The notes beneath the pieces were generated by a model that worked only from the letters and a program-made list of their open reading frames with translations, searched no databases and had not been told where the DNA came from. Positions 1-26,964 of a stretch of 26,964 nt of DNA are shown in pieces (within the stretch, counting starts at the first letter, position 1; every line of letters begins with the position of its first letter). A program made the translations under genes and the position numbers. This DNA is from a virus: positions 1-26,964 of IMG/VR virus record IMGVR_UViG_3300048837_000803. One strand, 5' to 3'.

Positions 1-88
1 ATAAAAATTATAAGACATATAATGAAAGACCATTTCCAGCTAACAGCAAAACCTAAAAATAAAAAAATTAGTAATAACATGTCCATAC

Positions 89-415
89 CTACAATATTAT
101 TTTAAAAATAATGAACCAAGTTAGTAGATATGATAAAGAGGTGGCAATCATAGTATAAAAAGTTATCTCTACTTCTGATTTACCTTCATTAATCATTTTA
201 TTTATATAGTAAGAAGGTGAGTATTTAAAATCAAATCCAAACATACTTTTTATAAAATACAATGCAAAGGCTGATTTATAAGATAATATAGGGAGTGAAT
301 TAAAAATGACTGCAATAGCTTTATTCCAAATCTCCATTAAAAACACTACATTTGCAAACATTAAAGGCACAACCAATACTAATGACGCGATCGCAAAACC
401 TAAATTCTTTTTCAT
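89..415 (-). CDS. Small membrane protein, unknown function
   Basis: A 108-residue protein with a hydrophobic N-terminal segment (about residues 6-28), a moderately hydrophobic middle (35-58) and a hydrophobic C-terminal helix (about 85-107), so probably an inner-membrane protein with two or three spans. No catalytic motif or known family is recognised. The start is supported by AAGGAG seven bases upstream of the ATG. It is the last gene of the run that begins with the helicase, and the downstream 88 bases contain only an ATACTAAT-like motif (67-74) and no clear further gene. A role in host envelope remodelling or superinfection exclusion is possible but is a guess. Confidence 0.6.
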   Translation of the reverse strand: MKKNLGFAIASLVLVVPLMFANVVFLMEIWNKAIAVIFNSLPILSYKSAFALYFIKSMFGFDFKYSPSYYINKMINEGKSEVEITFYTMIATSLSYLLTWFIIFKIIL

Positions 416-426
416 TCTTATTCTCC

Positions 427-657
427 TTAATATATCTCGAATAAGTTATTATTTGTTGTAAAATGATATTTTAGATTTTTAGTATATCTTACAACAAATC
501 CAAAAAAGCTGTAACTAAAATCTACTCCGTCTGAATGAGGAACAATATCTTTTAATTCATAATAGAATCCTTCTTTCGTTCTTTTCAAAATGTCTCCGGG
601 TGTTAATTCTGAATAAGTCTTCTCCCCTGTTTTAACTCTCTCTTTCATAAGTATCAT
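427..657 (-). CDS. Small hypothetical protein (76 aa)
   Basis: A 76-residue soluble protein, rich in aromatic residues in its second half and without cysteines or a signal sequence. It may form a small beta-rich fold, since it has alternating hydrophobic stretches, and it carries a GDI turn (LTPGDIL, about residues 18-24). I do not recognise a family. A GAGG ribosome site precedes the ATG; a second in-frame ATG three codons on is an alternative start. It lies two bases after the zinc-ribbon gene upstream, so it is probably translated from the same message. Confidence 0.6.
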   Translation of the reverse strand: MILMKERVKTGEKTYSELTPGDILKRTKEGFYYELKDIVPHSDGVDFSYSFFGFVVRYTKNLKYHFTTNNNLFEIY

Positions 658-659
658 GA

Positions 660-908
660 TTACTTCACCCTCTTTCCCTTAAATTTCCCGTATTTTCCAG
701 CCATATTTGTTATATTACCTTCATAGCCATTTGAAGCATTTCCTAACATACCCCCAGCGACTGCTATATCTCCTATACCCCAGATACGATATGTTTCATT
801 CGAGCCACAGTTAGGACATTTATAAGAACTTTCGAAGTTTTCTTCAATTGTGTTCTTACTTACGTCAAATGTGCTTCCACATGTGCATTTAAACTGTGTA
901 ATTACCAT
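660..908 (-). CDS. Small zinc-ribbon protein (82 aa)
   Basis: The N-terminal half has CTC (residues 8-10) and CPNC (residues 31-34), the spacing of a single rubredoxin-like or FmdB-like zinc ribbon, so it probably binds one zinc ion. The second half is Gly/Asn-rich and ends in a basic tail (KGKRVK), which could contact nucleic acid. Its start overlaps the end of the upstream gene by seven bases, in the form ATGGTAA, indicating translational coupling. It could be a regulator or an adapter; no specific function can be given. It is one of at least six tiny Cys-containing proteins in this window. Confidence 0.65.
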   Translation of the reverse strand: MVITQFKCTCGSTFDVSKNTIEENFESSYKCPNCGSNETYRIWGIGDIAVAGGMLGNASNGYEGNITNMAGKYGKFKGKRVK

Positions 909-1063
909 CTTTCTAATTCCTCTTCTATATAGGTTATATTATATTGCTTGCACATATCCATATCTGTAAATCCAGCTAATTTCTTCTCAAAGCAGGCATT
1001 GCATGTTTTAAAATCTGGGTCTAATACACAGAGTCTTTTCTTACAATAATATTTTTGTTCCAT
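902..1063 (-). CDS. Tiny Cys-rich protein (53 aa)
   Basis: A 53-residue protein with cysteines at about 7, 12, 21 and 24 (a CNAC pair at 21-24), which could hold one zinc ion. The start chosen here, beginning MEQKYYC, has AAGGAG upstream. A longer open frame continues into the helicase gene, but it has no ribosome site and would overlap helicase codons, so I reject the long start. The last codons overlap the following gene (ATGGTAA). The intergenic gap upstream holds an ATACTAAT-AAAAA motif (1089-1096). Function unknown. Confidence 0.6.
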   Translation of the reverse strand: MEQKYYCKKRLCVLDPDFKTCNACFEKKLAGFTDMDMCKQYNITYIEEELERW

Positions 1064-1085
1064 TATAATTCTCCTTATATGTTTT

Positions 1086-2471
1086 TTAATTAGTATTTCC
1101 TTTATATGGATATAAACGGAAGCTATTATCTCCGAAGCAGAACGGAGCTCGTGATAATTTTGGAGAATCATTCTGTTTTACTATACTTGCATATACAATA
1201 TCAGTTTCCAAATCCCATTCCTCCTCGCGTTGCGGAAAAAAGCGTCTCTTTAGAGTTAACGGTCTATTTACTGCCATAACAACTCTCGATCTTGCTGCAT
1301 ACACGCTTCCACCTTCTACCATCTCTGGCTGTAACGAGAATGTATCACACATTTCAGGAGCAGAAAACATTTTACCTCCTCTAAATAAATTCTCATTTGA
1401 TTGAAGTACATGCAACATATGGACATTATGTTTTTTACATATTTGTAACAGTCTATTTACACCGGGTTTTAATTCAGTTCCAGCCTTCCCAGATAATTCC
1501 TCAATTTGTTCTGTTAAATCGATTGTAATAAAACAATAACCATCATCCGGTAACACACCCGATTCTTTAAATTTTTGTTTACACTTGTATATATAAGCGT
1601 CTAATTCATTAAGAGTAATCATAGGTTCCGCATAATAAGCATAATTTAATCTTGATTCTCTTAACTTTAAATTTTCTTCTATAATCTGTTTTATTTCTTC
1701 CGATTTATTATCTGATAAAATTTCTTCTAATGAAAGATTTGTCTCCATAGATATCAATCTATCCATATTACTTTCTTCAATCATTTCTAAATTTATAGAA
1801 ATAACGCAAGTTCCCTTATTTACTAGCATGTTTTCCATACCCTTAACCAATAGCGATTTACCACTACCCTTCATACCAAAAACAGTCGTCATTTCTCCTT
1901 GCGCTGCAGGACGAATTAGCATTAAGTCTATTGATTTATAACCATAAGAACGTTTATTTGAACCCTCTTCTCTCTTCTTTAAAACTTCTCTATATGATTG
2001 TACTAAATCAATATTAGTTCTAACTGTTTTATCATCATCTAGTTTAATAGAATTATAGAGTATATTATCTGCTAAACCTCTTATAGTATCGTAATTCAAT
2101 TCTCCCTTTGATGTAGTTTGAATTAAAAATTTTTCTACAGTATCTCCTATTTGAAGTTTGACTTTATAATCTTTAATATTTTTTATACAGGATTTGATAA
2201 GATTTTTATCAAAATTTTGTTTTTCTAAAATTGAATTTACATAATCAAGAGGAACACTTGGACAATGTCTTTGTATTACCCTCCTATCAAATAATTTAAT
2301 ATCAAGATTTAAATAACAATCACATACTGCATTGTATACTTCCTTTGTATTAGGTTGTGTTAAATCATCTATACCTATTAAATAATGTTCTTCGGGATGT
2401 TTTATGATATAGGATAATATATGTTTTTCATCCTCTTCTGTTGAAGGGATAAATTTTGAAAATTCTGACAT
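1086..2471 (-). CDS. Replicative DnaB-family DNA helicase
   Basis: This 461-residue protein is a hexameric 5'-3' replicative helicase of the DnaB/RecA-like superfamily that would unwind the phage fork. The N-terminal 150 residues are helical, as in the DnaB N-domain. The ATPase core has a Walker A motif GMKGSGKS (199-206), a Walker B-type strand FITIDL (314-319) and a basic, glycine-containing stretch near 386-404 (GGSVYAARSRVVMA) matching the late RecA-fold sensor/arginine-finger region. Length matches DnaB (about 450-470). AAGGAG precedes the ATG. It directly follows the 5'-3' exonuclease gene, a natural replication pairing with the A-family polymerase at 16-18.6 kb. No separate primase is seen in the window. 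Confidence 0.88.
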   Translation of the reverse strand: MSEFSKFIPSTEEDEKHILSYIIKHPEEHYLIGIDDLTQPNTKEVYNAVCDCYLNLDIKLFDRRVIQRHCPSVPLDYVNSILEKQNFDKNLIKSCIKNIKDYKVKLQIGDTVEKFLIQTTSKGELNYDTIRGLADNILYNSIKLDDDKTVRTNIDLVQSYREVLKKREEGSNKRSYGYKSIDLMLIRPAAQGEMTTVFGMKGSGKSLLVKGMENMLVNKGTCVISINLEMIEESNMDRLISMETNLSLEEILSDNKSEEIKQIIEENLKLRESRLNYAYYAEPMITLNELDAYIYKCKQKFKESGVLPDDGYCFITIDLTEQIEELSGKAGTELKPGVNRLLQICKKHNVHMLHVLQSNENLFRGGKMFSAPEMCDTFSLQPEMVEGGSVYAARSRVVMAVNRPLTLKRRFFPQREEEWDLETDIVYASIVKQNDSPKLSRAPFCFGDNSFRLYPYKGNTN

Positions 2472-2481
2472 TCAATTCTCC

Positions 2482-3444
2482 TTAAATATTTAGAGTCCTC
2501 TTATACTTCTTTCTTTCAAGAAAAGAGTGTGAATCTCTTTTTGGATCTATCATACGATTCTCCATAGGAATGTCCAAGAGTTGAAACCAGCTACGTAACT
2601 TTTCTATATCCTCCTTACACTCAATAGCAATATCTTGTAATGATAAATCTAATGGTAGAAAATCTACTAACTGATAATTTATTTTAAGTTGTATTTGAGC
2701 ATCTTGTAATTTTAATTTCCATTGTTTTGGAATATTTTCATCTCTAAACATATTAGCTAATAAATCATATATACTTTCATAGTTATTTATTATATGATTT
2801 AAAACAACCTTAGGCATATGGGGTACAGCATTGTCTATGCAGTCACTTTTATCTCCGTGAATAGCTTTATAAATTTTAACTCCATTACCTGAGGGGTTAA
2901 ATCCATAGTCTTCTGTGAAGTTATCAACCTCGTATAATTTAGAATAGTTGAACCAATGAATTAAATCACTTTCTCCCATACCTGTTCCATCACTAATTCC
3001 ACGCGCCCAGTCTAAATCAGCACTTACCATTAGAGCAGAACCTTTTATATGTTTAAGAATTGGAAGCACTAAATCATCAGCTTCACATTTATCGTATCCT
3101 ACTATATATAAATTATTGTTGTAGAATTTTAAAATTTCTAACAACTTTTCTAACGATTTATAAAACACAGGAGGAATATTTTTATTTTTTCTAGCATGCT
3201 TATAAGATGAAGAAATCATCTCCCTTTCATTTATCCTAGAAAAGGGATTATCGTGTAGTATATATAGTTTGGTCTCATCATTACCATAAGTCTTCTTAAT
3301 CTGATTTATTCTATCTAACGAATCTTGCAGTGTAATAGAATAAAAAGCACTTTCATCTATATCTTCTACTAGTTTTTGAATTGATGAAGTTACTACACGC
3401 CAGTATAAATTATTGCAGTCAACGATTATATGATTGTACTTCAA
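2482..3444 (-). CDS. 5'-3' exonuclease / FEN-like flap nuclease
   Basis: A 320-residue PIN/FEN-superfamily nuclease, comparable to T4 RNase H or the 5'-nuclease domain of Pol I. It would remove RNA primers and 5' flaps during lagging-strand synthesis. Visible metal-binding acidic residues are D9 in IIVDCNN, E121/D123/D124 in CEADD, D143/D145 in SADLD and the GDKSD loop (197-201), which corresponds to the helix-hairpin-helix entry. The DNA polymerase in this window has no 5' nuclease domain of its own, so this gene supplies that activity separately. It sits immediately upstream of the helicase in one transcription unit. Confidence 0.85.
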   Translation of the reverse strand: MKYNHIIVDCNNLYWRVVTSSIQKLVEDIDESAFYSITLQDSLDRINQIKKTYGNDETKLYILHDNPFSRINEREMISSSYKHARKNKNIPPVFYKSLEKLLEILKFYNNNLYIVGYDKCEADDLVLPILKHIKGSALMVSADLDWARGISDGTGMGESDLIHWFNYSKLYEVDNFTEDYGFNPSGNGVKIYKAIHGDKSDCIDNAVPHMPKVVLNHIINNYESIYDLLANMFRDENIPKQWKLKLQDAQIQLKINYQLVDFLPLDLSLQDIAIECKEDIEKLRSWFQLLDIPMENRMIDPKRDSHSFLERKKYKRTLNI

Positions 3445-3445
3445 A

Positions 3446-3913
3446 TTATTTCTCTCCTTCTGAGAATTCGGTTTTCTTTAAACTTTCTTTTACCTCTAAC
3501 AATTCAAGTAACTTTTTATAACCTTTCATATCTTCAGTAGTAATACCTGTTGTTCCAGTATTAGGATTAGTGGGGAGTAACGGTTGATCTGGTTCTTTCT
3601 CTGACTTAGTTGCTGATTCTATAATTTTAAGAATTGGGACAGCTGAGTCTGTTTCTCCTTTTGAGAGAATCTCTTGAAGTTTTATAAGCACTCCATAAGG
3701 AACGTCCTCTTCTTCAGATTCTAATTTATCAAAAAGCATTTGTTCAACTTTTTCTTTCAACTTTGATTTACTCGTAGAACGAGCTATATATCCATTAAGA
3801 AATCCCATTAAATTTTTAAAGGATTCTTCTTTTACTCTATTTTTATCTATTTGAGAATTAGATTCTTTATCTATAGATTCTATTTTAGTTATTACATTAT
3901 TCTGCTCTGTCAT
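3446..3913 (-). CDS. Hypothetical acidic/coiled protein in replication block
   Basis: A 155-residue soluble protein: a charged N-terminus, a helical core (about 30-105), then a Pro/Thr/Gly-rich linker (about 110-128) and a short charged helix at the C-terminus. No family recognised. The start beginning MTEQNN is preferred because GAGG lies about ten bases upstream; an earlier in-frame ATG would sit within the previous gene and lacks a site. It overlaps the end of the upstream gene by 17 bases. The position between a sigma-like gene pair and the exonuclease-helicase pair suggests a DNA-transaction accessory role such as loader or regulator, but that is inference only. Confidence 0.55.
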   Translation of the reverse strand: MTEQNNVITKIESIDKESNSQIDKNRVKEESFKNLMGFLNGYIARSTSKSKLKEKVEQMLFDKLESEEEDVPYGVLIKLQEILSKGETDSAVPILKIIESATKSEKEPDQPLLPTNPNTGTTGITTEDMKGYKKLLELLEVKESLKKTEFSEGEK

Positions 3914-4385
3914 TTTGTATTTCCTCTTTCTTCTTGATGATCTCATTATAAAAATTTACAAATTCTTTTTCTTCTATATTCTCCAACATAGTAATTATAT
4001 CTTGGCCGAGAGTTTCTTTTATTTTATTTATCTTACCTCCTATTGAAATAGAACTAAGAATATCTTTGTGAGTATCTGGAATATTTAAATAATCTTTTAT
4101 ATCAGTCCATGTATAGCCCTTAAATGTTTTTAACCAAAAGCATAAAGCAGTAAGTACGCTTGTTTTATAAGCTTCTCTTGAAGGTAATCTTAATAGATCC
4201 CCATCATAATAAGCGATGAGTTTTTGTAAAGAATCTTCATCAAGTATTTTAGCAAGGACGTAGAGATCATTCATCCTATGATCTAAAGAATATATGTATA
4301 ATGATAACTCGTTGAATATTTGATGATTTAATATATCCTCTTCAGAGAAATAAGAATCCAAAGTCTGCTTCAAAAATTTTTGCAT
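3897..4385 (-). CDS. Hypothetical helical protein, possible helix-turn-helix
   Basis: A 162-residue, mostly helical protein. Around residues 66-102 there is a segment (LPSREAYKTSVLTALCFWL, then YTWTDIKDYLNI) that reads like a helix-turn-helix: a hydrophobic helix followed by a 'WTDIKDYL' recognition-type helix. This resembles small phage transcription regulators but I cannot name a family with confidence. It lies directly downstream of the sigma-like gene, with a 48-base gap that contains an ATACTAAT-like motif (4412-4419). No cysteines suitable for zinc and no signal peptide. Confidence 0.5.
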   Translation of the reverse strand: MQKFLKQTLDSYFSEEDILNHQIFNELSLYIYSLDHRMNDLYVLAKILDEDSLQKLIAYYDGDLLRLPSREAYKTSVLTALCFWLKTFKGYTWTDIKDYLNIPDTHKDILSSISIGGKINKIKETLGQDIITMLENIEEKEFVNFYNEIIKKKEEIQNDRAE

Positions 4386-4433
4386 CTAATACCTTTCCCA
4401 TACTTTTTTTTATTAGTACAAAGGTAGAAATTA

Positions 4434-5276
4434 CTATTCAGCCCCCTTCAATAATTCATTTCTAAGTATATCAAGAGTTTGCATTGCCACCATTTTACCC
4501 TCCCTTCCAAAAGCTTGAAAGAATTTATCAAAAGCGGTTTCTCCATGCTTAAAATATAAATGAATTGCTATAGTTCTTATATGATCTTCATATGAATTTT
4601 TACAGTAATCTTCTATACCTTCTATAATACCAATAATTTTATTATATAGTTTTATAGTATCTTCTTCTATTTCAATTTTTGAGATTACCTCTTTATTACA
4701 GGGTATAAGCTCATGTAAATTATTACCATCTTCAAATTCAAAATCTAATGAAACATCTTGACTGTCCATTTCCATTGGATTGAATATAGCTTGCTTGATT
4801 TTCCATACAAGATATCCCCCAAATGATATATCTATTTTAAAATGTTCTTTGCTTAAATATTCTTCCATAAATAAAGTTACAGCTTGATAACTATAGTATT
4901 CAAGTGCTCCATCATACTTTAAATATTGTTTATAATTCTTTTTTATAAGTGATTGTGTATAAACATCCAACAATCGTATAAAAGGAACTACTGTTTTCTC
5001 ACATCTATTGTTTAAATAATTTTCTTGTAAATATTTTAGTTCTCTTTCGGTCGCAGGCAGAATACACCAAATTTCACGACACTTAGGACATATACAATTA
5101 TTATTCTGCCATGCTTTCTTTTCTTCTATATTTGGTATTTTAAAATTATGTTTACAATATCGACAGACAATAGGTTTACCCCTATTCTCAATTAACTTTT
5201 CTGGTTGTACTTCAATGGGCTCTTCAGATGATTCTAGAATATCACTTTGAACATTATCATTTATTTCTGTAGACAT
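4434..5276 (-). CDS. Zinc-ribbon protein with sigma-factor-like region
   Basis: A 280-residue protein. After an acidic 30-residue leader there is a zinc ribbon (CRYC at 38-41 and CPKC at 63-66). From about residue 105 to 165 the sequence resembles sigma factor region 2: a helix with LEYYSYQAVTLFMEEYL, then FGGYLVWKIKQAI, which parallels the FSTYAYWWIRQAI segment of bacterial sigma factors. The C-terminal 45 residues (IRTIAIHLYFKHG then FQAFGREGKMVAMQTLDIL) could correspond to region 4. It may be a phage-encoded sigma-like factor redirecting host RNA polymerase to phage promoters. The resemblance is by eye only; the alternative is an unrelated helical zinc protein. It starts with MSTE, 20 bases after a terminator-flanked gap. 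Confidence 0.45.
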   Translation of the reverse strand: MSTEINDNVQSDILESSEEPIEVQPEKLIENRGKPIVCRYCKHNFKIPNIEEKKAWQNNNCICPKCREIWCILPATERELKYLQENYLNNRCEKTVVPFIRLLDVYTQSLIKKNYKQYLKYDGALEYYSYQAVTLFMEEYLSKEHFKIDISFGGYLVWKIKQAIFNPMEMDSQDVSLDFEFEDGNNLHELIPCNKEVISKIEIEEDTIKLYNKIIGIIEGIEDYCKNSYEDHIRTIAIHLYFKHGETAFDKFFQAFGREGKMVAMQTLDILRNELLKGAE

Positions 5277-5300
5277 AATACCTCATTTAAAAATTCATAA

Positions 5301-5334
5301 AAATTTCCTACCACTTTATTGTAGTAGGAAATTT
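5301..5334 (-). terminator. Rho-independent terminator
   Basis: An 11-bp inverted repeat (5301-5311 with 5324-5334; arm AAATTTCCTAC) with a 12-base loop. On the minus strand the second arm runs into a T-rich stretch. It lies after the small helix-turn-helix gene at 5362-5541 and before the sigma-like gene, so it would end the upstream transcript. Confidence 0.7.
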
Positions 5335-5361
5335 CTTTAATCAATTATTTAAGTCTAATAG

Positions 5362-5541
5362 TTAACGGTAGCTTCCTTCACTGAAAGAGCAAAGTCTTTC
5401 CATCTCAAGGTATAGCATTACTTGGTGACGTCTCAGTCCAAGTTTCTCTGCAATTTTCCTTGCATTCTTCGTAGCCTTCCATTCTTTCATTACTGCTTTT
5501 TGTTCTTTTGTCTTAAGAGTCATTTGCATTGGTCTTGACAT
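5362..5541 (-). CDS. Small helix-turn-helix DNA-binding protein (59 aa)
   Basis: A 59-residue basic protein. Residues about 26-50 (ARKIAEKLGLRRHQVMLYLE) form a convincing helix-turn-helix of the resolvase/MarR-like tri-helical type, so it probably binds DNA as a small regulator. AGGAG precedes the ATG by six bases. It stands alone between a motif-type promoter upstream (5589-5620) and a terminator downstream (5301-5334), forming a monocistronic unit. It is of the same size class as the plus-strand HTH protein at 7078-7251, and the two may be an opposing regulator pair. Confidence 0.65.
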   Translation of the reverse strand: MSRPMQMTLKTKEQKAVMKEWKATKNARKIAEKLGLRRHQVMLYLEMERLCSFSEGSYR

Positions 5542-5588
5542 TCGAGTCTCCTGTTTTTAATTTATAAAATAAAAATCTATTATCTATA

Positions 5589-5620
5589 GTAATATAAATA
5601 ATAGATTCAATTTTTAAAAC
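5589..5620 (-). promoter_or_regulatory. Motif-A promoter candidate
   Basis: On the minus strand: GTTTTAAA (5613-5620), 16 bases, then TATATTAC (5589-5596). It lies about 50 bases upstream of the small HTH gene start at 5541. It is one of eight sites with identical spacing. Confidence 0.6.
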
Positions 5621-5623
5621 TTT

Positions 5624-6427
5624 TTATATTGAAAATTTCTTATTCATTCTGAAGTTTTCCATATACGTCCAGAGTAAAGTATTTATTCTTATATCTCTAT
5701 CTGCATTTTTAATAGCTCTTGTTCTTCTCAGAGTATTTCTAATAGGGTTGATATAATTAGCTCCTCCTTTAATTACATTTTCTTGTACAATATTCATTGT
5801 ATGAAATAGTGAATCACTCTGATCTTCTATCCTTCTTGGTACCAAAATAGCATCTGGATTTATGACTGAATTTTCTCCCCAATGTTGTTCAATTACTTTA
5901 GAAGCAAAGTCCAGTCTCTGTCCATTTGTAAGTTTAATAGACTTATATTCGTCTACTTTACTCCAGACATCATTGAACTCTTTTGTAGCATCATATATAA
6001 CTTGAAATATTTCTTCTTGTTGTATTCCAAAATGTCTTCTTTTAACTTGAGCAAAATGACTATCAGCTACTATGAGTCCATTTGAACAAACTAGTCGGAA
6101 AAGACCTAATTCCATTCTAATTGAGCTTGTACCATTGTGGGAATTAACAAGAATAATCTCTGGAACTAAACTTCCTACTTCTCTCATTACTGGTTGAAAG
6201 TCTGGATTAGAAAGTCTTACAATATGTCGTCTTACATTAGGATCATCCTTTTTAGTCTTACTTTGAAATGCCTTTGTAACTCCCCAACCAGCTTCATTAA
6301 ATCCTTCTAAAATCTTATCAGTCTGGACGAATGAATATCTCTCAGTCATCGTTGCTTTAGGCTGAGTAGCATACACTGCTGGTGCTGACTTTCTAATTTC
6401 TTCTTTGGCTAATGTTTGAATTTCCAT
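5624..6427 (-). CDS. DUF932 (phage/plasmid-like) protein
   Basis: A 267-residue protein matching the DUF932 family, found widely in phages and plasmids: an N-terminal 'TERYSFVQTDKILEGFNEAGWG' like segment at about 28-49, then NSHNGTSSIRMELGLFRLVCSNGLIV (about 94-119) with the diagnostic 'lg.fRlvCsNGl' core, followed by a helical C-terminal half. The molecular role of the family is not settled; a DNA-related role is often suspected because members sit in replication/recombination loci. It has its own motif-A promoter (6463-6494) and a ribosome site AAGGAG. The length is near the family norm. Confidence 0.75.
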   Translation of the reverse strand: MEIQTLAKEEIRKSAPAVYATQPKATMTERYSFVQTDKILEGFNEAGWGVTKAFQSKTKKDDPNVRRHIVRLSNPDFQPVMREVGSLVPEIILVNSHNGTSSIRMELGLFRLVCSNGLIVADSHFAQVKRRHFGIQQEEIFQVIYDATKEFNDVWSKVDEYKSIKLTNGQRLDFASKVIEQHWGENSVINPDAILVPRRIEDQSDSLFHTMNIVQENVIKGGANYINPIRNTLRRTRAIKNADRDIRINTLLWTYMENFRMNKKFSI

Positions 6428-6462
6428 TATTTGGACTCCTTATTTAATTTTCTATTCTACTT

Positions 6463-6494
6463 ATAATATAAATACTTATTGAAAAATTTAAAAC
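6463..6494 (-). promoter_or_regulatory. Motif-A promoter candidate
   Basis: Minus strand: GTTTTAAA (6487-6494), 16 bases, TATATTAT (6463-6470). It is preceded by an A/T tract (AAAAAATA). It overlaps the last codon of the SLOG gene and drives the DUF932 gene starting at 6427. Confidence 0.65.
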
Positions 6495-6847
6495 TATTTT
6501 TTGAAATTTACCAATATATATTTTTTATTATTTTTTCTACAATAATCAATATTAAATTTAGACCCTTTACTTTCTCCGTCCCAAAAAATTATATTCAAGT
6601 CAGATTCTTCTATAATTTCTTTATTTCTAACAACTCCCGCACCTCTCCCAAATTTCTCCCATTCTGGTAAAATCTCTTTTAAAATAATATTATTATCTAT
6701 ACAATATTTCTTAATTAGAGAATCTATACCCTTTGCTCCACCCGATATAAAAGTTATATCTGAATACTCATTTATAATAGTACTCAACTGTAAGTGAAAC
6801 CAATTATAGTCGTTAATAGAACGAGATCCTGTTATAGATATATTCAT
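6494..6847 (-). CDS. SLOG/DUF2493-type nucleotide-binding protein
   Basis: A 117-residue single-domain Rossmann-like SLOG protein (DUF2493/YspA group, related to DprA). Diagnostic elements are ITGSRS at residues 5-10, the phosphate-binding loop SGGAKGIDSL (about 35-44), and GRGAGVVRNKEII (about 67-79) with the conserved RN pair. Members are thought to bind nucleotides or ADP-ribose-like ligands, and relatives act as sensors or hydrolases in anti-phage and stress systems. The start MNISITGS is chosen because AAGGAG lies six bases upstream; an upstream in-frame ATG would begin inside the promoter motif. A motif-A promoter is at 6866-6897. Confidence 0.75.
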   Translation of the reverse strand: MNISITGSRSINDYNWFHLQLSTIINEYSDITFISGGAKGIDSLIKKYCIDNNIILKEILPEWEKFGRGAGVVRNKEIIEESDLNIIFWDGESKGSKFNIDYCRKNNKKYILVNFKK

Positions 6848-6865
6848 AGTCAACTCCTTATAATT

Positions 6866-6897
6866 ATATAATAAGTAATTACAAAAGAAATTAAAAC
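6866..6897 (-). promoter_or_regulatory. Motif-A promoter candidate
   Basis: Minus strand: GTTTTAAT (6890-6897), 16 bases, TATTATAT (6866-6873), preceded by AAAAATA. It lies 19 bases upstream of the SLOG gene start at 6847, which implies a very short leader. A weaker, less well spaced copy lies near 6953-6980. Confidence 0.55.
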
Positions 6898-7018
6898 TAT
6901 TTTTCAAATTATTTAAATTTTATCTTATTATAATTTTTATAATAGTCTCAATATAATATACTTATTAAAATTAAATCAACTTTTTTCTCTAAAAATAGTA
7001 AAAAAATTTGATTGTTCC

Positions 7019-7047
7019 TTGACGATATATTATATATTATGTATAGA
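7019..7047 (+). promoter_or_regulatory. Canonical sigma70-type promoter
   Basis: TTGACG (7019-7024), a 17-base spacer, then TATAGA (7042-7047), a near-consensus vegetative promoter. It reads into the only plus-strand gene, whose ribosome site AAGGAG and ATG follow 24-30 bases later. It differs from the motif-A class, suggesting immediate recognition by the host polymerase. Confidence 0.75.
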
Positions 7048-7077
7048 CTCTAAATAAATTATATAAGGAGAAACAGT

Positions 7078-7251
7078 ATGATACTTACAGAAAAACAAAG
7101 GAAAATAATTACAAAGCAAAACCTAAAGAGATTTAGGAAAGAAGGAAGAACGTATAAAGAAATAGGTAAAATGATTAAAGTCAATCCAGCTACAGTATGG
7201 CATTATGCTTATAAGTTTGGTTTGACAAAACACCATAATGCTAATGCTTAA
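7078..7251 (+). CDS. Plus-strand helix-turn-helix protein (57 aa)
   Basis: A 57-residue basic protein whose central part (about 20-47; RTYKEIGKMIKVNPATVWHY) is a clear helix-turn-helix of the Hin/resolvase-like 'HTH_38' style. It is the only gene on the plus strand, transcribed divergently from the SLOG-DUF932 side and convergently toward 7292. It has a canonical promoter (7019-7047), AAGGAG six bases before ATG, and a terminator (7259-7287), so it is a complete isolated unit. A regulator of the surrounding minus-strand genes, or of a lysis/takeover switch, is likely but unproven. Confidence 0.75.
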   Translation: MILTEKQRKIITKQNLKRFRKEGRTYKEIGKMIKVNPATVWHYAYKFGLTKHHNANA

Positions 7252-7258
7252 AAATGAT

Positions 7259-7287
7259 AAGGGAGTATAGTAATTTTATACTCCCTT
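7259..7287. terminator. Bidirectional rho-independent terminator
   Basis: An 11-bp perfect stem (7259-7269 with 7277-7287; arm AAGGGAGTATA) with a 7-base loop, followed on the plus strand by TGTTTT. The minus-strand side is also T-rich. It separates the convergent genes at 7078-7251 (+) and 7292-7483 (-). Confidence 0.85.
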
Positions 7288-7291
7288 TGTT

Positions 7292-7483
7292 TTAATCTTT
7301 AAATGTACCTTCTGCTTTTAATTCATCAAGTACATATTCTTGATCTCCGTCAGAAAGTTTTTTAAATTCTTTATCTTTCTTTACATCTTTAAATGATCCA
7401 TATTGAGCTTTAAATTCTCCTATAAGTTCATTAAGATCTTTTTTATTTGCTTCTTCAAATTTATGCGGTGTATATCTTTTCAT
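7292..7483 (-). CDS. Small protein with MKRYT N-terminus (63 aa)
   Basis: A 63-residue, highly charged, helical protein. Its first residues, MKRYTPHKFEEANKK, match the N-termini of the genes at 7490-7855 and 24989-25747. That pattern (MK.Y, then a hydrophobic-x-E-A step) is reminiscent of the T4 capsid-targeting sequence that directs internal proteins into the prohead and is clipped after (L/I)xE. The rest shows an EF/helical repeat-like LSDGDQEYVLDEL but no family I can name. It lies six bases after the next MKRYT gene and ends at the shared terminator. Confidence 0.55.
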   Translation of the reverse strand: MKRYTPHKFEEANKKDLNELIGEFKAQYGSFKDVKKDKEFKKLSDGDQEYVLDELKAEGTFKD

Positions 7484-7489
7484 CTATTA

Positions 7490-7855
7490 TTACCTCAATT
7501 TTATCTTATATTCATGTTTTGATGGGAATACAGAAGAACCTATTATATTTATATCGGATATAGATTCTTTAGCATTAGAATTTATTACAATAATACCATT
7601 TATACAATCTTTACCTTGATAAGTTCCTTTAAACGTTTGTTTACTTGTAACATTTGAAATAAATGCTAATCCATCAACTTCTACTTTTGTTTCTCCTATA
7701 ATAATATTAAATTTGGAAATATCTTTAGTTCCTGTTAAATCTGTGTATACATCGAATATCATTGATTTAAAATAGGAAAGACCCTTCTTAATATAATCAT
7801 CTTTATAATACATATACTCTTCTGCTTCACTTATCTGTCTTGTATACCTTTTCAT
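7490..7855 (-). CDS. Possible capsid-interior protein with MKRYT N-terminus
   Basis: A 121-residue protein starting MKRYTRQISEAEEY. The first ten residues fit a capsid-targeting-like leader with a potential cleavage point after ISE. The mature part is predicted mixed alpha/beta with many beta-prone stretches (FNIIIGETKVEVDG, GTYQGKDCINGIIVIN) and no catalytic motif I recognise. It follows the pyrimidine-dimer glycosylase/homing-endonuclease locus, and its upstream gap holds an ATACTAAT motif (7884-7891). A packaged internal protein is a hypothesis from the N-terminus only. Confidence 0.5.
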   Translation of the reverse strand: MKRYTRQISEAEEYMYYKDDYIKKGLSYFKSMIFDVYTDLTGTKDISKFNIIIGETKVEVDGLAFISNVTSKQTFKGTYQGKDCINGIIVINSNAKESISDINIIGSSVFPSKHEYKIKLR

Positions 7856-7877
7856 TGTTTATACCTAAAATTATATT

Positions 7878-8033
7878 TTAATTATTAGTATTAAATTGTT
7901 CAATAAGTATATTACACTCAGGACAGCGCCTTTGTAAATCACGTATATCAGCCTCTCTATCTACGTGTCCCCTTAGTTGGGGTACAGTGACTAGTTGTAA
8001 GGGGGAATTATGATTATATCCCCGTCTTTTCAT
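7878..8033 (-). pseudogene. Orphaned C-terminus of a DenV-like glycosylase
   Basis: A 51-codon open frame that is a diverged duplicate of the C-terminal part of the glycosylase at 8794-9123. RGYNHNSPL (residues 4-12) matches RAYNHQSPI, and GHVDR..I..LQRRCPEC (22-40) matches GRVDR..I.ELSRRCKEC, with nearly the same spacing. The N-terminal catalytic part is missing. It begins three bases after the homing endonuclease stop (TAG TAA ATG) with no clear ribosome site. The simplest reading is the original 3' end of the host gene, left behind when the endonuclease gene invaded. It may still be translated by coupling. Confidence 0.6.
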
Positions 8034-8036
8034 TTA

Positions 8037-8849
8037 CTAATATAACTTTTTATTTAAAATAGTACCTGTAAAATCCTTTTTTATAGCTTCAAGATACTCA
8101 AGAAAAACTTCAGGTATCTCTGCTATTATCTCAACCATATCTTCCCAAATTCTAAATAGAACATATCCTTTATTATTTAATTCAATTTCTCTTATTAAAT
8201 CTTTATCCGTATAAGTAGGGAAATTATGCCATTTCTTTCCATCTACTTCAATCACTATATTATAATCAGGTAAAAAGAAATCAGCAGGATAGCTATGTTC
8301 TATTCCCCAAATAGGATAGTTATGATTGTACTTTATTTGTAGATCATCTAAAAACTTTTTAAAGAGTCTCTCTGGTTTCGTATTTGAAAATCTTTTATTT
8401 GGATGATCTATAATCCTCTTCAGTGTAATATCACGTTGACGTTTTCTCAGTATTTCTTTCTCTTCGATTGGCTTCACCCTCCACGATTCTTTAATAGATA
8501 CTGATGTCTTAAGTAAACGTATATCTGTTTCCTTCGTTAATCCTTTATTCCAAGAGGTAGAAGGATTCTCATTTTTTGTAGCTTTTATTTTTTCCTTTTT
8601 TCTAATTCCAGTGCTGTTAATCCATTCAATATCGTTTTGTGTTTTCTTCACACTATCTGACATTTGTTGTAGTCTAGTATCAGTCTCTTTCGTTAGATTT
8701 TTATTCCATGCATCTTTCTTATTAGGATTTAAACTACAATAAGGTTCGTGTCCATTCCTTCCGTGATGTGATTTGAATTGTTTTGAACAAAATTTACAAA
8801 TACATCTTAATTCTATCTCTACATTCTTTACATCTTCTCGATAATTCAA
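8037..8849 (-). CDS. Homing endonuclease, zinc finger plus Vsr-fold nuclease
   Basis: A 270-residue selfish nuclease. The N-terminus has a treble-clef-like zinc cluster (CIC at 16-18, C21, H34, C38). Two tandem DNA-binding repeats of the NUMOD3-like type follow, each with WNK.LTKETD (48-57 and 100-109). The C-terminal domain (about 157-245) is a Vsr/EDxHD-type nuclease with E160, D190, EVDG at 201-204, WH at 207-208 and a terminal LFRIWE. The start is TTG with AAGGAG seven bases upstream, located inside the 3' end of the glycosylase gene (56-base overlap). It lies between the intact glycosylase and a duplicated C-terminal remnant, the signature of a mobile invasion. It would cut glycosylase alleles lacking it. 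Confidence 0.8.
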   Translation of the reverse strand: MNYREDVKNVEIELRCICKFCSKQFKSHHGRNGHEPYCSLNPNKKDAWNKNLTKETDTRLQQMSDSVKKTQNDIEWINSTGIRKKEKIKATKNENPSTSWNKGLTKETDIRLLKTSVSIKESWRVKPIEEKEILRKRQRDITLKRIIDHPNKRFSNTKPERLFKKFLDDLQIKYNHNYPIWGIEHSYPADFFLPDYNIVIEVDGKKWHNFPTYTDKDLIREIELNNKGYVLFRIWEDMVEIIAEIPEVFLEYLEAIKKDFTGTILNKKLY

Positions 8850-9123
8850 TTAAATTCTCCTTTCTATCTACCCTTCCTCTTTCATAAATATTGATGCCCA
8901 TAAGATCTATTGGGGATTGATGATTGTACGCACGATTTAACATCTCTTCCACTAATTCACTATGCCTACTCTCTAAGGAATGTATTTCTAAAAAACCTTT
9001 ATCTATATAACCATTTACTGAAATCCCTTTTCTCAATGTTCCAAGAAAAGCATGAAGTTCTGAATGTTCACCCAGAAGATGTTGTCTACAAAGAATTTTA
9101 GGATCAACCAGCCATTGTCTCAT
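8794..9123 (-). CDS. Pyrimidine-dimer DNA glycosylase (DenV-like)
   Basis: A 109-residue protein of the pyrimidine-dimer glycosylase/endonuclease V family, which excises UV dimers and nicks the abasic site. Family-like features are the short N-terminus MRQWLVDP, the helix CRQHLLGEHSELHAFLGTLRKG with acidic residues at 19 and 22 comparable to T4 DenV Glu23, RHSELVEEM and the YNHQSPI segment. The C-terminus adds RRCKECRDRI, a possible half zinc site. T4 DenV uses Thr2 as the nucleophile; here residue 2 is Arg, so the catalytic terminus may differ. GGGGAG precedes the ATG by five bases. Its 3' end is shared with the homing endonuclease gene. Confidence 0.7.
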   Translation of the reverse strand: MRQWLVDPKILCRQHLLGEHSELHAFLGTLRKGISVNGYIDKGFLEIHSLESRHSELVEEMLNRAYNHQSPIDLMGINIYERGRVDRKENLIELSRRCKECRDRIKMYL

Positions 9124-9397
9124 ATTTCTCCCCTTTCTGACATCTAGAACATTCTTTAATACTAGAATCAATATTACCATGAAGCTTTACTTCACACCCA
9201 CATTTACATACGAATGTTCGAGAAAGAGTTTTTTCAACTTCAGTACTATCAATGATAGAATCTGCACGTTTCTGTGTTAAAGCTGATAATAAAGCTTGGT
9301 TCTCATCATGCTTAGATAACTTTTGTCCTTTTATCTTTACATCTTTTCTAAGGGAATCCATTCCCTTTTTTAATTTCTTGGCTTTCTTTTCCTTCAT
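9104..9397 (-). CDS. Basic zinc-ribbon protein (97 aa)
   Basis: A 97-residue protein with a Lys-rich N-terminal half (about 1-30, likely nucleic-acid binding) and a C-terminal zinc ribbon, CKCGC (64-68) and CSRC (83-86). No named family is recognised. Good ribosome site AAGGAG. It overlaps the glycosylase start by 20 bases, so the two are probably co-translated. A terminator (9423-9461) separates it from queC upstream, and an ATACTAAT-like motif (9417-9424) lies just before its ribosome site, suggesting its own transcription start. Confidence 0.6.
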   Translation of the reverse strand: MKEKKAKKLKKGMDSLRKDVKIKGQKLSKHDENQALLSALTQKRADSIIDSTEVEKTLSRTFVCKCGCEVKLHGNIDSSIKECSRCQKGEKYETMAG

Positions 9398-9422
9398 CTT
9401 TTTCTCCTTATTTTAAATTAGT

Positions 9423-9461
9423 AAAACCGCTATAATGTATATATAAATTTATAGCGGTTTT
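9423..9461 (-). terminator. Rho-independent terminator after queC
   Basis: A 13-bp perfect stem (9423-9435 with 9449-9461; arm AAAACCGCTATAA) with a 13-base loop, followed on the minus strand by a TTTTA-rich run. It marks the end of the ino1-HAD-queC transcript. Confidence 0.8.
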
Positions 9462-9486
9462 AATCAAATACTTTTTTGTTTATAAA

Positions 9487-10293
9487 TTAAATTTTTTCAA
9501 TTAAATCTAGAGTTCTCTTTTCAAACTTTTCAGGAAATTCTTTAGAATATTTTAAAATGAAAGGCATCATTTCTTCTCTCGTTTCTTCTGAATAATAGTC
9601 ATCATTACCTACAGCACAGTTTACAAAATCATAAACGAAAGTTTTTCCAAATTCAGTATCAAGAGGATGTGTGTCATATTCTTCTGTAAATCCACATTCT
9701 CCAAATACAGCCCATCTTTTAATACACTGTATACAAGCACCACATTTATTTGTAGTTCCGTCATGACAACTACGAGTACTTATCAAGTCTGATTTAGACA
9801 ACCCATTATTCAATGCCCATCTAACTTCTTCTAATTTATTTAGTTTTAAATCAGCTAATGGAAATTTAACTTTAATAGGAGAGAAATGTTTAAATGGTCC
9901 TAACACATAATTAATAGTTTGATTCAAATAATTAAGAAATGTATAATTTTTGTCAGTTCCCTTTTCGTGTGTTTCTCCGTGTAATGTCCCCATCCATATT
10001 TCATCAGGTAATTCTTGACAAGCTAGAAGTACACCAAAAACTAAATTTCTACCGGGAATCATTATAGCCCCTTCACGTCTTCCTGGTTGAGCTACTGGAC
10101 CATTGGACTCATCAAGCCAATCTACCTTTTTTATTTTTACAAAATCAGGTAGATTTTCCATTTCCCTTTTAGCTACAGGTTGTCCATGATCATAATAAAT
10201 AGCTATTACTTCATCATTAGGATAATTAGTTTTAGCCATATGATACATAATATAAGAATCTAATCCTCCACTATATAATACCGCTATGTTCAT
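9487..10293 (-). CDS. queC: 7-cyano-7-deazaguanine (preQ0) synthase QueC
   Basis: A 268-residue ATP-dependent enzyme converting 7-carboxy-7-deazaguanine plus ammonia to preQ0. It has the PP-loop SGGLDS (8-13), the family motif IPGRN (79-83) and the C-terminal zinc site C176, then C184, C187 and C190 (CGACIQC). Slightly longer than typical QueC (about 220-240) because of the C-terminal extension. AAGGAG precedes the ATG, and the start overlaps the HAD stop as ATGA. With FolE, QueD and QueE all present here, the phage has the whole GTP-to-preQ0 route. It is the last gene of the unit and is followed by a terminator. Confidence 0.9.
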   Translation of the reverse strand: MNIAVLYSGGLDSYIMYHMAKTNYPNDEVIAIYYDHGQPVAKREMENLPDFVKIKKVDWLDESNGPVAQPGRREGAIMIPGRNLVFGVLLACQELPDEIWMGTLHGETHEKGTDKNYTFLNYLNQTINYVLGPFKHFSPIKVKFPLADLKLNKLEEVRWALNNGLSKSDLISTRSCHDGTTNKCGACIQCIKRWAVFGECGFTEEYDTHPLDTEFGKTFVYDFVNCAVGNDDYYSEETREEMMPFILKYSKEFPEKFEKRTLDLIEKI

Positions 10294-10676
10294 TTGAATT
10301 CTCCTTGCCTATTATTCTCTTTATCCTTTAAATTATGTTTAATATGGACAATTGGAATATCTACATATTTTTTTATCTGCTCAATTTGTATCTCATCGTC
10401 CTCATAAATACAAACAATATTCTTTCCTTCTGCTAATAACATCTGTAAAGTTTTTCCTTTATGAATTCCAGAGCTTTCTCTGGTTTTTTCATCGTAAGGA
10501 ATAGTATTGAAATATACCTTATTTGTTATTCCCTTATGACTTAACATCTCTAATGTTTCTTGTTCTTCTTCATAAGAACGACCTGTAATAATTATGTCTT
10601 CAGGATAGGGGCGAATGCCCTGTATATCCTTAGTCATAAAAATTACTCCATCAATATCAAAAATCTGTATAGCCAT
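10290..10676 (-). CDS. Small HAD-superfamily phosphatase
   Basis: A 128-residue minimal HAD hydrolase without a cap domain. All four motifs are visible: DIDGV (7-11, nucleophile D7, acid D9), ITGRS (30-34), K73 in HKGKTL, and the metal pair D93/D94 in YEDDEIQ. Such cap-less phage HADs act on phosphorylated nucleic-acid ends, nucleotides or small metabolites. It lies between the inositol-phosphate synthase and queC, overlapping queC by four bases and following ino1 by one base. Dephosphorylation of the ino1 product is therefore an attractive but unproven role; a polynucleotide 3'-phosphatase is the alternative. Confidence 0.75.
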   Translation of the reverse strand: MAIQIFDIDGVIFMTKDIQGIRPYPEDIIITGRSYEEEQETLEMLSHKGITNKVYFNTIPYDEKTRESSGIHKGKTLQMLLAEGKNIVCIYEDDEIQIEQIKKYVDIPIVHIKHNLKDKENNRQGEFK

Positions 10677-10677
10677 A

Positions 10678-11802
10678 TTATTTCACTTGTCCTTTTGTTA
10701 TATCTGTAAATTGTCTTTTTGCTAACATTTCACATTCATGTAAAGCATCTCTATACATCATTTGTTGTGGAGGAGTTTTTTGTGTCCAAGCAGATGGTCC
10801 TCTTAATGCACCAACAATTCCCATTTCTCTCGCTACTTTTAAATATCTAATAGCATCAATAACTACACCAGCTGAATTTTCTGAATCTTGTACAGACAAT
10901 TTACAGTCTATTTCAATTGGAGCTCCTCCAAAAGAATCCAATTCCAATCTTAGATAAGCAACTTTATTATCTTTTAGATAAGGAATAAAACTAGATGGTC
11001 CTGCAAAGAGAGAATCTTTTTCTACAACAATATTTCTCAAATCATTCTGTGATCTAATTACATTTTCTTTTGAAATCTTCTTAGTTTTAATTCTTGTCGA
11101 ATCCATCATATTAGCAAAATCGGTATTACCACCTACATTTAATTGTTGATGGAATTTAACTCTACAACCTCTATCATAGGCTAACTCTTGAAGAACTTGT
11201 GAGAGTACACTTGCTCCTAATTGTGACCGCATATCGTCTCCAATAATAGGAAGACCCCGATCAATAAACTTTCTCTCCCATATTGGATTAGATGCAATAA
11301 ATATAGGCATACAATTTACTACAGCTACTTTTGCTTCCAAAGCACATTCCATATAGAATTCAGTGGCTACTTGAGAACCAACTGGAAGATAATTTAAAAG
11401 TACATCAACCTTCTTATTTTTTAACTCTTCAACTATTTTTTCTTTTGTATCTTCCTCAGCATTAGAAGGATGAAAATTTATATCACTGTGAAAATCTAAC
11501 ATATGATTAGCTATTCCATCAAGTCTCTTCCCCATTCTAACGGTACAGTTATCATCTATCTGAGTATGAAAAAATCTACAACAATTAGGTTTTGCAAATA
11601 TTGCTTGATCTAGAGATTGTCCAACCTTTCTAACATCTACATCCCAAGCAGCTACAAATTTAATATCTCCAATTTTATACCCCCCAATAGAAGCGAACAT
11701 CAACCCAGGTACATTCTCATTCTTTTTTTGTTTGTAGAAATTTACACCCTGCACAAGTGAAGAGGCACAATTACCTACACCTATAATAGCAACATTTATC
11801 AT
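10678..11802 (-). CDS. ino1: Inositol-3-phosphate synthase family protein
   Basis: A 374-residue NAD-dependent synthase of the family turning glucose 6-phosphate into myo-inositol phosphate. The length and domain order match the bacterial/archaeal class (about 360-390). Visible elements: a Rossmann loop (IIGVGNCASS, 6-15), GDDMRSQLGAS (188-198), the family-defining NVGGNTDF (222-229) followed by a Lys-rich active-site segment (KTKKISK, 239-245), and a C-terminal LDSFGGAPIEIDCKLSVQDS (288-307) leading into the second Rossmann helix. It is unusual for a phage and sits inside the 7-deazaguanine cluster with a dedicated motif-A promoter (11822-11853). Its product may feed the HAD enzyme next door and a DNA or lipid modification. 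Confidence 0.85.
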   Translation of the reverse strand: MINVAIIGVGNCASSLVQGVNFYKQKKNENVPGLMFASIGGYKIGDIKFVAAWDVDVRKVGQSLDQAIFAKPNCCRFFHTQIDDNCTVRMGKRLDGIANHMLDFHSDINFHPSNAEEDTKEKIVEELKNKKVDVLLNYLPVGSQVATEFYMECALEAKVAVVNCMPIFIASNPIWERKFIDRGLPIIGDDMRSQLGASVLSQVLQELAYDRGCRVKFHQQLNVGGNTDFANMMDSTRIKTKKISKENVIRSQNDLRNIVVEKDSLFAGPSSFIPYLKDNKVAYLRLELDSFGGAPIEIDCKLSVQDSENSAGVVIDAIRYLKVAREMGIVGALRGPSAWTQKTPPQQMMYRDALHECEMLAKRQFTDITKGQVK

Positions 11803-11821
11803 TCTTTCTTCTCCTATGATT

Positions 11822-11853
11822 ATATTATAAATAAATGTGTTGAAATTTAAAAC
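11822..11853 (-). promoter_or_regulatory. Motif-A promoter for ino1-HAD-queC
   Basis: Minus strand: GTTTTAAA (11846-11853), 16 bases, TATAATAT (11822-11829). It overlaps the last codons of the ParB-like gene and lies 20 bases upstream of the ino1 start, so ino1-HAD-queC can be transcribed apart from the dpdA side. Confidence 0.6.
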
Positions 11854-12275
11854 ATTATTTTCTTTTTTATAGGTTTTTTATATTGATCCCAATCAAAAAG
11901 AAATAATTTTTTATATCTTTCAATTTCTTCATTAGTATATGGAAATATATGATTAGATTTATCTATCTCTAATTTATTTAATTCTTTTAAAAATTGTATT
12001 TGATCCAGTTCAAAAGATAATGAATTGTATGAAAGTCTAAACTCTGCACTATTTTCTATTTTTAATTTCTTAATATAGACATCAGTTAAATTCAACTCTT
12101 TCATAGATTTAAAAATGAGATGCCCATCAATTATCTCAAGTGATTCATTTACAATAATTGGTTTCAATTGTCCGTACATTTGAATACTCTTTTTTAATTG
12201 TGAATACTTATGATGATCAACCTTTTTAATTGTTTTATATATTTGTTTTATTGAATCAATATTTACTAATTCCAC
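11847..12275 (-). CDS. ParB-like partner of DpdA
   Basis: A 142-residue protein with a ParB/sulfiredoxin-type N-terminal fold: residues 20-60 include LKKSIQMYGQLKPIIV (27-42) and IIDGH (48-52), the usual 'G...PI.V....IiDGh.R..A' pattern, though the usual Arg after the GH is replaced (GHLIF). The GTG start, with GAGGTG upstream, lies inside the 3' end of the DpdA gene (10-base overlap), so the two are translationally coupled. ParB-like proteins are recurrent partners of DNA-modification enzymes, and bacterial dpd clusters contain a dpdB required with dpdA; whether this is an equivalent is inference. The C-terminal half is helical and charged. Confidence 0.6.
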   Translation of the reverse strand: MELVNIDSIKQIYKTIKKVDHHKYSQLKKSIQMYGQLKPIIVNESLEIIDGHLIFKSMKELNLTDVYIKKLKIENSAEFRLSYNSLSFELDQIQFLKELNKLEIDKSNHIFPYTNEEIERYKKLFLFDWDQYKKPIKKKIMF

Positions 12276-13114
12276 TGTACACCTCTTTCACTCCAATAAT
12301 CTGTAACTATCTCTTGATATTCATTAAATATAACGACATTCTTTTGTAACTTTAATTTCCATGCGGACATCTCACCTTCAACATCAAATAATAGAGGGGA
12401 GCATATATTGTTTTGAAATGCTTTTTTCTCAAGCTTATCTGATTTTAATTCTAAAAATTCTCTAACATAGAACAACCTATTCGATATTGCCCCTTGTAAC
12501 CATGATGTACTATCAACAGAATACCAAGGATATCTTAGTAGAATATCACTACTTGTTTGTCCTAACGCATGAAATTTTCTTTTATATTTACTATTAAGAT
12601 TATAAAGTATATCACATATTTCCATTAACTTAGTGATGTTAATATTCTCTCCTGCCATTCCACCTATAAATATATATTCATAACGTTCTAATAATTCTTC
12701 AAAATATTTCAAGGCTTCATCTGCTTCAGTAGAGACAATTGTATTAGCATGGAATACAGGAAGAGGAGTTAATCCTGCCTCTTCCATAATTCTTTGATTC
12801 TCTCTTGTTTGTTTTATACTTTCTTTTACAGATATAGTAGCCGTCCCCTTTACATCTAATTCAACATAATTCCAAAATTCTTTTCTATTCTCTTGTAAAA
12901 ACGCTATGTATTTATCAATCACTATTACTTCATTTTTCTTCCACGCAGAGAACGCTCCCGAGTCTATAAGTAAATCGGCCTTAGGTGCGTGATTTCTAAA
13001 AGCTTCTACGTGTTCCTTCTTATTCATATAATAATAGGAAATTAGATAATTATCATGTACATTCAAGTCTATATAGGAGGCTGAGGAATCGGGAGCAGCT
13101 AAAAATATCTTCAT
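12266..13114 (-). CDS. dpdA: DpdA-like DNA guanine transglycosylase
   Basis: A 282-residue TIM-barrel protein resembling the phage DpdA branch of the tRNA-guanine transglycosylase superfamily, which swaps guanine in DNA for a 7-deazaguanine base such as preQ0. Evidence: LLIDSGAFSAW (48-58), equivalent to the substrate-binding DSGGFQ of TGT; ELDVKG (84-89); FIGGMAGE (148-155), comparable to the GGLAVGE loop; and HALGQTS (181-187) followed by SVDSTSW (198-204), where D200 could be the nucleophile. It follows folE in the same direction with AGGAG before the ATG. No zinc site is obvious, as in other DpdA proteins. A related non-DNA transglycosylase cannot be excluded. Confidence 0.8.
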   Translation of the reverse strand: MKIFLAAPDSSASYIDLNVHDNYLISYYYMNKKEHVEAFRNHAPKADLLIDSGAFSAWKKNEVIVIDKYIAFLQENRKEFWNYVELDVKGTATISVKESIKQTRENQRIMEEAGLTPLPVFHANTIVSTEADEALKYFEELLERYEYIFIGGMAGENINITKLMEICDILYNLNSKYKRKFHALGQTSSDILLRYPWYSVDSTSWLQGAISNRLFYVREFLELKSDKLEKKAFQNNICSPLLFDVEGEMSAWKLKLQKNVVIFNEYQEIVTDYWSERGVQWN

Positions 13115-13122
13115 TCGTTCTC

Positions 13123-13731
13123 CTATTTCTCAACCATATCAAAAAATTCAGCTCTTGTAGCGGGATTATCAATGAATGATCCCTGCATAGAAGAAGTTTT
13201 CATAAATGAATTTGTTTCTCCTACTCCTCTTGCTATCATACATAGATGCTGAGCTTTTACATATACAGCTACACCTTTTGGTTCTAAAGTTTTTTGAATA
13301 TAGTCAGCTATTTGCTTTGTGAGTTCCTCTTGAATCTGTGGTCTTCTCATAAACCATTTTACTATACGAGCAAGCTTACTTATTCCAACTACTTTCTTTC
13401 CTGGAATATAAGCTATGAAGGCTTCTCCAAGAAAGGGAATGATATGGTGTGAACAAGTGGACTTGATAGATATTGGTCCTAGAAAAACCATTTCATCATA
13501 TTCTTTTGTATTTTCAAAAACTGTTAATTTAGGTTCAGATTCATAGCATCCAGAAAATAACTCATTGACATACATTCTAGCTACTCTGTCTGGTGTACCT
13601 TGTAATTGCTGATCATTCTCAACATCAAATTTTAAAATTTCAAGAAACTCTTTATACTTTTTTGAAGCTTTCTCAATGATTTTACGTTTTTCATTTTCTG
13701 TAATTACTTGTGATTCATTAGATATAAGCAT
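13123..13731 (-). CDS. folE: GTP cyclohydrolase I
   Basis: A 202-residue enzyme converting GTP to 7,8-dihydroneopterin triphosphate, the entry step to 7-deazaguanines (and folate). It is of family length (about 190-220) with STCSHH (91-96) and QHLCMIARG (161-169), giving zinc ligands C93, H96 and C164, and with the GISKLARIV helix (116-124). The N-terminal 45 residues are the usual helical arm, ending in GTPDRVARM. AGGAG upstream. Its neighbours QueD, QueE, QueC and DpdA indicate use for DNA modification rather than folate. Confidence 0.92.
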   Translation of the reverse strand: MLISNESQVITENEKRKIIEKASKKYKEFLEILKFDVENDQQLQGTPDRVARMYVNELFSGCYESEPKLTVFENTKEYDEMVFLGPISIKSTCSHHIIPFLGEAFIAYIPGKKVVGISKLARIVKWFMRRPQIQEELTKQIADYIQKTLEPKGVAVYVKAQHLCMIARGVGETNSFMKTSSMQGSFIDNPATRAEFFDMVEK

Positions 13732-13750
13732 TTAATTCTCCTAATTTTTA

Positions 13751-14050
13751 TTATTTGGGCCAATAACCTTTTTCAATATAAGTTATTTGATCTCTATCTC
13801 CTTTAGTAGATATCTCCATAAGTGAAAGAAATTCTCCCGGTAGACATTCATATGCTACTTTATAATAGTTAGCCATAACTTTAGCGTCATTTCTATGCCA
13901 ACCTTCTCCTTCCTTTATAAACTCTTTAAGTGATTTTGTTACTTCTGCTTCTGAGGCTCCATTTGCTATAGTGTAGATGCTCATCATAAAATAAAATTTC
14001 AAACTCTGTATTACTTCATAATCTGTTTTCATCTGTGTCTTATTAGCCAT
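13751..14050 (-). CDS. Hypothetical helical protein in deazaguanine cluster (99 aa)
   Basis: A 99-residue all-helical protein. An aromatic, hydrophobic helix (SLKFYFMMSIYTIANG, about 16-31) is followed by an amphipathic helix, WHRNDAKVMANYYKVAYE (about 51-68), and a short polar tail. No family recognised. It is the first gene of the folE-dpdA-parB unit and has its own motif-A promoter with an inverted repeat over it (14080-14122), so it may be an accessory or regulatory subunit for the pathway. AGGAG lies ten bases before ATG. Confidence 0.55.
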   Translation of the reverse strand: MANKTQMKTDYEVIQSLKFYFMMSIYTIANGASEAEVTKSLKEFIKEGEGWHRNDAKVMANYYKVAYECLPGEFLSLMEISTKGDRDQITYIEKGYWPK

Positions 14051-14079
14051 TCGTTCTCTTTCTCCTAGATTTTATTTTT

Positions 14080-14115
14080 ATTCTACTCTTATAGTATAAA
14101 TAATAAGAGTAGAAT
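14080..14115. repeat. Inverted repeat overlapping a promoter (possible operator)
   Basis: A 13-bp perfect inverted repeat, ATTCTACTCTTAT (14080-14092) and its complement (14103-14115), with a 10-base centre. It brackets the -10-like element of the motif-A promoter, so a dimeric regulator could bind here. A terminator for queD is the alternative, as the arms are followed by a T-rich run on the minus strand. A shorter version (TCTAC...GTAGA) brackets the promoter near 24182. Confidence 0.6.
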
Positions 14116-14122
14116 TTCAAAC
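14091..14122 (-). promoter_or_regulatory. Motif-A promoter for the folE-dpdA unit
   Basis: Minus strand: GTTTGAAA (14115-14122), 16 bases, TATACTAT (14091-14098), preceded by AAAAAATA. It lies about 41 bases upstream of the ATG at 14050. Confidence 0.6.
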
Positions 14123-14130
14123 TATTTTTT

Positions 14131-14565
14131 CTAAAGTTCAGCTATTGCTACACTTTTATTGTTTTCGAAAACTTCAATTTTATACATCTCTACTCCTGTA
14201 TCTTTATATAAAGAAGGAGCGATAGTTCCTAAGAGATAAATAGCCATATTTTCTGCTGTTGGATTATAAGGCATTTCATATGTTTTAAAAGACTTATTCT
14301 GAAACATACCTTTTATTTCTTCATCGTCTTTATGATATAGAGTTCCATGATCCCAATTATCATCAATCCATTGACCGATACCTTTTTTAATAGCATTAAA
14401 GTCAATAACCATTCCCAGTGAGTCAAGAGGATATTCCTTATTCATACTCCTAAAATATACCCAGACTTGTTGATTGTGTCCGTGAATATTACAACACTTG
14501 CCATCATATTGATAAAGTCTATGAGCATATTCAAAATCTAATTGTTTTTTTATACTTACTTGCAT
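14131..14565 (-). CDS. queD: 6-carboxy-tetrahydropterin synthase QueD
   Basis: A 144-residue enzyme converting dihydroneopterin triphosphate to 6-carboxy-tetrahydropterin, the second step to preQ0. It has zinc ligands H15 (FEYAHRL), H28 and H30 (NIHGHN), a catalytic Cys in the CC pair at 24-25, MVIDF (52-56), the catalytic WDHG (71-74), NPTAEN (101-106) and the terminal EVFEN glutamates (131-134). Normal length for the family. AAGGAG precedes ATG. It follows queE by ten bases in the same unit. Confidence 0.92.
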   Translation of the reverse strand: MQVSIKKQLDFEYAHRLYQYDGKCCNIHGHNQQVWVYFRSMNKEYPLDSLGMVIDFNAIKKGIGQWIDDNWDHGTLYHKDDEEIKGMFQNKSFKTYEMPYNPTAENMAIYLLGTIAPSLYKDTGVEMYKIEVFENNKSVAIAEL

Positions 14566-14575
14566 CGAAATCTCC

Positions 14576-15259
14576 TTAAACTAATTTCTTATTGTCAAAC
14601 ATTAGGACGTGCAACCTTGGAGAAAAATTAAAATTATATTCATTACATTTATCAATTAAAAATTGACATTGGTCTTGAATTTCATTTACATGTGTACCTA
14701 TAGGCATAAGATATATTCTCTCATTAGGTATACAATATTTTTCTTGAAACTCTTTTATATTAGTATAATTGTTTTCCCAATCATCCTTGTTAACTACTAT
14801 TTTAGCTATCCAATTTACAGGTAGATGATTAAAGGCATTCCAATCCTCTATATTAGTAGCTCCCTGTAATGCTCCTATCTTAGGACTAAAACTAAAGTAA
14901 ACATGATCAAAATTTCTAAAATCATACCAACTAGTATCTCCCGCATCCTCTACTTGGAATTTGAAATTTGAACATATTCTAAATAACTCATATAAAAATT
15001 CTTTATAGAGAGACGGTGCTCCTCCAGTAATCATCACATAATCAAAATGTCTTTTACCTCTTTCAATATTTATACAATCTCTCAACTCTTCTACGGTGTA
15101 TGTAATATCACTCTCTCTTTTCCAGCTATGTTTTGAATCGCAATCTCTACATAGTACATTACAACCTGCTACACGAAATAGTAGCATCTTTTTTCCTATT
15201 AGGTTTCCTTCACCCTGAATTACTCGATGTGGTGGTTCTGCTAGTAATAGTTTATTCAA
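14576..15259 (-). CDS. queE: 7-carboxy-7-deazaguanine synthase QueE
   Basis: A 227-residue radical-SAM enzyme contracting 6-carboxy-tetrahydropterin to 7-carboxy-7-deazaguanine. It has the 4Fe-4S motif C33-x3-C37-x2-C40 in VAGCNVLCRDCDS, the N-terminal VIQGEG, TGGAPSLY (78-85) in place of the usual TGGEP-like motif, SFSPK, and the C-terminal SPRLHVLMF typical of QueE. The Glu-to-Ala change in the GGE motif is a variation that occurs at a SAM-contact position. The start codon is TTG with AAGGAG seven bases upstream. It has a motif-A promoter (15277-15308) and is followed directly by queD. Confidence 0.9.
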   Translation of the reverse strand: MNKLLLAEPPHRVIQGEGNLIGKKMLLFRVAGCNVLCRDCDSKHSWKRESDITYTVEELRDCINIERGKRHFDYVMITGGAPSLYKEFLYELFRICSNFKFQVEDAGDTSWYDFRNFDHVYFSFSPKIGALQGATNIEDWNAFNHLPVNWIAKIVVNKDDWENNYTNIKEFQEKYCIPNERIYLMPIGTHVNEIQDQCQFLIDKCNEYNFNFSPRLHVLMFDNKKLV

Positions 15260-15276
15260 TTTATTCTCCTTATTAT

Positions 15277-15308
15277 ATAATATATAATTTATTACTGAAA
15301 AGTTAAAC
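15277..15308 (-). promoter_or_regulatory. Motif-A promoter for queE-queD
   Basis: Minus strand: GTTTAACT (15301-15308), 16 bases, TATATTAT (15277-15284). It is located between the ART-like gene and the queE start at 15259. The first box is the least conserved of the set. Confidence 0.5.
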
Positions 15309-15313
15309 TTTTT

Positions 15314-15757
15314 TTAAAATTCCGGCCATTCTTTTTTACTTTTCAATCTTTTCATCTCTACATTTTTTGGATATTCAACTTGTAATCTCTCAGGAGAAAT
15401 TTTATTCAATATAACTATTTCGTCATCAATATATAAATCAGCTCCTTTTATTTTATCTATTTCTAATAAGATAAAACTAAATACGATAGGTTTCTCTCCA
15501 TCTGAAGCTTCTCTTCCAAATTCCATAGCTAATGATTTTTTAGTAGAAACATATAATTCTTTAGGTAACTGTTGTAATTGCTTTTCGCGCTCTTCTATGT
15601 CATCTATACGAGAAACTAACCAAGAATTAGGATTAGGTTTTAAACCAAATTGTGCTATGCTTTGAGCTAAATAAGGAGAAGTGCCATGATATACCTTTAT
15701 ACCAAATTTTATCTTTTTTTCTTCTTTATATAGTATCTTATATTTATATTTCTTCAT
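15314..15757 (-). CDS. Possible ADP-ribosyltransferase-fold protein
   Basis: A 147-residue protein with an ART-like H-Y-E arrangement: YHGTS (23-27), a 'L..SIAQFGLKPNP' loop, LYVSTKKSLAMEFG (68-81), and DDEIVIL (111-117), where H24, Y69 and E113 would be the NAD-binding triad. This layout is seen in small phage and bacterial ADP-ribosyltransferases and RNA 2'-phosphotransferase relatives. It could modify host RNA polymerase, another protein, or nucleic acid. The assignment rests on motif order only. Its ATG follows the stop of the broken gene upstream with no gap (TAA ATG), implying coupling, and no strong ribosome site is seen. Confidence 0.5.
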   Translation of the reverse strand: MKKYKYKILYKEEKKIKFGIKVYHGTSPYLAQSIAQFGLKPNPNSWLVSRIDDIEEREKQLQQLPKELYVSTKKSLAMEFGREASDGEKPIVFSFILLEIDKIKGADLYIDDEIVILNKISPERLQVEYPKNVEMKRLKSKKEWPEF

Positions 15758-16049
15758 TTATATCTCTATATTAAAAATATTTTTTCCTGCACAGTTAACA
15801 ATTATGTAATTTTTTGATTTATATTTCCACGATACAAATATTCTATCAACTATTGATACTATATTATCACTACCTACTATAAAATCAATATAATCCTCAG
15901 TGGCTTCTATTTTACAATTTTTTTAATCTTGCTATTTTTGCTGGAATAATATTACTATCAATAGATACATATTCAGCTTTAGAGTATTTAGATAATTCTT
16001 GCACTAACGATTCCCATCCATTATTTTCTACAAATTTTGATTTATACAT
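15758..16049 (-). pseudogene. Frameshifted small gene (about 96 aa if restored)
   Basis: Starting from ATG at 16047-16049, with a good GAGGTGAT ribosome site, the frame runs 45 codons to TAA at 15912-15914. Just before it, a run of seven A (T on the plus strand, 15918-15924) is followed in another frame by 50 further sense codons that end exactly at the next gene's ATG (TAA at 15758-15760). Removing one A restores a single protein of about 96 residues, ending in a beta-rich segment (YIIVNCAGKNIF). It is a homopolymer mutation, a sequencing slip or a slippage-expressed gene. Function unknown; the restored product has no family I recognise. Confidence 0.65.
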
Positions 16050-16071
16050 TATAATCACCTCTCAAATATAC

Positions 16072-16088
16072 TATATATATATATATAT
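16072..16088. repeat. TA dinucleotide tract
   Basis: A 17-base alternating TA run between the polymerase stop and the frameshifted gene. It directly borders an ATACTAAT motif (16087-16094) and may be a melting or slippage-prone site. Confidence 0.8.
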
Positions 16089-16094
16089 TAGTAT

Positions 16095-18656
16095 CTAAAA
16101 TTCATGTAGATTTTTTTCAGTTACTTCTTTTGAGAAGCCCCACACACTACCCATTTCAACCTCACACTGAAGCGGAATATTAAATGAAGTATAATCCTCC
16201 ATAGCATTTTTAATTATATAATACATCTGTTCTACTTCTGATTTATGAATATACATTACTATAGAATCATGTACCATACCAACTATAATAGATTTAAGAT
16301 TATTTTTTACAATCTCTTTATCTATTTCTATCATAGCTTTATACATAATAAGAGCTTCAAAGGTTTGAACAGTCGAATTAACTGCTATATTCTCATAATG
16401 CGCCCTTTCCTTACTATTACTTGGTTCAGTAACATCGGAGAACATCATTAAAGGAAGATGCCTTCTCCCCCCAAGAGGACAATCTCTATATCCTAATTGC
16501 TGTGCCTCTTTAATACAGCTACTAATCCACTTTTCTAATCCAGGATATGTTTCAAAAAATTTATTCCTTATATCTGTTGCTACTGTTAAAAATAAATCTT
16601 GTCTACCTCCTCTATCAGTAATTGGAGTAAGTTTATTTTCTTTTATATAATCAGCTATTTCATCTAATGTCCAACTTTCTTCTAAATCAGACTTAAAGCT
16701 AAACGAGCCTCTTCCGAACAGGAAGCCAAAATTAATCCCCTTTGCTTTAAATCTAAAAGTTTTATATGGTTCTTCACCTTTTTTAGAAATAAAATCTTCT
16801 AGTGATATATTTCGTGCGAATACCCCCCTCGCGGTGATGCTGTGCATGTCTCCACCACGATTAATAAATATATCTTTCATTACTTCATCACCAGAATAAA
16901 TAGCACCAATCCTTAATTGAAAACCAGATTGATCCGCCTCACAAATATAATAGTCATCAGGACATTTGAATATCTTTCTAGTCTTCTTTCCTGAGTCTCC
17001 ACTTTTTGGTATGTTTTGGAAATTGGGGTTTTGACTTGAAGCTCTAAATGAACTTGTTCTAGCAGGACTAAATGTAGGATGAATTACTCCATCTCTTATA
17101 TATTTAGCAAAGCCTTCTACTTTCTTTTCCTTTCTATCTCTCATAAGAAAATTATCTACTTTTTCTTCTGGAGCTGCTACTTCTCCAACAAAACTAGTTT
17201 TAAGTTTCATTAAGCCACGATAGTCTAATAGATCAGATGCTACATCGAATCCTTTTCTTTTCCAATATTCTAATTGTGCCTCACCAGTTTTATACCCACC
17301 ATCTTTCTTTCTCTCAACAGCTGGTAAACCTTTTTTCTCTAATGCTTCTCCTAATTGTTTATTAGAATTGATATCAAAAGATAATCCTAATTTTTCTTGT
17401 ATACTCTTTTCCTTCTCTAGAAGTTCCATTTCAATATCTGAATTAAGTTTATTAAGATAATCTATATCTATATCCATTCCTCTCATTTCTGCTTTAGTAA
17501 ATACGGGAATAACAGGAATAACATATTTTTTATAAGTATCATAAATCATCTGTTGTTTAGGAACTAATTCTTTTTCTAAATATTTCCATATTCTATATGT
17601 GGCTATTGCATCCATTCCAGCATAATGCATAAGTATCTTTTCTGGTATGTCTAAATAAGTTTCACAATTATACGCTTTCATTGCTTTATCTAGTTCATCA
17701 TCATACCCACCTAATCCAACTAGCCATGCTAATGTTTTCAAACCATTCTTTTGCCTCTCTGTATTTAGGAGGTGAGCTAGTATTGTAATATCTTCATCTA
17801 CTCTACTATTTTGTACTCCACTTCTTAACATCCCCTTCACATCATATTTACCATTAGCTGTAATTTGATATTTATTTGAGAAAAATTTACTAAGTAATCG
17901 TTTATCAGTAGTCTTATCAAAAGGAAGATAATATCCTTTTATTCCATCAAAAGAAATAGTTAAACAACCGACTCTGAAATTCTCATCAAAATGATTTAAG
18001 GATGAAGTCTCTGTGTCCCAAGCCATTTCACATTCTTCATTTAAGTATTGACGATAGAAATCATTTGGTTCATCAACTTTTATAATTTCATAAGGAGATA
18101 CTATAAATGGATTATAATTCCTCATATGTTCTTTTATAAATCCAATCTGCTTCATAACGAATCTACTTTGGAAACTATCTTTTTTAATCCATTCACTTAA
18201 ACATGGAACAGGATACACTCTTTTTTCTTTATGAATAAAGAAAGTATCATTAAATAAAAATTCAGAGAAGTCCCCCCAATATTGGAAATTATCCCCCTGA
18301 ATTAAATAAGAAAGAGTTCTGCCTACTGCTATAACTGTCTTATATTTCAATTTATCCAAATCTACACAAGCACAATGATTGTATACCTGATAAGCAGGAG
18401 AAGGTAGTTCAAAAGTATTAGTTCTACATAAACAAGTAGAATGAATTTGATAGCTATCCAACCCCTTACTATCTAGATATGTTATAAAATCTTTTAGCAT
18501 TGTATCGTATTCAACCATATCTACAAGAATAAGAATATCTCCAGTACCTTTCGTATACCAGAGAGAACTCTTAGCTTTAAAATTTATATCTAGTTCTTTA
18601 ACACGACATTGTGTACACTTATTTATAGCTTTCTTTTTTAGAAAAGAATCTGTCAT
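16095..18656 (-). CDS. A-family DNA polymerase with UDG-like N-domain
   Basis: An 853-residue replicative polymerase. Residues 1-180 resemble the Fe-S uracil-DNA glycosylase superfamily: CTQC (14-17) and Cys at 75, 77, 95 and 97, then VIAVGRTLSYLI (108-119). The catalytic GEAPG-like motif is not evident, so the domain is probably structural or DNA-binding. Next comes the 3'-5' exonuclease (DTE at 214-216, NGKYDVKG at 268-275, HYAGMDA at 344-350). Polymerase motif A is EADQSGFQLR (573-582), where the usual Glu is Gln; motif B is RFKAKGINFGFLFG (635-648), with Phe in place of E. coli Pol I Tyr766; motif C is VHDS (795-798). There is no 5' nuclease domain; the exonuclease at 2482-3444 supplies it. 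AGGAG precedes the ATG. Confidence 0.88.
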   Translation of the reverse strand: MTDSFLKKKAINKCTQCRVKELDINFKAKSSLWYTKGTGDILILVDMVEYDTMLKDFITYLDSKGLDSYQIHSTCLCRTNTFELPSPAYQVYNHCACVDLDKLKYKTVIAVGRTLSYLIQGDNFQYWGDFSEFLFNDTFFIHKEKRVYPVPCLSEWIKKDSFQSRFVMKQIGFIKEHMRNYNPFIVSPYEIIKVDEPNDFYRQYLNEECEMAWDTETSSLNHFDENFRVGCLTISFDGIKGYYLPFDKTTDKRLLSKFFSNKYQITANGKYDVKGMLRSGVQNSRVDEDITILAHLLNTERQKNGLKTLAWLVGLGGYDDELDKAMKAYNCETYLDIPEKILMHYAGMDAIATYRIWKYLEKELVPKQQMIYDTYKKYVIPVIPVFTKAEMRGMDIDIDYLNKLNSDIEMELLEKEKSIQEKLGLSFDINSNKQLGEALEKKGLPAVERKKDGGYKTGEAQLEYWKRKGFDVASDLLDYRGLMKLKTSFVGEVAAPEEKVDNFLMRDRKEKKVEGFAKYIRDGVIHPTFSPARTSSFRASSQNPNFQNIPKSGDSGKKTRKIFKCPDDYYICEADQSGFQLRIGAIYSGDEVMKDIFINRGGDMHSITARGVFARNISLEDFISKKGEEPYKTFRFKAKGINFGFLFGRGSFSFKSDLEESWTLDEIADYIKENKLTPITDRGGRQDLFLTVATDIRNKFFETYPGLEKWISSCIKEAQQLGYRDCPLGGRRHLPLMMFSDVTEPSNSKERAHYENIAVNSTVQTFEALIMYKAMIEIDKEIVKNNLKSIIVGMVHDSIVMYIHKSEVEQMYYIIKNAMEDYTSFNIPLQCEVEMGSVWGFSKEVTEKNLHEF

Positions 18657-18665
18657 CTATATCTC

Positions 18666-18953
18666 CTAATTACTTTTTGATACTCTTTTAGTATATCCTT
18701 TATTTGTACGTGGTTCTTTACCAGTCAACTCTGTAAATTCTTTTTCAAATGTAGATCTATCTAATTTACCTGATTTCAATTTATAACGTAAAGAACATTT
18801 TCGTAGGATAACTTTACTATTCGCTACATAATATTGGTCGACATACTGAATTTGATGTTTCTTACAATGATCTTGTAACCCAGAAGGTTTATGTTTATTT
18901 AAATGAAATTTTGACTCTGGTAAATCTTTCCCACAAGTAATACAATAATGCAT
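18666..18953 (-). CDS. Treble-clef zinc-finger protein (95 aa)
   Basis: A 95-residue basic protein with CITCGKDLPESKF (4-16) and HCKKH (29-33), a CxxC...CxxxH arrangement typical of phage treble-clef proteins and HNH-like fragments, followed by a long Lys/Arg-rich tail. It probably binds DNA or RNA. No nuclease catalytic motif is seen, so I do not call it a nuclease. AAGGAG-type site upstream, a motif-A promoter at 18974-19005, and it directly precedes the polymerase. Confidence 0.55.
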   Translation of the reverse strand: MHYCITCGKDLPESKFHLNKHKPSGLQDHCKKHQIQYVDQYYVANSKVILRKCSLRYKLKSGKLDRSTFEKEFTELTGKEPRTNKGYTKRVSKSN

Positions 18954-18973
18954 ATCTTTCTCCTTTTATTTTT

Positions 18974-19005
18974 TAATAATAAATAAATATTTAAGAATTT
19001 AAAAC
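18974..19005 (-). promoter_or_regulatory. Motif-A promoter for the zinc protein and polymerase
   Basis: Minus strand: GTTTTAAA (18998-19005), 16 bases, TATTATTA (18974-18981). It overlaps the last codons of thyX and drives the zinc-finger gene and the DNA polymerase. Confidence 0.6.
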
Positions 19006-19659
19006 TTTTTCTTTCATTTGCATCATTCCACAACTAAACTTCTCAGTACAATATCCTACAATTTTACATTTAGGTTTATAGTAATTAAACATTATATGAA
19101 ACCATTCTTCATCCTGATGTATCAGTGATAGTTTTAACTCCTTCATAAAATCTTGAAATTCTTGTAAAGCTCTTTTACATAATCTAAGTTCTGCCATATG
19201 AAGTAATGCCCTCAGATTGATTTTTAAAACTATTTTTGAAGTCATTCCTAATGGAAGTATATTTGCTACATCTTGTTTAGGAATATCTAATTCTTGTAAT
19301 TCTTCATATGATTGAGTAATTTCTCCCATTACTCTATAATATATAGCTATAGCATTTGGATTAGTCTTAATAGACTCTGGGATATAATAATCAAAACTAC
19401 TACAATCAATATATCGGGTACTTTCTTGTAATCTAGTAGTCCCTACAACATGAGTATATAATTCCCGTATCATTCTTGCAGAATAACCTTCTATAGAAAT
19501 AATCATATCAGGATATTCCATTACTCTATGATGTCCAGATTCAATGCACTCGATTCCAACTTTTTTTAAATCTTTCGGATTACTCCCCCAACAAGTTGAT
19601 GCAACCTCCCCCATTAAAGAGAGAGGATTCTTTGTTATGTTAATTATTTTTATTGTCAT
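18991..19659 (-). CDS. thyX: Flavin-dependent thymidylate synthase ThyX
   Basis: A 222-residue FAD-dependent enzyme methylating dUMP to dTMP. It has SGHHRVMEYP (41-50), ARMIRELYTHVVG (61-73), and TRLQESTRY (75-83), the version of the ThyX signature found in a Firmicutes-type subgroup, where the canonical RHR is altered. The C-terminal half has LPLGMTSKIVLKINLRALLHMAELRLC, matching the helix that binds dUMP and FAD. Length is in the family range. It overlaps the kinase stop by four bases (ATGA). Together with dUTPase it secures dTTP for an AT-rich genome. Confidence 0.85.
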   Translation of the reverse strand: MTIKIINITKNPLSLMGEVASTCWGSNPKDLKKVGIECIESGHHRVMEYPDMIISIEGYSARMIRELYTHVVGTTRLQESTRYIDCSSFDYYIPESIKTNPNAIAIYYRVMGEITQSYEELQELDIPKQDVANILPLGMTSKIVLKINLRALLHMAELRLCKRALQEFQDFMKELKLSLIHQDEEWFHIMFNYYKPKCKIVGYCTEKFSCGMMQMKEKVLNS

Positions 19660-20144
19660 AATTTTATTAAATATCCTTTATTTTTAAGTATAAACTGTTT
19701 TGCCCCTTTAAACTCTTTTCTATCCACTTTCAATCTTTTAAAAATATTTTTAAAAGAATCCCCACGTTTCATCATATTAAATATTCTTTTATATAGAGGG
19801 CAGTCAAAATAAATAAATTTAACCTCTCTTTTAATTTTACCTGATTCAATATCCCTAACTAGATCTTGAACGCCCTCAAAATTAGCAACAGTATAATCAA
19901 ATTTTTCTGATTCAAAATCTTTTAACCATACCCAATAAAAATTATCAGCATAGTAAGTTGGGGTTACTATTTTAGATTTATCTACATTTTTAATATAATA
20001 CTCTTTAGAGTAATATTTATAATTATTTTCCCCTTGCCTAGCGTCTCTTGTAGTATTACCTATATTTCTTTTTAAATTAAAAAGAGTAGCAAGGTAATCT
20101 TTTCCAGAACCTGATTTTCCACATAATACAATTATAGATTTCAT
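19656..20144 (-). CDS. P-loop nucleotide kinase-like protein
   Basis: A 162-residue P-loop protein, Walker A GKSGSGKD (9-16), followed by NTTRDARQGE (30-39), resembling the 'TTR..R.GE' substrate loop of guanylate kinases. A (d)NMP kinase role, supplying nucleotides for replication, is likely; an exact substrate cannot be fixed. The MKSIIVL start is used because TAGGAG lies five bases upstream; an extra eight residues in frame would need a poor site. It overlaps thyX (ATGA), so the two are co-translated. The C-terminal half is basic and less conserved. Confidence 0.65.
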   Translation of the reverse strand: MKSIIVLCGKSGSGKDYLATLFNLKRNIGNTTRDARQGENNYKYYSKEYYIKNVDKSKIVTPTYYADNFYWVWLKDFESEKFDYTVANFEGVQDLVRDIESGKIKREVKFIYFDCPLYKRIFNMMKRGDSFKNIFKRLKVDRKEFKGAKQFILKNKGYLIKL

Positions 20145-20151
20145 ATCACTC

Positions 20152-20562
20152 CTAGTGTAAATTATCACTGCCTTTTTTAGGCTCTTCTATAGACTCAAGT
20201 ATAGATAAAAATGCTTCTTCAAATTGCATTTCCCTCTCATCCATTACTTCGGCAATTTCAGATTCCCATATAGTATGAACAACTATATTTTCATTATTTA
20301 ATATAGTCCAGTATCCTTGCATAACAGTAAGATCAATTCCTGAATCTATTATTTCTTGTACTAATGTCATATTGATTCTTAGATCTACATGATTAAATAT
20401 AAAAGCAAAGTCCGGTGATAAAGTCCAGGATGATCGTTGATCTTCATATATAACACAACCTAATGGAAAAAATATCATTAGATCAGCTGGGTGGCAATCA
20501 AGTTCTTCTTCTACATAAAAATCAAGTAACACATTTTTTATTACTTCATATTCTTGTTCCAA
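20152..20562 (-). CDS. Acidic hypothetical protein (136 aa)
   Basis: A 136-residue acidic protein without cysteine clusters or a signal. Central alternation (DLMIFFPLGCVIYED, FAFIFNHVDLRINM) suggests an alpha/beta sandwich; the tail (EEAFLSILESIEEPKKG) is acidic. No family recognised. It starts with TTG, with GAAGG nine bases upstream. It lies in the dUTPase-kinase-thyX unit, two bases after a small Cys protein and seven bases before the kinase, so it may serve nucleotide metabolism. Confidence 0.55.
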   Translation of the reverse strand: MEQEYEVIKNVLLDFYVEEELDCHPADLMIFFPLGCVIYEDQRSSWTLSPDFAFIFNHVDLRINMTLVQEIIDSGIDLTVMQGYWTILNNENIVVHTIWESEIAEVMDEREMQFEEAFLSILESIEEPKKGSDNLH

Positions 20563-20564
20563 TG

Positions 20565-20711
20565 TTAACCTTCTATTTTACTGAATTTAGGGCAAACTAT
20601 TTGAAGTACTTTTGAACTCTGTTTACACTTATTAGTACATTGTAGGCACTTCTCATGATAATCCCCCCAATATACTTTGTTAGCTTCTTTATCTGATATT
20701 TCTTTTTCCAT
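20565..20711 (-). CDS. Tiny Cys-containing protein (48 aa)
   Basis: A 48-residue protein between dUTPase and the acidic protein, not previously obvious because of its size. It has cysteines at 23, 26 and 30 (CLQC, NKC) and another at 43, enough for a zinc knuckle. Its ATG follows the dUTPase stop directly (TAA ATG), so translation would be coupled. No strong ribosome site. Function unknown. Confidence 0.5.
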   Translation of the reverse strand: MEKEISDKEANKVYWGDYHEKCLQCTNKCKQSSKVLQIVCPKFSKIEG

Positions 20712-21143
20712 TTAGTTAATACCTGTTGATCCAAAACCACCTCTTGAATCTCCTTCCATAGTATCAACTTCTATAAATGATATAGGTGGGTTTTTAAGAT
20801 TTAGTCTAAATTGACATACTCTGTCATTCTTTTTTATTACAGTATCTCTTGTAGCGTATATAGGCATTTTAATAATATCTTCATTTCCTGAATAGCTTTC
20901 ATCGACAACACCAAAATGATTTGTTTGTAGCATACCCCAATTTTTAAAAGTGGATGATCTGGGAACAATATTCATTTCGTATCCATAAGGAATTTTTACA
21001 GATATACCTAAATCAATCAAATGAAATTCGCCTGCTTTTATTTCATAGTCATAAGCACTTCTTAGATCAATCCAATCACCTTGTTCAATCTTTATAATCT
21101 TTTCCATATCCGAAACATGATATTTAATTTTAATCTCTAGCAT
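20712..21143 (-). CDS. dut: dUTP pyrophosphatase
   Basis: A 143-residue trimeric-type dUTPase hydrolysing dUTP to dUMP and pyrophosphate, which lowers uracil incorporation and provides dUMP for ThyX. The five motifs are present: DLRSAYD (about 26-32), PRSSTFKNWG (61-70), GVVDESYSGNED (78-89), RVCQFRL (108-114) and the C-terminal RGGFGSTG (134-141) that closes the active site. Length is normal. AAGGAG precedes the ATG. It begins the nucleotide metabolism unit downstream of the tRNA block. Confidence 0.9.
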   Translation of the reverse strand: MLEIKIKYHVSDMEKIIKIEQGDWIDLRSAYDYEIKAGEFHLIDLGISVKIPYGYEMNIVPRSSTFKNWGMLQTNHFGVVDESYSGNEDIIKMPIYATRDTVIKKNDRVCQFRLNLKNPPISFIEVDTMEGDSRGGFGSTGIN

Positions 21144-21167
21144 TTAATTCTCCTTAATTGTTTTTAA

Positions 21168-21250
21168 TAGCCCGCTTCGGAAAAGATTTCTAATAAGAAT
21201 GAGAACTCAACGCCGATATTGTTTATTTCTTTAATAATCAGAGCGGACTA
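21168..21250 (-). ncRNA. Unidentified structured RNA in the tRNA cluster
   Basis: An 83-base element whose ends (21168-21175 and 21243-21250) form an 8-bp stem, TAGTCCGC with GCGGGCTA. One pair is T-G on the minus strand but would be C-A on the plus strand, so the minus strand is the likely RNA. Inside, AAAGA/TCTTT and AATAA/TTATT segments can pair. It has the length and position of a tRNA, but I find no T-loop, D-arm or anticodon arm. It may be a decayed tRNA or a distinct phage RNA. Confidence 0.4.
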
Positions 21251-21257
21251 CTTAATT

Positions 21258-21329
21258 CAGAGGATGAAAGAATTGAACTTTCGAATAGCAGATCCAAAAC
21301 CTGCTGCCTTACCACTTGGCGAATCCTCT
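21258..21329 (-). tRNA. tRNA-Gln (TTG)
   Basis: A 72-base cloverleaf: acceptor AGAGGAT/ATCCTCT with all seven pairs, D-arm GCC/GGC, anticodon stem GCAGG/TCTGC with loop TTTTGGA (anticodon TTG), and a perfect T-arm GAAAG/CTTTC with loop TTCAATT. The discriminator base is G, as in glutamine tRNAs. No CCA is encoded. It reads CAA, the preferred Gln codon in an AT-rich genome. Confidence 0.9.
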
Positions 21330-21335
21330 ATATTC

Positions 21336-21382
21336 GGTTAAAGGAACTCGTTAACCCCTAACCCAGTATTTATGAGCGAGTT
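21336..21382. other. Inter-tRNA spacer with two competing hairpins
   Basis: Between the tRNA-Gln and tRNA-Met genes. GGTTAA/TTAACC (21336-21341 with 21351-21356) and AACTCG/CGAGTT (21345-21350 with 21377-21382) cannot form at the same time. It may be a processing element or the remains of another tRNA; no gene is visible. Confidence 0.35.
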
Positions 21383-21387
21383 TTTAT

Positions 21388-21459
21388 TAGCGGAGGATGG
21401 ACTCGAACCACCGACATATGGGATATGAACCCACTGAGCTACCACTGCTCAACTCCGCG
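21388..21459 (-). tRNA. Initiator-type tRNA-Met (CAT)
   Basis: A 72-base cloverleaf with anticodon CAT. It shows three hallmarks of bacterial initiators: an unpaired 1-72 position (C1-U72), three G-C pairs at the base of the anticodon stem (GTGGG/CCCAT), and A11-U24 in the D-stem (GAGC/GCTC). The acceptor otherwise pairs fully (GCGGAG/CTCCGC), and the T-arm GGTGG/CCATC with loop TTCGAGT is intact. The discriminator is A. No CCA is encoded. Confidence 0.88.
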
Positions 21460-21464
21460 ATATT

Positions 21465-21537
21465 CTGTCCAGCTAGGGATCGAACCTTCAACTCTTGGTT
21501 TTGGAGACCAATACTCTACCAATTTAGCCATTCGGGC
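21465..21537 (-). tRNA. tRNA-Trp (CCA)-like, acceptor stem unpaired
   Basis: The anticodon arm is perfect (TTGGT/ACCAA, loop CTCCAAA, anticodon CCA) and the D-arm and 5-base variable loop fit the canonical register. The discriminator would be G, as in bacterial tRNA-Trp. However, the 5' end GCCCGAA does not pair with the 3' strand CTGGACA, and two of five T-stem pairs also fail. The gene therefore looks broken or chimeric from about position 64 onward. It would need a different 3' end to be aminoacylated. Confidence 0.6.
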
Positions 21538-21543
21538 GGATGC

Positions 21544-21756
21544 TTATTTTACTTCTTTCTCTTTTTCTACAAGAATTTTGTCAATTCTCAATTTAAGTTT
21601 ATCTAAGAACGCTTGTACCTTTACAGGTTCAGTTCTTTTAAGCTCTGAGAATCTATCAGTCTCTTCTAGTTTAAAACTATCTAAAGCTTCTTTAAGAAGC
21701 TCTTTAGCGTATACTTGTGCTGAAACTTTTTCGCCTTTTCTATTTTCTATTGCCAT
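21544..21756 (-). CDS. Small charged helical protein (70 aa)
   Basis: A 70-residue, Lys/Glu-rich protein predicted to be mostly one long helix with a coiled-coil tendency (AKELLKEALDSF, VQAFLDKLKLRIDKILVE). No family recognised. GAGG lies six bases before ATG, and an ATACTAAT motif (21778-21785) immediately follows the upstream gene's stop. It lies just upstream of the tRNA block and may share its transcript. Confidence 0.6.
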   Translation of the reverse strand: MAIENRKGEKVSAQVYAKELLKEALDSFKLEETDRFSELKRTEPVKVQAFLDKLKLRIDKILVEKEKEVK

Positions 21757-21785
21757 TTAATCCTCTTGTTATTTTTAATTAGTAT

Positions 21786-22124
21786 CTATTTGATAGTAGT
21801 AAGAAATTTCTTAAACTTATTTTCTATCTTAATATCATGATCTCTAGCCACTGAAATTGTATGTACAACTTTATTCATCATACTATTATAGAAATAAAAT
21901 CTTTTTTCTAAAGCTTTCTCAAAAGCTAATTCCATACCTTTTGATTTTGAAAAATGATCCAACTCATGACATACAGCTTTACCTTTAAAAGTCTTTTCAA
22001 GAAAACTATCTTGAATATAGCAAAATATTACTTTATCGTGTTTAGTTTCAAAGTATACTGTGTAATCTTCAACATCCTCTTTTGTGAATAGTTCTATACT
22101 AAATCCTTTCTTTTCTCTTTGCAT
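21786..22124 (-). CDS. Hypothetical phage protein (112 aa)
   Basis: A 112-residue protein. The middle part, GKAVCHELDHFSKSKGMELAFEKAL (about 48-72; first and last residues approximate), resembles a widespread small phage protein with the pattern 'G.A.C...D.F....G..lA..rA', whose function is unknown to me. N-terminal strands (YTVYFETKHDKVIFCYI) suggest an alpha/beta fold. The HELDH string formally fits HExxH, but the family resemblance argues against a metalloprotease. AAGGAG is present upstream. Confidence 0.55.
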   Translation of the reverse strand: MQREKKGFSIELFTKEDVEDYTVYFETKHDKVIFCYIQDSFLEKTFKGKAVCHELDHFSKSKGMELAFEKALEKRFYFYNSMMNKVVHTISVARDHDIKIENKFKKFLTTIK

Positions 22125-22139
22125 CTAATTTCTCCTTAA

Positions 22140-22328
22140 TTATTTATCATCATTCCAAACAGTGAATATTGAAACTCCAGGAATAAATCCCGCCGCATGT
22201 ATTACCTCTCCTTTATAAGGAGGTTGAAAATCACAATTTATAAATTTAATTGTATTTCCAATCCAGCAACCCGCTAAGAACAATACAAGAACAATACTAA
22301 AAATTAGTACGCCGAAAGTTGATTTCAT
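22140..22328 (-). CDS. Small phage lipoprotein (62 aa)
   Basis: A 62-residue protein with a hydrophobic signal segment ending in the lipobox LAGC (18-21), so it would be lipidated at C21 and anchored to the membrane. The exported part is about 40 residues, with NCDFQPPYKGEVIHAAGFIPG (31-51; C32 conserved-looking). I use the start MKSTFG, because AAGGAG sits eight bases upstream; a longer start would overlap the previous gene. Similar tiny lipoproteins in other phages block superinfection, which is a plausible but unproven role. Confidence 0.6.
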   Translation of the reverse strand: MKSTFGVLIFSIVLVLFLAGCWIGNTIKFINCDFQPPYKGEVIHAAGFIPGVSIFTVWNDDK

Positions 22329-22339
22329 TACCATTCTCC

Positions 22340-22585
22340 TTAATTTTCTATTAAACAATCACCTGAAACTCTTACAAGCTTTCCAGTTTTAGAATCTTCA
22401 AAATACCAGCCATCGCTTTGTTCTTCTGTCTGTACTTTACCAGTTGATTCTCCTGAGTAAATTATCTGTCCACCTGAATAACATTTAATGAAAGCAGAAC
22501 TTCCATAACTCGTCATTTGCTTCATTTTGGCGTCTGTACAACCAATTCCAAAAATCACCACAAAAATAATCATTAACTTTTTCAA
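22340..22585 (-). CDS. Small secreted/lipoprotein-like protein (81 aa)
   Basis: An 81-residue protein with an N-terminal Lys pair, a hydrophobic core and IGC at 14-16, a lipobox-like but imperfect signal (Gly at -3). The exported part has two cysteines (35 and 77) that could form a disulfide. It contains KCYSGGQIIYSGESTGKV and ends near VSGDCLIEN, a pattern I associate with small phage envelope proteins without a known function. The start codon is TTG with AAGGAG nine bases upstream. It lies directly beyond the right end of the IS element. Confidence 0.55.
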   Translation of the reverse strand: MKKLMIIFVVIFGIGCTDAKMKQMTSYGSSAFIKCYSGGQIIYSGESTGKVQTEEQSDGWYFEDSKTGKLVRVSGDCLIEN

Positions 22586-22611
22586 AACTTTATTCTCCTT
22601 TATTTGAACTA

Positions 22612-22631
22612 CCCTTGCCTAAAGGTAAGGG
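22612..22631. repeat. Right-end hairpin of the IS element
   Basis: A 20-base imperfect palindrome (CCCTT-x-CC-TTTA-GG-x-AAGGG on the minus strand). It overlaps the tnpB stop codon at 22619-22621, as is common where the guide-RNA scaffold runs to the element end. Confidence 0.7.
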
Positions 22632-23854
22632 ATTCTTGCTTCATCGAGCTTGTTAACAACCAAGTCATCTCCACAAGCGTAAATTCCCGTAATTCCTACG
22701 GTACTGATATTTAATTTTTCTTTAGCAAAATTCATCAAATTGATCCCAGCATTTTGATCTCTCAAATGATGATTATTACAAATAGGGCAATTCCATTCCC
22801 TATCAGAAAGAGTTAGTTCGACATTTTTATAACCGCAAACATTACACATCTTTGAGGATGCATAATACTTCTCGGCAAACACAAGATGTTTCCCTTTCCA
22901 TTCACACTTATACTCAAGCATATTTGTAAAAGAACCCCAAGCGTTGTCAAGAGTTGATTTACCAAGATTTAAACATTGACTCATTGCTTGCATGTTCAAA
23001 GTTTCAATTCCAATAACATCATAGTTTTCTACAAGAAATGTAGAAAGTTTTTGGTGAAAATCTTTTCTTGAATTTACTATTTTCTCATGCACTCTTGCAA
23101 CTTTGATTCTTTGCTTGTTTCGATTGTTTGAGCCTTTGACTTTTCTTGAAAGTCTTCTTTGTTCTTTTGCTAACTTCTTTTCATACTTACGATAGAATCT
23201 TGGATAACCGCCGACTTTGTTTTCACTGTCTGTAAAAAGATTCTTAGAATCATAATCTAAACCGATGCATTTTGATTGATATGAAACTCGATGGATGTTA
23301 GTTTCAATAGTTTCCTCAACTAATATGCATGCAAAATACTTTCCAGTAGAAGTCTTTTCTACTGTTACATTTTTAATTATTCCTTCAAATGTTCTATTAT
23401 CAGAATACCTCAACCATTTTAATTTAGGTAATTTTAATCTTTTATTTTCAAAAACAATATCAATATTATTATTAACATTTATTGTTCTGAATGTTTGTCT
23501 TGATTCTCGCTTTGACTTGAATTTAGGATAAGAGATTTTTCTGCCTTTTCTTTTTCCAGTTATAGAATCAAAGAAATTTTTATATGCAGTTTCAAGATCA
23601 ACCCTTGCTTGTTGCAGAGCAATAGAATCCACATCAGAAAGCCAATCAAACTCTTTCTTATATTGCTTTTCAGTTTGGTATTTAAATGCCTTTAGAGCAA
23701 CTTTGTCATCTTTTAGTTTTTCATACGTTTCTTTTCTTTCAGCGAGCATATGATTGAATACAAAACGAGTACACCCGAAAGTCTTGTTCAAAAGAGTTTC
23801 TTGTGTTTTATTAGGATATAACCTAAATTTGTATGTTTTGTAAATCTTTCTCAT
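22619..23854 (-). CDS. tnpB: TnpB RNA-guided nuclease
   Basis: A 411-residue IS605 TnpB with all catalytic parts intact: N-terminal YKFRLYPNKTQ (8-18), the RuvC acids D200 (GLDYD), E284 (GIETLNM) and D366 (HLRDQNAGINL), and a four-Cys zinc finger (C337, C340, C356, C359). Family length (about 370-410). TnpB uses a guide RNA made from the element's right end to cut DNA next to a short motif, keeping the element in the population. The start lacks a ribosome site and is ATG after TACTAATATATT. Its base composition is close to that of the neighbouring phage genes, so the element may have resided here for some time. Confidence 0.9.
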   Translation of the reverse strand: MRKIYKTYKFRLYPNKTQETLLNKTFGCTRFVFNHMLAERKETYEKLKDDKVALKAFKYQTEKQYKKEFDWLSDVDSIALQQARVDLETAYKNFFDSITGKRKGRKISYPKFKSKRESRQTFRTINVNNNIDIVFENKRLKLPKLKWLRYSDNRTFEGIIKNVTVEKTSTGKYFACILVEETIETNIHRVSYQSKCIGLDYDSKNLFTDSENKVGGYPRFYRKYEKKLAKEQRRLSRKVKGSNNRNKQRIKVARVHEKIVNSRKDFHQKLSTFLVENYDVIGIETLNMQAMSQCLNLGKSTLDNAWGSFTNMLEYKCEWKGKHLVFAEKYYASSKMCNVCGYKNVELTLSDREWNCPICNNHHLRDQNAGINLMNFAKEKLNISTVGITGIYACGDDLVVNKLDEARIPYL

Positions 23855-23940
23855 AATATATTAGTAATTTTAATTACAATAACCTCATTAAAAGTATAGC
23901 AAATATAAGTAGAAAAGTCAAGTGAAAAGTTACAAAAGTG

Positions 23941-24147
23941 TCAACTATTTGCCAAATTCATCCCTCCCCTAAAGGGAAGGGTCTTCTTTGGCGAAAGGAT
24001 AAAATAAATTGCAAATAACATAAGCCATATACAAAACCAAGTTATAACTGGTTTCTTTCTATTATCTTTCCAAGCCGAATACATCATCATAACTATTGAA
24101 AGTGAACCTATGATAAAAGCTATTAGAATTATAATTTCGTTTGTCAT
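23941..24147 (-). CDS. Small membrane protein truncated by the IS left end
   Basis: A 68-codon gene with two hydrophobic segments (about 4-25 and 36-51). The first 52 residues look like a normal two-span membrane protein. The last residues (KKTLPFRGGMNLANS) are encoded by the IS left-end hairpin (23962-23981), so the original C-terminus has been replaced. AAGGA ribosome site and a motif-A promoter at 24182-24213. Function unknown; the product may still insert into the membrane. Confidence 0.6.
   Translation of the reverse strand: MTNEIIILIAFIIGSLSIVMMMYSAWKDNRKKPVITWFCIWLMLFAIYFILSPKKTLPFRGGMNLANS
23962..23981. repeat. Left-end hairpin of the IS element
   Basis: A 20-base imperfect palindrome, CCCTcCCC-TAAA-GGGaAGGG on the plus strand, similar to the right-end hairpin. 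It would be the site bound by the TnpA of a partner element during single-strand excision. Confidence 0.7.
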
Positions 24148-24181
24148 TATTTTAATCCTTATTTAATTTTAATCTACAATT

Positions 24182-24213
24182 ATAATATAAATAAAAGTAG
24201 AGAAATTTAAAAC
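24182..24213 (-). promoter_or_regulatory. Motif-A promoter candidate
   Basis: Minus strand: GTTTTAAA (24206-24213), 16 bases, TATATTAT (24182-24189), preceded by AAAAAATA. It shares a TCTAC...GTAGA repeat around the -10 element with the 14091 site. It drives the small membrane gene starting at 24147. Confidence 0.65.
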
Positions 24214-24262
24214 TATTTTTTAAAATTATCTAAGTCAAAATAGTAAAAAATTAAGTATATAA

Positions 24263-24305
24263 GAGTGGATAAGACTAAAATAGGACATAATAATCTTATC
24301 CACTC
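24263..24305 (-). terminator. Rho-independent terminator after Hsp20
   Basis: A 12-bp perfect stem (24263-24274 with 24294-24305; arm GAGTGGATAAGA) and a 19-base loop, with a T-rich run further along the minus strand. It ends the Hsp20 transcript ten bases after its stop. Confidence 0.7.
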
Positions 24306-24314
24306 AATCATTAG

Positions 24315-24860
24315 TTACTTCTTAATGCTGTAAGATTGTTTAATTGGTTTACACTCTTCCTTCATTGGGATAATTATTTCTAATATCCCTCGGTTAATTC
24401 TAGCTTCTAACTTATCAAAATCCCACTTATCGGAGCCTTGATATGAAACTGTAAAATCTCTTTCAGCAATGTTTCGATAGAAATATCTTTTCTTGTCTTC
24501 TGCCTCCCTGTCTTTAGATTTTTTACCTTCTACAATTAGTTTTAAATCCTCTCTCTTAATAAATATCTCATCATCGTTAAATCCTGTTACTGCGATAGAG
24601 ATAATTGAATTAAGATTTTCATCGACAGCATAATTACTTACTGGATGACTTGGAGCATAAATAGGAGCATAGGTAAACTCTTCTACAACTTTCCAAAAAT
24701 TATCCTTTAAAGGATAATAGATGTAGTCATAGCCATACTGACTTGTTGACCTAGATCCTTTTACTGTTGAAGTATTTGTTGTAATAGTATTGATTGTGTC
24801 TATTACATCGTTAAATACTCCCATAAGACTTACTGAACCTGAATAATTGTGTTTAGACAT
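24315..24860 (-). CDS. Hsp20 / small heat-shock protein (IbpA-like)
   Basis: A 181-residue chaperone of the alpha-crystallin family. After a Ser/Thr-rich N-terminal arm, the beta-sandwich domain begins near residue 70 (PVSNYAVDENLNSIISIAVTGFN), continues with LKLIVEGKK and RYFYRNIAERDFTVSY, and ends with NRGILEIIIP before the C-terminal tail. The 'GILEI.IP' element is the family's dimer motif. ATP-independent holding of unfolded phage or host proteins is the expected role; similar genes occur in some T4-like phages. The start MSKHN is chosen for AGAGG upstream. Flanked by terminators, so a single-gene unit. Confidence 0.85.
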   Translation of the reverse strand: MSKHNYSGSVSLMGVFNDVIDTINTITTNTSTVKGSRSTSQYGYDYIYYPLKDNFWKVVEEFTYAPIYAPSHPVSNYAVDENLNSIISIAVTGFNDDEIFIKREDLKLIVEGKKSKDREAEDKKRYFYRNIAERDFTVSYQGSDKWDFDKLEARINRGILEIIIPMKEECKPIKQSYSIKK

Positions 24861-24938
24861 TGTTACCTCTTTCGATGCCATTATAGGTCATCTTATTATT
24901 TTATTTTCAACCCCGAAGGTATTGAATGCAAATTAAAA

Positions 24939-24978
24939 ACCTGAGAAAGTTGAGCTTCTATAGATAGGCCTCTCAGGT
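24939..24978 (-). terminator. Rho-independent terminator
   Basis: An 8-bp stem (24939-24946 with 24971-24978; arm ACCTGAGA) with a 24-base loop that can extend the pairing, followed on the minus strand by TTTTTAATTT. It ends the metalloprotease transcript just after its stop at 24989. Confidence 0.85.
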
Positions 24979-24988
24979 ATGTTATTTA

Positions 24989-25747
24989 TTAGTAAACTCC
25001 CATTACATTTAATCTGATGTTTCCTTTCAGATATTCATAAATATATTTTATTAACTGATTTACAACAGTGGTATTTCTATAATATTTTAAATATATTTCT
25101 TCATAGATCATACAATGATATTCAGGGTGTTTTCCAGTATCTTTTATATACTCAAGAATATCTCGGTCATTAGCTCCCTGAAATCTGAGCTCTTCTATAA
25201 TTTGCCAAGCATAAGACATTACTTCTGCTTTATCTGCAAAATAACCTACTTCAGTTTGATACTTAGGTGAATTATTGTATCTATTTATTTTAATCTGATT
25301 ACGATAATTCTCAACAGAAATAAATTGACTTCTATGTATTAGCTCGTGTCCTATAAGTTGCTTAAATGAACTTAGAAATTCCAATTGAAAATCTCTATCT
25401 ATAAATAATTTTTCAATAGAAGGACTACAATATATAACTATATCAAGAGTTTTGCTGCCTATAACCATTACATTTATTCCAGTGGCGTCTCCATCATTAA
25501 AGGAATGTCCAGAATAATCAAATCCAATATTAAACTCTCTGAATTGTTCACTTAAATAAATTACTAATTTTTCATTATATTTAAACTTTTTACCTGAATT
25601 AGTTTTAATAATAGTCTTCATTTGATTATATAAAATATCTACATATTTATCGGGTCGATAAACAGCTTCAATTAGCGAAGTTATCCCCCGACTCGACCGA
25701 GTAAATTCTTTTTCAGTATCTTCGATTTTTCTTTTATATCGTTTCAT
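24989..25747 (-). CDS. HExxH zinc metalloprotease with MKRYK N-terminus
   Basis: A 252-residue protein. GHELIHRSQF (133-142) contains the HExxH zinc motif (H134, E135, H138); a downstream glutamate in FADKAEVMSYAW (E175) fits the third ligand of a gluzincin-like site. The start, MKRYKRKIEDTEKE, matches the leader of the two small genes at 7.3-7.9 kb and recalls capsid-targeting sequences. If so, this could be a protease carried in the head and injected, but it may equally act in the infected cell. The start is coupled to the upstream gene (TAA AATG). There is no signal peptide. It is followed by a strong terminator. Confidence 0.6.
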   Translation of the reverse strand: MKRYKRKIEDTEKEFTRSSRGITSLIEAVYRPDKYVDILYNQMKTIIKTNSGKKFKYNEKLVIYLSEQFREFNIGFDYSGHSFNDGDATGINVMVIGSKTLDIVIYCSPSIEKLFIDRDFQLEFLSSFKQLIGHELIHRSQFISVENYRNQIKINRYNNSPKYQTEVGYFADKAEVMSYAWQIIEELRFQGANDRDILEYIKDTGKHPEYHCMIYEEIYLKYYRNTTVVNQLIKYIYEYLKGNIRLNVMGVY

Positions 25748-25748
25748 T

Positions 25749-26348
25749 TTAACTCATAGGAAGTTCATCAATAGTAAACATCATATAGTTGAATGTTGCT
25801 TTCTTATCTTTCTTATAAGAAAGACTTGATTTAATAGTATCTATTATGTATCTAAAGTTCTTAACATCTTGAACTACTTGACAGCCACCTGAATATTTAC
25901 CTATCTTATCTACTATAGATACTGGGCTCATTCTATGAAAATTTATTCCAAAATAATCACAGACAACTATATCACTAGCATCTCTCGTAAAATTATAATT
26001 AGCATCTCTCCAACCTCTAGTTGGCTTACATTGAGGGTATTGATTAGTAAGAGCTTCATACCCTTTATGAGTTCCTATACTCCATATCTTCTCATGAAAA
26101 CCTTCAAGTAAATGAAAAGTTCCTTTTTTATTTCTCTCTGCTTTATTCTTTACCCAGTATACTCCAGGTTCTGTTGTACCCTTACAGAGAAATAATTCGT
26201 TTTTTGTAAAAAATCCAAGATAATCATTAATAACATCCTTATCTTGATCTTTTGAATCTCTTATACCTATTAGAGTTATTTCCTCTATAGGTAGTTTATT
26301 ATCCTTAAAATATTTACCTATGAATTTATGTAATTTTATATTATCCAT
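25749..26348 (-). CDS. YkuD-like or peptidoglycan-associated protein
   Basis: A 199-residue protein. KGTTEPGVYWVKN (56-68) and IGTHKGYEAL (91-100) precede FGINFHRM (133-140) and YSGGCQVVQD (152-161), so His138 and an SGGC motif with Cys156 are spaced as in L,D-transpeptidase-like (YkuD) folds and in a recurrent phage family I have seen annotated as cell-wall related. It may process peptidoglycan during entry or lysis. No signal sequence. The ATG lies nine bases downstream of a hairpin (26357-26382), and no ribosome site is obvious. Confidence 0.5.
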   Translation of the reverse strand: MDNIKLHKFIGKYFKDNKLPIEEITLIGIRDSKDQDKDVINDYLGFFTKNELFLCKGTTEPGVYWVKNKAERNKKGTFHLLEGFHEKIWSIGTHKGYEALTNQYPQCKPTRGWRDANYNFTRDASDIVVCDYFGINFHRMSPVSIVDKIGKYSGGCQVVQDVKNFRYIIDTIKSSLSYKKDKKATFNYMMFTIDELPMS

Positions 26349-26356
26349 ATTTTATT

Positions 26357-26382
26357 AAAAGGATTATTTACATAATCCTTTT
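26357..26382 (-). terminator. Terminator or attenuator hairpin between two genes
   Basis: A perfect 11-bp stem (26357-26367 with 26372-26382; arm AAAAGGATTAT) with a 4-base loop. It contains the stop codon of the DUF5320-like gene and ends nine bases before the next ATG, so it may limit read-through into the downstream gene. Confidence 0.65.
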
Positions 26383-26558
26383 TTACCTCCCCCCTGATTT
26401 TCAATATCCATATCATTAGATATTATTGGGGAATCTATATTATCATTTTGAAGTCTTCTACCTAGTCCACGACCTAAGCCTCTTCCCATACCATTACCCC
26501 TTCCATCTCTAGGACCTCTTGAATTAGGATTCGGACCCATTCCATCTCGTCTTGACAT
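26364..26558 (-). CDS. DUF5320-like Gly/Arg-rich protein (64 aa)
   Basis: A 64-residue low-complexity protein. It begins MSRRDGMGPNPNSRGP and continues with GRGNGMGRGLGRGLGRR, very like the 'M..rDGTGP.g.GpmTGRG.G' opening of DUF5320 proteins known from anaerobes. The middle has an Asp/Asn/Ile stretch and the tail is GGGKKGLCK. RGG-like repeats could bind RNA or DNA. The ribosome site is AGAGG, nine bases upstream. Function unknown. Confidence 0.6.
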   Translation of the reverse strand: MSRRDGMGPNPNSRGPRDGRGNGMGRGLGRGLGRRLQNDNIDSPIISNDMDIENQGGGKKGLCK

Positions 26559-26594
26559 TACATCTACCTCTTGAATTTTTAATTATTAGTATCA

Positions 26595-26816
26595 CTAATA
26601 CAGAATATCATTCATATCAATCACAGTTGTAAAATAACTATCTTCAAAACAAGCGTCCACTAAATATAGCTTATAAGATAATTGTTTTAGAACTCTTTCT
26701 ATTCTCCCATCGCCTTCGTAGAATCTTTTAGTTTCAACATCTTTGTATACTTTTACAACTTTATCTTTTAATTCTCTTTCCATTCTATAAATAAACCTTC
26801 TAGTATTATAATCCAA
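26595..26816 (-). CDS. Small hypothetical protein (73 aa)
   Basis: A 73-residue charged protein with basic helices first (RRFIYRMERELKDKVVKVYKD) and a beta-rich tail (KLYLVDACFEDSYFTTVID). No family recognised. The longest frame begins with TTG behind a poor site; an ATG eleven codons later is an alternative start, so the N-terminus is uncertain. Downstream of its stop is an ATACTAAT motif (26585-26592). Confidence 0.5.
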   Translation of the reverse strand: MDYNTRRFIYRMERELKDKVVKVYKDVETKRFYEGDGRIERVLKQLSYKLYLVDACFEDSYFTTVIDMNDILY

Positions 26817-26834
26817 TCTCGTAAAGTAATATCA

Positions 26835-26924
26835 CTAAGCTTTCTGAATATCTGCATAGTCAAAATCCCCATTACTATATTCTTTTCTTATATCATGATC
26901 AAATTCTTTTTTATATGTACTCAT
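26835..26924 (-). CDS. Possible micropeptide (29 aa)
   Basis: A 29-codon frame from ATG at 26922-26924 to TAG at 26835-26837. The encoded peptide is charged (STYKKEFDHDIRKEYSNG, then a DFDYADIQ tail). The only positive evidence is a strong GAGGTGAAGGA ribosome site. It may be a real tiny gene or the end of an upstream leader; nothing more can be said. Confidence 0.35.
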   Translation of the reverse strand: MSTYKKEFDHDIRKEYSNGDFDYADIQKA

Positions 26925-26964
26925 GTCCTTCACCTCAACGAAAAACCCAACTACACGGCTAATC

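What the first reader, a model, noticed from the sequence alone, without database searches (positions are those of the whole stretch)
15314..15757. ADP-ribosyltransferase-like protein directly ahead of the modification genes
HGTS, LYVST and DDEIVI occur in the order and spacing of the H-Y-E triad of ART folds. Phage ARTs such as T4 ModA and Alt reprogram host RNA polymerase, and this gene lies next to the phage-specific promoter motifs, so a transcription role is possible. Another option is nucleic-acid ADP-ribosylation linked to DNA modification.
Basis: inference. Interest (0 to 1): 0.55.

Follow-up and report, generated by a model that had tools for sequence, protein, structure and literature searches.

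The report
Small phage ADP-ribosyltransferase-like protein
The gene most likely encodes a small enzyme that sticks ADP-ribose (from NAD) onto some molecule of the infected bacterium; such enzymes are common in large phages, and its place beside DNA-modification genes is probably incidental.

Summary
The reading frame exists (147 aa, minus strand, 15314-15757; H24, Y69, E113 as stated). No family library names it, but it is a real member of the phage ART-like (ADP-ribosyltransferase) proteins. A profile built without it, from the part AFTER the YHGTS...GLKP motif used to collect relatives, scores it 23.1 bits; the best of 2000 shuffles scores 9.5. A profile of 26 relatives plus the protein finds KptA/Tpt1, DarT1, diphtheria toxin and Arr in the PDB. 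An AlphaFold2 model from that alignment (mean pLDDT 63; residues 21-100 good) matches KptA, DarT1, PARPs and ART toxins. Single-sequence folding failed. H24 and Y69 hold up. E113 does not stand out: relatives have D at column 111 (25 of 26) and D at 113 (20 of 26, E in none), so the run D111-D112-E113 is the candidate third motif, like the D-E pair of AcrIF11 (PMC12421852). The Alt/ModA comparison fails at clade level. Linkage to 7-deazaguanine genes is not conserved. Best reading: an infection-time mono-ADP-ribosyltransferase with an unknown target. New member of a known kind.

The parts
15314..15757 (-). ART-like protein, 147 aa (P0001), stop codon included
   Evidence: ART profile hit
15686..15688 (-). 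codon of H24, motif 1 (YHGTS)
15551..15553 (-). codon of Y69, motif 2 (LYVST)
15419..15427 (-). codons of D111-D112-E113, acidic motif 3
   Evidence: column counts
15758..16058 (-). small upstream reading frame, split between two frames (48 aa piece 15912-16058; second piece, 53 aa, ends at 15758 directly before the ART start codon); possible partner gene, no significant relative found
16086..16093 (-). TACTAATA, weak promoter-like word ahead of the two-gene unit
   Evidence: post hoc
14576..15259 (-). queE-like radical SAM gene, next gene downstream (context, not claimed as part of the function)

Best explanation
The gene encodes a stand-alone ADP-ribosyltransferase domain of the H-Y-[EDQ] type (PARP / p0068-like side of the superfamily). 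Shown: membership of the phage ART-like proteins by profile, and a model whose reliable part (residues 21-100) matches ART folds. Inferred: NAD+ is held by H24 and Y69, the acidic run D111-D112-E113 activates the ribosyl transfer, and the enzyme attaches one ADP-ribose to a host (or defence-system) macromolecule. Inferred from position among polA, thyX, dut and the que genes: it is made inside the infected cell early or mid infection, not delivered from the head like Alt. The target is unknown; a host protein is the likeliest class, a defence protein as for AcrIF11 being one concrete option. Rough odds: ART fold 0.95, NAD+-dependent transferase activity 0.7, protein target given activity 0.6.
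For: Post-motif profile test 23.1 bits against 9.5 at most in 2000 shuffles, 55 unselected tails; 18.7 against 8.4 with 31 picked tails, next best of 7264 ORFs 7.2. Domain profile without the query: E 2.7e-13. PDB profile search with A5: best hits KptA (1.5e-5, on the H motif), DarT1 (0.0042, profile 3-69), then diphtheria toxin and, outside the H motif, rifampin ADP-ribosyl transferase (0.5, profile 20-69). Model: the 18 best Foldseek PDB hits are all KptA/Tpt1, then DarT1 and PARP13 (E 0.013 upwards, none under 0.001); VIA Z up to 8.8 with Tpt1 (rmsd 2.3, 83 aligned), 5.2 DarT1, 4.8 PARP10 and PARP13; the viral library is topped by PARP-like and phage G proteins. The nearest annotated protein, KVP40.0290, weakly matches Pfam PARP (1.3e-4, under the curated cut-off). 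Conserved columns: Y/F69 26 of 26, A77 24 of 26, D111 25 of 26.
Against: No Pfam, NCBIfam, PADLOC or direct PDB match; PHROG matches weak (0.0092 and 0.079). The model depends on an alignment collected by an ART motif, so its fold is not independent of that choice; alone the protein does not fold in AlphaFold2 (pLDDT 32.9). Third catalytic residue unsettled. No activity, substrate or expression data here. Some ART-fold proteins are inactive.
Confidence: 0.62

Rival explanations
1. Toxin of a two-gene unit: the small frame that ends at the ART start codon is (or was) its antitoxin, as Dmd is proposed to be for p0068-family ARTs; the pair guards the infected cell against other phages.
For: The stop of the small frame abuts the ART ATG. 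In phage JS98 the small ART gene (phrog_2110) is followed directly by dmd (name it), and PMC9503650 section 3.7.1 proposes p0068 ART plus Dmd as a toxin-antitoxin pair.
Against: The small frame is split, lies upstream rather than downstream, and neither piece matches Dmd or anything significant. If it were a working antitoxin, its loss should be harmful.
Confidence: 0.13
2. Nucleic-acid ADP-ribosyltransferase tied to the 7-deazaguanine DNA modification next door.
For: Adjacency to queE; KVP40-type phages also have an ART-like gene about 2 kb from queE; DarT1 among the profile and fold matches.
Against: None of the other 109 ART loci hold que, folE, dpdA-like or ino1 genes by tblastn at 1e-3 (distant relatives could be missed), and six records with ino1 plus que genes show no ART (fragments).
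Confidence: 0.08
3. RNA 2'-phosphotransferase of the KptA/Tpt1 type (RNA repair).
For: KptA is the best sequence-profile and structure match.
Against: The motif starts near residue 23 instead of about 92-119 as in the KptA chains, so the N-terminal RNA lobe is missing; motif 2 has Y where the H-H-h clade has H (clade definition from PMC9503650; position recalled).
Confidence: 0.05
4. Inactive ART-fold remnant or binding domain.
For: Diverged sequence, atypical third motif, low model confidence at the C end.
Against: H, Y and three acidic residues kept; ORF intact.
Confidence: 0.12

Closest known systems
KVP40.0290 and relatives (phrog_11974), annotated PARP-like in one Vibrio phage
   Same: Same YHGTS-x10-GLKPN block (38% over residues 23-75, E 6e-3), V/L-F/Y-x-T motif, L-x-x-D-x-D motif
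   Different: 372 aa with an N-terminal half absent here and a long insert before the last strand; no E at position 113
Small T4-type ART family, phrog_2110 (probably the p0068 family of PMC9503650, inferred from its dmd neighbour)
   Same: About 100-110 aa stand-alone, YHG[ST], [VL][FY][FV]T, K-G-A block before the last strand
   Different: Only about 22-29% identity; shorter spacing; most members have W or other residues where the query has E113
AcrIF11, phage ART anti-CRISPR
   Same: Small stand-alone phage ART; adjacent acidic D-E pair as third motif, H and Y/F as first two (PMC12421852, passages read)
   Different: No sequence or fold match to it was returned here; target in this phage unknown
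KptA/Tpt1 RNA 2'-phosphotransferase
   Same: Best solved-structure match of the ART lobe
   Different: Query lacks the N-terminal RNA lobe; Y instead of H in motif 2
T4 Alt, ModA, ModB
   Same: Phage ARTs; possible general role in host take-over
   Different: R-S-E clade; this protein has the H-Y motifs

Membership tests
ART superfamily, H-Y-[EDQ] clade | H in first strand motif (hHG[TS]) | tested here: met
   H24 in YHGTS; 26 of 26 relatives, but most were collected by this motif
ART superfamily, H-Y-[EDQ] clade | Y (or F) in second motif, hYh[ST] | tested here: met
   Y69; Y 20, F 6 of 26 relatives, not selected for
ART superfamily, H-Y-[EDQ] clade | E, D or Q as third catalytic residue | tested here: inconclusive
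   D111, D112, E113 all acidic; which aligns with the catalytic position is not settled
ART superfamily, H-Y-[EDQ] clade | ART fold | tested here: met
   Model from alignment A5 matches ART folds at the top of every list, moderate confidence
ART superfamily, H-Y-[EDQ] clade | NAD+-dependent ADP-ribose transfer | not testable with these tools
   needs a bench assay
p0068 / phrog_2110 small phage ARTs | Profile match to the family | tested here: not met
   phrog_2110 is not among the PHROG matches up to E 1, although the aligned C-terminal block resembles it
KptA/Tpt1 | N-terminal RNA-binding lobe | tested here: not met
   only 22 residues precede YHGTS; about 91 or more precede the match in KptA chains
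KptA/Tpt1 | H in second motif (H-H-h) | tested here: not met
   Y69; position of the second H recalled
T4 Alt/Mod (R-S-E clade) | R-S-E active-site profile | tested here: not met
   first motif is H-based; clade definition from PMC9503650
DarT | DarT profile or fold match | tested here: inconclusive
   DarT1 8baq: profile E 0.0042, VIA Z 5.2, rmsd 4.7 over 119; no DarT family among the Pfam or PADLOC matches
AcrIF11 | ADP-ribosylation of Csy1 | not testable with these tools
   needs a bench assay

The most novel reading that the evidence does not exclude
A counter-defence ART: a minimal, stand-alone phage enzyme with an H-Y-DDE active site that ADP-ribosylates one specific host defence protein (or nucleic acid) early in infection, complementing the DNA-modification genes beside it as a second layer of protection.
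Probability: 0.15. Interest if true: 0.55.

Novelty: new member of a known kind. Interest (0 to 1): 0.3.

Why it matters
It adds a very diverged stand-alone ART that no family library recognises, and it shows that a conserved D-[DE]-[DE] run, rather than a lone E, marks the third motif in many phage ART-like proteins. That corrects which residues to mutate. If active it could be a counter-defence or host-takeover enzyme in a phage that probably also modifies its DNA.

Tried and rejected
Direct searches with the protein: Pfam, NCBIfam, PADLOC and PDB gave nothing of note; plasmids none; viral contigs and genome contigs with its own peptides none; phages only 32 Vibrio phage records up to E 10. 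Alignment A1 in viral contigs returned only two KVP40-type loci again. AlphaFold2 on the single sequence failed. The search for related loci with queE and polA of the window found no relatives.

DNA-modification role: tested by neighbourhood and set low. Transcription role: no evidence found; the promoter word is weak and post hoc; sigma-70-type sites at 14000-19000 are no more frequent than in shuffles (27 found, mean 30.4).

Head packaging: the N-terminus MKKYKYKI resembles three other window proteins starting MKRY, but shows no clear cleavage motif to my eye; left as inconclusive.

Papers: of PMC9503650 I read the outline, passages and sections 3.3.1 and 3.7.1; of PMC12421852 and PMC9025141 passages; others were seen only in search listings. 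I did not see this protein or its DDE motif in the listings of seven paper searches, which cover open-licence papers only and were not aimed at the motif itself.

Selection: 102 stretches came from one motif pattern and 15 from a second, giving 111 hits in 110 loci. I picked 28 of these by eye for the 31-relative alignment (the other three rows are P0005, P0006, L180) and 25 plus L180 for A5, dropping L083, L113 and L167, whose motifs differ. One search repeats the tail test with 55 non-redundant tails (of 84 distinct tails of 60 aa or more) chosen without looking.

Full report
What is there. The window is a 26,964-base IMG/VR virus record. Upstream on the same strand lies polA (16095-18656); downstream, after 54 bases, queE, then queD, folE, a dpdA-like gene, a ParB-like gene, ino1, a small phosphatase-like gene and queC. 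No other ORF of 40 aa or more in the window matches the ART profile.

Is it an ART? Libraries do not recognise it; PHROG gives weak matches to phrog_11974 (0.0092) and phrog_13493 (0.079). tblastn of phage genomes finds only Vibrio phages of the KVP40 type, 38% over residues 23-75; their protein KVP40.0290 weakly matches Pfam PARP (1.3e-4, below the curated cut-off), and it is weakly cross-matched with the small T4-type family phrog_2110, whose members some annotators call ADP-ribosyl transferases. I collected diverged relatives from viral contigs by the DNA of YHGTS-x10-GLKP (102 stretches) and a second form (15 stretches): 111 hits in 110 loci. Because the motif selects them, I tested only the sequence after it. 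A profile of 55 non-redundant tails, none hand-picked and without the query, gives the query's tail 23.1 bits; 2000 shuffles reach at most 9.5. With 31 picked relatives it is 18.7 against 8.4, and the next best of 7264 ORFs scores 7.2. Single pairwise alignments are not significant: 33 of 300 shuffles reach the best one, though none reaches the mean over targets. The alignment A5 (query plus 26 relatives) as a profile against the PDB lists 23 sequences up to E 10: KptA/Tpt1, DarT1, diphtheria toxin, Arr and cholix toxin, and two unrelated entries at E 0.2 and 0.86; the KptA hits rest on the H motif, whereas Arr matches outside it.

Structure. Alone the protein does not fold in AlphaFold2 (pLDDT 32.9). 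With A5 the mean is 63.0 and pTM 0.55, good for residues 21-100 on the whole and poor for 1-17 and 113-147. The best 18 Foldseek hits in the PDB are KptA/Tpt1, then DarT1 and PARP13; none is under E 0.001. VIA-align gives Tpt1 Z 8.8 (rmsd 2.3 over 83), DarT1 5.2, PARP10 4.8; its note warns that Z under 8 may mean only a common arrangement. Viral models: a PARP-like phage protein, phage G proteins, the Vibrio phage nt-1 protein. Since the model was driven by the alignment, this supports the reading but is not independent proof.

Active site. H24 and Y69 are supported. The third residue is not simply E113: among 26 relatives column 111 is D in 25 and E in 1, column 112 is E in 17, column 113 is D in 20, N in 3 and E in none. 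The motif is roughly L-x-x-D-[DEY]-[DEN]. AcrIF11, a phage ART, uses an adjacent D-E pair with H and Y/F (PMC12421852, passages), so D111-D112-E113 as a group is the sensible target for mutation. In an alternative reading of the alignment with the small family member P0005, E113 lies near an E; the question is open.

Which kind? PMC9503650 (sections 3.3.1 and 3.7.1 read) sorts ARTs into H-H-h, H-Y-[EDQ] and R-S-E clades and counts PART and p0068-like ARTs among the most frequent viral ones; Alt and Mod are R-S-E. The query goes with H-Y-[EDQ]. It is not KptA: the N-terminal lobe is missing and motif 2 has Y. It does not pass the profile test for phrog_2110, so I do not file it in that family.

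Context. Of 112 ART loci, tblastn with que, folE, dpdA-like, ParB and ino1 queries finds only queE, in three loci of two KVP40-type phages. Of 12 records searched with the A5 profile (the window's own plus 11 with ino1), the window and one 389-kb record match. So the neighbourhood is not conserved, and a role in base modification has no support beyond adjacency. The gene sits among replication and nucleotide genes, which suggests expression during infection; this is inference. A small frame ends exactly at the ART start codon but is split between two frames and has no significant relative; it could be the relic of a partner, as Dmd is proposed to be for p0068 ARTs.

Verdict. A real, very diverged phage ART-like protein; probably an active mono-ADP-ribosyltransferase with an unknown target; ordinary as a kind, useful as a correction of the third motif.

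Noticed in passing
10290-11802 (minus): Inositol-phosphate synthase followed by a small phosphatase/kinase-like gene (phrog_415, 7.3e-12); a relative of the second gene lies within the held flank of 48 of 50 viral ino1 loci, a conserved phage pair of unknown use.
   Followed up: partly
6494-6907 (minus): YspA-type SLOG protein (PF10686, 36.9 bits, cut-off 28.2); SLOG domains are discussed as part of viral NAD/ADP-ribose networks in PMC9503650.
   Followed up: no
15758-16058 (minus): Small gene split between two reading frames, ending directly at the ART start codon.
   Followed up: partly
7292-7483, 7490-7855, 24989-25747 (minus): Three proteins share an MKRY[TK] N-terminus, and the ART starts MKKYK; possibly a shared leader such as a head-targeting tag (the idea of a tag is recalled, not tested).
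   Followed up: no
22619-23854 (minus): IS605 OrfB/TnpB-type gene with a Cas12f1-like TNB domain in the phage record.
   Followed up: no
window, mostly minus strand: TACTAATA occurs 10 times (3.3 expected), 9 on the coding strand and several just upstream of genes; candidate phage promoter element.
   Followed up: partly
L182 979-1893: A 389-kb ino1-bearing phage record has an ART domain behind an N-terminus that looks head-targeted (MSSFRQFLLEA), unlike the window's protein.
   Followed up: no
L180 3887-4318: A phrog_2110-type small ART-like gene in a Patescibacteria MAG contig of 463 kb.
   Followed up: no
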